This document shows, in pieces, positions 1-64,000 of a stretch of DNA of 64,000 bases. The notes under the pieces were generated by a model. It was given only the letters and a program-made list of their open reading frames with translations. It made no database searches and had not been told where the DNA came from. The first letter of the stretch is position 1. Each line of letters begins with the position of its first letter. Made by a program: the position numbers and the translations under genes. The stretch is from assembly GCA_011053055.1 (NCBI GenBank), contig DRHT01000040.1, positions 1-64,000 on the forward strand, written 5' to 3'. The DNA comes from Halopseudomonas sabulinigri (GTDB taxonomy: Bacteria > Pseudomonadota > Gammaproteobacteria > Pseudomonadales > Pseudomonadaceae).

Positions 1-2
1 AT

Positions 3-977
3 CTCATACTGGTCGGGCTGCTCGCTTTTGTCGCCGCCTGCTCTTCTAATAAACCTGTGATCGACGAGTCGCTCAGCGAGTCAGAGCTATACCGCAAGGC
101 GCAAACTGATCTGGACGCGGAGAACTTCAGCCCCGCTATCGAGACCCTGCGTGCGCTGGAATCGCGGTACCCCTTTGGCCGCTATGCAGATCAGGCGCAG
201 CTGGAACTGATCTACGCCTACTACGAGAATCTGGAGCCTGAGGCCGCTACCGCTTCAGCTGACCGCTTCATCCGCTTGCATCCACAGCATCCGAGTGTCG
301 ATTACGCTTACTACGTTCGGGGACTGGCGTCTTTCACCCGCGACCGCGGCATCTTTGAACGCTTTTTGCCCTTGGACATGACGCGTCGAGACCCAGGTGC
401 TGCGCGTGATTCGTTCAACGATTTTGCCCAGCTAATCAACCGCTACCCCAATAGCCAGTACGCACCGGATGCCCGTCTTCGGATGGTTTATCTGCGTAAC
501 CTGCTGGCAGATTACGATGCGCACGTAGGCCATTACTACCTCAAGCGAGGCGCTTACCTGGCTGCCGCCAATCGTGGTCGCTATATCGTAGAGAACTATC
601 AACAGACCCCTGCCGTTGGCAATGGTCTGGCACTGATGGTCGCTGGCTATGACCGCCTGGCGATGTACGACCTGTCCGACAGCGCTCTTGAAACCCTGAA
701 GCTGAACTACCCAGACCATCCAGCGCTGGTTAAGGGCAAGTTCAAGCACCACGTTGAACCCAGCCAACCGGAAATGAACTGGATGGAGTCTATGTCGGTC
801 AGCGCGCTGGATGCCGTCACGGCACCGCCGCCTCGCACCGTAAAGACCCAGATGCAACGCCAGATGGATCGCGAGTACCAGGACGCTGTGGCCGCCCTGC
901 CACGCGAAGTCCGCGTTCACGGCGAAGAAGGCCGTCGTTCTTTCTGGAACCGCATCACCTTCGGCCTGCTCGACTGA
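3..977 (+). CDS. bamD: Outer-membrane assembly lipoprotein BamD (5' end missing)
   Basis: BamD is an essential lipoprotein of the BAM complex, which folds beta-barrel proteins into the outer membrane. The reading frame is open from the window edge and shows the end of a lipoprotein signal: a hydrophobic stretch, then the lipobox VAAC with its Cys codon at 39-41, so only the first residues are missing. The roughly 310-residue mature part contains TPR-type helical repeats (motifs such as [14 protein letters not shown] and [14 protein letters not shown]), as in the BamD/ComL family, and has a normal length. It ends with TGA at 975-977 and is followed by a strong terminator. Its position before pilS-pilR matches P. 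aeruginosa. The family assignment is firm; the true start lies outside the window. Confidence 0.95.
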
Positions 978-991
978 TTCAGCGCCTTAGC

Positions 992-1030
992 AAAAAGCCC
1001 GCGCCGATGCGAATCGCCGCGGGCTTTTTT
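992..1030 (+). terminator. Rho-independent terminator of bamD
   Basis: A 12-bp arm (992-1003) pairs with 1018-1029 around a 14-nt loop. The GC-rich core GCCCGCG/CGCGGGC is followed by a run of six T. It lies 15 bp after the bamD stop codon. Confidence 0.9.
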
Positions 1031-1230
1031 GTGGTCGATCGCGCATTGAGATGCGAAGGACACAGCTAAAATCATTCCGGCACATTTTGAGTACGAAAGC
1101 TCGCACTCCATTATGCCCACACCTGCCGGGCGTGCAGCCGCCCACCGTGATATAGGCTTTTACATGGCATGGACCACAGGAACCCCATCACCGAGTGTCA
1201 CAAGCCTGTCAGCCCCACTGTTTCGGTGCT

Positions 1231-1258
1231 TTGGCTGTTGCTGCCAATGGGCTACACT
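1231..1258 (+). promoter_or_regulatory. Possible sigma-70 promoter for the PP0621-type gene and pilS
   Basis: TTGGCT (1231-1236), a 16-bp spacer and TACACT (1253-1258) lie about 30 bp before the start of the small gene at 1290. This is the best promoter-like pair in the 1031-1289 gap. The match is only moderate and no experiment supports it. I see no gene in the rest of that gap. Confidence 0.35.
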
Positions 1259-1289
1259 GGGGCACTTTCATTCAGCATAAGCAGTCGTC

Positions 1290-1523
1290 ATGGGCTTGAT
1301 AAAATTACTAATTCTTGGCGTGTTGGTCTGGCTGGCACTCAATTTCTGGCGGCGCGCGCAGAACGCCAAGTCGCGTTCTGCGGGGTCGTCAGCACACCAC
1401 GATAAGCCGCCGATAATGGTCCGTTGTGCTCGCTGCCAGGTGCATCTGCCACAGGATCGCGCATTGCACGTCGGCGATGCATGGTACTGCTGTGCGGAGC
1501 ATCGCGATGCAAAGCCAGACTGA
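1290..1523 (+). CDS. PP0621-family small membrane protein with zinc-ribbon-like tail
   Basis: A 77-residue protein. Residues 2-20 form one hydrophobic membrane segment, followed by a short basic linker and a C-terminal Cys/His-rich part (CARC near 46, then CC..H near 67-71) that resembles a small metal-binding ribbon. It looks like the uncharacterised PP0621 family, which in Pseudomonas sits directly before pilS, as here. The last 17 bp overlap the start chosen for pilS, so the two are probably cotranscribed and translationally coupled. Function is unknown; the position suggests, but does not show, a link to pilus signalling. Confidence 0.75.
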   Translation: MGLIKLLILGVLVWLALNFWRRAQNAKSRSAGSSAHHDKPPIMVRCARCQVHLPQDRALHVGDAWYCCAEHRDAKPD

Positions 1524-3096
1524 GCAGGTAGACTCGCAACGCCCGCGCATACTGCGTCTATACAACATATACCGCGTCATTTTGGGCTTTGGCCTTACCA
1601 TGCTGACCAACTCGGTTCTGCGTGACGGCCTGCTGGACTTGAGCAATCCCCCGCTCTACGAAAAAGCCAGCTGGATCTATTTGTTTATCAATGTGCTGAT
1701 CGCTTTGCTGCTGCATCGGGGCCGTCGTGACCTGTACGTGTTCATCATCACGCTGGCCGACATTGGCATGCTTGGTGTGGTTTTCTTCGCTGCTGGCGGT
1801 GCCGGCAGCGGTTTCGGCAACCTGCTGATCATCCCCGTCGCCATCGGCAATATTCTGCTGCATGGCCGTATTGGCCTGCTGCTCCCGGCGCTGGCCAGCA
1901 TCGGTCTAATCTACCTGACCTTCTTCCTCAGTCTGACCCACCCTTATGTTGGCCAAAGCTACCTGCAGGTCGGCGTACTGGGCTGCATTTATTTTGCCGT
2001 CGCACTCTTCGTACAGCGCATCAGCCGGCAGCTCTACTTATCTGAGACCCTGGCCCAACAACAGGCTGCCAGCTTGGCCAGTTTGGAGCAGCTGAACCAG
2101 CTGATCATTCATCGCATGCGCACCGGCATTCTTGTGGTGGGCTCAGCTAACCGCATCATCACTGGCAACGAAGCCAGCGCTCAAATGCTTGCGCGCCCCA
2201 TCCAGGCCGGCGCGGCGCTGGACAAATTGGTTCCCGAACTGGATCAGCGTTTGCAACAATGGCGGCGTAACCCTTCCACTCGCTCGACCTCGTTTCACAG
2301 CCATAGTGGCAGCGCCGAAATACTGGCCAACTTCAAACCCCTGGGCGGCAGTGGCGACAAAACCATCCTGATTTTTCTTGATGACAATACTCAAGTCGCG
2401 CAACAGGCGCAGCAACTCAAACTGGCTTCACTCGGGCGCCTAACGGCCAGCATCGCTCACGAGATCCGTAACCCTTTGGGGGCCATCAGCCATGCTGCCC
2501 AGCTGCTCAACGAATCAGATCAGCTGTGCAAACAGGATCTGCGTCTGACCGAAATCATTCAGCAGCATTCGCAGCGTATGAACCGCGTCATTGAAACCGT
2601 GCTGGAGCTATCAAGACGCCGCCCCAGCGAGCCACAGCTGGTTGACCTGGCACTTTGGACATCGAACTTCATCGGCGATTTTAGTTCGGCTAACCCGGCC
2701 ACTGACGTCATCGACTGTGAGATTGAGAAAGAAGGCATACTCACGCGCATCGATCCCAACCAAATGACTCAAGTGCTCAACAATCTCTGCCAGAACGCCC
2801 TGCGCTACAGCGGTACGGCCGGCAGCGAACGAACCATTTATCTGAAGTTGTTCGAGGACGGCATCAGTCAGTTGCCCACGCTGGAGGTCATCGACTACGG
2901 TCCGGGTGTCGCGGATGAACACGTGGGTCACATTTTTGAGCCCTTCTACACCACCGAAGCCAGCGGCACCGGGCTAGGCCTGTATATTTCTCGCGAACTG
3001 TGCGAAAGCAACCAAGCGCGATTGGAATACCAAGCTGGCAGCCCGACCGGTAGCTGCATGCGCATTACCTTTGCGCATCCCAAGCGACTGGTATGA
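1507..3096 (+). CDS. pilS: Sensor histidine kinase PilS
   Basis: Membrane histidine kinase that, in Pseudomonas, controls PilR and hence pilA transcription. I chose ATG 1507 (GGAG 8 bp upstream; the protein begins MQSQTEQ) rather than the longer open frame from 1426. This gives 529 residues, the usual PilS size. The N-terminal third has about six hydrophobic membrane segments, followed by a PAS-like region. The phosphoacceptor H-box AHEIRNPLG carries His at about residue 318. A HATPase domain follows, with an N-box (NNLCQNALRYS), a G1 box (DYGPGV) and a G2 box (GTGLGLYIS). The C-terminal half is strongly PilS-like. pilR follows after a 125-bp gap that holds a small inverted-repeat element. 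Confidence 0.95.
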   Translation: MQSQTEQVDSQRPRILRLYNIYRVILGFGLTMLTNSVLRDGLLDLSNPPLYEKASWIYLFINVLIALLLHRGRRDLYVFIITLADIGMLGVVFFAAGGAGSGFGNLLIIPVAIGNILLHGRIGLLLPALASIGLIYLTFFLSLTHPYVGQSYLQVGVLGCIYFAVALFVQRISRQLYLSETLAQQQAASLASLEQLNQLIIHRMRTGILVVGSANRIITGNEASAQMLARPIQAGAALDKLVPELDQRLQQWRRNPSTRSTSFHSHSGSAEILANFKPLGGSGDKTILIFLDDNTQVAQQAQQLKLASLGRLTASIAHEIRNPLGAISHAAQLLNESDQLCKQDLRLTEIIQQHSQRMNRVIETVLELSRRRPSEPQLVDLALWTSNFIGDFSSANPATDVIDCEIEKEGILTRIDPNQMTQVLNNLCQNALRYSGTAGSERTIYLKLFEDGISQLPTLEVIDYGPGVADEHVGHIFEPFYTTEASGTGLGLYISRELCESNQARLEYQAGSPTGSCMRITFAHPKRLV

Positions 3097-3118
3097 TGAG
3101 GAAAGCCTGTTTTTCTAG

Positions 3119-3197
3119 CAGCCCGTTGAAAAACCTATACGCGATAGCCATTTTTTACGCCTTAGTGGCGACGCCGGTAGCTTTCAACAGTCGGCTA
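3119..3197. repeat. Short inverted-repeat element (MITE-like) between pilS and pilR
   Basis: The left end reads AGCCCGTTGAAAAAC (from 3120) and the right end, read on the other strand, AGCCGACTGTTGAAAG (3181-3196). These form an imperfect terminal inverted repeat around about 45 bp with no open frame. Sequences ending in such GTTGAAAA/TTTTCAAC arms are common as small mobile relics in Pseudomonas genomes; that comparison is from memory. No second copy was found in this window, so mobility is an inference. Confidence 0.45.
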
Positions 3198-3221
3198 AAG
3201 CAAGGAGCATTCTAGGCAGAC

Positions 3222-4565
3222 ATGACCAAACCGACCGTTCTGATCATCGACGATGAGCCCGACATCCTTGAGTTGCTGGATATGACGCTTGCGCGCATGA
3301 ACGTCTGCACGCAGAGCGCAACCACCATGACCCAGGCTCTCACGCTGCTGCGCAGCAATAAGTACGCGCTCTGCCTGACCGACATGCGTCTGCCCGATGG
3401 CGATGGTATGAGCCTAGTGCGGCATATCCAGCAGCACAGCCCAAGCACGCCCATTGCCATGATCACCGCATACGGCAGCCTGGATACCGCTATCAACGCA
3501 CTCAAGGCAGGGGCGTTCGACTTTTTGACCAAGCCCGTTGACCTGCAGCGCTTGCGTGAGTTGGTCTCCAGCGCGCTGAAACTACACCAAGCGCCAACCG
3601 AACCTGAAGAGCAACAACAAGATCAACTGCTTGGCATATCACCGCCCATGGAGAGCCTGCGCAAACAAATCGGCAAGCTGGCGCGCAGTCAGGCGCCGCT
3701 CTACATCAGTGGTGAGTCAGGCAGTGGCAAGGAGCTGGTGGCGCGGCGCATTCACGCTCTCGGGCCACGCGCCGAGCAGCCGTTTGTGCCGGTCAACTGT
3801 GGCGCGATTCCCTCTGAGCTGATGGAAAGTGAGTTTTTCGGCCACCGTAAGGGCAGCTTCACCGGTGCCGTAGCAGACAAGCCGGGGCTTTTTCAGGCAG
3901 CCAGTCACGGCACTCTGTTTTTAGATGAAGTTGCCGATCTGCCAATCGCTATGCAGGTAAAATTGCTGCGCGCCATTCAAGAAAAAGCAGTAAGGCCGTT
4001 AGGTACGCAGCAGGAAGAGTCGGTCGATGTTCGCCTGCTCTGCGCTACCCACAAGGATCTAGCCAACGAAGTAGCCGAAGGCCGCTTCCGACAGGATCTT
4101 TTCTATCGTATTAACGTAATTGAATTGCAGGTGCCACCGCTGCGAGAGCGCCGCGAAGATCTGCCCATGCTGACTCACCATATTCTAGAGAAGCTGGCAT
4201 TGCGCAACGGCATGCCCGCCCCACGAATCAGCGATAGCTGCATGGAACTGCTGTGCAATTACCGCTTTCCGGGCAACGTACGCGAGCTGGAAAACACCTT
4301 AGAGCGGGCGTTCACCCTGTGCGAAAACCATCGTATCGAACCCTCAGACCTACAGCTGTCAGGCTGCCCCTCGCCCGGTGGCGATGACGGCCACGACTTG
4401 AGTCAGATCGACCATCTCGAAGACTTTCTCGACAATATCGAGCGCCAAGCTATCACCCAGGCACTGGAAGAGACTCGCTGGAACAAAACCGCCGCTGCAA
4501 AGCGGCTGGGGCTGACCTTTCGTTCGTTGCGCTATCGACTTAAAAAGCTAGGCCTGGAGGACTGA
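3222..4565 (+). CDS. pilR: Sigma-54-dependent response regulator PilR
   Basis: Activator of pilA with RpoN. It has 447 residues, the family's normal length. The receiver domain (1-120) has acidic residues D10-D11, the phosphoacceptor D54 in LTDMRLPDG, and TKP with the conserved Lys. The AAA+ domain (about 135-370) has Walker A GESGSGKE, the sigma-54 contact loop GSFTGA (a common variant of GAFTGA) and Walker B-type LFLDEVADL. A Fis-type helix-turn-helix lies at the C-terminus (NKTAAAKRLGLTFRSLRYRL). AAGGAG lies 14 bp before the ATG, a somewhat long spacing. A candidate target promoter is seen before pilA at 47055-47070. The gene ends convergently with thiO. Confidence 0.95.
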   Translation: MTKPTVLIIDDEPDILELLDMTLARMNVCTQSATTMTQALTLLRSNKYALCLTDMRLPDGDGMSLVRHIQQHSPSTPIAMITAYGSLDTAINALKAGAFDFLTKPVDLQRLRELVSSALKLHQAPTEPEEQQQDQLLGISPPMESLRKQIGKLARSQAPLYISGESGSGKELVARRIHALGPRAEQPFVPVNCGAIPSELMESEFFGHRKGSFTGAVADKPGLFQAASHGTLFLDEVADLPIAMQVKLLRAIQEKAVRPLGTQQEESVDVRLLCATHKDLANEVAEGRFRQDLFYRINVIELQVPPLRERREDLPMLTHHILEKLALRNGMPAPRISDSCMELLCNYRFPGNVRELENTLERAFTLCENHRIEPSDLQLSGCPSPGGDDGHDLSQIDHLEDFLDNIERQAITQALEETRWNKTAAAKRLGLTFRSLRYRLKKLGLED

Positions 4566-4629
4566 AAACTGGCAAAGCGTGGCGCACGGTGCTTTTTGTG
4601 TGAACGCCGAACGCCGCTGATTTCTTCCC

Positions 4630-5751
4630 CTACTTTTTGCCACCTACAGCGGCTGGCGCAAACGACCGGCCGGCCGGCAGATAGGGCTCAGGATCCAGTT
4701 CTGGCTGACGTTGCAACAGCAAATCGGCCAACAATCGGCAAGATGCCGGCGCCAGCACCAGGCCGTTACGATAATGGCCTGCGTTCAACCATAAGCCTGG
4801 CAGCTCCATCACCGGACCAATATAGGGCACACCCTCCGGTGAACCCGGCCGCAAACCTGCCCATTGAGCAACAGGCTCGAGGTCACGCAGTTCTGGCAAC
4901 AGCCCCTCAGCAGATTGGCGCAACGAGCTCAATGCTTCCGTGCTAGTGCTCTTGTCGTACCCGGCATGCTCTAGCGTACTGCCAATTAGAATATGTCCGT
5001 CGCGGCGCGGTATGGCGTAGCGGCCTTCGTACAACACTACAGATTTGAGCCAACCCGGCTCGCGCTTATACAACAGCATTTGGCCTTTTACCGGCACTAC
5101 CGGCAAACTGACACCCTCTTGCGCCAACCAATCGCCAGTCCAGGCGCCGGTCGCGACCACAACCGCATCGGCGCGATATTCAGCTGCCGGGGTTGCGACA
5201 CCAACCACCTGTGCGCCGGCGCGCAACAATCCGATTGCCGGGCTGTGCTCGTGCAGAGTGAACTCAGCAAATTGCAGCAAGCGTGCCCGCAGTGCTCGCA
5301 ACAACCGCGGGTTACGCACGTTCGCTAGGTCCGCTTGCCAAAGAGCACTTTGATAGCCCGCGGCCAATTGTCGCACTCGCGTATAAATAAACTCGTTCGA
5401 AACTTCCGTCATCGACTGCCCGTGCTGCTGCGCCCATCTCAGCGCCTGCTCGTGTTCTGCGTGATCCAACCACAGCAAGCCACAGGGTTCGACTTCCGCA
5501 TCGATCCCGGTTTGCGCCAAAAGCTGCGCAGACAGAATCGGATAATATCCTTGCGACCAGTTTGCCAGGGCGCGCACCGGTTCCTGATAGCGCCAGGGAT
5601 ACAGCGGCGAGACTATGCCGCCACCAGCCCAAGAGGCTTCACGACCCAATTCCCCACGCTCCAGCAGCGTGACTCGGCAACCTGCTTCTAGCAGGTTCAA
5701 GGCACTCAAACACCCCATCACACCACCACCTACCACCACAAAATCCTGCAT
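4630..5751 (-). CDS. thiO: Glycine oxidase ThiO
   Basis: FAD-dependent amine oxidase that oxidises glycine to iminoglycine (dehydroglycine) for building the thiazole of thiamine. Its 373 residues fit the family. The N-terminal dinucleotide fold VVVGGGVMG is followed by the acidic residue of LLERGELG and the DAO-family motif ASWAGGGIVSPLYPWRY. The C-terminus has HILIGSTLEHAGYD and GLRPGSPEGVPYIGP, both typical. The start has AAGGGG 6 bp upstream. The gene is convergent with pilR, as in P. aeruginosa, but the minor pilin genes that follow thiO there are missing here. Confidence 0.92.
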   Translation of the reverse strand: MQDFVVVGGGVMGCLSALNLLEAGCRVTLLERGELGREASWAGGGIVSPLYPWRYQEPVRALANWSQGYYPILSAQLLAQTGIDAEVEPCGLLWLDHAEHEQALRWAQQHGQSMTEVSNEFIYTRVRQLAAGYQSALWQADLANVRNPRLLRALRARLLQFAEFTLHEHSPAIGLLRAGAQVVGVATPAAEYRADAVVVATGAWTGDWLAQEGVSLPVVPVKGQMLLYKREPGWLKSVVLYEGRYAIPRRDGHILIGSTLEHAGYDKSTSTEALSSLRQSAEGLLPELRDLEPVAQWAGLRPGSPEGVPYIGPVMELPGLWLNAGHYRNGLVLAPASCRLLADLLLQRQPELDPEPYLPAGRSFAPAAVGGKK

Positions 5752-6220
5752 TAGTGCCCCTTACCTAAAATCGGCGAAACCCGTTATTCCTGAACGCTAT
5801 TATTGAATATCGACGCGCATTACAACCCAGTGCAGCAAGTTCTGACTGAACGTTACTGGCGTTTGAGTTGTCTGAATTGGCAATATTGGCCCGGCTTTCA
5901 TTCTGTCACCGGGTGAATTAAACCGGTATGATAACGCGTCTCTGAACTACTCCAATGGCCGATCACCGTCAGACCATTGAGCCCATGCAGCTCACTCCAC
6001 GGAGTGTCTATCGTTAACCAGCCCGCTGTCGCGACTGATTAACCTATTACTGCCGCATCCGGGCTTTCGGAGCAGACAGCACACTGCTTGATGTGCTCTC
6101 GATACAGCCACAAGCTTTGCTCGAGAACAAGCCCGTTTGCTAGCCGCCCCGACATTGGCCAGTGTGATCACTGGAGAGCTCAAGAGGCTCCTTGATTTTT
6201 ACCAAAGAGGCGACACGTTA
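5752..6220. other. Intergenic region between divergent thiO and mqo
   Basis: About 470 bp without a convincing gene, RNA or repeat. It should hold the promoters of both thiO and mqo, but I cannot assign clear -35/-10 pairs. A short dyad ACTCC-AC-GGAGT is visible near 5995-6006; its meaning is unknown. Confidence 0.5.
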
Positions 6221-7708
6221 ATGACAGCAAGAAACGTAGATGTATTGCTGGTCGGTGGTGGTGTCATGAGCGCTACCCTGGGAATGTTGCTCAAACAGCT
6301 GGATCCGGCGATGACCATAACCCTGGTCGAGCGTCTGGACCACGTTGCTCACGAAAGCACCGACGGCTGGAACAACGCAGGTACCGGCCACGCTGGTTAC
6401 TGTGAGCTTAACTACACTCCTCAGGACGACGCAGGCGACATCGCCATCGAGCGCGCCCTGGCCATCAACGCATCATTTGAGGTAACCCTGCAGTTTTGGA
6501 CCTATCTGGTCGAACAGGGAATCCTGCCCAAGGCATCCGACTTCATCAACACCACGCCACACCAGAGTTTTGTCTGGGGCGAAAAAGATGTTGAGTTTCT
6601 GCGCAAGCGCCACGAATTGCTAAGCAACCATCACCTGTTTTCCGAAATGAAATACAGCGATGCTCCGGAAAAGCTGCTTGAGTGGATGCCGCTGATCATG
6701 TCCGGTCGCGATGCAAATCAGCCGATCGCGGCAACGCGTGTCGAGCATGGCTCAGATGTGGATTTCGGTTCCTTGACGCGCAAAATGATCGACCATCTGA
6801 AGCAGCAAGAAGGCTTTGAACTGTGCCTCAAGCACTCGGTTAAGAGCCTGCGCAAAAGCAAGAAAGGTCACTGGCGAGTCAACATCGAAGACGAGAACAC
6901 CGGTGAAGAGAAGGATTTCAACGCCAAGTTCGTTTTCCTTGGCGCCGGCGGCGGCTCTTTACCTCTGCTGCAGAAGTCTCACATCGACGAAAGCCAGGGT
7001 TATGGTGGCTTCCCGGTCAGCGGTCAGTGGCTGGTATGCAAAGCGCCAGACGTGGTCAAGCGCCACAGCTCCAAGGTCTACGGTAAAGCACCGGTTGGCG
7101 CACCGCCTATGTCGGTTCCTCACCTGGACACCCGCATTATCAACGGTGAGCCGGCGCTGCTGTTTGGGCCTTTTGCCGGCTTCACTACCAAGTTCTTGAA
7201 AAAGGGCTCAGTGTTTGACCTGTTCTCCTCGGTCAAGCCGTACAACGTGGCACCCATGATGGCTGTCGGTCGCGACAACATGGACCTGACCAAGTATCTG
7301 ATCGCCGAGTCTTTCCAGTCTCACAAGGACCGCGTTGCCTCGCTGCGCAATTACTTTCCGGATGCCCAGGAAAAGAACTGGAAATTGCAGGATGCGGGCA
7401 TGCGCGTTCAGATCATCAAGAAGGACGCCAAAGGCCACGGCAAACTGGAGTTTGGCACTGAGATAGTTGCCGCCAAGGACGGTACCCTTGCCGCGCTGCT
7501 GGGTGCCTCACCGGGTGCATCTACCGCAGTGCAGGCGATGATCGATGTAGTGGAGCGCTGCTTCAAGGATCGTATTGCCAGCCCTGAATGGCAGGCGCGT
7601 ATGAAAGAACTGGTGCCGTCTTATGGCCAGTCACTGATTAACGATGCCGAGCTGCTCAAGAGCGTGCGCGCACGCACCTTGAGCACTCTGGGTCTCGGTC
7701 AGTCCTGA
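6221..7708 (+). CDS. mqo: Malate:quinone oxidoreductase
   Basis: Peripheral membrane FAD enzyme that oxidises malate to oxaloacetate and passes electrons to quinone, acting in the TCA cycle. I chose ATG 6221 (AAAGAGG about 10 bp upstream), giving 495 residues; the open frame extends upstream to 6137 but that part is unlike the family. The N-terminal FAD fold VLLVGGGVMSATLG is followed by the hallmark STDGWNNAGTGHAGYCELNYTP. The C-terminus has LLGASPGASTAV, also typical. The gene ends tail to tail with the M48 protease gene, with a 10-bp overlap. Confidence 0.94.
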   Translation: MTARNVDVLLVGGGVMSATLGMLLKQLDPAMTITLVERLDHVAHESTDGWNNAGTGHAGYCELNYTPQDDAGDIAIERALAINASFEVTLQFWTYLVEQGILPKASDFINTTPHQSFVWGEKDVEFLRKRHELLSNHHLFSEMKYSDAPEKLLEWMPLIMSGRDANQPIAATRVEHGSDVDFGSLTRKMIDHLKQQEGFELCLKHSVKSLRKSKKGHWRVNIEDENTGEEKDFNAKFVFLGAGGGSLPLLQKSHIDESQGYGGFPVSGQWLVCKAPDVVKRHSSKVYGKAPVGAPPMSVPHLDTRIINGEPALLFGPFAGFTTKFLKKGSVFDLFSSVKPYNVAPMMAVGRDNMDLTKYLIAESFQSHKDRVASLRNYFPDAQEKNWKLQDAGMRVQIIKKDAKGHGKLEFGTEIVAAKDGTLAALLGASPGASTAVQAMIDVVERCFKDRIASPEWQARMKELVPSYGQSLINDAELLKSVRARTLSTLGLGQS

Positions 7709-8778
7709 GTCTGAAAGCGCTCAATGCGCTGCGGTGTTGGCGGGTGAGTTGACAGGAAACTGCCCAACCTGCCCGCCGCGTCTTGCTCTCCCTTTGCGCC
7801 CCCCTCTTCTTCCAGCGCTACCGGATCCAACCGCAACATGATGTCGGCGAAACGCTGCGGTGCAATACTCTCTTTGCGCAAAAACGCCAAGGCAAAGTCA
7901 TCTGCTTCGGTTTCCATGTTGCGCTGATAGCTGAGGTTAGCCAGCAAAGCCGGCAAGCCTGTAGCAACATCAGACGCAGCCGATACATCGCCGGTCAGCG
8001 AAACCATCACAAATACCAGCAGCGAACTCTGCACAAGATTGCGCATACTATGACGATGCACAACATGACCCACTTCATGGGCCATGACCGCAGCAAGCTC
8101 TTCGTTGTTTTTAGCCAGAGCGACCATCTCATCGGTAAACACTAAGTTACCGCCCGGTAACGCAAAAGCGTTGGCGCCAAGCGCATCCGAGGCACGAAAA
8201 TGCAGCTGCAGGCTGTGTGCTGGGTAGTCGCTCTGCATGGCTCGCAAATAAGGCGACATCGCGGTCAGGAGCTCTTGTTGACGCGCCTCCGTTAGCTCAC
8301 TGGGCTGCATCCAAAGATTATCCATCGTCTCCAGCGCTTCTTCACCGATACTCATTTCCAGCTCGACTGGAAATGCATAAGCGATCTGGTTCGACAGCCA
8401 GGGCACGCCGTACAAAACACCTAATACAGAGAATGCCAGCACCGCCACCAAGCTGCACATGATCAGTTTGAAGTTCACTTCGAAACGCTGCAGCCAACTA
8501 TCTCCACCTGAGTGCTTGAGCGCCCGCGACAACCGTTGCAGACCAGTTACGTCCAGTGATTCCAGCACCGCACCGTCGCTCAAGTGCAGGTAGCTATTGG
8601 CGCTTCCCACCTGCACGCCGAGGCGCACCTGCTCAGCAGCATAACTGTGAGTTTTACCTGCTACTTCCAGCTGCAGAGCGCCATTAACTACCCTGGCACG
8701 CACTGCACTGCTGCTACTGGAACGACCATCAAAATACCGTCCACTGACCCACTGATTAGATGAGGGAGATGCCGACAT
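7699..8778 (-). CDS. M48-family membrane metallopeptidase
   Basis: Zinc peptidase related to HtpX/Oma1/BepA. From ATG 8778 (GGGGGA upstream; the upstream GTG or ATG options lack a ribosome site) it has 359 residues. The N-terminal 100 residues are an extra domain with a conserved strand-rich pattern. One membrane segment follows (about 105-127), then the peptidase with the zinc motif HEVGH at 234-238 and the third ligand in ETEADDFA. SFLSTHPPTPQRI near the end is the usual M48 closing motif. The start overlaps the upstream DUF898 gene by 23 bp, so the pair is probably one operon: a membrane protein plus a quality-control peptidase. The substrate is unknown. Confidence 0.85.
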   Translation of the reverse strand: MSASPSSNQWVSGRYFDGRSSSSSAVRARVVNGALQLEVAGKTHSYAAEQVRLGVQVGSANSYLHLSDGAVLESLDVTGLQRLSRALKHSGGDSWLQRFEVNFKLIMCSLVAVLAFSVLGVLYGVPWLSNQIAYAFPVELEMSIGEEALETMDNLWMQPSELTEARQQELLTAMSPYLRAMQSDYPAHSLQLHFRASDALGANAFALPGGNLVFTDEMVALAKNNEELAAVMAHEVGHVVHRHSMRNLVQSSLLVFVMVSLTGDVSAASDVATGLPALLANLSYQRNMETEADDFALAFLRKESIAPQRFADIMLRLDPVALEEEGGAKGEQDAAGRLGSFLSTHPPTPQRIERFQTQD

Positions 8779-10105
8779 CAAAGGCGTCCCCCAGCTCCAG
8801 GCCGACTGCACCTGCACGCTGCGCTTCGCCAGCTACAAAGCCATCCAGATCCCCGTAAATCTGCATCTCGGTACAGCTAGCGCGATAACGTGCCATGCGC
8901 ACCTTGGCCCAAGGCGTGTAAAAGCCTGCCGTCAACATAACCAACACGCTATTGCTGAAGAAGATCCAGACAGTACGACGCTTCCCCAAGGTCGAGCTAA
9001 AACCATGCTCAGCCAGCGTTGTTGCTGACATGACCAGGTTGGTCACGCCCGCCATCGCGTAACCGAAGAGCGCTAGATACCCAAGCAGCAAAAATAGGAT
9101 GCCCAGCACACCATGCACAAACTGCCCAAGCGCCGCCAACGCCACAAACCCGAGCAGCACGCCCAACATACGCAGAAAGAACATATAGACTTCGCGTACC
9201 GACAGATTGAGACAAAACTCGCTGCGGCCGTAACGCATGTTGTCGATCAAGAAGGCGTACCAACGCTGCGCGGACAAGGGGATCAGCAATCCTAGACTGA
9301 GCAGCGCTACAAACGGCCAAAGGTAGAGAACTTTAACGGCCTGCCAGTAGCCGCCAACAAAATCGAAACGAATATTGCGATAGGCACTGTTTACCGCATG
9401 AAACTTCAGAGAGCGCGCAATGATCCAGGGGATCAGTGGTAGAAACACCAACAACAAAACAATCGCCGCGACAGGATAAAACGTGATCGCCGCGACAGGA
9501 TAAAACGTGGATGCCACGTACCAGATCGCTACTGCAACCAAGGCGACCAAACGACCACGAAAGATAATCCAAGGGTCCGCCAGATACTGGAAGCTAGTGT
9601 CGTCAAGCAGAGTGTGGCCATAGAAATACTGCATGTTGCGTACCTTGGCCCAGGGCGCATAAAAGCCCAGCGTGACGATCAGCAACATAATGTTGACGAT
9701 CCAGATACCAAAGTATTCACCGCCGGTACCGGTGAACTTGATCTGCGAACGACGACGTTTGGGGCCGCTGGAATCCGACTCAGGTACGGAGGGTGAAAGC
9801 GGTGGAGCCTCACTCGCCTGTACTCGCTCGCCGCGATCGGGACTGGTTGGTTCTGTAACCTCTAGCGAGTCGGCAACGTCATCGGCGATGACTTCCGTTA
9901 TCAGGCCCGCTGCTTGCAGGCGCTGGCGATAACGCTCAGCCTTCTCCTCGCTCAGTTTGCTTTTGATCGTCACTCTGCGACCTTCAAGCAACTTATGTAC
10001 ATGGCGCTCGTGAAAACCGAGACGAAGCAGCTCGCCACGCAACGCCGGTTCCTCTATGCCCGCAACCCGAGCACCATTGAACACCACCTTGAAACTGTCC
10101 GGCAT
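8756..10105 (-). CDS. YjgN/DUF898 family multi-pass membrane protein
   Basis: From ATG 10105 (GGAAGGG 6 bp upstream) the protein has 449 residues. The first 110 are soluble and charged. The rest has about eight to ten hydrophobic segments and carries the DUF898 signature twice: FTGTGGEYFGIWIVN with LGFYAPWAKVRNMQYFYG, and later AGFYTPWAKVRMARYRA. DUF898 proteins are inner-membrane proteins of unknown function, often paired with an M48 peptidase as here. An exact 24-bp tandem duplication (9462-9509) repeats eight residues (TFYPVAAI) inside one membrane segment, without breaking the frame. Confidence 0.82.
   Translation of the reverse strand: MPDSFKVVFNGARVAGIEEPALRGELLRLGFHERHVHKLLEGRRVTIKSKLSEEKAERYRQRLQAAGLITEVIADDVADSLEVTEPTSPDRGERVQASEAPPLSPSVPESDSSGPKRRRSQIKFTGTGGEYFGIWIVNIMLLIVTLGFYAPWAKVRNMQYFYGHTLLDDTSFQYLADPWIIFRGRLVALVAVAIWYVASTFYPVAAITFYPVAAIVLLLVFLPLIPWIIARSLKFHAVNSAYRNIRFDFVGGYWQAVKVLYLWPFVALLSLGLLIPLSAQRWYAFLIDNMRYGRSEFCLNLSVREVYMFFLRMLGVLLGFVALAALGQFVHGVLGILFLLLGYLALFGYAMAGVTNLVMSATTLAEHGFSSTLGKRRTVWIFFSNSVLVMLTAGFYTPWAKVRMARYRASCTEMQIYGDLDGFVAGEAQRAGAVGLELGDAFDVGISLI
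9462..9509. repeat. Exact 24-bp tandem duplication inside the DUF898 gene
   Basis: 9462-9485 and 9486-9509 are identical over 24 bp. Since 24 is a multiple of three, the frame is kept and the octapeptide TFYPVAAI is doubled in a membrane segment. It looks like a recent slippage or duplication event. Confidence 0.95.
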
Positions 10106-10234
10106 CGATATCCCTTCCCTTGGTAAAGACAATCCTGATCGCGCAAACCAATAGCAAAAGGCCAATACGCAAAATTCGAGCTATTCAACCAATCACCGCT
10201 TTGGTGCGCAAGCTTCATTCATCAACTTTGTGCG

Positions 10235-11008
10235 TTACTGCCGAGTAACGTCTAGCTCCACGCCCTGGGCCTGTAATTGGTCAAATGCCAGATCCAGCGC
10301 ATCTACTACCCGACTCGCATCCGGCGTACGCCGCGAAACAACTAAGCGCATAGGCTGCTCCGCTACCGTCAGATGGGGTAAAACCCCGATATTCAATGTT
10401 TTCGCGACCGATTCCACCTGAGCGCGATAATCGAGCAAATAGTCCCCTCGGCCACGCAGCAACATACGTACCGCACCTATGTGCGAGCTGCCGCTGTGAA
10501 AGGTTAATTCCAATGCAGGATCGTTCAGCGTGCGCATCAGCTGTGCGGTGTAGGTGTAATTGGTGATCAAAATGACACGCTTGCCCTTGATGCCTTGCGG
10601 CCATTCCGGCGGCTGACTGCCCGGTGGGTAGTAAAGATTGATGCCGACCATTCCCAGCGTGCGCTGGGTCAGCAAGGTGTGAGCCTCCAAGCCAGGCTTG
10701 TTAACGATACCCGGCCAGATCTGCACGCTACCATCCTCCAGCCCATTCCAGATACGCGCAGCAGGCAATATGCGGATGTTGTAAGCCAACCCCGCTTGCT
10801 GCAACAGCTTCTCCAGCAAAGTGACCGTATGGCCGACTGCGTCGCCGTTTTCGTTCACTTCCGAATAGCCAGGAAAATGCATGATCGCTACTTGCAGCAC
10901 TTCGCCCTGTATCGCAGCAGCGGGCTTTGCGCTTTCCTGGGCGTACAGCGCATCCATACCCGAAAACAACAGCGCCAGCGATGCCATCAAGCAGGCAAAA
11001 AGCCTCAT
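10235..11008 (-). CDS. Periplasmic solute-binding protein (SBP_bac_3 type)
   Basis: A 257-residue secreted protein. Its signal peptide (residues 1-24, hydrophobic core LFACLMASLALLF, likely cut after AQ) is followed by a fold like family 3 extracellular solute-binding proteins: LQVAIMHFPGYSEVNENGDAVGHTV opens the first lobe, and the hinge and second-lobe region contains GKRVILITNYTY and a GRGDYLLDY motif. AGGA lies 8 bp before the ATG. No permease or ATPase genes are adjacent, so it is either an orphan binding protein or a sensor-like relative. The ligand cannot be told from sequence. Confidence 0.75.
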   Translation of the reverse strand: MRLFACLMASLALLFSGMDALYAQESAKPAAAIQGEVLQVAIMHFPGYSEVNENGDAVGHTVTLLEKLLQQAGLAYNIRILPAARIWNGLEDGSVQIWPGIVNKPGLEAHTLLTQRTLGMVGINLYYPPGSQPPEWPQGIKGKRVILITNYTYTAQLMRTLNDPALELTFHSGSSHIGAVRMLLRGRGDYLLDYRAQVESVAKTLNIGVLPHLTVAEQPMRLVVSRRTPDASRVVDALDLAFDQLQAQGVELDVTRQ

Positions 11009-11358
11009 GGGTCCATTCCTATTATTTTCTATTCAGACTAGACGCGCTGACTGCATGCGCCACCGTTAAGAACAAAATGCCCTGGCTAGGTCGCAAACTA
11101 ATGACGCCATAAAAACAACGCTGAATTTTACACTCATCGTAGTAGGTTGGCGACCGCGCCCAAGCGATTCATCGAGGGATAGTGTGCAACGAGGAAATCA
11201 ACATAAATCCGGCGCGTTTTGAGCTCGCAAAAGTGAGCTCGCCAATACCTGATAAGCCTAAGCAATCAATCAAACGCGCACCTTGCCCAAAAACGATAAG
11301 CCACAAAAAAAGCCCTCCCGACTCGCGTCGTGGAGGGCTTCGTTCGCAGCAAAACAGC
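11009..11358. other. Intergenic region between the binding-protein gene and glyA
   Basis: About 350 bp. The right part holds the glyA terminator (11304-11340). The left part must hold the promoter of the binding-protein gene. I see no gene or RNA in the remainder. Confidence 0.5.
11304..11340 (-). terminator. Rho-independent terminator of glyA
   Basis: Reading on the minus strand, AAGCCCTCC pairs with GGAGGGCTT around a 12-nt loop, followed by seven T. It starts about 18 bp after the glyA stop codon. Confidence 0.92.
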
Positions 11359-12615
11359 TTAGCTGCCGTATACCGGCAAGCGTGCACAAACCTGCTTAAC
11401 CTGATCACGTACCCGGTCAATAACAGACTCATCGCCCATGTTGTCGAGAATATCGCAAATCCAGCCAGCCAACGCTTGGCAGTCTGCTTCGTCAAAGCCG
11501 CGCGTAGTTACCGCAGGAGTACCGATACGCAAGCCCGACGTCACGAAAGGCGAGCGAGGATCGTTCGGTACCGCGTTCTTGTTTACAGTAATAAAAGCAC
11601 GACCCAGAGCGGCGTCTGCATCCTTACCGGTAATGTCCTGTTTGATCAGCGACAACAGGAATAAATGGTTTTCGGTGCCGCCAGAAACAACGTCATAGCC
11701 GCGCTCGATGAACACGCCAGCCATTGCTTTGGCATTCTTCACTACCTGTTGTTGGTAGCTCTTGAACTCAGGGCTCATGGCTTCTTTGAAACAAATCGCC
11801 TTAGCCGCAATCACGTGCATCAACGGGCCGCCTTGGCCGCCAGGGAATACCGCGGAGTTCAGCTTCTTCTCCAGCGCTTCATTGGCACGCGCCAGAATCA
11901 AACCACCACGCGGGCCGCGCAGAGTCTTGTGCGTAGTGGTGGTTACTACGTCAGCAAACGGGATCGGATTAGGGTAAACACCCGCAGCGACCAGGCCAGC
12001 AACGTGAGCCATATCAACGAATAGGTAGGCGCCCACTTTGTCGGCGATTTCGCGGAAGCGCGGGAAGTCCAACACCTGCGAATAAGCCGAGAAACCAGCA
12101 ATGATCATCTTTGGCTTGTGCTCTACGGCGAGCGCTTCCACTTCATCGTAGTCGATCAAACCAGTGTCGGTGTTGATGCCATATTGCACTGCGTTGTAAT
12201 GCTTGCCGGAAAAGTTGACCGAAGCGCCATGCGTCAAATGACCACCGTGCGCCAAACTCATGCCCAACACGGTATCGCCGGGAGTCAGCAGCGCCTGAAA
12301 CACAGCGCTGTTGGCCTGTGAGCCCGCGTGCGGCTGAACGTTGGCGTAATCCGCACCAAACAGTGCCTTAGCACGGTCAATGGCCAGCTGTTCCGCTACA
12401 TCGACATACTCGCAACCGCCGTAGTAGCGTTTGCCCGGATAGCCTTCGGCGTACTTGTTGGTCAATACCGAGCCTTGCGCCTGCATAACGGCCGGGCTGG
12501 TGTAGTTTTCCGAAGCAATCAGTTCGATGTGCTCTTCCTGACGCACCTCTTCTTGCTGCATGGCAGCCCAAAGATCGGCATCGTATGTGGCTATATCGTT
12601 GGAACGGCTAAACAT
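11359..12615 (-). CDS. glyA: Serine hydroxymethyltransferase
   Basis: PLP enzyme that interconverts serine and glycine while loading tetrahydrofolate with a one-carbon unit. I chose ATG 12615 (AGGGGG about 7 bp upstream); the open frame upstream to 12699 is not family sequence. The result is 418 residues, the standard length. The PLP lysine lies in [25 protein letters not shown]-type (SENYTSPAV) and YYGGCEYVD motifs are also clear. The gene lies next to a MorA-type gene, as glyA does in P. aeruginosa, and ends at a strong terminator. The 105-bp gap to the morA-like stop codon leaves room for its own promoter. Confidence 0.97.
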
Positions 12616-12720
12616 GTAACGGCCCCCTGCTAGGTCGTTCAGAAACAAAAGAGGCGCGCATTTTAACGCAAGCAGCGCCAACTGGCACTTGAAAAGCATT
12701 CAGGCGCCTGCAAAAAAAAC

Positions 12721-15700
12721 TCATTCAATTGGCAGCAACCAGCGCGTCTCAAACTCTTCGGCCCCGACCGGGCGGCCCAAATGAAAGCCCTGCACTTCAT
12801 CGCAGCCAAAACCACTGACTAAACGATACTGCTCATCGGTCTCAACACCTTCAGCGATAACCCGCAGCTGCAAGCTGCGTCCCAGCGCGACTATCGCTTC
12901 AGCCAGGCGCGCATCACGGCTGTCAGGACGCATAGCTTGAATAAAGCCGCGATCGATTTTCAAGGTGTCTATCGGAAAATCCTTGAGGTAATTCAACGCC
13001 GAATAACCCGTACCGAAATCGTCAATGGCGATGTGCACGCCTTTTTCCTTGAGTCGGTTCAGGGTGCTCATGGTCAGTTCCAGATTACGTAACAGGATGC
13101 TTTCGGTCAGCTCTACCTCCAACACCTGTGGCGGCAGCTCGTAGCGCTCCAAAATGTCGGAAATCTGCTCTACCAATTGCCCGTCATCAAACTGCATAGA
13201 CGACAAATTCACCGCCAAACGCGGCATGTTGAAGCCCCGTAATCGCCATTGCGCGAGCTGCTGGCAGGCCTGATCCATTACCCACTTTCCCAGTATGCGA
13301 ATCAACCCAAGCTCTTCCGCAATGGGAATAAAATCCGCTGGTGATACATTGCCGCGCACCGGGTGATTCCAGCGCAGTAGTACCTCCGCTCCGGTCAGCC
13401 GGCCATTACGGCAACTGAACTGGGGTTGATACGCCAGGTGAAATGCACCGTCTTGCACCGCGTGGCGCAGGTCATTTTCCAGCCCCAAACGTTCCAGCGC
13501 TCGGGCGTTCATCTCGCTCTGATAGAACTGAAAAGTATCTTTGCCCATTGCCTTGGCGTGGTACATGGCAGTATCGGCGTTTTTCAGCAACGCATTGCCT
13601 TCTTCGCCGTCCTGGGGAGCCAGTGCGATACCAATACTGGCGCTGACAAAAAACTCGCGCTCTTGCAGTACAAAAGCCGGCCCTAACGCTAGCAAGACTT
13701 TTTCTGCCACATGCATACAAGCAGACAGCGCGCCATCACGATCTGCAAGCCCCGTCAGCAAAATGGTGAATTCATCCCCACCCATACGCGCGACGGTATC
13801 GCTCTCACGCACACATCGGCGTAGGCGTCGCGCCACGTCTTTCAACACAGTATCGCCAGCAGCATGACCCAGGCTGTCGTTAATCGGCTTGAAACGGTCG
13901 AGATCCAGAAACAGAATCGCCACCCATTCAGACCGTCTGGATGCTAACGGCAAAGCCGCCTGCAGGCGGTCTTGGAACAGCGTGCGGTTGGGCAGCCCGG
14001 TGAGTACATCATAGTAAGCCAGGCTCTGGATTCGCGCCTCCGAAGCCTTGCGCTCACTGATATCAACAAAAAAGCATACATAGCTGACCATGTCGCCATC
14101 GCTGTCGTGCACCGCCGTAATACCCGCCCAACAAGGGAAGGCCTCGCCGCTCTTGCGCTGCAGCCGGATTTCACCTTCCCAACGATCCTGCTCCCCCAAG
14201 GCTTGCATGATCTCGCGATAAAACGCCTGCTCGTGCAAACGCGCGGTCAGTACCGACGGCTGATGATCAACAATTTCATCACTTGAATAGCCGGTGATCC
14301 GGGTGAAGTTCTCGTTGACCTGCACTATGTAACCCGCTGGATCGGTAACCAGCACAGCTCCAGTGGTATTTTCAAATACCGTAGCGGCCATGCGCAGGCG
14401 GTTTTCAGTGCGTTTTTGCTCAGTGACATCCCGAGCAACTCCCAGCAATCCGAGAAAACGCCCTTGCTCGTTCCACATCAGCGACACGCGGGTCTCCAGC
14501 GGACACTTGCGGCCATCGGCTTTAATCGCGTCAGCCACAATTTGCCGCTGGAAACCGCGTTTGCGCAAGGCCTTGGCTTTATCGGAAGAAAGGGTCTCCG
14601 AGCGCAGCTCATTGGCTATGTCATGCATGAACTCAAGATACCGATTACCGACAACCACTTCTTCAGGCCCACTCTTCAGCAGGTATTCCGGGCTGTAACC
14701 CAGCACATGCTGCACCGAAGGGCTAATGAAGTCAGTGCGGAAATCACTATCGGTCGACCAGACGATGTCGCTGACATTCTCTGCCATCAAGCGATAACGG
14801 GCCTCGGAGCGCTGTACCTGCTGCCGCGCCAAGGTCTGCACGTGCGCATCACGCACGAAACCAATTACCCGCTCAACCCGACCGTCATCTGAACGCTTGA
14901 ATACTTTCGAGCGAATACTAAACCAACGCCAGCCGGTTTCCTTGTGCCGCCAGCGTACCCGCCATTCAAGCACCTGGTTATCCGGCAACACCTGTTGCAG
15001 ACGGCGATTGACCTGCATGTATTCCAGGTCATCCGGATGAAGTAGCGCAGTGCGGTAATTATCGCCCATGGCGATCTCTTCTTCCGCGCTGTAGCCCAAC
15101 ATAGAAGCCAGTGTGCGGTTACTGAAGAAGAACTGATCGGCATCCATCTTTTGGATATCACGGATAAACACCAGATCAGGCACGGAGCGCACCATGGAGG
15201 CCCAAAACTGCTCACGTTCGCGCATCGCCAGCTCGATCTGCCTTCGCTCGGTGAGGTCGGTAATGCTCAAGGTGACTGCGTGCAGTTCATCGATATCGCG
15301 TGGCAGTCGCATTACCATCCACAGGTAACGCAACTCGCCATCGGCAGCAATCATCGGCGTTTCCAGTTCAACCCTTGCATCACCATTAACCAGCGCCAAT
15401 ATCAGCCGGTAACGCGCACCACCCAAGCGAACGTGCTCCTCACCACGCAGCATTACCGACAACCAATCGAGCGAACTTACCTGCAACAGGTCCAAAGCTA
15501 CTTGATTAGCTTCCAATAGTCGTATGGCTGCTAACAACTCACGATGCCGATCTGGATAGTCCGCCAACCATTGATCCAGCGCCTGTTGATCATGAATACC
15601 ATGACGCATGATGAAAGATTTGAGTTCGGACAGATCGGCCAGACACAACGCCATATCGGCCCCCTCAAACACATCCAGATAGCGCCGTTCGCTATCTTGC

Positions 15701-16599
15701 ATATGTCGAAAAGATTGCGCTCTGCTGGCTCGCAACCGCTGATTCGAGCGGGTTTGACGCACTAACAGCCAAAGCACCAGCAGCAACACCAGCAGCGAGC
15801 CAAACAACAGCAGCATCCGTTTGAACAGCAAAGGCCCCAGTTGTCGATGATAATAATCCGCGTCAACCAAACCGCGCACCTGCCACAATGTGCCCTCTAC
15901 CGGCGCGCTGACCACCACTCGGTCGCGCTCCTGTGCTGACATCGGCGCATTGCCCGAGTAGACCAGTCGATCATCCAGTTGTCGGGCCAATACCCGGCTG
16001 CGCCCGGCATCCTCAAGTAGCCACACATAACCCTGCGCACCGCGCGCAGACACAAGAGACGCCAGCGCGCGGCCATCCAGCGTCAGCACCCAATAACGTC
16101 CCGACTGAGCGCTGGCCAAAGTCCAAAATAATTGGTTGTGCTCCAGATCAGAGTCCAGGCCAAAGAGTTCACCACCAATAGACAGCCTGCGCGCCGTTTG
16201 CTGCCAAGGAGCTGGCGAAAGCCAGTCGAGGCCATCCAGGCTTACCTCGTGGACATTGATCACGCCGGGCAATAAATCCTGCACTACTTGAATTGAACTG
16301 GCACCCGGTTCCGGCGCTTGATAATCGAGCACACGGGTCAGGGCAGTCGAGGTAACCCCCAGGTTCAGCGCCATTTGATCAGCGGTGAGCCAAATACTTT
16401 CTTCCACCTGTATTTGGTGTTGGCGTTTGAGCGCGAGATAGTCAAACCAGGATTGCCAGCCCAGGAGTGCCAATACCAGCACGCCTGCCGCGGCAATCAA
16501 AAAGTAGCCTACTCGCACCGATTGAGATCGGGCAGAGCCTGAGCCGTTATCGTCGGCGGGCCATTGGGAGTTACTGTTTTTATTATTCAATGTAATCAC
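12721..16599 (-). CDS. morA: MorA-like PAS/GGDEF/EAL membrane protein
   Basis: Large c-di-GMP enzyme of 1292 residues. An N-terminal membrane helix (about 30-52), a periplasmic region of about 210 residues and a second helix (about 265-285) are followed by four PAS/PAC regions, a GGDEF domain with an intact motif (ARMGGDEF; GGDEF at 940-944) and an EAL domain. The EAL motif reads EVL at 1072-1074, a common variant that keeps the catalytic Glu. Other EAL signatures are present: NHPVRG, LAVNLSS, ELTES, IDDFGTGYS and IDRGFIQ. It may therefore both make and break c-di-GMP. MorA controls motility and biofilm in Pseudomonas, and the adjacency to glyA supports the name. Translation starts at GTG 16599 with only a weak ribosome site. 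Confidence 0.85.
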   Translation of the reverse strand: MITLNNKNSNSQWPADDNGSGSARSQSVRVGYFLIAAAGVLVLALLGWQSWFDYLALKRQHQIQVEESIWLTADQMALNLGVTSTALTRVLDYQAPEPGASSIQVVQDLLPGVINVHEVSLDGLDWLSPAPWQQTARRLSIGGELFGLDSDLEHNQLFWTLASAQSGRYWVLTLDGRALASLVSARGAQGYVWLLEDAGRSRVLARQLDDRLVYSGNAPMSAQERDRVVVSAPVEGTLWQVRGLVDADYYHRQLGPLLFKRMLLLFGSLLVLLLVLWLLVRQTRSNQRLRASRAQSFRHMQDSERRYLDVFEGADMALCLADLSELKSFIMRHGIHDQQALDQWLADYPDRHRELLAAIRLLEANQVALDLLQVSSLDWLSVMLRGEEHVRLGGARYRLILALVNGDARVELETPMIAADGELRYLWMVMRLPRDIDELHAVTLSITDLTERRQIELAMREREQFWASMVRSVPDLVFIRDIQKMDADQFFFSNRTLASMLGYSAEEEIAMGDNYRTALLHPDDLEYMQVNRRLQQVLPDNQVLEWRVRWRHKETGWRWFSIRSKVFKRSDDGRVERVIGFVRDAHVQTLARQQVQRSEARYRLMAENVSDIVWSTDSDFRTDFISPSVQHVLGYSPEYLLKSGPEEVVVGNRYLEFMHDIANELRSETLSSDKAKALRKRGFQRQIVADAIKADGRKCPLETRVSLMWNEQGRFLGLLGVARDVTEQKRTENRLRMAATVFENTTGAVLVTDPAGYIVQVNENFTRITGYSSDEIVDHQPSVLTARLHEQAFYREIMQALGEQDRWEGEIRLQRKSGEAFPCWAGITAVHDSDGDMVSYVCFFVDISERKASEARIQSLAYYDVLTGLPNRTLFQDRLQAALPLASRRSEWVAILFLDLDRFKPINDSLGHAAGDTVLKDVARRLRRCVRESDTVARMGGDEFTILLTGLADRDGALSACMHVAEKVLLALGPAFVLQEREFFVSASIGIALAPQDGEEGNALLKNADTAMYHAKAMGKDTFQFYQSEMNARALERLGLENDLRHAVQDGAFHLAYQPQFSCRNGRLTGAEVLLRWNHPVRGNVSPADFIPIAEELGLIRILGKWVMDQACQQLAQWRLRGFNMPRLAVNLSSMQFDDGQLVEQISDILERYELPPQVLEVELTESILLRNLELTMSTLNRLKEKGVHIAIDDFGTGYSALNYLKDFPIDTLKIDRGFIQAMRPDSRDARLAEAIVALGRSLQLRVIAEGVETDEQYRLVSGFGCDEVQGFHLGRPVGAEEFETRWLLPIE

Positions 16600-16835
16600 T
16601 TATCAAAAAATCAGGATAAAAGTGGCTTATCACCTCAATTCCCTTGAACTCTGCCGTCGGTACTCCCAATGCCCCGACGCCAGCCTCCATCATCGGCGAG
16701 CGTTTGCCCTAAAAGCCCAGTTGGGCTAGCCTTGCCTGCACTTTCGTTACATCAACGGCGTTAAGCCAACCGGCGCCATGTCCGCCGGGCTGTACAACGA
16801 AGCACCTTATACCCCATTCAACAGGTTCTGCCCCC

Positions 16836-20000
<3,165 letters not shown>

Positions 20001-20141
20001 TTAAAAAGTGCAGATGGGCAGGTGGTCTTTCAGCAGTCTGCCGAGGTGCTGTTGGCACGATCAACATCCAATGCCGGCAGCCCGGAAAATACAAAACACG
20101 CTATAGTGTGAACACATGAATCTTTCCACAGGACTGTTCCG

Positions 20142-20498
20142 ATGAGCGATGAAAGAAGACGCTTCAGTCGGGTTCCATTCGATGCGCACACATTAGTGTT
20201 GCAGGACGCGTGGTCGACCCCCGTACAGCTGATCGATATATCGCTGCGCGGCGTGCTGGTACTGCAGCCCGAGACATGGAAAGCAGAACGCAGTGAATCC
20301 CCTTTCAACGTGCTTATTGAGCTGAGCAATGGCACAAAAATTCATATGGAAACGCGTCTGGCACACGCCGAAGAAGGTTTACTGGGTTTTGAGTGCACAC
20401 ACATTGACCTCGACTCCATTAGTCATCTACGGCGCCTGATTGCGCTCAATACCGGTGATGAAGCCTTGCTAGAGCGGGAGTTGAAAGCGCTTTTGTAA
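20142..20498 (+). CDS. PilZ-domain c-di-GMP receptor (MapZ-like)
   Basis: A 118-residue single-domain protein. The c-di-GMP-binding RxxxR element is in RRRFSRV (residues 5-11), followed by the second motif DISLRG (DxSxxG), so both halves of the binding site are intact. Length and sequence resemble PA4608 (MapZ) of P. aeruginosa, which binds a chemotaxis methyltransferase and affects flagellar switching; gene order near radA also agrees. AGGA lies 9 bp before the start. It lies 3.5 kb from the MorA-like enzyme, which could supply its ligand, though no direct link is shown. Confidence 0.85.
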   Translation: MSDERRRFSRVPFDAHTLVLQDAWSTPVQLIDISLRGVLVLQPETWKAERSESPFNVLIELSNGTKIHMETRLAHAEEGLLGFECTHIDLDSISHLRRLIALNTGDEALLERELKALL

Positions 20499-20706
20499 AA
20501 CGACGGAGCCGTTTCACAAAAGCCTCAAGCGGTGGAAAACCAGGTTCGAGCAGGAAGCGACGAGTCTGGCGCTGTGATCAGCCCTGATAAACCGGCAACG
20601 ATCGCTCAGCAGATGCAATGCCAAAACAAGGCCCCCTCTGTTAGCTAGAGCCCTTCAGCCAACACTGGGTTAGCTTAAGCCGCCTGCACAGCAGGCGACA
20701 CTTACG

Positions 20707-22080
20707 CTATTCAAAAATCGCTGAAAGCGCTTGATCAAGACGCGTTACAGCAATCACTTCCATGCCTTTGGGTGATTCTTTGGGTGCATTGGCTTTGGGC
20801 ACTATTGCGCGGGTGAAGCCGTGTTTGGCCGCCTCCTTCAAACGCTCCTGCCCACTGGGCACCGGCCGAATTTCGCCAGACAGGCCCAGTTCGCCAAACA
20901 CCATCAAATCCATTGGCAGCGGGCGGTTACGCAGGCTCGACATGACTGCTGCGAGTAGCGCTAGATCCGATGCTGTTTCCAGCACCTTGACGCCGCCAAC
21001 CACGTTAACAAATACATCCTGATCGTAAGTTGCCACTCCGCCATGCCGGTGCAGCACAGCCAGAAGCATGGCCAAACGATTCTGATCTAGCCCCAGGGTG
21101 ACCCGGCGCGGGTTACCCAAATGACTGGTATCGACCAGCGCCTGAACTTCGACCAGCATCGGCCTTGAGCCTTCCCATGTCGCCATCACGACGCTGCCGG
21201 GAATCGGTGCGTCGTAACGCGACAAAAAAATCGCCGAGGGGTTAGCGACTTCTTTCAAGCCCTTGTCGGTCATGGCGAATACGCCTAGCTCGTTGACCGC
21301 ACCGAAGCGATTTTTTACCGCCCGTAGCATACGGTAGCGACCATCCGACTCGCCCTCAAAATACAGCACCGTATCAACCATGTGCTCAAGTACCCGAGGA
21401 CCAGCCAAAGAGCCTTCTTTGGTGACATGCCCTACTAAAAAAATCGCGATACCACTCTGTTTGGCGTAACGCACCAGCAAGGCGGCGCTCTCGCGGACCT
21501 GCGATACACCGCCCGGCGCCGACTGCAGTTGCTCGGTAAAAATAGTCTGAATTGAATCAACCACCATCACCCGGGGCTGTTCAATCCGTGCGGTAGCAAC
21601 AATGCTCTCGATACAGGTTTCAGTCATCACCTTGAGTTTATCTTCGGGCAACCCGAGCCGACGTGCGCGCATTGCTACCTGCTGCTGTGACTCTTCACCC
21701 GTAACATAGAGCGCCGGCATTTCCTGCGCCAATCGACACAGCGTCTGCAGCAGAATGGTCGATTTGCCAATACCCGGGTCACCGCCAATCAGCACTACAG
21801 AGCCACTTACCAGCCCACCGCCCAGTACCCGATCAAACTCAGAGGACCCGGTGGGCTGGCGTGGCACCTCTTCGGTGCTCACTTCTGCCAGCGTCTTGAC
21901 TTGCGCCTGCTGGCCCGCCCAGTTGCTGTTGCTCCGCGCAGGAGTACCACCGGTTGGAGTTGTGTCCAGCACGGTTTCTACCAGCGTATTCCAAGCCTGA
22001 CATTCCGGGCACTGCCCAGCCCACTTGGAAAAAGTTGCACCACATTCGGTGCAACCGTATACGCGCTTGGCTTTAGCCAT
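20707..22080 (-). CDS. radA: DNA repair protein RadA (Sms)
   Basis: RecA-like helicase that promotes branch migration during recombinational repair. Its 457 residues show three regions: an N-terminal C4 zinc finger (C10, C13, C24, C27), a RecA-type ATPase with Walker A GGDPGIGKST and the RadA-specific KNRFG motif, and a C-terminal Lon-protease-like domain (LPMDLMVFGELGLSGEIRPV). All key motifs are intact. The gene is convergent with the PilZ gene. A GC-rich hairpin near 20681-20696 follows the stop codon but has no T tract. Confidence 0.97.
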   Translation of the reverse strand: MAKAKRVYGCTECGATFSKWAGQCPECQAWNTLVETVLDTTPTGGTPARSNSNWAGQQAQVKTLAEVSTEEVPRQPTGSSEFDRVLGGGLVSGSVVLIGGDPGIGKSTILLQTLCRLAQEMPALYVTGEESQQQVAMRARRLGLPEDKLKVMTETCIESIVATARIEQPRVMVVDSIQTIFTEQLQSAPGGVSQVRESAALLVRYAKQSGIAIFLVGHVTKEGSLAGPRVLEHMVDTVLYFEGESDGRYRMLRAVKNRFGAVNELGVFAMTDKGLKEVANPSAIFLSRYDAPIPGSVVMATWEGSRPMLVEVQALVDTSHLGNPRRVTLGLDQNRLAMLLAVLHRHGGVATYDQDVFVNVVGGVKVLETASDLALLAAVMSSLRNRPLPMDLMVFGELGLSGEIRPVPSGQERLKEAAKHGFTRAIVPKANAPKESPKGMEVIAVTRLDQALSAIFE

Positions 22081-22260
22081 GCATCCTCCATAAGAAATAC
22101 GTTAATGTCAGCCGAACGCGGCGCGACCTACGCGGTGCGACCGATACTGCTGCAAGACTGATCGTAAAGCCGCTATTGTTGTCGAGCTGATGACCAACAA
22201 ACAACCCTTGCCCGCCGCGTGCACTCCAATTCTGCGTATGGCATTCACAAAGGCGTGCAC

Positions 22261-23706
22261 ATGAGTAAAGACAAAAGCCTGAAAAAGCAACGCCAAGCCC
22301 TCTGTGAAGACTTACTTGAGGCCCAGTTTGAATTACAACAGGCTAATCTTGGACCAGTGTTACTACTGGTCAGCGGGAATGATCTAGCCGGTAAAGCAGA
22401 GCTGATTTACACCTTCTACGAATGGCTGGACAACCGTTATCTGAACACCCGCGCCTTTACCTTGCCGCGAGGTATCGAACGCAAGATGCCGCGGCTCTGG
22501 CGTTATTGGCGCAGCCTGCCACCCGCGGGAACACTGGGGTTTTATTTAGGCTCATGGTATCACCAGCCATTGATACAACTCAGCCGCGGACGTATGTCAG
22601 ATAGCCGCTTCAAGACTCAGATGGAGCAAATCACTCGTTTCGAAAATCAGTTGGTCGCCGAAGGGGTGACGCTACTCAAGCTCTGGCTGCACCTGGATGA
22701 CGACCAAACACAGAATTACCCGCCGCGAGAACAGCAAAAACAATATGACAGCTTGGCCATGCGCGAGTGGGGCGAGTTTAGTACCACCGAATACGCCAAG
22801 GTGCGAGAAGCCGCTAAGCGCATGAGCGAGTTAACGTCCACTGCAATAGCACCCTGGATTCAAGTACCCAGTAGCGATGCTGAACAACGCGACTTGCACG
22901 TAGGTAAACTTTTACTCAAGGCTATGGAGAATAAGCTGCGTGGTAAGGAGGAAGCACCGAAGGGTCATGAGTGGCAAGCCAGCAAAAGCAACCGACTGGA
23001 CAAGCTGGATTACGGACGTGAGCTAAAAAAAGATGTGTATAAGCGCGAACTGGAGCGTTACCAACAGCGCTTGCGAGACCTGACACGCCATCCTTCTTTC
23101 GCCAAGGGCAGCCTGTTGTTGGTATTCGAGGGCTCAGACGCTGCCGGTAAAGGCGGCACCATACGTCGTATTACGCATTGCCTGGACCCGCGCATTTTAC
23201 GCGTGCATGGCACTCGCGCACCCACCGAGGAAGAGCGCAGCCAGCCATACTTGTTGCGCTTCTGGCGGCGCATACCCGCGCCCGGTAACGTAGTGGTGTT
23301 CGATCGCAGTTACTACGGCCGCGTGCTGGTTGAAAGGGTTGAGGGCTTTTGCTCTAAAACCCGTTGGCGACAGGCGTATGCCGAAATCAATGATTTTGAG
23401 GCACAACTGCACAAGGCCGGCACCCAGGTAATCAAGTTTTGGTTAGCCATCACGCCCGAGGAGCAGCTGGCGCGATTTGAAGCCCGGGAAAAAACGCCAA
23501 CAAAAAGGTACAAACTGACCGACGAAGACTGGCGCAATCGTGACAAATGGCCCGACTATGTCAGCGCCATGAACGATATGGTGGAAAATACCGCCACACC
23601 GCACGCGCCTTGGCATGTGCTGCCCTCGACCGATAAACGCTATGCACGCATCCAAGCACTGCGCATCGTCTGCGAAACACTGCAAAAACGATTGAAACAA
23701 TCCTAA
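22261..23706 (+). CDS. Two-domain polyphosphate kinase 2 (polyphosphate:AMP phosphotransferase type)
   Basis: Cytoplasmic enzyme expected to transfer phosphate from polyphosphate to a nucleotide. I chose ATG 22261 (AAGGCG about 7 bp upstream), giving 481 residues; GTG 22219 is an alternative. Two PPK2 domains lie in tandem: the N-terminal one has a divergent loop GNDLAGK, and the C-terminal one has a canonical Walker A ([11 protein letters not shown]), [17 protein letters not shown] and [19 protein letters not shown]. This two-domain layout matches class II PPK2 enzymes that make ADP from AMP, where the C-terminal half is catalytic. The substrate preference is inferred from the family. Confidence 0.88.
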
Positions 23707-23761
23707 TGCCTACGCATTATCAACGTTCACGCGCCAAATCGGCGCCAGCGAGGAAGTGCGT

Positions 23762-24169
23762 ATGAGCATGTTAAAAGAATTCAAGACCTTCGCCCTGCGC
23801 GGCAATGTAGTCGACATGGCTGTCGGTATCATCATTGGTGCGGCCTTCGGCAAGGTAGTGTCGTCTTTCGTTACCAATGTGATAATGCCACCGCTGGGGC
23901 TTATGATCGGCGGTGTAGACTTCGCCGACCTGGCCATCGTATTACAAGAAGCTCAAGGCGAACTACCCGCAGTAACGTTGGGCTACGGCTTGTTTATCCA
24001 AAGCATCGTGGACTTTTTGATTGTTGCCGCAGCCATCTTTATGGCAGTAAGAGTGATGAATAGCCTCAAGCGCAAGGAAGAAGCAGCCCCCGCCGCGCCA
24101 CCTGCACCATCAAAAGAGGAAGTGCTGCTGAGCGAAATTCGCGATCTGCTGAAGCAACAGAACAGCTAA
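23762..24169 (+). CDS. mscL: Large-conductance mechanosensitive channel MscL
   Basis: Pentameric membrane channel that releases solutes when the membrane is stretched by osmotic downshock. From ATG 23762 (AGGAAG 5 bp upstream; GTG 23756 is less likely because it falls in that ribosome site) it has 135 residues. N-terminal helix [17 protein letters not shown]1 [18 protein letters not shown] with the pore hydrophobic lock, a short periplasmic loop, TM2 (about 75-98) and a C-terminal cytoplasmic helix bundle [10 protein letters not shown] are all as expected. A hairpin of AGGGGGCG/CGCCCCCT follows at 24174-24198, without a T tract. Confidence 0.96.
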
Positions 24170-24245
24170 CTACCAAGGGGGCGTGCACACCGCCCCCTAC
24201 TGAGCTGCGCTATACTGGCGGACCAGACCCGCAAACGGCCAGCGC

Positions 24246-25364
24246 ATGCAATCATTTGACTCACCTTACGGCACGCTAACGCTAACGCGTTATCCATCAA
24301 CGCGTAATCCCACACTCCAAGCCTTCGATACAGCAGATCACTACCTGTTGAATCAACTTCATGCTTCTGAAGAATCCGGCCCGCTGCTGATCATGAACGA
24401 TCAATTTGGCACCTTGGCCTGCGCGTTGGCTGAACATGAACCTTGCAGCTGGGGTGATTCGCATCTAAGTGAACGCGCGCTGGTAGAGAATATTCACGCC
24501 AACGGCTTAGCGTCCAGCAACATCACCTTCGTACCCGGCAACCTACTACCCTCAGGCCAGTATCAGAGAGTACTGCTGCGCGTGCCCAAAAGCCTGACTC
24601 TGCTGGAAGATCAACTGCGCCGTTTGCGACCGCTCCTGCAGCCAGGCGCAACGGTGGTTGCCGGCGCCATGATCAAGCACTTGGCACCACGGGCCGGAGA
24701 GCTCCTGGCAGCGTACATAGGGCCTTATCAAGCCTCGCTGGGCTGGAAGAAAGCCCGTTTATTGAGCGCCACCTTTGATCCAAAGCTGACCCCACCTACA
24801 CAGCCACTCGAAAGCCACTACGCGCTTGGTGATACCGACTTAAACCTAGTGAACCTGCCTGGCGTATTTTCCCGCGAGCATTTGGACGTAGGTACTCGCC
24901 TGATGTTGCCGCTAATTAACGCGGCAGCAGCAACATCCGAGCGCATCGCTGACCTGGGCTGCGGTAACGGCGCGTTGGGGTTAATGGCGGCATTACACAA
25001 CCCGCAGGCAGAGCTGCTATTCTGTGATGAGTCTTACGCCGCTGTGACCAGTGCTCAACAGAATTTTTCCGCCGCCTTTCCCGGCCGTGAAGCTGAATTT
25101 ATGGTCAATGATGGACTGCTTGGCGTGGCGGCAGACAGTCTCGATCTGGTCCTCTGTAACCCGCCTTTTCACCAACAACAGGTAATTGGCGACGAGATTG
25201 CTCTGCGCTTGTTCCAACAAAGCCGTGAAGCACTGGCGCTGGGCGGACGCTTGCTGGTGGTGGGGAACCGCCATCTGGGTTATCACGTAAAACTGAAGCA
25301 GTACTTCAGTGAGGTAACTCAGCTGGCGGCGTCCAACAAATTCGTGGTGTTGCAGGCCCGCTAA
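24246..25364 (+). CDS. rlmG: 23S rRNA (guanine-N2)-methyltransferase RlmG
   Basis: SAM-dependent methyltransferase expected to modify G1835 of 23S rRNA. The 372 residues have the two-domain RsmC/RlmG plan: an N-terminal degenerate methyltransferase-like half, and a C-terminal catalytic half with SAM motif DLGCGNGALGL and catalytic NPPFHQQ (NPPF). Length and order of motifs fit RlmG better than RsmC. Its stop codon abuts that of the convergent YqhA-type gene (next base). Confident on family, slightly less on the exact target base. Confidence 0.88.
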   Translation: MQSFDSPYGTLTLTRYPSTRNPTLQAFDTADHYLLNQLHASEESGPLLIMNDQFGTLACALAEHEPCSWGDSHLSERALVENIHANGLASSNITFVPGNLLPSGQYQRVLLRVPKSLTLLEDQLRRLRPLLQPGATVVAGAMIKHLAPRAGELLAAYIGPYQASLGWKKARLLSATFDPKLTPPTQPLESHYALGDTDLNLVNLPGVFSREHLDVGTRLMLPLINAAAATSERIADLGCGNGALGLMAALHNPQAELLFCDESYAAVTSAQQNFSAAFPGREAEFMVNDGLLGVAADSLDLVLCNPPFHQQQVIGDEIALRLFQQSREALALGGRLLVVGNRHLGYHVKLKQYFSEVTQLAASNKFVVLQAR

Positions 25365-25889
25365 TTAGTCTGCCAGGCTCGCATCGCTTTTGCCGTTCTT
25401 CGCGAGCTTGTCCAGAATCCCCATACCGAAGGCTGACACCACGAACGTCATGTGGATGATCACGTACCACATGAGCTTATCGTTGGGGATGTTCTGCGCA
25501 TTCATGAAGACTTTGAGCAAATGAATCGATGAGATCGCGACAATCGACGCCGCGACTTTCATTTTCAACGAGCCGGAATCCATCTTGCCGAGCCAGCTTA
25601 GCTTTTCGCGGCCGTCTTCAATATCCAGCTGCGACACGAAGTTCTCGTAGCCGGAGATCATTACCATCACCAACAGACCGCCGACCAGCGCCATATCGAC
25701 CAAAGACAGCACCACTAGAATCAGGTCCGCCTCGGCAATCGTCAGCAGCTGTGGTGCCAGATGCAATAACTCCTGAAAAAACTTGACCGCTAGCGCCAGC
25801 AACGCAAAAGACAAGCCAAAATAGATCGGCGCCAAAATCCAACGCGCCGAATACATCGTGTTTTCCAGTAAACGCTCAATCACCGACAT
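25365..25889 (-). CDS. YqhA/UPF0114 family inner-membrane protein
   Basis: A 174-residue protein with three to four hydrophobic segments (about 15-38, 50-80, 105-125, 138-158) and the family marker [12 protein letters not shown] followed by a charged loop. UPF0114 proteins are conserved in proteobacteria with no established function. The start codon is preceded by GAGG at short spacing. It is divergent from nothing close: upstream lies the 370-bp DnaA-box region. Confidence 0.85.
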
Positions 25890-26261
25890 TACCTCAAATT
25901 AATAGAGACCAATAAAAGCGCTCATGATACCAGCGCAGTTGTGCACAGTATCTGTGGATAACACTGTGAGCAAAACGCAGATAACTCTGCCCTGCCCTGC
26001 AAACACTAGCCCTGCGCTCAGCAGCTCAAAAAACAGCCAATCTCGCAGCACGCTGCTAGTTTAGCGCTAAACCGCTACAGGCTTAGTGCGGCGCTGTCTG
26101 TAGAAACCTGACCAGGAGACCAAAGTCCACACTTGCGCGCCGCGGTCAAGCCCCCGTTTGCGGTACGCACTAAACAATGTCAAACAATGTGCAGCCCAGC
26201 GCTGTGGATAAGTCTGTAGACAAACTATGCACAGGTGGGCCCGTCCGTTGCTGCGCCTAGC
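25890..26261. other. Intergenic region with DnaA-box-like sites, a palindrome and direct repeats
   Basis: Between the starts/ends of the YqhA-type gene and the Lon-like gene. Perfect 9-mers TGTGGATAA (complement of the DnaA box TTATCCACA) occur at 25953-25961 and 26203-26211. One-mismatch boxes are TTGTGCACA at 25939-25947 and CTATGCACA at 26225-26233. GTTTAGCGCTAAAC at 26059-26072 is a perfect 14-bp palindrome, and AAACAATGT occurs twice, at 26172-26180 and 26182-26190. No open frame fits. The box matches are direct observations; a role in replication control is only a hypothesis. Confidence 0.55.
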
Positions 26262-28760
26262 TCAATCGCCCTTGCCGCGGTTAGGCTTTTTGGCAGTGGG
26301 TGCCTTGCCCTGTGAGCCGGCCGTTACCAACTCGCCAGGCGTATTATCTTCTTCTTCAGCCTCTTCTTCGCGATCACGCTCGGCAATTTCAGCCAAACGG
26401 TCAACTACCCGCGCATTAATGCTGCCTTCGGCGAAGTCGCCCTCAGCATCCATATCACCTGCAGCCTCGCCTGCCAGTAGCGATAGCGCCTCATCGACAT
26501 GCGCCACTGCGTAAATGGCAAACTGACCGGCACGCACCGCTTCCAATACGGCTTCGTCCAACATCAAGTTGGGTACGTTCGAGCGCGGGATGATGGCGCC
26601 TTGTTCACCGGTCAGACCGCGCGCTTCACACAAACGGAAAAAGCCTTCAATTTTCTCGTTCACGCCGCCAACTGCCTGCACTTCACCAAACTGGTTAATC
26701 GAGCCAGTGATCGCATAGCACTGGCGCAATGGCGTGCGCGACAAGGCGGATATCAGCGTGCACACTTCCCCCAACGAGGCGCTATCGCCATCTACATAAC
26801 CGTAGGACTGCTCCAGCGCGATGCTCGCCGATATTTCCAACGGATAGTTTTGTGCATAACGGCTACCAAGATAGCCGGTCAGAATCATCACCCCTTTGGA
26901 GTGAATCGGCTGCCCTAGATTGACCTCGCGCTCAATATCAACGATGCCACTGCCACCGGGGTACACGGTCGCGCTGATGCGAGCGGGCACGCCGAACACC
27001 GAATCACCCACCTCAAGTACCGTCAAACCGTTGCATTTACCCACCGCCGCGCCTTGCGTATCAATGAGAATCACGCCAGTCAGCATGTCGTCGCGAATGC
27101 GCGCGCTGACGCGGCCGGTACGGGTTTCCTTGGCCCGCAAGGCGCGCTCGATGTGCGCGGTGTCGGTCAAAGGATCACTAGCCAGTTGGCGTACAAAATC
27201 CGCCTCGGCAACTAGCTGGAAGATGTCACTGATGCGCGCTGAGAGTCGAGTCTGGTGTTCTGCCAAACGCGCACTGTAAGTCAGCACTCTGGCGACAGCC
27301 GCCGCAGTCAAAGGCGCCAGGCCCTCCTCCGACGTCCGGGTTTTGAGCAGCTGTGACATGCCGTCGATGCTATCGGTGGTACGCGGCAGGTCCTCTTCAA
27401 AATCGACCAATACACGAAACATCTCTTGAAAGTCCGGGTCCAGATCCTGCAACGCGTAATAAACCTGTCGCGACCCAATGATGACGACCTTCAAGTTCAG
27501 CGGAATCACCTGCGGCGTTAAGGTCACGGTAGCCAAACGGCCCATATCAGCCCAAGGCGATTCCATCTTCAACAGTCGCGAATGCAAAGCGCGCTTCAAA
27601 GCATCCCAAACAAAAGGCTCGCTCAGCAGCTTCTCTGCCTCAAGCAGCAAATAGCCGCCATTGGCGCGATGCAGTGCGCCCGACCGGATGTGCCGGTAAC
27701 TGGTTACCAAGCCACCCTGCTCAGGACTGTATTCAACCCGCCCGAACAGGTTGTCGTAGGACGGATGCGGTTCATGCACGACCGGGGCGCCGCCGCTGCC
27801 ATGATGGCCAACAATCAAGCTAGGGCAATACTGCTCAGTGAGCATCTGCTTCTTGTAGGCATCTGGCTTGGCTTCTACCACCCGCTCTTCAACCAACTGA
27901 TCGATCACGGTTTTTAGCAAGTTCTGACGCATCGCCTGCAAATATTCGCAAACGGCCTGATTGCCGCAGTAGGTTTCCAACAATGGCTCAAGCAGCGGCT
28001 GCAGCGCTTCGGTAATGGTATTGTCGTTCAACTCACGCAGTTGATTGCTCGACTCACGCTTCCATTGCGGCAAGCTCGACAGCGCTTCATTAAGCACTTC
28101 TTCCAGCATTGAGATGTCAGCATGAAAGCGGTCACGTTCCTCCTCTGGCAACTGAGAGAAATCCGCTTCATCCAGCGCTTTGCCTTCCTTCATGGGCGTA
28201 AAGGCTATGTTCTGGGCATCACGGTAGATGGCAATGCTCTTTTCCAGCGCGCGACGCTCTACCGAATCAATGGCGCGGTCGTAACGCTGATTGAAACCAC
28301 GGTCGATCGCGCTTTTTTTCTGCTGATAGGCCGGATGCTCAAAGACCGCTGGAAAGGTCGCCAGCAGATTATCAATGAATTGCTCAATAATACTGATCAG
28401 CTCGCCGGCGGATCCGGGCGCGAGACTGATAACCCAGGGCTCCCGCGCTTCATCGAAGTTATTAACGTAGACGCAGTCCTGCGGGGTGATCTGGCGCTTC
28501 GCCTCGGCACGCAGGTAGCGCTGCACATAAGAGAAGCGCCCCGTACCCGGGTCGCCCATGACGAAGACGTTATAGCCAGGGCGATGCATAGCAACACCAA
28601 ACTGCAGCGCCTCTACCGCGCGCTCCTGACCGAGAATACCGCGAAATGGCTCAAGATCATCGGTGGTGGTGAAGCCCATGTTTGCAACGTCAATGGGCAC
28701 AGTGAGCTGTTCGGGTTTGAGGCGTAGTGTCTGGTACAGCGCAGCGGAATCAGTGGTCAT
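26262..28760 (-). CDS. Lon-like ATP-dependent protease (AAA family, Ser-Lys dyad)
   Basis: From ATG 28760 (AAGGA about 8 bp upstream) the protein has 832 residues; the open frame to 28844 reads through non-family sequence. An N-terminal AAA+ region starts with GILGQERAVEALQFG and a P-loop-like FVMGDPGTGRFS, where Arg stands in the usual Lys position. A long helical insert follows, then the Lon proteolytic domain with Ser in DGDSASLGE and Lys in VGGVNEKIEGF, giving an intact dyad. The tail is acidic and basic by turns. It belongs to the divergent Lon family found in Pseudomonas beside classical Lon. The protease role is inferred; substrates are unknown. Confidence 0.87.
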   Translation of the reverse strand: MTTDSAALYQTLRLKPEQLTVPIDVANMGFTTTDDLEPFRGILGQERAVEALQFGVAMHRPGYNVFVMGDPGTGRFSYVQRYLRAEAKRQITPQDCVYVNNFDEAREPWVISLAPGSAGELISIIEQFIDNLLATFPAVFEHPAYQQKKSAIDRGFNQRYDRAIDSVERRALEKSIAIYRDAQNIAFTPMKEGKALDEADFSQLPEEERDRFHADISMLEEVLNEALSSLPQWKRESSNQLRELNDNTITEALQPLLEPLLETYCGNQAVCEYLQAMRQNLLKTVIDQLVEERVVEAKPDAYKKQMLTEQYCPSLIVGHHGSGGAPVVHEPHPSYDNLFGRVEYSPEQGGLVTSYRHIRSGALHRANGGYLLLEAEKLLSEPFVWDALKRALHSRLLKMESPWADMGRLATVTLTPQVIPLNLKVVIIGSRQVYYALQDLDPDFQEMFRVLVDFEEDLPRTTDSIDGMSQLLKTRTSEEGLAPLTAAAVARVLTYSARLAEHQTRLSARISDIFQLVAEADFVRQLASDPLTDTAHIERALRAKETRTGRVSARIRDDMLTGVILIDTQGAAVGKCNGLTVLEVGDSVFGVPARISATVYPGGSGIVDIEREVNLGQPIHSKGVMILTGYLGSRYAQNYPLEISASIALEQSYGYVDGDSASLGEVCTLISALSRTPLRQCYAITGSINQFGEVQAVGGVNEKIEGFFRLCEARGLTGEQGAIIPRSNVPNLMLDEAVLEAVRAGQFAIYAVAHVDEALSLLAGEAAGDMDAEGDFAEGSINARVVDRLAEIAERDREEEAEEEDNTPGELVTAGSQGKAPTAKKPNRGKGD

Positions 28761-28920
28761 CCAGCATCCTTGGCAAACAGGGGGCGATAAAGAAGGCAAT
28801 CCAGCATTGTTGCCCTGCAAACCGCCGCTGACAAGTCCCGGCACTAGCGACTTGACCTAGAGCATGGCCTCAGGGCTTAAATAGAGTCTTTACTCAAGCA
28901 ACAAAAACAGGAAGTCCTGC

Positions 28921-29061
28921 ATGACGCTCAGCCTACAGCAATACCTAGATAGCGACGCGACCGAGCTGGCGTTGATGGTACAACGTGGCGAGATAAGTGC
29001 CGCAGAGCTACTTGATCAATACAATGGTCAGGCTTTGGCGCGAAGTTGCCTGAGCATGTAA
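28921..29061 (+). pseudogene. Truncated amidase N-terminus (gene remnant)
   Basis: ATG 28921 has a good ribosome site (AGGAAG, 6 bp spacing) and opens 46 codons ending at TAA 29059-29061. The peptide contains DSDATELALMVQRGEISAAE followed by LLDQYN, which resembles the opening helix of amidase-signature enzymes. No Ser-Ser-Lys catalytic region follows anywhere nearby; the next 100 bp in frame have no recognisable similarity. The best reading is the surviving start of a deleted amidase gene. An alternative is an unrelated small protein. Confidence 0.5.
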
Positions 29062-29169
29062 GTTGGGCAGTTAGCTGCCACTCTGGATCATGCTCGTGAG
29101 CTGGATGCCAGCGACCACGACTTCGAACTGCTGCGTAACGCACGAAGACAGGATGTATCAATCAAGGCC

Positions 29170-29197
29170 GCTGGCCGGGATGGAACCCGGCCTTCCA
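29170..29197 (+). repeat. REP-type hairpin repeat, single copy
   Basis: Stem GGCCGGG / CCCGGCC around loop ATGGAA, preceded by GCT and followed by TTCC. This is the GC variant of the repeat found eight more times at 53.1, 55.1-55.3 and 59.8 kb. It sits 17 bp beyond the stop codon of the HemD-like gene. Confidence 0.88.
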
Positions 29198-29213
29198 AAA
29201 CACACGGAAAAAC

Positions 29214-30044
29214 TTAACCCAGCACCTTGACCAACTCCCGCACCAGCGGCTTCATAAAAAAACTGCTTTCCGGCATCAAATCTACCCGCACCCCATAGGC
29301 AACCAACTCATCCTTCACCACGGGGCCCACAGCAGCAACCTTCACTTTGCCGAACGCCGCCAGTAATTGCGCTTCGCCCTGCTCACGGCGGCGCGCCACC
29401 TGAAACAGCCTACGTACCTGGGTAGCACTGGTAAAAGCCACCGCGTCGACTTCGGTAGCGAGCAGCGCATCAATCAAGTGATCAACCTGCTCATCTTCCA
29501 CATCATCAGCATAAATATAAGGCGACACCGTGCTCACCTGTGCGCCGGCCTCTTGCAGAAACTCGACCAGACGCAGATTCGGATCGGTACCGTATAGTTG
29601 CACGCCGATACGTTGACCGTTCAGATTTTCGCTCTTCAGCGTTTCAATCACACCTTCGGTGGTAGGCACGATCGCGACTCGATCAGCCTTTAAGCCCAGC
29701 TTGCGCAACGCCGCGCCAGGTTTAGGCCCACGGGTGAGTTTAGAAATGGGTCCCAATGCCGCGACAAAGTCTGCATACAGGGCGCCACCTTCGCGCTCTG
29801 CAAGCAACACCATGCGCCGCAATCCTTCACCGGTGAGCAGTATCAATTGATCGAAAGGCTTATCGATCAACTCTCGCATCCAGCGCAACACCGGAGCGGA
29901 ATCAGGCGCATCGTGAATGGACACCAGCGGGCAGCGCAACACGCCTGCGCCGCGCTTGATCAGCATATCGGCAAACAGATCCAGCTCGCGGCTTTCTGGC
30001 AGGGCAATGCGGCGGCCACTTAAGGGCAGATCTTCTGTGCTCAT
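29214..30044 (-). CDS. HemD-domain protein (uroporphyrinogen-III synthase-like)
   Basis: A 276-residue cytoplasmic protein with the bilobed HemD pattern: GRRIALPESRELDLFADML at the start, LILLTGEGLRRM, VAIVPTTEGVIETL, GQRIGVQLYG and the late VDAVAFTSATQVRRLF, followed by VAAVGPVVKDELVAYGV. HemD cyclises hydroxymethylbilane to uroporphyrinogen III. No hemC, cobA or nitrite-reductase gene lies near, and the protein differs clearly from the usual Pseudomonas HemD of the hemC operon, so it may be a second synthase or a protein with another role. It is transcribed in the same direction as the patatin gene 80 bp upstream. Confidence 0.7.
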   Translation of the reverse strand: MSTEDLPLSGRRIALPESRELDLFADMLIKRGAGVLRCPLVSIHDAPDSAPVLRWMRELIDKPFDQLILLTGEGLRRMVLLAEREGGALYADFVAALGPISKLTRGPKPGAALRKLGLKADRVAIVPTTEGVIETLKSENLNGQRIGVQLYGTDPNLRLVEFLQEAGAQVSTVSPYIYADDVEDEQVDHLIDALLATEVDAVAFTSATQVRRLFQVARRREQGEAQLLAAFGKVKVAAVGPVVKDELVAYGVRVDLMPESSFFMKPLVRELVKVLG

Positions 30045-30125
30045 GGCTATAATTCTCGATCAGGACGGATAAGCCATTGTGCGCAGCTGCATGGCACTTG
30101 AAAAGCACCACACAGCTACAACGCC

Positions 30126-31592
30126 TTACTTTTCCCAGCCGCGGCTGTGCAGAATGGCATCTAGGGTGCGGCTGACCGCCGTGCAGTTGCGCACCATTTC
30201 CACCTTCTCCCAGGTGGAGCGCTCGCCTTCGTGAATCAATCGGTGCATAGCTTCGCGGGTCGGCGGCGCCAGCAAACGCAGAGGATGGTCCCAACGGTTA
30301 CGCAGGAAAATATTGATGTCAGCGGTATAGTCCTGAGCTAGTACGCCATAGGTCAGGTGCTGCATCAAGCTAATTACCGGCGACTTTATGCGGATATTGT
30401 CACGGCTGAAGCGCATGGCTTCCGCCGCACCCAGCTTGATGAAGTTGGCCTGAAAGTGCACCAAGGTGCGCAAGCGAGTGCGCGGCACGTCCGGATCGGG
30501 CGTGATCGCTAGCGCGGCCGGGTTGGTCATGCTCGAGATGAAATGATTAACACCATAGAGCCGAGCCAGGCGCTTGGCCGGCAAGTCGTCGGCAAAAGAA
30601 CCATCGATCCACTTCATGCCCGGCAAGTAAGGCGCACTTTCGCCAGCAGCGTTGCGACACATCAGCGTAACCGGCGGGTAGATTCCATAGATGGCGCAGG
30701 ACGCCATCACCGCGGAACGGATCAACACATTGGGTGAAGTAATAGCATTAAGCAGGCGCGGCGCCTGCTGCGTCGAGAGCCCCGTTACTGTGATATTCAG
30801 TTTGCGCCCGGTCAATTCAAAGGCTTCTTGAAAAGTGAGATCAGGGAGGATCTTGGCTAAATAGTCACGCAGATTATCCGCATCCATAGCCGGCCTGCTA
30901 TTGCCCAACAGCGACAATGTCGGTCGGATAGCCGTGGTCTCTTCTACGTCATGGTGCAAGTTATCGGTACTGAGACGCTCGCGCAGTTCATCGTCATGGT
31001 GGGTGCAGGCGGTGGCAGCGAGAATTGAACCGGCACTTGAGCCCGAGATAATTTCCGGCAATAGGCCCTGTTCAAATAGCGCTTTAAGCACGCCCGTATG
31101 GAAGAACCCAAGTACTGCGCCGCCGCTTAGCATCAGGGCGGAACGGCCGTTGCAATGACTGGCCCGCAGGAAGAAATCCCGTTTTTCCTCCAGAGAAATG
31201 ATGTCGTCGGAAACCTCATTGAGGTCATTCAAAGCCCCGCATAATTCGTCTATATAACGGGTAATCAGAGTTTTAGTGCCCAGCCGCGCTTTGTTGTACA
31301 GCGACGGCTTACCCATACCACCCAAATTGCCGTGCACCCCTTCGTTCAGAGCAAACAGCAATTGATGGAAGTCACCGCGAAAGCGCAGATCGCGCAGTAC
31401 ATCGAGGCGCTGGCGCAAGGAGCGATAATCATAGCTTTCGCAGGCATCGTCCTGCTTCCAGTCATCCAGGCCATGCTCATGATCATACTCCCCTGCCAAC
31501 TCAGCCCAATCGTCATAGGTCTCGGCCTTTTCCATTGCCTGCAACATGGATTTGCTGCGCCCGCGCTGAAACAGTTTCAAGCCCATATCCAT
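30126..31592 (-). CDS. DUF3336/patatin-like phospholipase
   Basis: A 488-residue acyl hydrolase. An N-terminal DUF3336 region (about 10-140) precedes the patatin domain with oxyanion loop SGGAVLGFFHTG (about 156-167), nucleophile Ser186 in GSSAG and catalytic Asp in WIDGSFADD. DUF3336 plus patatin is the arrangement of triacylglycerol lipases in yeast and of bacterial relatives. Next to a WS/DGAT acyltransferase it could mobilise the storage lipid that the latter makes; this is inference. AGGGG stands very close to ATG 31592, and the ATG two codons downstream (31586) has better spacing, so that may be the true start. Confidence 0.83.
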   Translation of the reverse strand: MDMGLKLFQRGRSKSMLQAMEKAETYDDWAELAGEYDHEHGLDDWKQDDACESYDYRSLRQRLDVLRDLRFRGDFHQLLFALNEGVHGNLGGMGKPSLYNKARLGTKTLITRYIDELCGALNDLNEVSDDIISLEEKRDFFLRASHCNGRSALMLSGGAVLGFFHTGVLKALFEQGLLPEIISGSSAGSILAATACTHHDDELRERLSTDNLHHDVEETTAIRPTLSLLGNSRPAMDADNLRDYLAKILPDLTFQEAFELTGRKLNITVTGLSTQQAPRLLNAITSPNVLIRSAVMASCAIYGIYPPVTLMCRNAAGESAPYLPGMKWIDGSFADDLPAKRLARLYGVNHFISSMTNPAALAITPDPDVPRTRLRTLVHFQANFIKLGAAEAMRFSRDNIRIKSPVISLMQHLTYGVLAQDYTADINIFLRNRWDHPLRLLAPPTREAMHRLIHEGERSTWEKVEMVRNCTAVSRTLDAILHSRGWEK

Positions 31593-31633
31593 ACCCCTGG
31601 CGCCGCGAAGCGCCTGTTATCTGTATCAAGAAA

Positions 31634-33295
31634 CTAGCGTGTATTAGTTGCCGAACGAGCCGGCGCCACATCGGACGCTTTAGCCTCAGCCTGAGCTGCA
31701 GCGACTTTCTCAGTCTTGTGTTTACGCGCAGGCGTAGCCTTACCATGCTCTGCCTTTTGCTCGGCCGGCTTTTTGTCAGGCGAGCTACTGCTCTTATCCG
31801 GTGCTTCCGGCACTGACGACTCAGATACAAGCGACACCAACTTGTGCTGTTCAGCCTGCTCCGCTTGAGTTGACTCCAACTCCTGCAGCAACCCTTGATA
31901 CTCCTGAGTGGATGCCTCTACACAGGCGATGTAGGTGTCCATATCACCCACTATTTTGCGGTCGGCCACCACACCCAAATTCAGCTCATCATAGATACCC
32001 GTCATGCCGTGACTAATGCCCATACCATCGGAGATAGGCACCAGAGGGAACACGTTGACGATCTTTGCGCCCGCAAAATAGCGTGGCTGCATACCAGGAA
32101 TACCTGGCACGTTAGTAATGACGGTATTGAACAGGGGATAATGACCGACCGCGCGCACGCGGTTTTGCGCCCAGGCGCCAAGCGCACGCATGTAAGGCGG
32201 GATCATGTCGCCAACCGCATTATTCAAATCACAGAGCACTTCCTTGGCTAACGGCACACCTTTGGCCGTTCTGCGCTGAATCGCTTGCAGGCGATCTACG
32301 GGATTAGGAATATCCGTACCGATGCCGATGAACATAGCTGCAATCAGGTTGCCGCAGTCTTTGCTAGCCTCGCTAGGCCGCAAAGACACCGGGCACATGG
32401 AAACCAACGAACCATTTGCCGGTAGCGCGTTGTGATGGGCCAGGTAACGACGCATACCGCCGGCAATGATGCCGATCACCACGTCGTTCAAGGTGCTACC
32501 AGGACATAACTGACGCATGCGTTTAAGCTCTGAAATCCGCCAGGTAAAGGCCCCGTAGGAACGATGGGGCGATATCTGTACATTGAAGACCGTTTTGGGC
32601 ACCCGGGTCTGCTCCGGCTTGGCCTCATCACGCAAGCGGCGCGCGAGCTCCAACCCTTTGCGCCCAACCGTCAGGCTAGCCTTCATACTGCGCAACGTCT
32701 GGCTCATCATCCGGGGCGTCGTGCGCGCCCACATTTCCAGACGCGTAGGCGCGCGCTCGGCAACCTCTACGCGGTCGCGGCGGCCGTACTCGTGCTCAGC
32801 GGTATCCTCCATCATCGCCGTGGTCAACTCAAGGCTGGCTTTGCCGTCCACATAGGCATGGTGAAAGCGGATGAGTACCGCAAAGCTGTTGGGCGGGATG
32901 CCCTCTACATTATTAACGCCCTCAATGATGTAGATCTCCCAGGGCGCGCGCTCCATATCGACGCTGCGGGACATGGTCCGTGCAGTGAAGATGCACAGCT
33001 GTCGCCAATCTCCTGGCTGTGGCAGGCCGACATGACGTACGTGGTACTCGAGATCAAAGTTTTCGTCGTCCAGCCAGTAAGGGTCGTCCAACTGGAAAGG
33101 TGCCTGTTCCAGCCGGCGACGGAAAAACGACGTTGTGTTAAGCCGATCAGAAATGTATTGCAGAATTTCCTTATGTCGCACCACCCCACCCGGCGCACTG
33201 CTTTGATCACAAAGCCAGAGACTGCCAATCATCATGGGTTGATTAGGCGCCTCAAAATAGAAAAACTGAGAATCCATCGGGGTGAGCTGTTTCAT
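31634..33295 (-). CDS. Wax ester synthase/diacylglycerol acyltransferase (WS/DGAT)
   Basis: Membrane-associated acyl-CoA:alcohol/diacylglycerol acyltransferase that makes storage wax esters or triacylglycerol. The catalytic motif HHAYVDG (HHxxxDG, residues 145-151) is intact; the N-terminal LTPMDSQFFYFE and a later LNDVVIGIIAGGMRRYL and PVSLRP are family signatures. At 553 residues it is longer than the usual 450-470: from about 475 a low-complexity Ala/Glu/Lys/Ser tail extends to the end. GAGGA lies 8 bp before ATG 33295. It forms a same-strand pair with the patatin gene (41-bp gap). Confidence 0.9.
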   Translation of the reverse strand: MKQLTPMDSQFFYFEAPNQPMMIGSLWLCDQSSAPGGVVRHKEILQYISDRLNTTSFFRRRLEQAPFQLDDPYWLDDENFDLEYHVRHVGLPQPGDWRQLCIFTARTMSRSVDMERAPWEIYIIEGVNNVEGIPPNSFAVLIRFHHAYVDGKASLELTTAMMEDTAEHEYGRRDRVEVAERAPTRLEMWARTTPRMMSQTLRSMKASLTVGRKGLELARRLRDEAKPEQTRVPKTVFNVQISPHRSYGAFTWRISELKRMRQLCPGSTLNDVVIGIIAGGMRRYLAHHNALPANGSLVSMCPVSLRPSEASKDCGNLIAAMFIGIGTDIPNPVDRLQAIQRRTAKGVPLAKEVLCDLNNAVGDMIPPYMRALGAWAQNRVRAVGHYPLFNTVITNVPGIPGMQPRYFAGAKIVNVFPLVPISDGMGISHGMTGIYDELNLGVVADRKIVGDMDTYIACVEASTQEYQGLLQELESTQAEQAEQHKLVSLVSESSVPEAPDKSSSSPDKKPAEQKAEHGKATPARKHKTEKVAAAQAEAKASDVAPARSATNTR

Positions 33296-33835
33296 TATAG
33301 AAGTCCTCGTACCGGGTCGGGTGTATTCGATTCATCGCCAAAAATCGCCGTTTCGTGGCCGGCTGGCCTTGATTCAAGTCAAGCAGTTAAACCAAAAATG
33401 TAAAACGCACTAAAAAAATCTATTCGCAAAATAGATATAGCTTGATACCAATTAGGATAATGCAATTTTGTGACCAATTGGTCACAGAACTTGAAATACT
33501 CGTAGCAGCTCACACAAAAAATAACGTTGCGAGTGTCTTGTTGGCGCTTTACACGCAAATAGCCAAGCAACCGATTCTCGAAGCGGATTCGCCTGCCCGG
33601 CAATCATGCAACGGCGAGGCACTATAAAGGTGCATATCTATGATTATTGCGCGCGATCTCGCCTTCCCTTATTCCACCTCATTTACCCGCTGACTTAACG
33701 AAGACCCGCAGCACAAATCCCGGCAAGCTAGCCTTATTGAGGCCGACCCCATCTCGGCTTATACAGCCACGTGCAGCCGCCGTTTTTGGACGGCATAAGA
33801 CCTGCTGACCCACACCCATACAATGAGAGCTACCC
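33296..33835. other. Divergent intergenic region between WS/DGAT and DUF2855 genes
   Basis: About 540 bp, more AT-rich than its neighbours around 33400-33500. It holds a perfect 18-bp palindrome (33469-33486) but no convincing gene. Promoters for both flanking genes are expected here; I could not define them. Confidence 0.55.
33469..33486. promoter_or_regulatory. Perfect 18-bp palindrome, probable operator
   Basis: TGTGACCAATTGGTCACA is fully self-complementary and lies 174 bp upstream of the WS/DGAT start and 350 bp upstream of the DUF2855 start. Perfect dyads of this size in divergent gaps are typical of dimeric repressors such as TetR-type proteins. It has TGTGA...TCACA ends like a CRP/Vfr site, but an 8-bp centre instead of 6. 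The regulator is not in the window. Confidence 0.6.
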
Positions 33836-34945
33836 ATGTCCAACTCCGCCGGTGATTGTTTTGTCGTAAACAAGAACGATCTTCATGACTGCCAGCAACT
33901 CCCTCAAGTCTTGCTGAACGAGGCAGATCTGAAAGAAGGCGAGGCGCTACTCGCAGTGGATCGTGTGGCTTTTACCGCCAACAACATTACATACGCTGCT
34001 TTAGGTAGCCGATTTAAGTATTGGGACTTTTTCCCGGTGGATGCGCCCTGGGGTCAGATCCCGGTATGGGGCTTTGCCGAAGTGGTTGCCAGTAAGCATC
34101 CGCAAATCAGCACGGGTACGCGCGTATATGGCTATCTCCCCATGGCGCCGCAACTTAAAGTGCAAGCAGGTGACCTAACTGATAACGCCTTTACCGACAT
34201 AAGCAGCCATCGATCCCATCTCGCACTGGCCTACAACCAATACCAATTCACCGATCGAGACCCGGCCTACCGTAAGGAAAATGAGGCGTTGCAAATGCTG
34301 TTACGCCCGCTGCTGATCACCTCTTTTTTGTTAGATGACTATTTAGTCGAGAACAATTTTTTTGACGCAGAGCAGATCATCCTCACCAGCGCCTCAAGCA
34401 AAACAGCCTTGGGTCTGGCTTTCATGCTCCAGCATCAACGCGCCAAGCGCGGAAAGTCGCTAACCATCACCGCGTTGACGTCCAACAGCAATCTCGAGTT
34501 CGTGCGCAATCTTGGGTATTACGACAAGGTGGTAAGTTACGACCAGATCAACGAACTGGATGCCGACCAAGCCACTGTGTCCGTCGACTTCGCCGGTAAT
34601 GGGCAGGTATTAGGAGAGGTTCATAAGCATTTTGCCGAGCAGTTGCTCTTTAGTTCGCTGGTCGGCGCAGCGCACTGGGATCAGCGCGGTGGAGAGAAAA
34701 ACCTGCCCGGTGCTACACCTCAGGTATTTTTCGCCCCCGGCTACTGGGCAGAAAGAGCCAAAGTATTGGGTGCTGCAGAGTTGATGACGCGCTTTGCGAT
34801 GCTATGGCAGCCACTGGCTAGCTCTGTCAGCAAATGGATGGAAGTTACCGAACTGGCCGGCGATCAAGACATCAAACAAGGCTACCTTGATACCCTGGAT
34901 GGCAAAATCAATCCACAACAAGGCATCATAATGCGGATGCAGTAA
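33836..34945 (+). CDS. DUF2855 family protein
   Basis: A 369-residue soluble protein. It resembles DUF2855 proteins, which look like degenerate medium-chain dehydrogenase/reductases: an N-terminal substrate-domain-like half (VDRVAFTANNITYAALG, WGQIPVWGFAEVV) and a Rossmann-like half with ILTSASSKTALGLAFML where a nucleotide-binding loop would be, then VSVDFAGNGQ. No zinc-binding Cys pattern is present. Function is unknown. Its position opposite WS/DGAT across a palindrome suggests a shared regulator and perhaps a lipid-linked role, which is inference. Confidence 0.75.
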   Translation: MSNSAGDCFVVNKNDLHDCQQLPQVLLNEADLKEGEALLAVDRVAFTANNITYAALGSRFKYWDFFPVDAPWGQIPVWGFAEVVASKHPQISTGTRVYGYLPMAPQLKVQAGDLTDNAFTDISSHRSHLALAYNQYQFTDRDPAYRKENEALQMLLRPLLITSFLLDDYLVENNFFDAEQIILTSASSKTALGLAFMLQHQRAKRGKSLTITALTSNSNLEFVRNLGYYDKVVSYDQINELDADQATVSVDFAGNGQVLGEVHKHFAEQLLFSSLVGAAHWDQRGGEKNLPGATPQVFFAPGYWAERAKVLGAAELMTRFAMLWQPLASSVSKWMEVTELAGDQDIKQGYLDTLDGKINPQQGIIMRMQ

Positions 34946-35030
34946 TGCCCACACGCTCTGCCCAGCTTTACAGCGCAGTCGAGAATTGAGTTAATCCAGA
35001 GATACTTCTGGAACCAAGTCGAGACGAAAG

Positions 35031-35810
35031 ATGTGTGAACTGCTGGGCATGAGCGCCAACGTACCAACGGACATCTGTTTCAGCTTCGCCGGTTTAATGC
35101 GCCGGGGCGGAGGCAGCGGGCCTCACCGCGACGGCTGGGGAGTCGCCTTCTACGAAGGCAAAGGCTTACGTTGCTTTCACGACCCTAAGCCTTGCCACGA
35201 CTCGGCGATAGCCAAGCTGGTCGAGTCCTACCCCATCAAGTCTGAAAACGTCATCTGCCATATTCGTCAGGCCAACGTGGGGGCCGTCAGCCTCGCCAAT
35301 ACACACCCTTTTACCAGAGAACTATGGGGGCAATATTGGGCCTTCGCCCACAACGGGCAACTCGCCGACTTTACTCCTACCGCCGGGCCATTCCGCTCCG
35401 TCGGCGATACCGACAGCGAAGCCATCTTCTGCCACCTGCTCAACACACTAGTAGCGCATTACGATCAGCCACCCAACACCCCTGACCTGATCGAAACCCT
35501 AAGCCAAGCCTGCCAACCACTGCTAGAAAAAGGCGTATGCAACATCATGCTCAGCAACGGCGACTGGCTCTACACCCTGTGCACCAGCAAACTCCACTGG
35601 ATCACACGCGGAGCACCCTTTGGCGCAGCGCACTTGAGTGATGTAGAGGTGAGTATTGATTTCACGGAGCACACCGGCGCCAAGGATGTGGTGACAGTGA
35701 TTGCTACTGAGCCGCTGACTGATAATGAGCGGTGGAATGTGTATGAGCGGGGGGAGTGGCGGTTGTGGCGGGAGGGTAAGACGGTAGTCAAAGGCAAATT
35801 GGCCACATAA
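35031..35810 (+). CDS. Class II glutamine amidotransferase (YafJ-like)
   Basis: A 259-residue single-domain Ntn hydrolase. After removal of Met the N-terminal residue is Cys2 (MCELLGMS), the nucleophile that hydrolyses glutamine. RRGGGSGPHRDGWGVAF, HIRQANVG and FAHNGQL are the substrate-pocket motifs of the YafJ group. No synthetase domain is attached, so the partner receiving ammonia is unknown. It lies 85 bp after the DUF2855 gene on the same strand. Confidence 0.87.
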   Translation: MCELLGMSANVPTDICFSFAGLMRRGGGSGPHRDGWGVAFYEGKGLRCFHDPKPCHDSAIAKLVESYPIKSENVICHIRQANVGAVSLANTHPFTRELWGQYWAFAHNGQLADFTPTAGPFRSVGDTDSEAIFCHLLNTLVAHYDQPPNTPDLIETLSQACQPLLEKGVCNIMLSNGDWLYTLCTSKLHWITRGAPFGAAHLSDVEVSIDFTEHTGAKDVVTVIATEPLTDNERWNVYERGEWRLWREGKTVVKGKLAT

Positions 35811-35914
35811 GGAGGATCCCAAACTAATTGACCACAGATGCAGCTTGCTCCCCTTAAGGGCATTTGCAATCATCAACAACCAGCCTGCTTTCAAGAATAA
35901 GGACTATTCACCGA

Positions 35915-37252
35915 ATGCCTTTAACTGCCTCCAACAGCGCCATCCCTGAAGCCTGCTTGCAACAGCTTAAGGAGAGGATAAAAAGCAAAAAGTGCATAAT
36001 AGGTATCTATGGCCTCGGATACGTAGGGCTGCCTCTGGCCCTTCGCTTCACGGCAGTTGGTATAAAGGTAATCGGCTTCGACATAGACCCCCGCAAGGTA
36101 GCCACGCTGAATGGTGGGAATAGCTATATTGAGCGTATTGCCTCATCAGAGATAAGCAAAGCGCTAGAAAATGGCTTTGCAGCAACTAGCGACTTCTCCC
36201 GCACAATTGAAGTGGACGCCCAGATCATCTGCGTACCCACGCCACTGGATGATCACCATCAACCAGACCTCAGCTATGTTACCGAGACGGTAGAAAGCAT
36301 TCTCCCGTACTTCCAACCAGGACAGTTGATGAGCCTGGAAAGCACCACCTGGCCCGGCACAACAGAAGAGCTACTGGCCCCCCGACTAAGAGATCAAGGC
36401 TTCATTCCAGGCACAAACTGCGCATTGGTCTACTCGCCCGAGCGCGAAGACCCAGGTAATGCCAATTACACAACTGCACAAATCCCAAAGGTGATTGGCG
36501 GAATGACCTCTGAGTGCCTAGCACTCGGCACCGCACTGTATGCCAACGCAATTGAAACCATGGTGCCTGTTAGCGATACCCGCGTTGCAGAAATGACCAA
36601 ACTGCTGGAGAACATCCATCGTGCGGTCAATATCGGACTAGTCAACGAGATGAAAATCGTCGCTGACAAGATGGGAATCAATATCCACGAGGTCATTCAA
36701 GCCGCCGCCACAAAACCCTTCGGATTTGTGCCCTATACTCCAGGACCCGGGCTTGGGGGGCATTGCATTCCAATCGATCCATTTTATTTAACTTGGAAAG
36801 CCAAGGAGTACGGCATTAACACGCGGTTCATCGAGCTCGCTGGCGAAATCAATCACTACATGCCGCACTGGGTAGTTCAGAAAGTGGCAGACGCGCTGAA
36901 CGCTCAGGGAAAGGCGGTGAAAGGCAGCAAAATCTTAGTATTGGGATTGGCTTACAAAAAAAACATCGACGATACCCGTGAATCGCCTGCCGTGGAGATC
37001 ATGTCTCTGTTGCAAGACAAAGGCGCAGAGGTGGCGTACTCGGATCCTCATGTACCTACTTTTCCGCAGAAGCGTGACTATTACTTTGACCTGAGTTCTG
37101 TGAAATTGAATGCCAACAGCATTGCCGAGTTTGACTGTGTGGTATTGGCTACTGATCATGATGGGTTTGACTACTGCACCCTGGCACTTAACGCTCAACT
37201 GGTTGTGGATACTCGCGGGCGCTTGAGCGGGGAGAACGTGGTCAATGCCTGA
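35915..37252 (+). CDS. UDP-N-acetylhexosamine 6-dehydrogenase (nucleotide-sugar dehydrogenase)
   Basis: NAD-dependent enzyme that oxidises C6 of a UDP-sugar to the uronic acid. From ATG 35915 it has 445 residues; the open frame reaches back to a TTG at 35864. The N-terminal Rossmann motif is [12 protein letters not shown], the central helix [18 protein letters not shown], and the catalytic Cys stands in [11 protein letters not shown]. Overall it is closer to WbpA/TviB-type UDP-GlcNAc(GalNAc) dehydrogenases than to UDP-glucose dehydrogenase; that distinction is from pattern recognition. It overlaps the next glycosyltransferase by 8 bp and opens the surface-sugar locus. Confidence 0.87.
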
Positions 37253-38402
37253 AACTCATCGCCAAAAAATACTAATCATCACCCGGAACCTCCCCCCCTT
37301 AGTAGGTGGTATGGAGCGCTTGAACTGGCATATGGCTGATGAGCTGTCTAAATATGCAGAGGTAAAGGTCGTCGGGCCCAAAGGTGCTGCGTCACTCAAG
37401 CCGCAACAGGTTAGCCTTAGCGAAGCACAACTTAAGCCTCTGCCACTATTTTTACTGATTTCTTTCTGCAAAGCGCTATGGCTAGTAGTTAGGTGGAGGC
37501 CCGATGTGATCCTCGCCGGTAGCGGGCTCACCGCGCCTATAGCCTGGCTGGCAAGCAAGGTCTGCGGAGCGCGTTCAGTCGCTTATCTGCACGGCTTTGA
37601 TATAACCGTTAAAAACAAACTTTATCAACGCCTTTGGACTCCGGTATTCAGAAACATGAACCGAGTCATCGTCAACAGTACAGCCACCAAAAATCTAGCG
37701 TTGGCGGCCGGCGTACACGGAGCAAATGTCACCATCGTTTATCCTGGGGTAAACCTCCCCCACGCTCCCCAACCAGAACAAAACATTACCGCGTTCAAAA
37801 CTTTACACAGACTAATCGATAAAAAAATCCTGCTTTCAGTCGGTCGCCTGACAACCCGCAAGGGCTTGCGTGAATTTGTGGAGCTGGCATTGCCCTCCAT
37901 AGTGCAGGCCGAGCCAAACGCTATCTTGGTAGTAATTGGCGAAGTTCCAAAAAATTCCTTGGGAGCAGGTATTCAGACAGTAGAAAGCATTTTGACTCAG
38001 GCAGAACTCTCCGGCGTGTCTGATCACATCAGGTTTCTGGGTTTAATCACTGAAAAAGTCCAACTAGCCACCGCCTACGAAGCTGCCGATGTGCACGTGT
38101 TCCCCGTACGCCATATCCCCGATGACCCAGAGGGCTTTGGTATGGTAGCCATAGAAGCCGCGGCCCATGGCTTGCCCACGGTCGCTTTTGCTACAGGAGG
38201 CATTGTTGACGCAGTGCGTCATGGAGAGTCTGGATATTTGGTAGAGAAAAACAATTACTCAGAACTAAGCCTGTATGTATTACAGCTGCTTCAACAGACA
38301 ATGGCAGAAAAAAATGTTTTAAAGTTCTCACAGAACTTTGCTTGGGAGCAGTTTGGCGAAGGCGTATTCAAAGCTTTACTTGAGACTGAAATTTCTGAGT
38401 AA
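37245..38402 (+). CDS. GT4-type glycosyltransferase
   Basis: A 385-residue GT-B enzyme. The acceptor lobe begins [20 protein letters not shown] with the glycine-rich loop common in GT4, and the donor lobe has [18 protein letters not shown] and the EX7E-type motif [20 protein letters not shown]4 enzymes add a sugar from a nucleotide donor to a lipid-linked glycan on the cytoplasmic face. Its start overlaps the dehydrogenase stop by 8 bp, so the two are translationally coupled. It converges on the minus-strand sugar genes, 13 bp away. Confidence 0.87.
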
Positions 38403-38415
38403 ATATGGCTCAAGT

Positions 38416-39516
38416 CTATTTCGCCAGATCCACAATAACTGGCTCAACAGCCGCAATAAGCTCTCCCCACTCCTTAGGCTTGATATCCGCCAATTGACAG
38501 TTTTGTAGCTGAAATAACACGGCTGCCTTCAGGCTCTCAATATCGCCGGAAGCAAAAAGCATTTCAGGCTTAGTTCGCAGCACCTGATCAATGGCACCAA
38601 CTTTGGCAGCCACAACTGGCAAACCACAGGCAACCATTTCAAATAGCTTTTGCGGAAAACAGTAACGCCCAAAAATGGAGTCATGCGCTGGAATGATTCC
38701 TACATCAAGCGCCCTGAATAACTGGCCAACCTCTGCCTCCAGAAGCTCACCCAAGTAGATCACTCGCTCCCCGCTCGGCATTGGAAGTTTGGGATCGACA
38801 CGACCTGCGAGTACGAGATAAATATCTTCAACCAAGCCTTCGATACCTGACCAGGCTGCATAGACCGTATCCAGCCCCTTCATACGCGATAGGTTGCCAG
38901 CCGTTCCAATCAATTTCGCGCTGGCTGGCAAGCCGAGTGATACCCGCGCAGCCGCACAATCACCTATCGAAAAGCTGGATCGCGCGATCCCATTATTCAT
39001 GACAAAAACCGCCCCAAGCGGCGAGTAATCATCAATAACTTTTTTTTTCAGCGCCGAGCTGACCACTATGACCGCGCCTGCATGTCTGATGCTGGCTTTC
39101 AATATACGACGCAACCCTGGAATGCGCGCCTGCCCAAAGCTCTCATAGTTATCATAAAGATCAACGGCATAGGCGACTCCAAGCAACCTGGCCAGCCTTC
39201 GTGCCAACCACAGACACGGAATATCTGAGGAGCCTACAACCACTTCCGGCTGCACAGCTTTTATAGTTCGGTAGATTGCCCCCACCCTAAAACCAAGAAT
39301 GCTGCGCACTGAAGCAATAACCCACCGCACCGAGCCGGGGGCGAACTCCACTGTAAAGCCCTCATGACAATCATCGTTACGATAATCCAAGCAGAGCACC
39401 GTCACCTGATGCCCCAAACGAGCAAGTTGAGTTGGAAACTCGTACAGTCTACCAAAGCGGTGCTGGATGACGTCCTTGCCCGTGTAATAGCGTTTGCAGA
39501 CAAAAACGACTTTCAA
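38416..39516 (-). CDS. GT-B glycosyltransferase
   Basis: A 366-residue protein with GT4-like features: MKVVFVCKRYYTGKDVIQHRFGRLYEF at the start (split by a glycine-poor loop), the membrane-facing basic patch RRLARLLG, LIGTAGNLSRMKGLDTVY at the start of the donor lobe, and FPQKLFEMVACGLPVVA as the donor-binding motif with Glu. Donor and acceptor sugars are unknown. It is the last gene of a tight minus-strand run, one base after the preceding glycosyltransferase's stop codon. Confidence 0.82.
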   Translation of the reverse strand: MKVVFVCKRYYTGKDVIQHRFGRLYEFPTQLARLGHQVTVLCLDYRNDDCHEGFTVEFAPGSVRWVIASVRSILGFRVGAIYRTIKAVQPEVVVGSSDIPCLWLARRLARLLGVAYAVDLYDNYESFGQARIPGLRRILKASIRHAGAVIVVSSALKKKVIDDYSPLGAVFVMNNGIARSSFSIGDCAAARVSLGLPASAKLIGTAGNLSRMKGLDTVYAAWSGIEGLVEDIYLVLAGRVDPKLPMPSGERVIYLGELLEAEVGQLFRALDVGIIPAHDSIFGRYCFPQKLFEMVACGLPVVAAKVGAIDQVLRTKPEMLFASGDIESLKAAVLFQLQNCQLADIKPKEWGELIAAVEPVIVDLAK

Positions 39517-39517
39517 A

Positions 39518-40633
39518 TCAAAGCCTCAGCATCGTTTTTAACAACTCGACATATTGAGCAACCGCGCGCTCAACACTGAATTCGGCAGCACGTTCTTTCA
39601 GATCACCCACTTCAACAAAAGGAAATCGCAGACTTGCCTGTATTGCAGCGGCCAAGGCATCAGCATCACCCATAGAAACCAAACGCCCATATCGGCCTTC
39701 GACGAGCACCTCGGCAGGGCCATCAGGACAATCTGTTGCGACCACTTGAGTGCCACATGCCATCGCTTCTACCAGTACCAAACCAAAGCCCTCGGAATCA
39801 GAACACAAGACCAGCACATCAGCATTACGTATCCATGGCAATGGGTTCTCGCGATACCCAACGAATTTGCACGCGTCCCCCAAGCAGAGCTCAGCCGACA
39901 GATCAGCTGCCATTTTAGCCTCTGGGCCATCACCTACCACTAGCAATCTTACCGGCATTATTTCAAAGCACTGGGCAAACGCCTGAAGTAACAAGTCGAG
40001 ACGTTTGACCTGCGCGAGCCGTCCAACAAAGACAACAGTTGGTACTGCACTATCTCCCCAAGGCCACTCAATCACCTCAAGGCTTTGCTGCTCAAAATCC
40101 TCGCCGATAACGGGATTAAATATGACTCTAACAGGTAGGTTCTGAGCTAACAGCCGCTTCATATCGTCCGCGACTGATCGAGATACTGCAACTACCATAT
40201 CTGCATGTTTGACCAGCCGGCGCATCAGCCATAACTCAAACAATAGCCGCATCCGCTTCGCCCCTTTAGAGGCATGCAGCGGGCCAGAAAGCGATAAATG
40301 TTGCGTCCAGATAATCCTGGACCGCCGCCAGAACAGGCGACGCAGCAGCAGAACAAAACATCCAATATCATTGGCGCTGGTAACGATCACGTGCGGCTCA
40401 GTCTTTCGGAGCCAACTAGATAGCCTATACATAAAGCCTATTCGACTACTAGCAAACGCATGTACCGGCACGTCCGGCCTCAGCAGCACATGTGCTTGCA
40501 AATCAACTTTCCGCGTCACTAGCTCCGTCTGAATACCCACCTGAACCAACCCCGCCGCAATGTGCATCTGCACACGCTCAAGCCCCCCCGCCTCAAAGCG
40601 AGATAAGAGAAAACAGGCCGATAGTCTGCTCAC
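39518..40633 (-). CDS. GT4-type glycosyltransferase
   Basis: A 371-residue GT-B enzyme: FEAGGLERVQMHIA near the start, IIWTQHLSLSG and DMVVAVSRSVADDM in the acceptor lobe, VVFVGRLAQVKRLDLLL opening the donor lobe, and SEGFGLVLVEAMACGTQVVATDCP as the EX7E motif. This pattern is that of GT4 enzymes in capsule or O-antigen clusters. The ATG overlaps the stop of the FkbM gene (ATGA), showing coupling. The sugar used cannot be predicted. Confidence 0.88.
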   Translation of the reverse strand: MSRLSACFLLSRFEAGGLERVQMHIAAGLVQVGIQTELVTRKVDLQAHVLLRPDVPVHAFASSRIGFMYRLSSWLRKTEPHVIVTSANDIGCFVLLLRRLFWRRSRIIWTQHLSLSGPLHASKGAKRMRLLFELWLMRRLVKHADMVVAVSRSVADDMKRLLAQNLPVRVIFNPVIGEDFEQQSLEVIEWPWGDSAVPTVVFVGRLAQVKRLDLLLQAFAQCFEIMPVRLLVVGDGPEAKMAADLSAELCLGDACKFVGYRENPLPWIRNADVLVLCSDSEGFGLVLVEAMACGTQVVATDCPDGPAEVLVEGRYGRLVSMGDADALAAAIQASLRFPFVEVGDLKERAAEFSVERAVAQYVELLKTMLRL

Positions 40634-41520
40634 TCAACCCTATCTCGAACTTTGCAAAACACATTCTGAAAGTCAACCAACGAGCTCAGATCCAGCGCGC
40701 GCAAACGCCCTCTTGAGCCAATCGTAAAGAATTCATACCCAAACCTCTGGAGGTACCGGAAGAGTTCGTCTACATCCCAACCTGCTTGACGAGCAGAGAA
40801 CTTCTGAACCTCCACAATCAGCATAGGCCTAGAACGGCGCAGCACTCGTTCGGCGCCCTGGAGACATGCCAATTCCCCACCTTCCACATCGATTTTTATT
40901 AAATCAATTGGCGCCAACGAAAGCGAAGAAGTCACTTCATCCAGCGTAGTGACATTGACATATTGGATGGGCGCCTGGCCTTCATTCTCTCCATACAAAC
41001 TCGCTAGCCCTTGATGATCATCAGAAACATCTTGCCCACAGGACGCATAGATAGGCACCCGATCACCAATCTTGGTTCCTAAAGCTTCTCTTCTTATGAG
41101 TACCTGATTAAGGCCATTTACCTGGACGTGTTCGGCGAGTCGATCTGCGATAGCGTTGACGGGTTCGAACGCAATCACTTTTCCCTCGCTACCCACGCAC
41201 TTGGCCGAAACCAGTGTGATCTCACCAATATTTGCACCCACATCGGCAACCACCATCCCAGGCCTAAGCACTCTCTTCAACAGAGCCACTATATCGGTGC
41301 TGTAATAGCCCATCCAAAAAATGCGTCGCTGCATATGCTCCGAGAGGATCAATCGTATAACGAATTTTCCATTAAAATCAGAAATCGTGACCTCCCGGTC
41401 TACGAAGCGAAAGACACGCCGAAGGATAGACTGCGATAAGCGTAACCTCCCACCAAAAGACATAGCATTACCACTGCGTCGCAATCCTCTGAGAAAATGC
41501 GAAATAAGAGCGCTACCCAT
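40630..41520 (-). CDS. FkbM-family SAM-dependent methyltransferase
   Basis: From ATG 41520 (AAGGAT about 9 bp upstream, TGATG overlap with the preceding stop) it has 296 residues. SAM motif VVADVGANIGEITLVSA, then VIAFEPVNAIADRL, LIKIDVEGGELACLQGAE and PMLIVEV are the FkbM pattern. FkbM enzymes methylate hydroxyl groups, often on sugars in surface-glycan loci, so it probably O-methylates a residue of the glycan made here. The longer frame to 41589 lies inside the upstream gene. Confidence 0.87.
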   Translation of the reverse strand: MGSALISHFLRGLRRSGNAMSFGGRLRLSQSILRRVFRFVDREVTISDFNGKFVIRLILSEHMQRRIFWMGYYSTDIVALLKRVLRPGMVVADVGANIGEITLVSAKCVGSEGKVIAFEPVNAIADRLAEHVQVNGLNQVLIRREALGTKIGDRVPIYASCGQDVSDDHQGLASLYGENEGQAPIQYVNVTTLDEVTSSLSLAPIDLIKIDVEGGELACLQGAERVLRRSRPMLIVEVQKFSARQAGWDVDELFRYLQRFGYEFFTIGSRGRLRALDLSSLVDFQNVFCKVRDRVE

Positions 41521-42317
41521 CAGTTTGCATCCTTCTTCTTTAATACGTAAATATGGCAAGCACTCCCAAAAACTCTTGCCATACGACACCGCAACTCCAG
41601 GCTAACACCAGCACCCAGTGCATTTGCCATCGTGTAAAAGAGATGATTAGAATCCATATGAATGACATCAAAGTTATTATCTTCGAACTTTTTGCACCAG
41701 AAACGACGGGAGTAGTAATAAACCTCGGTAACAGTGTTGCCCCTCTCGCCGTGCTTGGGCGGAAATAGCGTCCAAAGCCATGCTTCAGCATTAGTCGGCA
41801 GGCGTGGAGCATCTTCGCAGCTGGTAGCTCGGTTTTTGAAAGTCAGCACTTTCTGTATTATGCGCCTAGCAAGCCATATATAATGAGAGGCAAGAGTCCA
41901 TGCTCTGCAAGATGGCGTTGGTATCAAATGGACACATATCCCCTCGTCCGAAAGTACCCTATAGGTTTCTTTGAGCACTTCATCTAGATGTATTACGTGC
42001 TCAAGAACATGCGAGCTGAATACAACATCGTGCGACCGATCCGGAAGTGGAATATTGATACCATCATATTCGACAATATCGAAGCATCGCACGTTTCGAT
42101 AACTACTGTTTTCCACGTCTAATGCTGAAACCGTATAGCCTAGCTCGGTCAAGCGTTGTGCCTGGACCCCTGTCCCGGCGCCTACTTCCAGTAGACTGCA
42201 TGACTCATCACCCCTTGCGCCAGCAGGCAAGTATTTTTTTGCAGCATCTAGTTCGTAAGCTCGAACAGTATCTAGAAATGCCAGATGCAACTGACGAGGT
42301 TTTGAATTATTGGTCAT
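41520..42317 (-). CDS. Class I SAM-dependent methyltransferase
   Basis: A 265-residue protein with the Methyltransf_11 fold: LLEVGAGTGVQAQRL (motif I), SALDVEN (motif II acidic), DVVFSSHVLEHVIHLDEVL and YRVLSDEGICVHLIPTP. The second half, with PPKHGERG and YYYSRRFW, is not specific. It overlaps the flippase gene by 4 bp (ATGA). In this setting it is likely to modify a sugar or lipid carrier. The substrate is unknown. Confidence 0.83.
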   Translation of the reverse strand: MTNNSKPRQLHLAFLDTVRAYELDAAKKYLPAGARGDESCSLLEVGAGTGVQAQRLTELGYTVSALDVENSSYRNVRCFDIVEYDGINIPLPDRSHDVVFSSHVLEHVIHLDEVLKETYRVLSDEGICVHLIPTPSCRAWTLASHYIWLARRIIQKVLTFKNRATSCEDAPRLPTNAEAWLWTLFPPKHGERGNTVTEVYYYSRRFWCKKFEDNNFDVIHMDSNHLFYTMANALGAGVSLELRCRMARVFGSACHIYVLKKKDAN

Positions 42318-43570
42318 CTTGGTCTGGTCCCGCCCTCGGCTTTACTAGAAGAAGCTGAAATTATGCTTATTAGAAATACCGACCCAGCCGCAAGAATCCA
42401 TTCGGCATAGATAATCGAAATAGCCAATCCTTGGCTTCCGTGAGAGCGAACAAATAAAAGCGCTAGCACGACGATAACCAGCCAACCAGACAATTCCAGA
42501 AAAATCCGCACCCATGGACGCTCAAGAGTGGTGAGCACATTCGTAGCGGCTGCACGTACGCTAATCGCTGGAACAGCATAGGCCAGTAAGCTGATAAGAT
42601 TACCGACGCCTGAATACGCCTCACCCAGCAAGGCCTCGACCCACGGGGAGGCAAGTGCTATGAAAACTGCAGCAAGAAGACCGTATATACCTGCAAACGT
42701 GAATAGCCAATATTGAAGAGACCTACCTGTCACCGCCCCCTCCCTGAACAGTCGAGGCATCGCGGCAAGCATCATTGCTATAACCGGTAGCACGAGAGAG
42801 CCTACTACCCTCGATGCGACAGAGTAAACCCCCGCTATGCCCAAAGGTAGCAGACGTATAGCAAGCATCTTGTCTAGCTCTGCGACTCCATGCGCACTTG
42901 CGTTCATCACTGCATAACCTGCCAGCCCCCTCCACTCATGGCTCCGTGCTACCCGCCAACGGGATGGCTGACGCCACACGACCGGCGCGAGCCAAAACAC
43001 ATAACCAAGCGGCAGCATGACAGCAATCAAGTGTCCTAGGGCATACCAAATTAGCTGATTATCAGGTGCGCAGGCGGCAACGACCAGAACCGCTAGCAGA
43101 CGCAAGCACAGCGGTAAAATTAAAAGAATCTGCGAGCGCGCAACTTGCCCTTGGCCATGTCGCTCCATAACAGCGATAACCAGGAATGGTTGGAGCAGTA
43201 CGTCCGCACTCCCAATGCAAAGAATGACCCAATGCGCGCCATCAGGTATTTGCAACACAACCGGAGAAATAAAAATGTAGATGAGCAGCAAGATTGACCC
43301 GCAAATGGTTGTGGTACCCAAAGCAAGACGAAGAGCTCCGCCGGCATAAAGCGAAGTACGAGAAACATCACGCAGCAGGGTTAAATGGGTTCCGAAATTA
43401 GCCAGTGTCCCCAGCAGTACAGCCATGGCACCAAGCCCTGCATAAAGCCCAAACCCATCCGGCCCAAGGATTGTTGCCAGAAGTAAAAGCGTGCTTGCCT
43501 GCACAATCAGACGCATCCCCAGAACAAAACTGGTGCGGATAGTACCGACGGCGATGGGGCCTTTAAACAT
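42314..43570 (-). CDS. Wzx-type polysaccharide/oligosaccharide flippase
   Basis: A 418-residue membrane protein with about 12 hydrophobic segments and the PST/MOP start pattern GTIRTSFVLGMRLIVQASTLLLL followed by GLYAGLGAMAVLLGTLANFG. Wzx proteins carry undecaprenyl-linked glycans across the inner membrane. It begins the closely overlapped five-gene minus-strand run that ends at 38416. A 161-bp gap without a gene separates it from the GT2 gene upstream. The lack of a nearby wzy suggests single-unit transfer or a polymerase elsewhere. Confidence 0.86.
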   Translation of the reverse strand: MFKGPIAVGTIRTSFVLGMRLIVQASTLLLLATILGPDGFGLYAGLGAMAVLLGTLANFGTHLTLLRDVSRTSLYAGGALRLALGTTTICGSILLLIYIFISPVVLQIPDGAHWVILCIGSADVLLQPFLVIAVMERHGQGQVARSQILLILPLCLRLLAVLVVAACAPDNQLIWYALGHLIAVMLPLGYVFWLAPVVWRQPSRWRVARSHEWRGLAGYAVMNASAHGVAELDKMLAIRLLPLGIAGVYSVASRVVGSLVLPVIAMMLAAMPRLFREGAVTGRSLQYWLFTFAGIYGLLAAVFIALASPWVEALLGEAYSGVGNLISLLAYAVPAISVRAAATNVLTTLERPWVRIFLELSGWLVIVVLALLFVRSHGSQGLAISIIYAEWILAAGSVFLISIISASSSKAEGGTRPR

Positions 43571-43731
43571 GCTTAGTCTTCTACTATAAGGTAGCTGCCC
43601 GATTGAGGGGCGGCTTTGAACTCATTAACTCCCGGCTCAGGTCAGGTTCAGAGCCAGCGCACAATGGTTCTTTGGTCAATCTGTGAGTGATGGACGGCTA
43701 TTGTCCTTGCACTGTGGCCAATCCGCCCTCG

Positions 43732-44583
43732 CTATTCACTGTCCTTATACATCAGCGCCGTAATCTGCTCCGAGATTAACCCCATTAAAAATATCATCAC
43801 ACCACCGGTGTATAGCAACGCGCTCATATTGGTAAAGCGCCCTTCCGTGCTAAGAGTATAACCATACCAGAGCGATGCCAGAGCGAATGCTGCGGCGCCA
43901 ACCGGCGCAAATAACTTGAGGGGAGAATAGAGGGTGCCGATTTTGAAAATGATCAGAAGAAACCGCATACCGTCCTGCAGCGGCTTAATGTGGCTTTTTC
44001 CGACGCGCTGAGCAGCGTGAATGGGCTCGTAAACTACAGAGTACCCAGCCCGAAAGAATGCCATGGTACTGGTAGTAGGATAGGAGAAACCATTGGGTAG
44101 CAAATAGAGGAACTTCCTAAACTTGTTTGTACGTACTGCGCGGAAGCCCGAGGTCAGGTCCGCTATGGGATGACCTGTCATGTAGGTAGCCAGTTTATTA
44201 TAAAAACCGTTTGCTAGGCCGCGGCCGATGCTGGCTTGGGAACCGGTCTGACGCGCCCCAACGACCATGTCATGCCCCTCGTAAAGCCTCTGAAGCAATC
44301 GCGAAATATCTGCTGGGTCATGCTGACCGTCGGCATCCATGAATACTATGATCTCTCCTGTAGCAGCTCTCGCGCCAGTTTTAATGGCCGCACCGTTGCC
44401 CATGCTGTAAGCATGATCTACTACCGTTGCCCCGGCTGACTCTGCCACTTCAGCAGTATTATCGGTCGAACCATCGTTGACCACGATCACCTCGGCTTCA
44501 GGTAATAGCCTGACAATACCTAGCACAGTGCTACCGATGGCAGCGGATTCATTTTTTGCAGGGAGTACAATACTGATATTCAT
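43732..44583 (-). CDS. GT2 glycosyltransferase (GtrB/DPM1-like)
   Basis: A 283-residue GT-A enzyme: SIVLPAKNESAAIG, VIVVNDGSTDNT, catalytic DxD in FMDADGQHDP, and YSMGNGAAIKTG. Two C-terminal membrane helices (about 215-238 and 250-275) make it GtrB- or dolichol-phosphate-mannose-synthase-like: such proteins put one sugar on a polyprenyl phosphate. The product is the kind of donor that GT-C enzymes use, and a GT-C gene overlaps it directly upstream (ATGA). The sugar is unknown. It does not look like an initiating hexose-1-phosphate transferase. Confidence 0.87.
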   Translation of the reverse strand: MNISIVLPAKNESAAIGSTVLGIVRLLPEAEVIVVNDGSTDNTAEVAESAGATVVDHAYSMGNGAAIKTGARAATGEIIVFMDADGQHDPADISRLLQRLYEGHDMVVGARQTGSQASIGRGLANGFYNKLATYMTGHPIADLTSGFRAVRTNKFRKFLYLLPNGFSYPTTSTMAFFRAGYSVVYEPIHAAQRVGKSHIKPLQDGMRFLLIIFKIGTLYSPLKLFAPVGAAAFALASLWYGYTLSTEGRFTNMSALLYTGGVMIFLMGLISEQITALMYKDSE

Positions 44584-46499
44584 AGATCTTCCGTGACAAT
44601 ATTATTGGGTTCTGTAGCCTTTTTTAAGACACCTTCAAGATAACTGATCTCCTGTTCATAAGAGTTGCGTGAGCGCTTCAGAGTGCTTGACTCTTGCTGG
44701 TTGAGGATTCCAGAAGCTTGCTCCAGTAAAACTAAGGCTTCTTCCGGGTAACCGGCAGAGCCCATTTCTGCAACCATAGCTAGCGCCGCATCCGTTTCGT
44801 TATATCTACTCATAGCCAGACTATAAAGCTCGTTAGCCAGCAACGGCTCTTGGAGATGTAAATATAGCCGGGCTCGAAGGTATGCAGTCAAGCGGATAAA
44901 TAGAGGGAATTGACTGTATTTAGGACTAGCCTCCATTGTACTTAGCAACTGCAGAGTGTAATGAGCATATTCTGTCGAATCACTTTCCAACACAGTTTCA
45001 ACTATAGTACGGACCCCTACCACAGTTTGCGCGTCGAATTGTTGATTTTTGAGACGCTCTCCGGCTAAAGAAAAATCTTGTTCTTCCGCTACACTCCCGT
45101 AAATTTTTTGTAATAAAAGGCGAATAGTCAACAGAGAGCTATCAGACAGACGTTCGCTTTCTAATTCCATATACTCGTTAGCTTTTTCGTACTTTTTGTT
45201 ATCTATATAATAAGCAGCCAAACTATTGATGGCACGCGGTGACTCAGTTGCAGACTGTGCCCAATATAGCTTGAGCCTGTCGCTATCCCCCCACAAACCA
45301 GCGCGCAACCAAGTCATGGAAGCGAGAACTGCGAGCACAGCGACTAACAAGACAGGCAATAATTTGAAGCGCTTACACAAGATAACGCAGTAATAGACCA
45401 AAGGTAAAAAAAGGAAAAGAGCCGCGAGATAGTTCCTATGCTCAAAATACAGCTCTAGCCCTAGAACCGTAGACTCCATAGTATGAGCCGCAAAAAAAAA
45501 CAATATCGAAAGAGTGACGATCGGCGCTTTTCTGCGAATTATAAAGGCACCTAAAAAGAGAAAAAGCAAAGTCAGAAAACAGAAAAAAGTACTGAACGGA
45601 TCAAATAGACTCTTGGAAATCACATAACCATCTTGGTATAAACCATTACCTTCAATCCGAGGCACAAAAAGATTCAACAAGTAGTCGAAAACTATACGTA
45701 ATTCAGTCAACAAGCGCTCCACCATGTTGAAGTTACGATTAGACCATGGTGCGTCCGCGAAAGTAATATAACGAGATAAGGCTACCGCAATGGCAACAGA
45801 AGGTAGCCAGAGAAACAGCACACGCCACTTCCAAGAGGGCTTCCCTGTTGAAGGTAGGCAGAATTCAATAACTAATATAAGCAACGGCAACAAAGCGCCG
45901 TTCTCCTTGCTGAAGGTCGCAAGAACAGTACACACACACACTGCAAGTGACATCAAGATATAAGCGCGCATGGGATGCAGCATCAGCCGCAAACGTGCAT
46001 ATAAATACAAAACAATACCCGCCAGACTGAAAAAGGTAGCTAGCTGGGCCATACGCTGCACTACATATAGAGTGGTAGATACCATATAGGGATGCAGCAA
46101 CCAAATTGCGCAGGCGAAAACGGCTATCCAGCGAGCGTCATTTTCGCTGACAGTCTTCATATTGCGCAATAGCAGCAAAATTGACCAACATAAAAGCAAA
46201 CCGCATAAGACATGGATATACAGATTAGTTTTTTTGAACCAAGGAGCGTAGCTTGGCCACGTATTATCGTCTAGCAAAAAACTCATTAGCGATATGGGCC
46301 GGCCGGTCGGTCCTGACCACCCATGAAAAACATAACTATTAAAGGTTTCGGCGTCGATAACTCCACCATAAACCCCCAAATCCTTTAAGTTCGAGTAATC
46401 ATCGAATAAAAAGCCTCCCGCCACTCCTGGCCAGTAACAAAGAAATGTTACTAATACGACAGCAAACAGAAAAATGCAGGCTTTGATTTGGCGAATCAT
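44580..46499 (-). CDS. GT-C membrane glycosyltransferase with helical-repeat tail, candidate pilin glycosyltransferase
   Basis: A 639-residue protein. Residues 1-420 have about 11-13 membrane segments, and the first periplasmic loop carries FLFDDYSNL with adjacent Asp33-Asp34, the acidic pair expected for lipid-phosphate-sugar-dependent GT-C enzymes. Residues about 425-639 are a soluble, helix-rich TPR-like tail. It lies directly behind pilA, where P. aeruginosa carries its pilin glycosyltransferases (TfpO or TfpW, strain-dependent), and in front of a GtrB-like gene. Pilin glycosylation is therefore the leading idea, from context, not from close sequence match. Its DNA is visibly more AT-rich than its neighbours, suggesting horizontal exchange. 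Confidence 0.72.
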   Translation of the reverse strand: MIRQIKACIFLFAVVLVTFLCYWPGVAGGFLFDDYSNLKDLGVYGGVIDAETFNSYVFHGWSGPTGRPISLMSFLLDDNTWPSYAPWFKKTNLYIHVLCGLLLCWSILLLLRNMKTVSENDARWIAVFACAIWLLHPYMVSTTLYVVQRMAQLATFFSLAGIVLYLYARLRLMLHPMRAYILMSLAVCVCTVLATFSKENGALLPLLILVIEFCLPSTGKPSWKWRVLFLWLPSVAIAVALSRYITFADAPWSNRNFNMVERLLTELRIVFDYLLNLFVPRIEGNGLYQDGYVISKSLFDPFSTFFCFLTLLFLFLGAFIIRRKAPIVTLSILFFFAAHTMESTVLGLELYFEHRNYLAALFLFLPLVYYCVILCKRFKLLPVLLVAVLAVLASMTWLRAGLWGDSDRLKLYWAQSATESPRAINSLAAYYIDNKKYEKANEYMELESERLSDSSLLTIRLLLQKIYGSVAEEQDFSLAGERLKNQQFDAQTVVGVRTIVETVLESDSTEYAHYTLQLLSTMEASPKYSQFPLFIRLTAYLRARLYLHLQEPLLANELYSLAMSRYNETDAALAMVAEMGSAGYPEEALVLLEQASGILNQQESSTLKRSRNSYEQEISYLEGVLKKATEPNNIVTEDL

Positions 46500-46522
46500 A
46501 TACTCTCATGCACAAGGGGAGT

Positions 46523-46558
46523 AAAAAAAGCGCCCACCTCGGGAGAGTGTGAGCGCTC
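46523..46558 (-). terminator. Rho-independent terminator between pilA and the GT-C gene
   Basis: On the minus strand AGCGCTCAC pairs with GTGGGCGCT (one mismatch) around a 10-nt loop that itself contains CTC/GAG, followed by seven T. It lies 25 bp after the pilA stop codon and 24 bp before the GT-C start. It would stop most pilA transcripts and let few continue into the glycosyltransferase. Confidence 0.88.
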
Positions 46559-46582
46559 TATCGAACATCGCTACTAACTAAA

Positions 46583-47008
46583 TCAGCGGCAATTAGATGG
46601 AAGGAACTTTGTATTTACATCCGACCCAGATGCGCCGCAGATCCACGTTATTGAACCACCGGCTGTAATGGGGCTCAACACTAACTTCTTGCCTGACTCA
46701 ACTTTATCGTTATACGTAATTTCAATTTTACCAGTTGCTGCATCAACGCTAGTAACTGCATTACCTGTAATAGTAGTACTCGTCGCTAATCCTGCACTTG
46801 CATTATTAGTAGGGAAATGTCCTTCAGATGAGTAAAATTCAGTAACTGAAGCTTTAGCTCCAGCTGCCAGACCTAGGCCCTCCGCGACGTGCGAGCGCTT
46901 GGTGTAATCTTGGTAAGCTGGCAGCGCAATCGCCGCCAGAATGCCAATGATCGCAACCACGATCATCAATTCGATGAGGGTAAAACCTTTTTGCATTTGA
47001 GCCTTCAT
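46583..47008 (-). CDS. pilA: Type IV major pilin PilA
   Basis: Structural subunit of the type IVa pilus. 141 residues. The leader MKAQMQKG is cut by PilD before Phe9, and the fifth mature residue is Glu13, as required for assembly; residues 9-30 form the hydrophobic spine. The C-terminal D-loop is bounded by Cys124 and Cys140 (WICGASG ... PSNCR). The protein does not end in Ser, unlike the P. aeruginosa pilins modified at a C-terminal Ser. AAGGAG lies 7 bp before ATG 47008. A sigma-54 promoter and an upstream dyad explain its control, and it is divergent from pilB. Confidence 0.96.
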
Positions 47009-47054
47009 GTAATTCTCCTTGATTGTGAGATAGCCCTTGGGCTAACAAGCAGGA

Positions 47055-47070
47055 TGCAAATTTCGGACCA
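47055..47070 (-). promoter_or_regulatory. Sigma-54 (RpoN) promoter of pilA
   Basis: On the minus strand the sequence TGGTCCGAAATTTGCA matches the -24/-12 pattern TGGCAC-N5-TTGCA with exact spacing. The start of transcription would be near 47044, about 36 nt before the pilA ATG. PilR, encoded at 3222, is the expected activator. Confidence 0.85.
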
Positions 47071-47152
47071 GAACCCTGACTACATTAAACCGCCCCCGCC
47101 TCCCCATAAAGGTAACGTTTCAGAATAGAAGTCTTCTCTTTCGGGTCCACTT

Positions 47153-47169
47153 GTGACATTTTTTGTCAC
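47153..47169 (-). promoter_or_regulatory. Probable PilR-binding dyad upstream of pilA
   Basis: GTGACA-N5-TGTCAC, a perfect 6-bp inverted repeat centred about 117 bp upstream of the predicted pilA start site. In P. aeruginosa PilR binds TGTC-containing sites upstream of pilA at a similar distance (recalled knowledge). The binding itself is inferred. Confidence 0.55.
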
Positions 47170-47306
47170 CCTCATCCCTCCTCCCCCACATCCATCCATC
47201 CAACTCAAGATACAAGCGCGTTATTTGACTATCCCGTGCAACCCCACCGCCTCCTATACTATAGTGCCGTTAAATTCGTATTTTGCTTCTAGAGATTACA
47301 AACCCG

Positions 47307-49007
47307 ATGGAAAATCCTACCCTCTCTGGACTGGCCAGACGCATCGTGCAAGATCAATTGCTTGATGCCATAACCGCAGAGAAAGCCACTCAACAAGCTA
47401 GCCAAGATAAGATCCCACTTATCACTCACTTAGTACAAAAAAAACTGGTAAGTGCTCGCGATCTCGCAATGGTCTGCGCAGAGGAATTCGGTTATCCGTA
47501 CTTTGATCTCTCAGCTGTCGATAAAGACGTTCAACCTCAGGACCTAGTCAGCGAAAAGCTGATTCGCCAGCATAACGTTCTCCCTTTATTCAAACGCGGT
47601 TCTCGCCTTTATCTCGCCATCTCAGACCCAACCAACCAGCAAGCGCTAAGCGATATCCAGTTCAATACCGGATTGATGACGGATGCCGTTATCGTCGAAG
47701 ACGACAAGCTCCATATCGCGATCGAAAAATTCCTCGACAGTCCCACTGGTGGGTTGGGCGACATGGCTGACGCAGATCTCGATGATCTGGATGTTCAGGC
47801 AGTTACTGACGATGAAAAGAAGGATATGGGAGGCGATACCGACGACGCCCCCATCGTGCGCTTCGTCAACAAGATGCTCTTGGATGCTGTACGCATGGGC
47901 TCTTCAGACCTGCATTTTGAGCCATATGAAAAAACTTACCGTGTGCGTTTCCGCACGGACGGTATTTTGCATGAAACCGCCAGACCACCCCAACAGCTTG
48001 GCGTTCGCATTGCTGCGCGCTTAAAGGTAATGTCATCCATGGATATGGCCGAGCGCCGTAAGCCGCAGGATGGCCGCATCAAACTGAAAATATCTAAAAA
48101 CAAGTCTATCGACTTTCGGGTAAATACATTGCCCACCCTGTGGGGTGAGAAAGTGGTGCTGCGTATCCTTGACTCAGAAAGTGCCAAGATGGGTATCGAT
48201 GCACTAGGCTACGAAGAAGATCAGAAGAAAATGTTTATGGCTGCCTTAGAAAGACCCCAAGGCATGATTTTGGTGACTGGCCCCACCGGCTCAGGTAAAA
48301 CGGTTTCTCTTTATACCGGTCTAAATATTTTGAACACTGTGGAACGTAATATCTCTACAGCGGAAGACCCCGTCGAGATCAATCTTGAAGGCATCAACCA
48401 GGTCAACGTTAACCCAAAACAGGGCCTTGATTTCGCCAAAGCGCTACGCGCCTTCTTGCGGCAGGATCCAGACATTATCATGGTCGGCGAGATTCGCGAC
48501 TTAGAAACCGCAGAGATTGCTATTAAGGCCGCTCAGACGGGTCACATGGTAATGTCGACGTTACACACCAACAGTGCAGCTGAGACGCTTACGCGCTTGC
48601 GAAACATGGGCGTACCCTCTTTTAACATCGCCACTTCGGTCAACCTGATTATCGCCCAGCGCTTGGCCCGAAGGCTTTGTAAAATCTGCAAAGAACCTAT
48701 TGAAGTGCCGAAGGAAACACTACAAGAAGAAGGCTTTAGTGAGGAGAAAATCGCCGAAGGGATTACAATTTTTGGCCCTGTGGGTTGCGAAAATTGTAAA
48801 GATGGTTATAAAGGACGTGTTGGTATCTACGAAGTCGTCAAAATCACTCCTGCAATGCAGCGCATTATCATGGAAGACGGCAACTCTATTCAGATTTCCG
48901 ATGTAGCCCAGAGCGAGGGCTTTAGAAGCTTGCGTCAGTCCGCCCTTATGAAAGCAATAGAGGGCGTCACCAGCCTGGCGGAAGTTAACCGAGTGACAAA
49001 GGATTAA
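47307..49007 (+). CDS. pilB: Type IV pilus assembly ATPase PilB
   Basis: Hexameric motor that powers pilus extension. From ATG 47307 (begins MENPTLSGLARR, matching the PilB start) it has 566 residues. An N-terminal GspE/MshEN domain (1-150) is followed by the secretion ATPase with Walker A GPTGSGKT (about 325-332), an Asp box STAEDPVEI, Walker B-type DIIMVGEIRDLETAEIA and the His box STLHTNSA. Four zinc cysteines stand in CKIC ... CENC. The ribosome site is weak. The gene begins the pilB-pilC-pilD-coaE-yacG run and is divergent from pilA across about 300 bp. Confidence 0.97.
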   Translation: MENPTLSGLARRIVQDQLLDAITAEKATQQASQDKIPLITHLVQKKLVSARDLAMVCAEEFGYPYFDLSAVDKDVQPQDLVSEKLIRQHNVLPLFKRGSRLYLAISDPTNQQALSDIQFNTGLMTDAVIVEDDKLHIAIEKFLDSPTGGLGDMADADLDDLDVQAVTDDEKKDMGGDTDDAPIVRFVNKMLLDAVRMGSSDLHFEPYEKTYRVRFRTDGILHETARPPQQLGVRIAARLKVMSSMDMAERRKPQDGRIKLKISKNKSIDFRVNTLPTLWGEKVVLRILDSESAKMGIDALGYEEDQKKMFMAALERPQGMILVTGPTGSGKTVSLYTGLNILNTVERNISTAEDPVEINLEGINQVNVNPKQGLDFAKALRAFLRQDPDIIMVGEIRDLETAEIAIKAAQTGHMVMSTLHTNSAAETLTRLRNMGVPSFNIATSVNLIIAQRLARRLCKICKEPIEVPKETLQEEGFSEEKIAEGITIFGPVGCENCKDGYKGRVGIYEVVKITPAMQRIIMEDGNSIQISDVAQSEGFRSLRQSALMKAIEGVTSLAEVNRVTKD

Positions 49008-49010
49008 GTC

Positions 49011-50273
49011 ATGGCGCAACAAGCAGCACTAAAAAAGAACCCTGCCGCTGCCAAAAAAAAGGCCAAGGAAGTGAAGTTTTACCCCTTCAAATGGGAGGGT
49101 AAAGACCGAAAAGGCACTATAATTACGGGCGAAATTCAAGGATCGAATGCCGCGCTGGTTAAAAACCAGCTACGAAAGCAAGGAATCCTTGTCACCAAAA
49201 TTAATAAAAAATCAACGCTTTTCAGTAAACGTGCTAAGAAGATAAAACCCTTAGATATCGCTTTTTTTACGCGGCAGCTAGCCACTATGATGGAGTCTGG
49301 CGTACCCATCATTCAAGCTTTTGAAATTATTGCTGAAGGCTCAGAAAACCCCAATATGGCCAAATTGGTCAATGAGGTGAAAATTGACGTTGCCGCGGGC
49401 AACACCTTGGCGGACTCCCTTCGTCAGCATCCTCAATATTTTGACGACCTGTTCTGTAATTTGGTCGAATCTGGGGAGCAATCCGGTCGACTAGAGTCGC
49501 TATTGGACCGCATAGCGACTTACAAAGAAAAAACAGAGGCTCTAAAAGCAAAGATCAGGAAAGCGATGACATATCCTGTCTCCGTAGTAATTGTGGCGAT
49601 CATAGTCACCGCAATTATGCTGCTGAAGGTAGTGCCTAGTTTCCAGGAGGTATTCGCTAACTTTGGAGCAGAGTTACCAGGTTTCACACTTTTTGTCATC
49701 GGCCTATCCGAATGGTTACAGGCTTGGTGGTTCATCGTTCTCATAGCCATTATTGCGGGCGGCTATGTTTACGGCAGGGCCCACGTGAAGTCTAAGAAGC
49801 TGCGGGACGCGGAAGACCGCGCCCTACTCAAAGCACCAGTCGTTGGCAAGATTATTTACGAGGCAGCTGTCGCTCGTTTTGCACGCACACTTTCAACAAC
49901 CTTTGCTGCGGGCGTACCACTGGTAGAGGCTCTGGATTCAGTCGCTGGCGCCTCCGGCAACGTAGTGTTCTACAACGCGGTAATGAAGATAAAGGAAGAT
50001 GTATCTGCTGGTTCACAACTCAACTTCTCAATGCGCACAACCAACGTGTTCCCGTCTTTAGCTGTGCAAATGGCAGGGATCGGGGAAGAGTCGGGCAACC
50101 TCGATGGCATGCTTGAAAAAGTTGCCGATTACTACGAAGCAGAAGTCGACAACAAGGTAGACAACCTTACTACTTTGCTTGAGCCTTTGATTATGTGCGT
50201 TCTGGGCGTATTGGTAGGCGGTTTAATCATTGCTATGTACCTCCCGATCTTCCAGCTTGGGGCCGTCGTCTAA
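49011..50273 (+). CDS. pilC: Type IV pilus inner-membrane platform protein PilC
   Basis: Polytopic protein that couples PilB/PilT to pilin insertion. Its 420 residues have two GspF domains: first FFTRQLATMMESGVPIIQAF with LADSLRQHPQYFDDLF, second FARTLSTTFAAGVPLVEALD with VFPSLAVQMAGIGEESGNLD. Three membrane segments lie at about 180-205, 228-255 and 388-415. The N-terminus is lysine- and alanine-rich (residues 1-25). It starts three bases after the pilB stop codon. Confidence 0.96.
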   Translation: MAQQAALKKNPAAAKKKAKEVKFYPFKWEGKDRKGTIITGEIQGSNAALVKNQLRKQGILVTKINKKSTLFSKRAKKIKPLDIAFFTRQLATMMESGVPIIQAFEIIAEGSENPNMAKLVNEVKIDVAAGNTLADSLRQHPQYFDDLFCNLVESGEQSGRLESLLDRIATYKEKTEALKAKIRKAMTYPVSVVIVAIIVTAIMLLKVVPSFQEVFANFGAELPGFTLFVIGLSEWLQAWWFIVLIAIIAGGYVYGRAHVKSKKLRDAEDRALLKAPVVGKIIYEAAVARFARTLSTTFAAGVPLVEALDSVAGASGNVVFYNAVMKIKEDVSAGSQLNFSMRTTNVFPSLAVQMAGIGEESGNLDGMLEKVADYYEAEVDNKVDNLTTLLEPLIMCVLGVLVGGLIIAMYLPIFQLGAVV

Positions 50274-50277
50274 TCCC

Positions 50278-51150
50278 ATGCAGCTTCTCGACTATCTGGC
50301 CAGCCGAGCGCTGGCTTTTATTTTGCTCGCTGGCTTGCTAGGCCTGATCATTGGCAGCTTCCTAAACGTAGTTATCCATCGTCTGCCCAAGATGATGGAG
50401 GCACAGTGGTTGCAACAAAGCCGCGAGATGCTGAATCCGGAAGCGTCGCAGCCTGAACAAGTAACCTATAACCTTATTCTGCCGCATTCCCATTGCCCTC
50501 ACTGCAAAACTGAGATCAAGGCCTGGCAGAACTTGCCGATCATTAGCTATTTGCTGCTAAAGGGTCGTTGCGGGCAATGTAGAGCGCCAATTAGCTCACG
50601 CTACCCTTTGGTTGAACTGTTGACGGCAGCGCTGTCGATGGTGGTCGCATGGCAATACGGTTTTGGCTGGCCAGCTGCGGGTATGCTGGTGCTCACTTGG
50701 GGACTGATCAGCCTTAGCATGATCGACGCTGATACCCAGTTGCTGCCGGATGTACTGGTTTTACCGTTATTGTGGCTGGGGCTGATTGCAAATAGCTTTG
50801 GCGTTTACACCTCTTTGAACGATGCCCTGTGGGGCGCGGTAGCTGGTTACCTCAGCCTGTGGTCGGTTTATTGGTTGTTCAAGCTGGTGACCGGCAAGGA
50901 AGGTATGGGTTACGGTGACTTCAAGTTACTGGCCATGCTCGGCGCTTGGGGTGGCTGGCAGATTTTGCCGCTGACTATCTTGCTGTCTTCTTTAGTCGGT
51001 GCGATCCTCGGTATCATTATTCTCAAGACGCGCGGCCAGGATAACGCTACGCCCCTACCCTTTGGACCCTATTTAGCCATCGCTGGCTGGATCGCTCTGA
51101 TCTGGGGTGAGACAATCACCAGTCGTTATCTGCAGTTTGCCGGTTTCTGA
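50278..51150 (+). CDS. pilD: Prepilin peptidase/N-methyltransferase PilD
   Basis: Bifunctional inner-membrane enzyme that cuts pilin leaders and N-methylates the new Phe. 290 residues from ATG 50278, four bases after the pilC stop. The cytoplasmic loop has the zinc cysteines C73, C76, C98 and C101. The aspartyl peptidase residues lie in MIDADTQLLPD (D150 region) and GMGYGDFK (D214). About eight membrane helices follow. It should process PilA as well as type II secretion pseudopilins and the minor pilins, which are encoded outside this window. Confidence 0.96.
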   Translation: MQLLDYLASRALAFILLAGLLGLIIGSFLNVVIHRLPKMMEAQWLQQSREMLNPEASQPEQVTYNLILPHSHCPHCKTEIKAWQNLPIISYLLLKGRCGQCRAPISSRYPLVELLTAALSMVVAWQYGFGWPAAGMLVLTWGLISLSMIDADTQLLPDVLVLPLLWLGLIANSFGVYTSLNDALWGAVAGYLSLWSVYWLFKLVTGKEGMGYGDFKLLAMLGAWGGWQILPLTILLSSLVGAILGIIILKTRGQDNATPLPFGPYLAIAGWIALIWGETITSRYLQFAGF

Positions 51151-51216
51151 GTTAGCGTACCTCCGCTAAGAGTGGGTACGCGCTTCATACACCTACGGAA
51201 TAAAACATTACCCGCT

Positions 51217-51828
51217 ATGAGTATGATCATCGGCCTAACTGGCGGTATCGGCAGCGGTAAGTCCGCTGCCGCCAACTATTTTGCATCTGCGCATGGCATC
51301 CATGTGGTGGATGTTGACGTTAAATCCCGCGTGGTGGTTGAGCCCGGCAAACCCGCATTGGCGCATATAGTGGATCGCTTTGGCGATAGCATCTTGCTGG
51401 CGGACGGCAACCTAGACCGCGCAGCGTTACGTCAGCGCGTTTTCACCAACCCGCAAGAGCGCGTCTGGCTCGAAGACTTGCTACACCCACTGATTCGCGA
51501 CGAAACTATTCGCGATCTTAGTAGCGCCACTTCACCCTATGCGTTGCTGGTTTCGCCTTTGCTGATCGAGTCGGGCCAGCACAGCCTCGCCAGTCGGATC
51601 ATCGTGGTGGACGTGCCTGAGGCCCTCCAGCTAGCTAGAACTGCAGTGCGCGACAAGGTTTCTGAGGATCAGATCAAAGCCATTATGCAGGTACAAGCTC
51701 AGCGCGAAGATCGGCTAAAAAAAGCCCATGACATTATTGTCAATGATCGCGACCTCTCACATTTGCATCAACAGGTAGATGCACTGCATCAGCAGTATCT
51801 CGCGATGCTGCAGGAGAATAACTCATGA
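51217..51828 (+). CDS. coaE: Dephospho-CoA kinase
   Basis: Last step of coenzyme A synthesis: phosphorylation of the 3'-hydroxyl of dephospho-CoA. From ATG 51217 the protein has 203 residues. P-loop [11 protein letters not shown], then [24 protein letters not shown] and the lid-region [16 protein letters not shown] are all family markers. No clear ribosome site; ATG 51223 is also possible. It lies 66 bp after pilD and overlaps yacG by 4 bp, the usual Pseudomonas arrangement. Confidence 0.94.
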
Positions 51829-52013
51829 CACTTAGCGTCGAATGCCCAACTTGCCAAGCTCCCGTTACGTGGGATGCCGCGTTCCCAGATCGCCCCTTCT
51901 GTTCACCCCGGTGCCGCTTGATTGATTTGGGCGCCTGGGCATCTGAAGAACATGTTATTCCTGGCAATGAGCAGGAACAGGATGTGTTTTCCGAGGATTT
52001 GTCTCGGCAATGA
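51825..52013 (+). CDS. yacG: DNA gyrase inhibitor YacG
   Basis: A 62-residue zinc protein that in E. coli binds GyrB and blocks DNA binding. The four zinc cysteines are in CPTC (7-10) and CSPRC (26-30), followed by [17 protein letters not shown], a conserved stretch. ATG overlaps the coaE stop (ATGA), so translation is coupled. Confidence 0.94.
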
Positions 52014-52044
52014 TCGCGAAATTACTGCTCACCAGAATCTCCTG

Positions 52045-52980
52045 ATGCGCCGCATTCATGTCATGGCGGGCGTCATTACCAATCCCTTCGGTCAGATTCT
52101 CATTGCTAAGCGACCCGACAGCGCCCATCAAGGCGGCTTGTGGGAATTTCCAGGTGGCAAGCTGGAGTCTGGCGAAGAACGCCTTACAGGCCTGCGTAGG
52201 GAGCTACAGGAAGAACTGGGCATCAGCGTGGTCGACGCTCACCCTCTGATAGACATCCGTCACGACTATTCCGATAAATCTATTCGTCTGGATGTGTGGA
52301 AGGTGACTGGGTTTTCAGGTGAAGCACATGGCGCGGAAGGCCAAGCCGTGCGATGGGTGGAGCCACATCAGCTGGCTGACTTCGATTTTCCTGCCGCCAA
52401 TCAGCCGATACTAAGCGCCGCACGACTACCTGATCACTATTTGATAACGCCGGACACTGATGAACTATCACTGTTTGCCGGGCTGGAGCGCGCCAAAGCC
52501 AAAGGTATACGACTCGTCCAACTGCGCCAAACGCAGCTCGATTGCTCCGAGTATCAGGTGCTGGCCTCCAAAGTAGTTGAACGCTTCGGCGTCGATTTTC
52601 AATGGCTTTTTAAAGGCGACACACCTCCACCTTGGCCGAACAGTGGATGGCACCTCACTAGCGCTCAGTTACGCAACCTTTGGCAGACTCCAGAACAACA
52701 CGCAAACTGGCCTCTGGCAGCGTCCTGCCACAACGCAGAAGAACTGCAAATGGCAATAGAACTTGGTGTCGACTTTGTCACTTTGTCGCCGGTCTCTGCC
52801 ACCGGCAGCCATCCCCGCGCCGAAGTATTGGGCTGGGATGCAGCACAAGACTTGATACGCACAGCAACCGTGCCAGTCTATCTGCTGGGAGGAATGGCAC
52901 CTGAGCAGCTCAAGCAAGCTCAGGCCTTCGGCGCGCAAGGTGTGGCGGGAATACGCGCGTTTTGGCCCAAAGAGATATAA
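52045..52980 (+). CDS. mutT: Nudix hydrolase fused to a thiamine-phosphate-synthase-like domain (MutT family)
   Basis: From ATG 52045 the protein has 312 residues. Domain 1 (1-130): MRRIHVMAGVI and the Nudix box GGKLESGEERLTGLRRELQE plus ELG, with all acidic metal ligands, as in 8-oxo-dGTP diphosphatase MutT. Domain 2 (about 140-312): a TIM-barrel-like ThiE/TenI relative with LRQTQL, HLTSAQL, FVTLSPVSATGSHP and LLGGMAPEQL. This fusion is widespread in Pseudomonas. Whether the second half is active in thiamine synthesis is unclear. It follows yacG by 31 bp. The frame is open to 51922, inside yacG, but that part is not family-like. Confidence 0.88.
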   Translation: MRRIHVMAGVITNPFGQILIAKRPDSAHQGGLWEFPGGKLESGEERLTGLRRELQEELGISVVDAHPLIDIRHDYSDKSIRLDVWKVTGFSGEAHGAEGQAVRWVEPHQLADFDFPAANQPILSAARLPDHYLITPDTDELSLFAGLERAKAKGIRLVQLRQTQLDCSEYQVLASKVVERFGVDFQWLFKGDTPPPWPNSGWHLTSAQLRNLWQTPEQHANWPLAASCHNAEELQMAIELGVDFVTLSPVSATGSHPRAEVLGWDAAQDLIRTATVPVYLLGGMAPEQLKQAQAFGAQGVAGIRAFWPKEI

Positions 52981-53105
52981 GTTAATCTTGTACCCATAAA
53001 GGCACGTGGCTATGGAAGTTCGCGCTAAATCTCAGCCAGTGAACTGCTCGGCGAAATCACCCCGGATATTTAGCCCATCACAGCAGCAGAGTATTTATTG
53101 ATACT

Positions 53106-53309
53106 GCTGGCCGGGATGGAACCCGACCTTCCAATGTGCGGCGGGTAGACGGGTGGTGATTTGGGGACAAATTCTGGGGGCTTAAGTTTTGGAAGGTCGA
53201 GTTCCATCTCGACAAGCGAGCTACCCGGCGACAAGACTCTGGATATTCAGCACATAACAGCAGCGGTGTATTGGGTGATGCCGCTGGCCGGGATGGAACC
53301 CGGCCTTCA
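53106..53309. repeat. REP cluster 1: three hairpin repeats in alternating orientation
   Basis: Copies: 53106-53133 (+, GC variant GGCCGGG, right arm with one change), 53190-53217 (-, AT variant GGTCGAG/CTCGAC), 53283-53309 (+, GC variant, perfect stem). Loop ATGGAA throughout and TTCC flank. The 65 bp before the first and third copies are also clearly similar (for example CAGCAG and GGATATT shared), so the duplicated unit is about 90 bp. Confidence 0.9.
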
Positions 53310-53370
53310 AAGACGGCCAATCCCGCTGGCGTCAAGCTCCTCTAGGCGTGGTACTAGCTGAGGGATATGC

Positions 53371-53393
53371 GCTTGGAAGCTTCAGCTTCAAGC
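53371..53393 (-). terminator. Possible hairpin terminator of ispH
   Basis: GCTTGGAAGCT pairs with AGCTTCAAGC with one bulged base and a 2-nt loop, 17 bp beyond the ispH stop on the minus strand. There is no T tract, so it could instead be an RNA-stabilising hairpin. Confidence 0.35.
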
Positions 53394-53410
53394 CTAACCA
53401 AACTACAGCC

Positions 53411-54358
53411 TCACTCGACCTGAACCACTCGCAGCTCTTTAGGCATACTGAAAACGATATTCTCTTCTTGCCCTGCGAGCTCTTCTGCCCCGGTCGCGCC
53501 TTGTGCATGCAAATGCTGGATCACCTGCCGCACTAGCACATCAGGTGCTGAGGCGCCGGCTGTTACGCCAATATTGGACACCGCCGTCAGCCACTCAGGC
53601 TTGATCTCATCTGCGCCATCAATCAGATAAGCAGGGGTGCCCATTCGCTCAGACAGCTCCCTTAGTCGATTGGAATTGGAGCTGTTTGGGCTGCCAACCA
53701 CCAAAACCAAGTCACAATCACGAGCCAGCTGTTTGACCGCGTCTTGGCGGTTCTGGGTGGCGTAGCAAATGTCATCCTTGCGTGGGCCATCAATGGCTGG
53801 AAAACGGGAACGCAGCGCATCGATCACCCGCGCCGTATCATCCATCGACAAGGTTGTTTGTGTGACAAAAGCCAAGCGCTCAGGATTAATCACTTGCAGC
53901 TTGGCTACATCTGCTTCGTCTTCGACCAGATAGATAGCGCCGCCCTGACTGGCGTCATACTGGCCCATAGTTCCTTCGACTTCCGGGTGGCCGGCGTGGC
54001 CGATAAGCACGCATTCGCTGCCATCACGGCTGTAACGCGTTACTTCCATGTGCACCTTGGTAACCAGCGGGCAAGTCGCGTCAAAAACCTTGAGACCACG
54101 ATCGGCTGCTTCCTGGCGCACTGCCTGAGACACCCCATGGGCGCTGAAGATAACGATGACGTCATCTGGCACCTGATCAATCTCTTCCACAAAGATTGCG
54201 CCACGGCTACGCAAGTCTTCCACCACAAATTTGTTATGCACTACTTCATGGCGTACATAAATGGGTGGGCCGAACACTTCGAGGGCACGGTTGACGATCT
54301 CGATGGCGCGATCAACGCCTGCGCAAAAGCCGCGGGGGTTAGCCAATTTGATCTGCAT
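53411..54358 (-). CDS. ispH: 4-hydroxy-3-methylbut-2-enyl diphosphate reductase IspH
   Basis: Iron-sulfur enzyme that makes IPP and DMAPP in the last step of the MEP isoprenoid pathway. 315 residues, normal length. The three cluster cysteines are C12 (GFCAGV), C96 (DATCPLV) and C198 ([10 protein letters not shown]). Substrate residues are seen in [20 protein letters not shown] and [12 protein letters not shown]. Same strand as fkpB and lspA, as in P. aeruginosa. Confidence 0.97.
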
Positions 54359-54454
54359 GAGTACCTCGGAAAGAGAAAGCTGATATCGGCGGATTATCCA
54401 TCATCAAGATGGAGAATGCGATTTTAAGCCAATGGGATTACACAGAAGGCTTGA

Positions 54455-54892
54455 TTAGGCCGCCTGTACATCGATAATTTCGACATCAAATGTGATGATT
54501 TTACCGGCCAGCGGATGGTTGAAATCGACCTCAACCACCGTTTCATGGATGGTTTTGACGACGCCCGGCAATTCACCGCCAGCGGCATCTTTAAAGATCA
54601 CCAGCAGGCCTTCTTCTAACTCCATTTCATCAAACTGATCGCGCGAGATATTCTGCAGATTTTGCGGGTTGCCGGGGCCAAAACCACGTTCAGGTTCGAT
54701 CTCGAAACTGCGCTTATCTCCGGCTTTGAGGCCAAACAGCGCCTGTTCAAAACCTGGTAGCAAACTGCCGTCGCCGACTTTAAAGGTAGCTGGCTGCTTA
54801 TCTAGAGTAGTGTCGACTACGTCGCCGTTGGGCAATTTCAGCGTGAAATGCAGGGTAACCAAGGTGTCGTGGTTGATGCGCAGATCAGTCAT
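54455..54892 (-). CDS. fkpB: FKBP-type peptidyl-prolyl isomerase (SlpA-like)
   Basis: A 145-residue prolyl isomerase/chaperone. DTTLDKQPATFKVGDGSLLPGFEQAL and GLKAGDKRSFEIEPERGFG form the FKBP core, the NPQNLQNISRDQF region is the inserted flap (IF domain) and FNHPLAGKIITFDVEI closes the fold. The SlpA/FkpB type lies beside ispH and lspA in many gammaproteobacteria, as here. A 96-bp gap separates it from ispH; the 470-bp gap upstream holds REP cluster 2. Confidence 0.93.
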   Translation of the reverse strand: MTDLRINHDTLVTLHFTLKLPNGDVVDTTLDKQPATFKVGDGSLLPGFEQALFGLKAGDKRSFEIEPERGFGPGNPQNLQNISRDQFDEMELEEGLLVIFKDAAGGELPGVVKTIHETVVEVDFNHPLAGKIITFDVEIIDVQAA

Positions 54893-55361
54893 TTGGGTAT
54901 CTCAGTATTGATTTTAGCGTGTCGTGCTGAATTTTACGGGCGACCTGCATTTAAGCAGACCAGATTAAACATCCTGTCAGTGACTTAGCAAAAACCTAGT
55001 CATTTCTGGCTCTCAATACTGGAGCAACAGCATGAGCGAGCGGGTGTCTGTTTACAAAGCATCCTAGGCAGGAAGGCCAGGGGACGTACGAACTGCACAC
55101 TCGCGCTACCTTGCATCACCCACCAACGGCGCTACTGGCTAGGGCGCTGGTCGAGATGGAACTCGACCTTCCATAAACAAAACCGTGTGCATCACAGGTG
55201 CTGAGCCAACTATAAAACACCGCTCCCGGAAGGCCGGGTTCCATCCCGGCCAGCGAGCTAACCGAACACTCGCACTGTGGCGTCTCACTCACCAAAAAGG
55301 CCATTAAATAAGACGCTGGTCGAGATGGAACTCGACCTTCCAGAAGCAGCTGGTAGCGTTT
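54893..55361. other. Intergenic region with three REP-type repeats between lspA and fkpB
   Basis: About 470 bp. fkpB and lspA are usually adjacent, so the insertion of REP cluster 2 (55146-55342) is the main reason for this gap. No gene is seen. The promoter of fkpB should be in 54893-55140 but is not clear. Confidence 0.65.
55146..55342. repeat. REP cluster 2: three hairpin repeats in alternating orientation
   Basis: Copies: 55146-55173 (+, AT variant), 55228-55254 (-, GC variant), 55315-55342 (+, AT variant), all with perfect 7-bp stems and loop ATGGAA or its complement. The spacer after the middle copy starts AGCGAGCTAACCG, like AGCGAGCTACCCG at the same place in cluster 1. The last copy lies 20 bp beyond the lspA stop. 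Confidence 0.93.
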
Positions 55362-55859
55362 CTAGTTTTCAGTTTTCTTCTTACCGACAAACATATCCAG
55401 AATTAGCAGCGCAGCGCCAACGGTAATCGCGCTATCGGCAATGTTGAACGCGGGGAAGAACCACCTTTGTTGCCAGTGCACCAGAATAAAATCAACCACG
55501 TGGCCTAGTACCACGCGGTCATACAGATTTCCCAACGCGCCGCCGAGAATGAGTGCAAGAGCAATAGCTTCCAGCCGTTTGCTGCGGTCCAGCCGTGACA
55601 ACCAAACACACAGCACGACACTCACCACCACGGCAATCGCTGCAAACAACCAACGCTGCCAGCCAGCGGCGTCAGCCAGAAAGCTAAACGCGGCGCCCGT
55701 GTTATAGGCCAGGGTAAAGCTGAATAGATCAGCTATGACCGGTACCTGCTGGTACATTTCCAGGTTGTTTACCGCGACCCATTTGGTCAACTGATCCAGA
55801 GCGATAATTAGCAGCGACAGCCAAAGCCACGCCAGACTGCCTTTTTTGGCCTCAGGCAT
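55362..55859 (-). CDS. lspA: Lipoprotein signal peptidase
   Basis: Inner-membrane aspartyl protease that removes signal peptides from diacylated prolipoproteins. I chose ATG 55859 (GAGG 9 bp upstream; 8-bp overlap with ileS) over GTG 55874, giving 165 residues. Four membrane helices; catalytic Asp residues in GNLYDRVV and [18 protein letters not shown] near the start and NTGAAFSF are also conserved. It is coupled to ileS as in P. aeruginosa. BamD in this window is one expected client. Confidence 0.96.
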
Positions 55860-58677
55860 GCTGACGAACCTCACCAGCGCCTTCGATGTTGTCTACGCAG
55901 CGGCTGCAAATCTCAGGATGTGCGGCGTGCGTGCCCACGTCTGCGCGGAAATGCCAGCAGCGCGCGCATTTGGTTTCAGTTGATTTAAGAATACGCAACT
56001 TGAGGCCAGGCAGCTCAGTCTCCACCGCATCGGCACCAGCCTCTGCCAAGGGCGCTAAGGCCGCCTGGGAAGTGATCAACACGAAGCGTAGCTCATCGCC
56101 CAGCTTCGCCAGCTGCTCGCTCAAGGCCGACTCAACAAAGAGGGTGACTTCTGCCTCAAGGTTGCCGCGAATGGCTTTGGCGCTTCGCAGGTTCTCTAGT
56201 TCTTTATTGACCGCTTCTTTAACACCCATCACGGTGTTCCAAAATTCGCGACCTAAGGCTTGATCCGCTGGCAGTTCAGCCAGACCGTCATACCAAGCAT
56301 TCAGCATCACAGAATCATTATGCTCGCCTGGCAGGTACTGCCACAGCTCCTCCGCTGTAAACGAGAGCACCGGTGCGATCCAGCGCACCAGCGCTTCGGC
56401 AATGTGATACAACGCGGTCTGGCAGGAGCGGCGCGCAATACTGTTAGCCTGCGTGGTGTACTGGCGATCCTTGATGATATCCAGATAAAAGCCGCCCAAT
56501 TCCTGCACACAGAAGTTATGCACTTTTTGGTAGACGTTCCAAAACTTGTAGGTGTCGTAAGCCTCGACGATTTCCGCCTGCAGCAAACGCGCCCGATCAA
56601 CCGCCCAACGATCCAAGTCCAGCATCTGCTCTGGCGGCAGCGCGTCGACCTTGGGATCGAAGCCATTCAGGTTCGACAGCAGGAAGCGTGCGGTATTACG
56701 GATACGACGATAAGCATCGGCACTGCGCTGCAGGATCTGGTCAGATACCGCCATCTCACCTGAGTAGTCGCTGGAACACACCCACAGACGCAGAATGTCA
56801 GCGCCGAGTGTGTCGTTGACCTTTTGCGGAGCGATGGTATTGCCCAATGATTTGGACATCTTGCGGCCGTTCTCATCGACAGTAAAACCGTGCGTGAGCA
56901 AACCGCGATAAGGCGCGTGACCATCAATCGCACAACCCGTCAGCAGAGACGAATGGAACCAACCACGATGCTGATCCGAGCCTTCCAAATACAGATCAGC
57001 CAACGGGCCCTGAGCATGCCCCATAGGGTTTGAGCCACGCATCACGTGCCAATGGGTTGTTCCGGAATCAAACCAGACATCCAGCGTATCGCTGATTTTA
57101 TCGTACTGCGCTGCTTCTTCACCCAGCAGTTCGCTGGCTTCCATATCAAACCAGGCATCGATACCGCCCTGCTCTACTTTCTGAGCAACTTGCTCAATTA
57201 GCTCGATGGTGCGCGGGTGCAGGTCACCGCTTTCCTTATGCAGGAAGAAAGGGATCGGCACGCCCCAGTTTCGCTGACGCGAGATACACCAGTCTGGGCG
57301 ACCGGCAATCATATTATGCAGGCGCTGCTTGCCCCACGCAGGTACAAAATCAGTCTGCTCAATCGCGTTAAGCGAGCGTTCACGCAGGGTTTCGCCGCCC
57401 GCGACAGGAATATCCATGCCGACGAACCATTGCGCCGTTGCGCGATAGATCAGTGGCGTTTTGTGACGCCAGCAATGCATATAGCTGTGCTGGATACTCT
57501 CATGCTTGAGTAACGCACCCACTTCTTCAAGCTTGGTGACGATGGCTGGATTGGCCTTCCAGATAAACTGGCCACCAAAAAATGGCAGATCGTTTACATA
57601 GACGCCGTTGCTTTGTACTGGGCTGAAGATGTCGTCATTGGTCATGCCGTAGCGCTTGCAGGTGCGGAAGTCATCCTCACCATAGGCGGGGGCTGAGTGC
57701 ACCACGCCGGTACCGGCGTCCAGTTCAACGTAGTCAGCCAAATAAATCGGTGACAGGCGGTCGTAGAACGGATGACGGAAGTTGATCATTTCCAGCGTCG
57801 CGCCTTCAGCGGTAGCCACAACCTTGCCTTCCAGACCATAACGAGCAAGGCAATCTGCAACCAGGTCTTCAGCTAGCAGCAACAGCCGCTCGCCGGTATC
57901 AACCAGCGCATAGGTGAATTCCGGATGCACGTTCAGCGCCTGGTTGGCAGGAATGGTCCACGGTGTGGTAGTCCAGATCACAATGGCCGCTGGCTTAGGC
58001 AATGTTGCCAAACCAAAGGCTGTCGCTAGCTTGTCTGCATCTTCTACCGCAAATGCAACGTCGATAGCCTCTGACTTCTTATCCTGATACTCAACTTCGG
58101 CTTCAGCCAGCGCCGAGCCGCAATCAAAACACCAGTTGACCGGCTTCAATCCCTTGAAGACAACACCCTGCTCAACCATTTTACCCAACGCACGAATCTC
58201 GCCAGCTTCATTGGCGTAGTTCATGGTCAGGTAAGGGTTATCCCAATCACCCAGTACGCCGAGGCGAATAAAATCAGCCTTCTGCAAGGCGACCTGCTCG
58301 GTGGCGTAGGCGCGGCTAAGCTCACGCACCTTGTCCGCGGGTAAATGCTTGCCGTGGGTCGTCTCGATTTTGTGCTCAATCGGCAGACCATGACAGTCCC
58401 AGCCCGGCACGTAGGGCGCATCAAAGCCGGATAACGTCTTGGAGCGGACGATCATGTCTTTAATGATTTTGTTCAGCGCGTGGCCAATGTGAATCACCCC
58501 GTTGGCGTAGGGGGGGCCATCGTGCAGGATGAATTGCGGGCGACCCTGGCTGACTTCACGGATACGCTGGTATAAACCATCAAGGCGCTTGAGGGTCTCC
58601 GGCTCGCGGTTTGGCAACCCCGCTTTCATCGGAAAATCCGTGGCGGGCAGGTTCAGTGTCGCTTTGTAATCAGTCAT
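55852..58677 (-). CDS. ileS: Isoleucyl-tRNA synthetase
   Basis: Class I synthetase charging tRNA-Ile. 941 residues. HIGH-type motif in [14 protein letters not shown] and KMSKS in [11 protein letters not shown]. The editing domain has [13 protein letters not shown]. The C-terminal zinc site has CARCWHF and CSRC, typical of eubacterial type 1 IleRS. It begins 22 bp after the ribF stop and overlaps lspA. No tRNA-dependent leader was seen. Confidence 0.98.
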
Positions 58678-58699
58678 CTAGATTCAGGCTCTTTTAAGT

Positions 58700-59626
58700 T
58701 CACAGGCCCCATTGGGCCCTGGCCGCGGCAAAATCAGCCTTGATTGCCGCCTGCAATGCATCCAGCGAGTCGAAGCGTTGCTCCTCTCGCAATTTTTCGT
58801 GAAATACGACATCCAACCGACGACCATAAAGATCGCCATCAAAATCGAAAAGATGGACTTCCAGGTGCGCTTTGCCGTCACTCTTCACCGTCGGCCGCTT
58901 ACCGATGTTGGCAACGCCTTTTTGCAGAACACCATCCAACTCGACGCTCACGCGGTAAACGCCATGCAAAGGAGGATTAACACGCTTCAATTGAACGTTC
59001 GCGGTGGGTGCGCCAATGGTGCGGCCAAGTTGTTGGCCATAAAGCACACGCCCAGCGATACTGAATGGCCGCCCCAGCAGCCGCTCGGCCAAGGCAAAGT
59101 CACCCTCTGCCAACACTTGCCGCAAGCGGGTACTACTAATGCGTTCGCCACTTTCGGCAACGGTGTTGGCCGCCTCGACAGTGAAGCCATGCTGCTCACC
59201 ACTACTTTGCAGGAAAGCAAAATCGCCGGAGCGATCACAACCAAAGCGGAAGTCGTCACCGACCTCCAAGTGCTGGACACCCAACCCCTCAATAAGCACT
59301 TGCTGCACGAACTGCTCGGCGCTTAGCTCACGCAAGCGTCGATTGAAGGCCAAGCACAATACTCGGTCAACGCCCTGTGCTTGCAGCAACGCCAGTTTCT
59401 CACGCAAGCGCGTCAGGCGCGGCGGAGCCGCATCGGGGGCGAAGTACTCGCGTGGTTGGGGTTCGAAAATAACCACGCAACCGGGCAGGCCGAGACGTTC
59501 AGAGTGCGCCTGCAACCTGGACAGAATCGCCTGGTGGCCAGCATGCACGCCGTCGAAGTTGCCGATTGTTGCGACACAGCCCCGATGCCGGGGCCGCAGA
59601 TTATGTAGACCGCGGACCAGTTCCAT
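58700..59626 (-). CDS. ribF: Bifunctional riboflavin kinase/FAD synthetase
   Basis: Makes FMN and FAD from riboflavin. 308 residues. The N-terminal nucleotidyltransferase has GNFDGVHAGHQAIL and the FAD-synthetase motif ISSTRLR; the C-terminal kinase domain has GAPTANVQL, HGVYRVSVELDG and GKRPTVKSDG with DLYGRRLDVVFHEKLREEQRFDS. Normal length. Same strand as ileS; the upstream gap contains REP cluster 3. Confidence 0.96.
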   Translation of the reverse strand: MELVRGLHNLRPRHRGCVATIGNFDGVHAGHQAILSRLQAHSERLGLPGCVVIFEPQPREYFAPDAAPPRLTRLREKLALLQAQGVDRVLCLAFNRRLRELSAEQFVQQVLIEGLGVQHLEVGDDFRFGCDRSGDFAFLQSSGEQHGFTVEAANTVAESGERISSTRLRQVLAEGDFALAERLLGRPFSIAGRVLYGQQLGRTIGAPTANVQLKRVNPPLHGVYRVSVELDGVLQKGVANIGKRPTVKSDGKAHLEVHLFDFDGDLYGRRLDVVFHEKLREEQRFDSLDALQAAIKADFAAARAQWGL

Positions 59627-59955
59627 AATGCTCGTTAGTGGTGAATCAGTCGAAACCCTGGAGTATACAGGTTTGCGACTACCAACGTCATTCCCGCTGT
59701 GGCCGAAGACGCTTACGGGCAGTCACCTCTGACGACAGCGCCATAGCATTTGACAGGAGCCTCGTAACAGCATCTGAGCAAGCACCCAGGCCGCTGGCCA
59801 AAATGGAACCCAACCTTCCACAGCGCCAATGGTTTTTTGGAGGGTCGAGTTCCATCTCGACCAACAGACCAACAGACCAACCGACAGCTCAGTTTATTTC
59901 TGAACACCAGAGTGGCAAGCGCCCGCGGCGTTACCTACGCCAGCAGCAGGGGACT
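59627..59955. other. Intergenic region with REP pair between ribF and murJ
   Basis: About 330 bp between the ribF start and the murJ stop. It contains REP copies at 59793-59820 and 59838-59865. Downstream of the pair is a short simple repeat of AACAGACC (59863-59880). No gene is seen. Confidence 0.65.
59793..59865. repeat. REP cluster 3: inverted pair
   Basis: 59793-59820 (+) is a degenerate GC-type copy (GGCCAAA against CCCAACC, stem mostly lost, loop ATGGAA kept) and 59838-59865 (-) is an AT-type copy with an intact stem. The 17-bp spacing makes this a compact REPIN-like pair. Confidence 0.85.
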
Positions 59956-61527
59956 TCAGCTATGCCGAAGCTCACGCAAGCGCAAACCACCGACGACCAG
60001 AACCAGTAGGTATGCGCCCATACCCGCACCAACCAGGAGGGTCATTTCCCACACCTTGCGCTGCCACCCCCAAACCAGCCAGTCCTGCGTAGGCGGCGCT
60101 AACCACAACAAGACCAGCGCCATGGCCGTGCAAGCCGCCAGCAGACGCAGGCTAAACTTTAACCAGCCCGGCTGCGCCTGGAAAACACCTGCCTTACGCA
60201 GACCCCACCACAACAAGCCCGCATTCAGCAAAGCGGATACCGACGTCGCCAACGCAAGCCCTACATGTGCGAGAGGCCAGATAAAGATCAGATTGAGAGC
60301 CATATTGGTAATCATGCAGATGATCGCGATCTTGACCGGCGTTTTGGTATCTTGCCGAGCGAAATACCCAGGCGCCAATACCTTAATCAGCATGAACGTC
60401 ATCACCCCGACGGAATAGGCTCGCAGGGCAGCCGCAGCCTGAAACACGTCCTCGTCGGTCATGGCGCCGTAATGGAACAACGAAGCGATCATCGGCTCCG
60501 CCAATAACAGCAACGCGATGGCCGCAGGCACGCCGACCAGGAGCACCATGCGCACTGCCCAGTCCAGCGTCCGGGCAAACGCCCGCGGATCCTCTGCAGA
60601 GTGTTGGCGAGACAACGCAGGCAAAATCACCGTACCTATCGCGATACCAAATGCCCCCAACGGCAACTCAGAGAGGCGATCAGCGTAATACAGCCAGGAA
60701 ATGCTGCCGGTCTGCAGGAAGGATGCCAGTACGGTATCGAGTAACAAGTTAATCTGGCTAACCGAGACTCCAAACAACGCGGGAATCATCAAGGTCATGA
60801 TGCGTTTGACGCCCGGGTCTTTGCGATTCGGGCGCGGTGTCGGCAACAACTTGATCTGCGCGAGAAAAGGCAGCTGGAATAGCAACTGAGCCACGCCCGC
60901 GACAAATACACCCCAAGCGAGCGCCATGATCGGCCGGTCAAAGTAAGGCGTAAAACAAACGGTTGCGCCAATCATGCAGACGTTCAGCAGCACCGGGGTA
61001 AAAGCCGGCACCGCAAAACGGCCATAGCTATTGAGAATCGAGCCACAGAGTGCGGTTAACGAGATCAGAAAAAGGTAAGGAAAGGTAATGCGCAACATGT
61101 CGGTAGCCAGTTCAAGCTTACCGTCGTCGTCATGAAAACCCGGCGCAAACAGCATGACCAGCACAGGCGCACCCACCACCCCCAACGCCGTAATGGATGC
61201 CAGCGTTAACCCGAGGGTGCCTGTTACCCGATCCACCAACTGCTTTACTTCAGCCAGAGGGCGCCTGGTGCGATACTCCGACAACACGGGCACAAAAGCC
61301 TGCGCAAAGGCGCCCTCGGCAAATAAACGGCGCAGAAAGTTAGGTATCTTGAACGCTATAAAAAAGGCATCGGCTTCAGATTGAGAGCCAAAATAGGCCG
61401 CCACTACCACATCACGCACCATACCCAGCACACGCGAAAGCAGGGTCATTACGCTGACAACCATGCCGGACCGCAGCAGGCTAGGCGCCTTAGGAGGCGG
61501 GGTATCAGTAGGCAAAGGTTGAGACAT
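59956..61527 (-). CDS. murJ: Lipid II flippase MurJ
   Basis: Essential MOP-family transporter that flips lipid II for peptidoglycan synthesis. From ATG 61527 it has 523 residues; the open frame to 61608 is not family sequence. Fourteen hydrophobic segments; the start SGMVVSVMTLLSRVLGMVRD and FGSQSEADAFFIAFKIPNFLRRLFAEGAF are hallmark, with the cavity arginines in TM1/TM2 present. Order ribF-murJ-rpsT is conserved. The ribosome site before 61527 is weak. Confidence 0.95.
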   Translation of the reverse strand: MSQPLPTDTPPPKAPSLLRSGMVVSVMTLLSRVLGMVRDVVVAAYFGSQSEADAFFIAFKIPNFLRRLFAEGAFAQAFVPVLSEYRTRRPLAEVKQLVDRVTGTLGLTLASITALGVVGAPVLVMLFAPGFHDDDGKLELATDMLRITFPYLFLISLTALCGSILNSYGRFAVPAFTPVLLNVCMIGATVCFTPYFDRPIMALAWGVFVAGVAQLLFQLPFLAQIKLLPTPRPNRKDPGVKRIMTLMIPALFGVSVSQINLLLDTVLASFLQTGSISWLYYADRLSELPLGAFGIAIGTVILPALSRQHSAEDPRAFARTLDWAVRMVLLVGVPAAIALLLLAEPMIASLFHYGAMTDEDVFQAAAALRAYSVGVMTFMLIKVLAPGYFARQDTKTPVKIAIICMITNMALNLIFIWPLAHVGLALATSVSALLNAGLLWWGLRKAGVFQAQPGWLKFSLRLLAACTAMALVLLWLAPPTQDWLVWGWQRKVWEMTLLVGAGMGAYLLVLVVGGLRLRELRHS

Positions 61528-61720
61528 TGATATGTGCGCCGAGAAAAGTCGCCATAATAACGCTCTACCCTTAGCTTTGTCAGGTGTCACAAGCGCAACC
61601 ACCAACAACTAAATAGAGGTACGCAGGCCACTTTGTCTGTATACTCTGCGCACCGCGTCAACCGTCGACGAGCCTTTGCTGATACATAGCAAATCCGTCT
61701 ATCGGTTTTCTACAGCCCTC

Positions 61721-61749
61721 TTGACATTAACCCGTCTCGGCTGCATAGT
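61721..61749 (+). promoter_or_regulatory. Sigma-70 promoter of rpsT
   Basis: TTGACA (61721-61726), a 17-bp spacer and CATAGT (61744-61749): a perfect -35 and a fair -10. Transcription would begin near 61756, leaving a leader of about 45 nt before the rpsT start. It is the best sigma-70 match seen in the window. Confidence 0.75.
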
Positions 61750-61800
61750 ACGCGGCCTTATTTGTACCTAATTCATCCCGATTTTCTGAGGAGCACGACG

Positions 61801-62073
61801 GTGGCCAACTCACCTCAAGCCAAGAAACGCGCCAAGCAGGCCGAGAAGCGCCGCAATAACAATGCAAGCATGCGCTCCATGGTCCGTACTTATATCAAGA
61901 ACGTGGTTAAGGCTATCGACGCCAAAGACCTCGAACAAGCCAAGACTGCCTACACTGCAGCTGTACCGGTCATTGACCGCATGGCTGACAAAGGCATCAT
62001 CGCCAAGAATAAGGCCGCTCGCCATAAGAGCCGCCTGAACGCACACATCAAGGCAATGGCTGAAGCCGCCTGA
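61801..62073 (+). CDS. rpsT: 30S ribosomal protein S20
   Basis: Small-subunit protein S20, 90 residues ([18 protein letters not shown] ... [11 protein letters not shown]-type end, here [12 protein letters not shown]). It begins with GTG at 61801 preceded by GAGGAG at 7 bp, so the non-ATG start is clear; ATG options in this frame are either far upstream (61762 region, non-family) or inside the protein. In E. coli rpsT also uses a non-AUG start linked to feedback control; a similar role here is plausible. Own promoter and terminator; divergent from murJ. Confidence 0.97.
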
Positions 62074-62091
62074 TCTGCGATTCTTGCTGTA

Positions 62092-62119
62092 AAAAAACCG
62101 GCCTTGAGCCGGTTTTTTT
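62092..62119 (+). terminator. Rho-independent terminator of rpsT
   Basis: AAAAAACCGGC pairs with GCCGGTTTTTT around a 5-nt loop, ending in seven T, 18 bp after the rpsT stop codon. Confidence 0.95.
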
Positions 62120-62279
62120 ATTGCTTAGTTTTAGCATTCTCCACTCAGAGGCGGCGATTCAACCTCCTTAACTTCCAGCACCCGACAGCACAACCACCTC
62201 CAGCGAGAAGAGAACCCCTCCCAACACCTCCCTGCAAAATTTCCAGGATACGCAAACAAGGAGCGCAGGAGAGCTCACA

Positions 62280-63398
62280 TCAAACCAGTACCAGATTGTC
62301 TTTGTGTATCAACTCAGGATCATCGATATAACCCAGAATCCGCGCTATCGATTCGGTCGGCTTACCGAGGATACGAGCTGCATCCTGAGCGCCATAATTA
62401 ACCAGACCTCGAGCAATCTCGCGCCCATCCGGAGCCACACAGACAACCATTTCGCCGCGCCGAAAACCGCCCTCTACAGCAATAACGCCAACCGGCAGCA
62501 AACTTCGCCTTCCCGTAGTTAGAGCTCTCACTGCACCTTCATCAAGCAACAATCGACCACGGGTTTGCAAATGACCTGCCAGCCACTGCTTGCGCGCGGC
62601 CAACATGCCCCGCTCTGGCAACAGTAGCGTGCCCAGCGCCTCACCTTGGTAGAGGCGCGACACCACCCGATCAATACGCCCGCCGACAATCACCGTCGCC
62701 GCACCGGAGCGCGCCGCCAAACGTGCAGCACGCAGCTTGGTCTGCATACCGCCACGTCCCAGTGCTCCCGCACTACCGCCCGCCATAGCATCCAACACAG
62801 GGTCGTCTGCCATAGCTTCTGATATCAGCTCAGCCTGGGGATTGTGACGGGGATCGGAGGTATACAGACCATCTTTGTCGGTCAAAATCACCAACAGATC
62901 AGCTTCGACCAGATTGGTAACCAAGGCACCTAAAGTGTCGTTATCACCAAAGCGAATCTCATCAGTCACCACGGTATCGTTTTCATTGATAACCGGAATA
63001 ACATTCAAATCAATCAGCGCGCGCAGAGTACTGCGGGCATTCAAGTAACGCTTGCGATCAGACAGATCGTCATGGGTAAGCAATACCTGGGCGGTAGACA
63101 GGCCATGCGCCTGAAAACTAGATTCCCACGCTTGCACCAAACCCATCTGGCCGATGGCGGCAGCTGCCTGCATGTCATGCGTGGTTTTTGGCCGCTCAGT
63201 CCAACCAAGACGACTCATGCCCGCCGCCACCGCACCAGAGGACACTATTACCAGCTCAGCACCGCTAGCACGCAGGGCCGCGAGTTGCTCGACCCAAACC
63301 GCCATAGCGGCCCGATCAAGGCCACGACCATCGCCCGTCAACAAGGCGCTACCAATCTTGACCACCCAGCGACGGGCTCCGGTTACCTTTTCACGCAT
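62280..63398 (-). CDS. proB: Glutamate 5-kinase
   Basis: First enzyme of proline synthesis, phosphorylating glutamate; subject to proline feedback. 372 residues: amino-acid kinase domain ([72 protein letters not shown]-like [12 protein letters not shown]) followed by a C-terminal PUA domain (from about 275; [16 protein letters not shown]). All catalytic motifs are intact. It lies downstream of obg on the same strand with an 88-bp gap, as in Pseudomonas. Confidence 0.97.
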
Positions 63399-63486
63399 GC
63401 TGATTCGATTCCATCAACAGATTGCCCAAGTTAAAACCAGGCCTGACTACAAACAGCCAGACCTCAAACGTTGCCGATCCGGCGAA

Positions 63487-64000
63487 TCAATGGACGTAAA
63501 AAATCTCTGGACCATCTTCATCATCACCTTCGTCATCGTCGCCTTCATCTTCACCATCAACGACAATACCCTGCTTGCGCAGCGCTCGACGATCATCCAG
63601 CGCCTGGATGTGCGATCGCGCCTCGTCTTCGATTTGTTGATCCAGGGCAGCCACCTCAGCAGCATACTCTTCATCATCTTCAATCAGACGCACGCGCTCA
63701 TCCAGCCAATTCATCACGGCCTTGGCCAGCTCTGCAGTACCCTGACGCTCGGAGGCGGAGATCACAAACACCGGACCTTCCCACTCAAGGCGCTCAACCA
63801 CATCATCCAGCACTGCCTGCTGCTCATCTTCCAGCAACTGATCACACTTATTCAGCACCAGCCACCGCTCACGCATGGTCAAAGCAGGACTGAACTTACC
63901 TAGCTCGTGGACGATGGTTTCCACCGACTCAACAGGGTCGGCTTGATCCAAGGGCGCCATATCAACCAGGTGCAACAACAGACGCGTACGCGAAAGGTGC
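63487..64000 (-). CDS. obgE: Obg-family GTPase (C-terminal part; 5' end beyond the window)
   Basis: The frame is open from the window edge and reads HLSRTRLLLHLVDMAP, the region after G3 in Obg. G4 is NKCD in WLVLNKCDQL and G5 is SAS in VFVISASERQGTAEL. The end is a long acidic tail (EDEGDDDEGDDEDG) as usual for gammaproteobacterial Obg/CgtA. Obg is an essential ribosome-associated GTPase. About 170 codons are inside the window; the Obg fold and the P-loop are missing because of the cut, not because of damage. Confidence 0.95.
   Translation of the reverse strand, partial: HLSRTRLLLHLVDMAPLDQADPVESVETIVHELGKFSPALTMRERWLVLNKCDQLLEDEQQAVLDDVVERLEWEGPVFVISASERQGTAELAKAVMNWLDERVRLIEDDEEYAAEVAALDQQIEDEARSHIQALDDRRALRKQGIVVDGEDEGDDDEGDDEDGPEIFYVH

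Follow-up and report, generated by a model that had tools for sequence, protein, structure and literature searches.

A 64,000-nt stretch of DNA from Halopseudomonas sabulinigri (contig DRHT01000040.1, positions 1 to 64,000; the window) holds nine copies of a short hairpin with one loop and two alternative stems, which raises the questions of what these repeats are and why neighbours should carry different stems. The first-pass annotation described them as a REP/BIME family moved by RAYT transposases, sharing the loop ATGGAA and the flank TTCC. All nine 20-nt cores are found where it placed them, its starts lying 3 to 5 nt before the stem:

29173..29192, + strand: lone GC-variant hairpin core, GGCCGGG-ATGGAA-CCCGGCC, flanked by a Lon-like protease gene and hemD
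53109..53128, + strand: GC-variant hairpin core with one imperfect pair, first in the cluster between the NUDIX/thiamine-phosphate synthase gene and ispH
53195..53214, - strand: AT-variant hairpin core TGTCGAG/CTCGACC, outer pair broken, same cluster
53286..53305, + strand: GC-variant hairpin core, tags-outward doublet with 53195-, spacer 71 nt
55149..55168, + strand: AT-variant hairpin core, in the fkpB–lspA gap (fkpB is the FKBP-type gene)
55232..55251, - strand: GC-variant hairpin core, same cluster as 55149+
55318..55337, + strand: AT-variant hairpin core, tags-outward doublet with 55232-, spacer 66 nt
59796..59815, + strand: decayed copy GGCCAAA/CCCAACC, in the ribF–murJ gap
59843..59862, - strand: AT-variant hairpin core, in the ribF–murJ gap

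The loop is ATGGAA in all nine copies, as described, and the flank is TTCC in seven of them, the exceptions being 53286 (TTCA) and 59843 (CTCC). The motif ATGGAA-N7-TTCC has 8 matches in the window (one of them a copy re-read from the other strand) against 0.13 expected, a count reached in 0 of 100 shuffles, while Rfam yields no match at gathering score. The description of two paired stem variants applies in full to the six copies with a perfect stem. In copy 53109 the 3' arm reads CCCGACC and leaves one A.C pair, and copy 53195 begins with T, so that its outer pair is broken. Copy 59796 forms two of seven pairs on the + strand and so belongs to neither variant; its five differences from the GC variant are all G to A on that strand.

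Further copies had been predicted, and about 91, in 29 clusters, are found in the source genome, a figure that may be a lower bound since the genome-wide scan scored 150 of 1770 candidates; clusters and neighbours were sought around matches with at most one mismatch. The exact pattern GGNCGRGATGGAACYCGNCC occurs 70 times genome-wide and 81 times at one mismatch or fewer, and the reversed control pattern has no match in the genome. Among the genomes sampled, the exact pattern is restricted to one genus, being absent from 292 sampled elsewhere in the order. The fkpB–lspA gap measures 469 bp here against 91 bp in relative G012 and 222 bp in G043, and its repeats are missing in the two nearest relatives, whose LspA is 89% identical; by this sequence comparison, the repeats at this gap are a lineage-specific gain.

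The compensated stem changes had been taken as a sign of selection on structure. In a set of 84 copies (65 distinct copies from this genome and 19 from five relatives), 95.7% of cells are paired and 76 two-sided changes occur against 28.6 in shuffles, either value being reached in 0 of 500, which supports that view. Most of the two-sided changes, however, reflect two fixed alleles, and the cell count greatly overstates the independent events. If these alleles supply most of the signal, two other counts should stay near the shuffle level, and they do: pairs with a two-sided change number 4 against 2.8 (a value that 47 of 500 shuffles reach), and further pair types number 9 against 7.8 (48 of 500). 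The imperfect pairs, read on the ATGGAA strand, comprise 13 A.C, 6 G.T and 12 others and hint at G.T tolerance on the tag strand, on which no claim is based because five of the 13 A.C come from one copy.

The tag is TGGAR, located on the strand opposite the ATGGAA loop, on the outward 5' side. On the tag strand, 88 of 91 copies have GGAA or GGAG as the four bases adjoining the stem, in a scan whose score includes that flank, and two copies of relative G005 have the flank GTGGGAG. The GT(A/G)G (or CGTC) head of REPs is not found beside the palindrome. This tag departs from the REP norm without excluding the repeats from REPs, because the passages of PMC8266576 describe the tag only as 'most often GTAG'. 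An alternative hairpin between tag and loop (TGGAR is complementary to TTCCAT) pairs in 80.3% of cells and was rejected, its covariation not exceeding that of shuffles.

The first-pass annotation also held that neighbours strictly alternate in orientation and variant. Counting each palindrome once and not per strand, all 62 neighbour pairs within 130 bp in the genome are inverted, so the claim stands for orientation. For the variants, 'always' becomes nearly always: 59 pairs combine a G with an A stem, one includes the unclassifiable copy 59796, and two are same-variant (G/G at C37:3548/3632 and A/A at C40:66786/66871). The observed 60 (the 59 plus the unclassifiable one) was reached in 0 of 10000 label shuffles (mean 32, maximum 45), and alternation thus extends beyond the window. 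It is strict for tags-outward doublets only. All 32 of these carry two different stems, and both homodimers of the genome are tags-inward neighbours. Tags-outward spacers fall into two main classes, of 24–25 nt (16 doublets) and 71–72 nt (15), with one of 66 nt, and their sequence is related between unlinked loci; tags-inward spacers measure 27–89 nt. The inverted doublet with conserved spacing corresponds to the unit of a REPIN, and the arrays, of up to 12 copies and built of near-identical tandem units with regularly spaced repeats in alternating orientation, to BIMEs.

The same rule is observed in relatives, where selected loci of ten genomes were scanned for hairpins with an ATGGAA-type loop. 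Seven of these genomes contribute 41 tags-outward doublets, every one with two different stems, bringing the scanned loci to 73 heterodimers out of 73, and G023, G046 and G047 have no tags-outward pair in the loci scanned. The stems of one G015 doublet differ in one pair only and leave an 18-bp match. The relatives' loci also contain 13 same-orientation neighbour pairs (seven in G005 and six in G046), and in those of G046 an inverted partner with another stem is found in between.

A RAYT gene flanked by the same repeat had been expected, and two RAYT-type genes lie among arrays of this repeat, one intact (C59) and one degenerate (C37). The C59 gene, situated between arrays of 8 and 5 copies, scores 89.9 bits on the NCBIfam equivalog REP_Tyr_transpos (cut-off 80) and retains both the HUH motif (H-V-H) and the Y---NP motif (Y-I-H-Q-N-P); its sole match among solved structures is 4er8, TnpArep. 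It is not delimited by two inverted REPs, as the nearest copies (L088 2818 and 3657) share one orientation. A decayed inverted REP upstream of the gene was considered and rejected, as shuffled sequence scores up to 28 in the alignment and the candidate 19 and 22. The expectation extends to related genomes: the RAYTs of G010, G013, G020 and G023 are flanked by inverted sister hairpins with two different stems, and that of G005 has them on one side only. No RAYT is found at E <= 1e-20 in G004 (31 repeat matches) or G019 (18), both fragmented assemblies, and G017, G018, G042 and G044 have a RAYT and no match to the repeat model. Other-type hairpins lie beside the RAYT in three of these last four.

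Copies, alternation, spacer classes, RAYT linkage and covariation, as read from the sequence, support the proposed REP/BIME family moved by a RAYT. Very probably, the repeats are REP elements spread by a RAYT as heterodimeric doublets, whose stems differ so that each short hairpin can fold. They would act as single-stranded DNA hairpins with an outward 5' tag TGGAR, which the C59 RAYT most likely recognises and cleaves, and would spread as non-autonomous doublets. The replicating unit would be an inverted heterodimer of a GC and an AT stem, tags outward, with a spacer of 24 or about 72 nt, and head-to-tail repetition of such units would yield BIME-2-like arrays. The most likely reason for two stems is that identical ones, being inverted, would pair with one another to give a single long hairpin or cruciform, a long palindrome that would hide the two short hairpins needed by the RAYT. 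Compensated changes on both arms would keep the short hairpins and break the long one.

Folding energies were computed for heterodimers and homodimers, using the 22 of 32 doublets in which both stems are perfect and keeping tags and spacer unpaired. Two short hairpins are favoured over the long one in every one of the 44 doublet strands but in none of the 44 strands of either in silico homodimer version, so that the single long hairpin of a REPIN is not the preferred form in any of the heterodimer strands. This preference depends on the unpaired tags and spacer: in a made-up consensus doublet whose tags can pair, the two forms of the heterodimer are about equal (-2.1 to +0.6 kcal/mol), and the long form of the homodimers is favoured by 17–19 kcal/mol.

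Two other explanations concern only the reason for two stems, and the first is compatible with RAYT-driven spread. A survey of tagged REPs, which sees 'no obvious explanation' for the preference for heterodimers, proposes that heterodimers persist as SbcCD destroys long palindromes (passages of PMC3733652); on that view, folding for the RAYT would be irrelevant. The longest perfect match between partners does not exceed 8 bp in any of the 32 own doublets, nor 14 bp in 40 of the 41 doublets of relatives. These lengths agree with the proposal, lying under or within the minimum of 8–16 bp quoted for SbcCD (PMC3733652). However, the best SbcD match in the source genome reaches 23 bits against a curated cut-off of 77.65, which 4 of 37 genomes of the genus attain, this one not among them. 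The best SbcC match here, at 24 bits, is the start of a protein that is probably SMC-like, judging by its sequence features. Among 14 control genomes the SbcD cut-off is passed by eight and that of SbcC by one, which leaves room for a diverged SbcCD or another hairpin nuclease; SbcCD as the cause is weakened and seems unlikely.

About equally doubtful is that alternation reflects the copying of a few founder doublets, with no selection for different stems. The rule could be inherited in this way, given that arrays consist of near-identical units and 71 of 91 copies have one of the two exact stems (36 and 35), but the 41 doublets of relatives show nine different stem combinations and no homodimer, and both own homodimers are tags-inward neighbours. 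A last alternative to RAYT-spread heterodimers sees the repeats as host elements that function at gene ends, in transcription termination or mRNA stabilisation or as gyrase or IHF sites, and that spread by recombination and not by a RAYT. It fits the intergenic location of all nine window copies, those for which location was checked, and the roles that the literature gives to REP/BIME of E. coli (passages of PMC2817692 and PMC3686654). It is nevertheless highly improbable in view of the sequence 3' of the hairpin, which is variable after [CT]TCC and shows no T-run, the concentration of 31 of 91 copies in three arrays of 8, 11 and 12, the confinement of the exact pattern to one genus, and the two nearest relatives lacking repeats at one orthologous gap.

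The C37 gene and cysQ together have an array of 12 copies on one side and one of 4 on the other. It scores 66.4 bits on REP_Tyr_transpos, below the cut-off of 80, and reads NQLH for NHVH, D for Y and S for N, losing the catalytic Tyr, the metal-binding Asn and one His of the HUH motif that mark a RAYT. For its P. neustonica ortholog, 4er8 is still the best match to the modelled fold. The degenerate RAYTs form one clade from eight Halopseudomonas species, directly upstream of cysQ every time, this cysQ being of a diverged type. The frame is intact in seven of the eight, and all seven lack the catalytic Tyr and Asn; dN/dS is rough in this clade, with dS above 1 or not computable for all pairs, and codon-position counts are preferred. 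Tentatively, the clade may have a single origin, its nuclease inactivated but the protein retained, as a domesticated REP- or hairpin-binding protein that here would bind the flanking REP arrays and possibly restrain the active RAYT. A large phylogenomic study limited its RAYT tree to sequences with HuH and Y motifs (passages of PMC6006769), and the degenerate clade offers natural material on what RAYTs do for the host apart from DNA cutting. The family is likewise a clean heterodimer case, with stem differences of the kind that allows each hairpin to fold alone, in a genome without recognised SbcCD. If both readings are true, the reason for heterodimers and the host role of RAYTs become directly testable.

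The type of element is known, since alternating heterodimers have already been reported in E. coli and in further REP families. E. coli REP/BIME (y, z1 and z2 units, with TnpAREP, yafM) share with the present repeats the inverse-oriented stem variants, there y-z mosaics, the tandem arrays and a RAYT gene among the repeats, flanked in E. coli by BIME-2 on both sides (passages of PMC8266576 and PMC2817692). Unlike these, the Halopseudomonas repeat has a perfect 7-bp stem and a 6-nt loop with no bulge, a different sequence and the tag TGGAR in place of GTAG, and its genome holds a second, degenerate RAYT. The REPINs of Pseudomonas fluorescens (GI, GII and GIII) have in common the inverted doublet, the conserved spacing and the RAYT link, but are described as symmetrical and forming one hairpin (passages of PMC3116915), whereas here the doublet joins unlike partners and favours two short hairpins. 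Di Nocera et al. described heterodimeric HH/TT REP dimers, with different stems in P. aeruginosa GTAG-24 and different loops in enterobacterial GTAG-3, in which HH spacers are as a rule conserved and TT spacers variable; their tags are GTAG and CGTC, against TGGAR here, and neither Halopseudomonas nor pertucinogena is mentioned in the main text of that paper (PMC3733652). What the present family adds is the computed separate folding of the hairpins in a genome without recognisable SbcCD and the degenerate RAYT clade upstream of cysQ; the strict pairing, and a worn-out RAYT kept beside a metabolic gene, are worth testing.

The nine hairpins that the first-pass annotation had read in the window are all present at its positions, six of them with perfect stems, and they lie in four gaps between genes (named from Pfam families):

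NUDIX/thiamine-phosphate synthase gene to ispH
fkpB to lspA
ribF to murJ
Lon-like protease gene to hemD

The copy at 59796-59815 is decayed, differing from the GC variant at five stem positions, every one G to A on one strand, and G.T pairing is kept on its other strand. Across the whole 3.82-Mb genome (66 contigs, of which the window is contig C40), a tolerant scan near the places of 81 pattern hits gives 91 copies in 29 clusters, seven of them single-copy, with 44 GC-type stems (typically GGCCGGG), 46 AT-type stems (typically GGTCGAG) and one unclassifiable. A covariance model built from 84 copies of six genus genomes likewise returns at least 91 matches in this genome at E <= 0.01. Neighbours within 130 bp are inverted in 62 of 62 pairs. 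The proposed alternation of variants holds for 59 of these pairs, although not strictly, since two are same-variant and one includes the decayed copy; none of 10,000 label shuffles reached 60 pairs. Stem covariation, measured by cells and score, was equalled in 0 of 500 shuffles, and it is weaker by the number of pairs and of pair types, for which 47 and 48 of 500 shuffles reach the observed values.

Read 5' to 3' on its tag strand, each copy consists of the tag TGGAR, the hairpin (loop TTCCAT) and AGCGG. Neighbours with their tags outward (32 pairs) fall into few spacer classes, of 24–25 nt (16 pairs), 66 nt (1) and 71–72 nt (15), with related spacer sequence shared between unlinked loci, and combine both variants in 32 of 32 cases. 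The tags-outward heterodimer is therefore likely to be the unit of the family. In the 30 tags-inward pairs the spacer ranges from 27 to 89 nt, and both homodimers, as well as the pair with the decayed copy, are found among them. This contrast agrees with the rule of thumb for REP dimers in the survey of tagged REPs by Di Nocera et al. (PMC3733652), in which HH spacers are conserved and TT spacers variable. In the family alignment the tag is mostly complementary to the loop of its own hairpin, making a competing hairpin possible; the aligned window and genome copies display no covariation in support of it.

The anticipated linkage to REP-associated tyrosine transposases (RAYTs) was borne out. 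Two of the five Y1_Tnp matches in the genome fall within the genus's close set of RAYTs, and both genes sit among arrays of the repeat:

L088 (contig C59) 2900-3523, minus strand: RAYT flanked by arrays of 8 and 5 copies
G000:C37:10678-11301 (L089 7876-8502), minus strand: degenerate RAYT, flanked jointly with cysQ by arrays of 12 and 4 copies
G000:C37:9762-10541: cysQ, adjoining the degenerate RAYT

The C59 protein retains H-V-H and Y---NP and scores 89.9 on NCBIfam REP_Tyr_transpos (cut-off 80). The C37 protein scores 66.4 on this model, with NQLH replacing NHVH, D the catalytic Tyr and S the metal-binding Asn (residue roles as described in PMC6006769). The second largest array, of 11 copies on contig C30, has no RAYT in the adjacent 2.5 kb (L090), and none of the five Y1_Tnp matches lies on that contig.

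Of 38 genomes searched, our own among them, 14 carry the exact pattern, all 14 being members of this genus; a draw of 293 genomes from the order (119 genera) has it in one, which is our own, the other 292 being from outside the genus. Among 37 genomes of the genus, at least 29 have covariance-model matches. The median number of matches is 14 with a non-degenerate RAYT (21 genomes, own included), 6 with a degenerate RAYT only (7) and 1 without RAYT (9); these counts are lower bounds (150 candidates scored per genome), and the model, trained on six of the counted genomes, under-counts families with other stems. The same architecture with other stems surrounds the RAYTs of five relatives (G005, G010, G013, G020 and G023), in the combinations GGCCGAG with TGTCGAG, GGCCGGG with TGTCGAG, and GGCCGGG with TGGCGAG. 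Unrelated alternating two-stem hairpins adjoin the RAYTs of G042 and G014. At the relatives' loci that were extracted, 41 of 41 tags-outward doublets, found in seven relatives (G005 26, G010 7, G020 3, G015 2, and one each in G004, G009 and G013), hold two different stems, in nine combinations. Counter to alternation, 13 neighbour pairs in the relatives' loci share orientation (G005 7, G046 6); in G046 an inverted partner with another stem was seen in between.

Other hairpin families adjoin RAYTs at L202 (G017), L206 (G024), L207 (G044), L204 (G042), L209 (G014) and L195 (G046), their stems including TGTCGCGC; TGCCGAGT; CCTTGAGC with GCGGGAGC; TGTCGAGC with GGACGACG; and GGTCGAG with TGACCGAG. 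Two copies in L107 (G005), at 2173 and 2265, carry the tag GTGGGAG, which contains GTGG, the published head of Pseudomonas REPs.

At fkpB–lspA, the comparison of 30 loci from 37 genomes (29 relatives) points to a gain of the hairpins in the own lineage. Here the gap measures 469 bp and holds three hairpins, against 91 bp in G012 and 222 bp in G043 (LspA of both 89% identical), and 0 to 322 bp in the remaining 27 relatives; by pattern search, one of the 29 (G047) has a hairpin of the same kind in its gap.

A RAYT lies directly upstream of cysQ, on the same strand, in eight genomes (G000, G002, G006, G012, G021, G039, G040 and G043; orthologs of the C37 gene at L183, L184, L185, L186, L187, L188 and L189), and near none of 22 other cysQ loci (covering about 1.5 kb on either side; in all, loci of 30 of the 41 matches were examined). 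The frame is intact in seven of the eight species, G021 having one stop. These seven form one clade (99/99; recovered in 100% of 200 bootstrap trees, with midpoint rooting), and all lack the Tyr and the Asn, five of them also one HUH histidine. Judged from its coding sequence, the degenerate RAYT is under constraint, as shown by the codon-position differences in four close pairs (54/26/107, 48/26/109, 31/15/87 and 38/19/94); neutral drift would, by a crude estimate, give 6 to 8.4 stops per pair. The ortholog in P. neustonica, modelled with AlphaFold2 at a mean pLDDT of 80 (below 50 for residues 1-31), has RAYT 4er8 as its best structural match (E 8.9e-7; TM-score relative to query length 0.55). 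The adjoining cysQ, compared with L243-L254, is of a diverged type, 69-80% identical to our own in the other seven genomes, 56-64% in five genomes without the degenerate RAYT and 40-49% elsewhere. It is the sole match at E<=1e-40 in the eight genomes, and the five others with the related type all have a second, more distant copy. Among the eight, only our own genome has family repeats close to this RAYT, a scan of the other seven loci giving no hairpin with family stem and loop.

One proposed explanation for the two different stems comes from Di Nocera et al. (PMC3733652), who suggested that heterodimers escape SbcCD. Of 37 Halopseudomonas genomes, only 4 (G005, G009, G013 and G038) have an SbcD hit that reaches the curated cut-off, our own not among them in the profile search, and no SbcC was recognised here, a weak test given that its model passes the cut-off in just one of 14 control genomes. 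The folding energies bear on another explanation. When DNA energies are used and neither tags nor spacer may pair, the real tags-outward doublets average -16.1 kcal/mol as two short hairpins versus -7.8 as one long inter-copy hairpin, and two hairpins are favoured in 44 of 44 strands (both strands of the 22 of 32 doublets with two perfect stems). In silico homodimers of either version have a long form of -23.4, two hairpins being favoured in 0 of 44. Among the real tags-inward pairs, of which 24 of 30 were scored, 46 of 48 strands likewise favour two hairpins. With pairable tags, the long form roughly equals two hairpins in a made-up consensus heterodimer and leads by 17-19 kcal/mol in the homodimers. 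Perfect matches between partners never exceed 8 bp in the 32 own doublets, nor 14 bp in 40 of the 41 from relatives; the exception, in G015, measures 18 bp. We therefore favour the reading that two stems are kept since RAYT, and replication generally, would need hairpins that fold separately.

Among the matches listed for RAYT, REPIN, REP and Halopseudomonas, no title or abstract opening mentions the present family, or RAYTs that are catalytically degenerate yet retained, which is weak evidence; RAYTs pseudogenised by stops and frameshifts have been described (PMC3686654). The family, itself not found in the literature searched, is a real RAYT-linked REP/BIME family of a kind that is already known.
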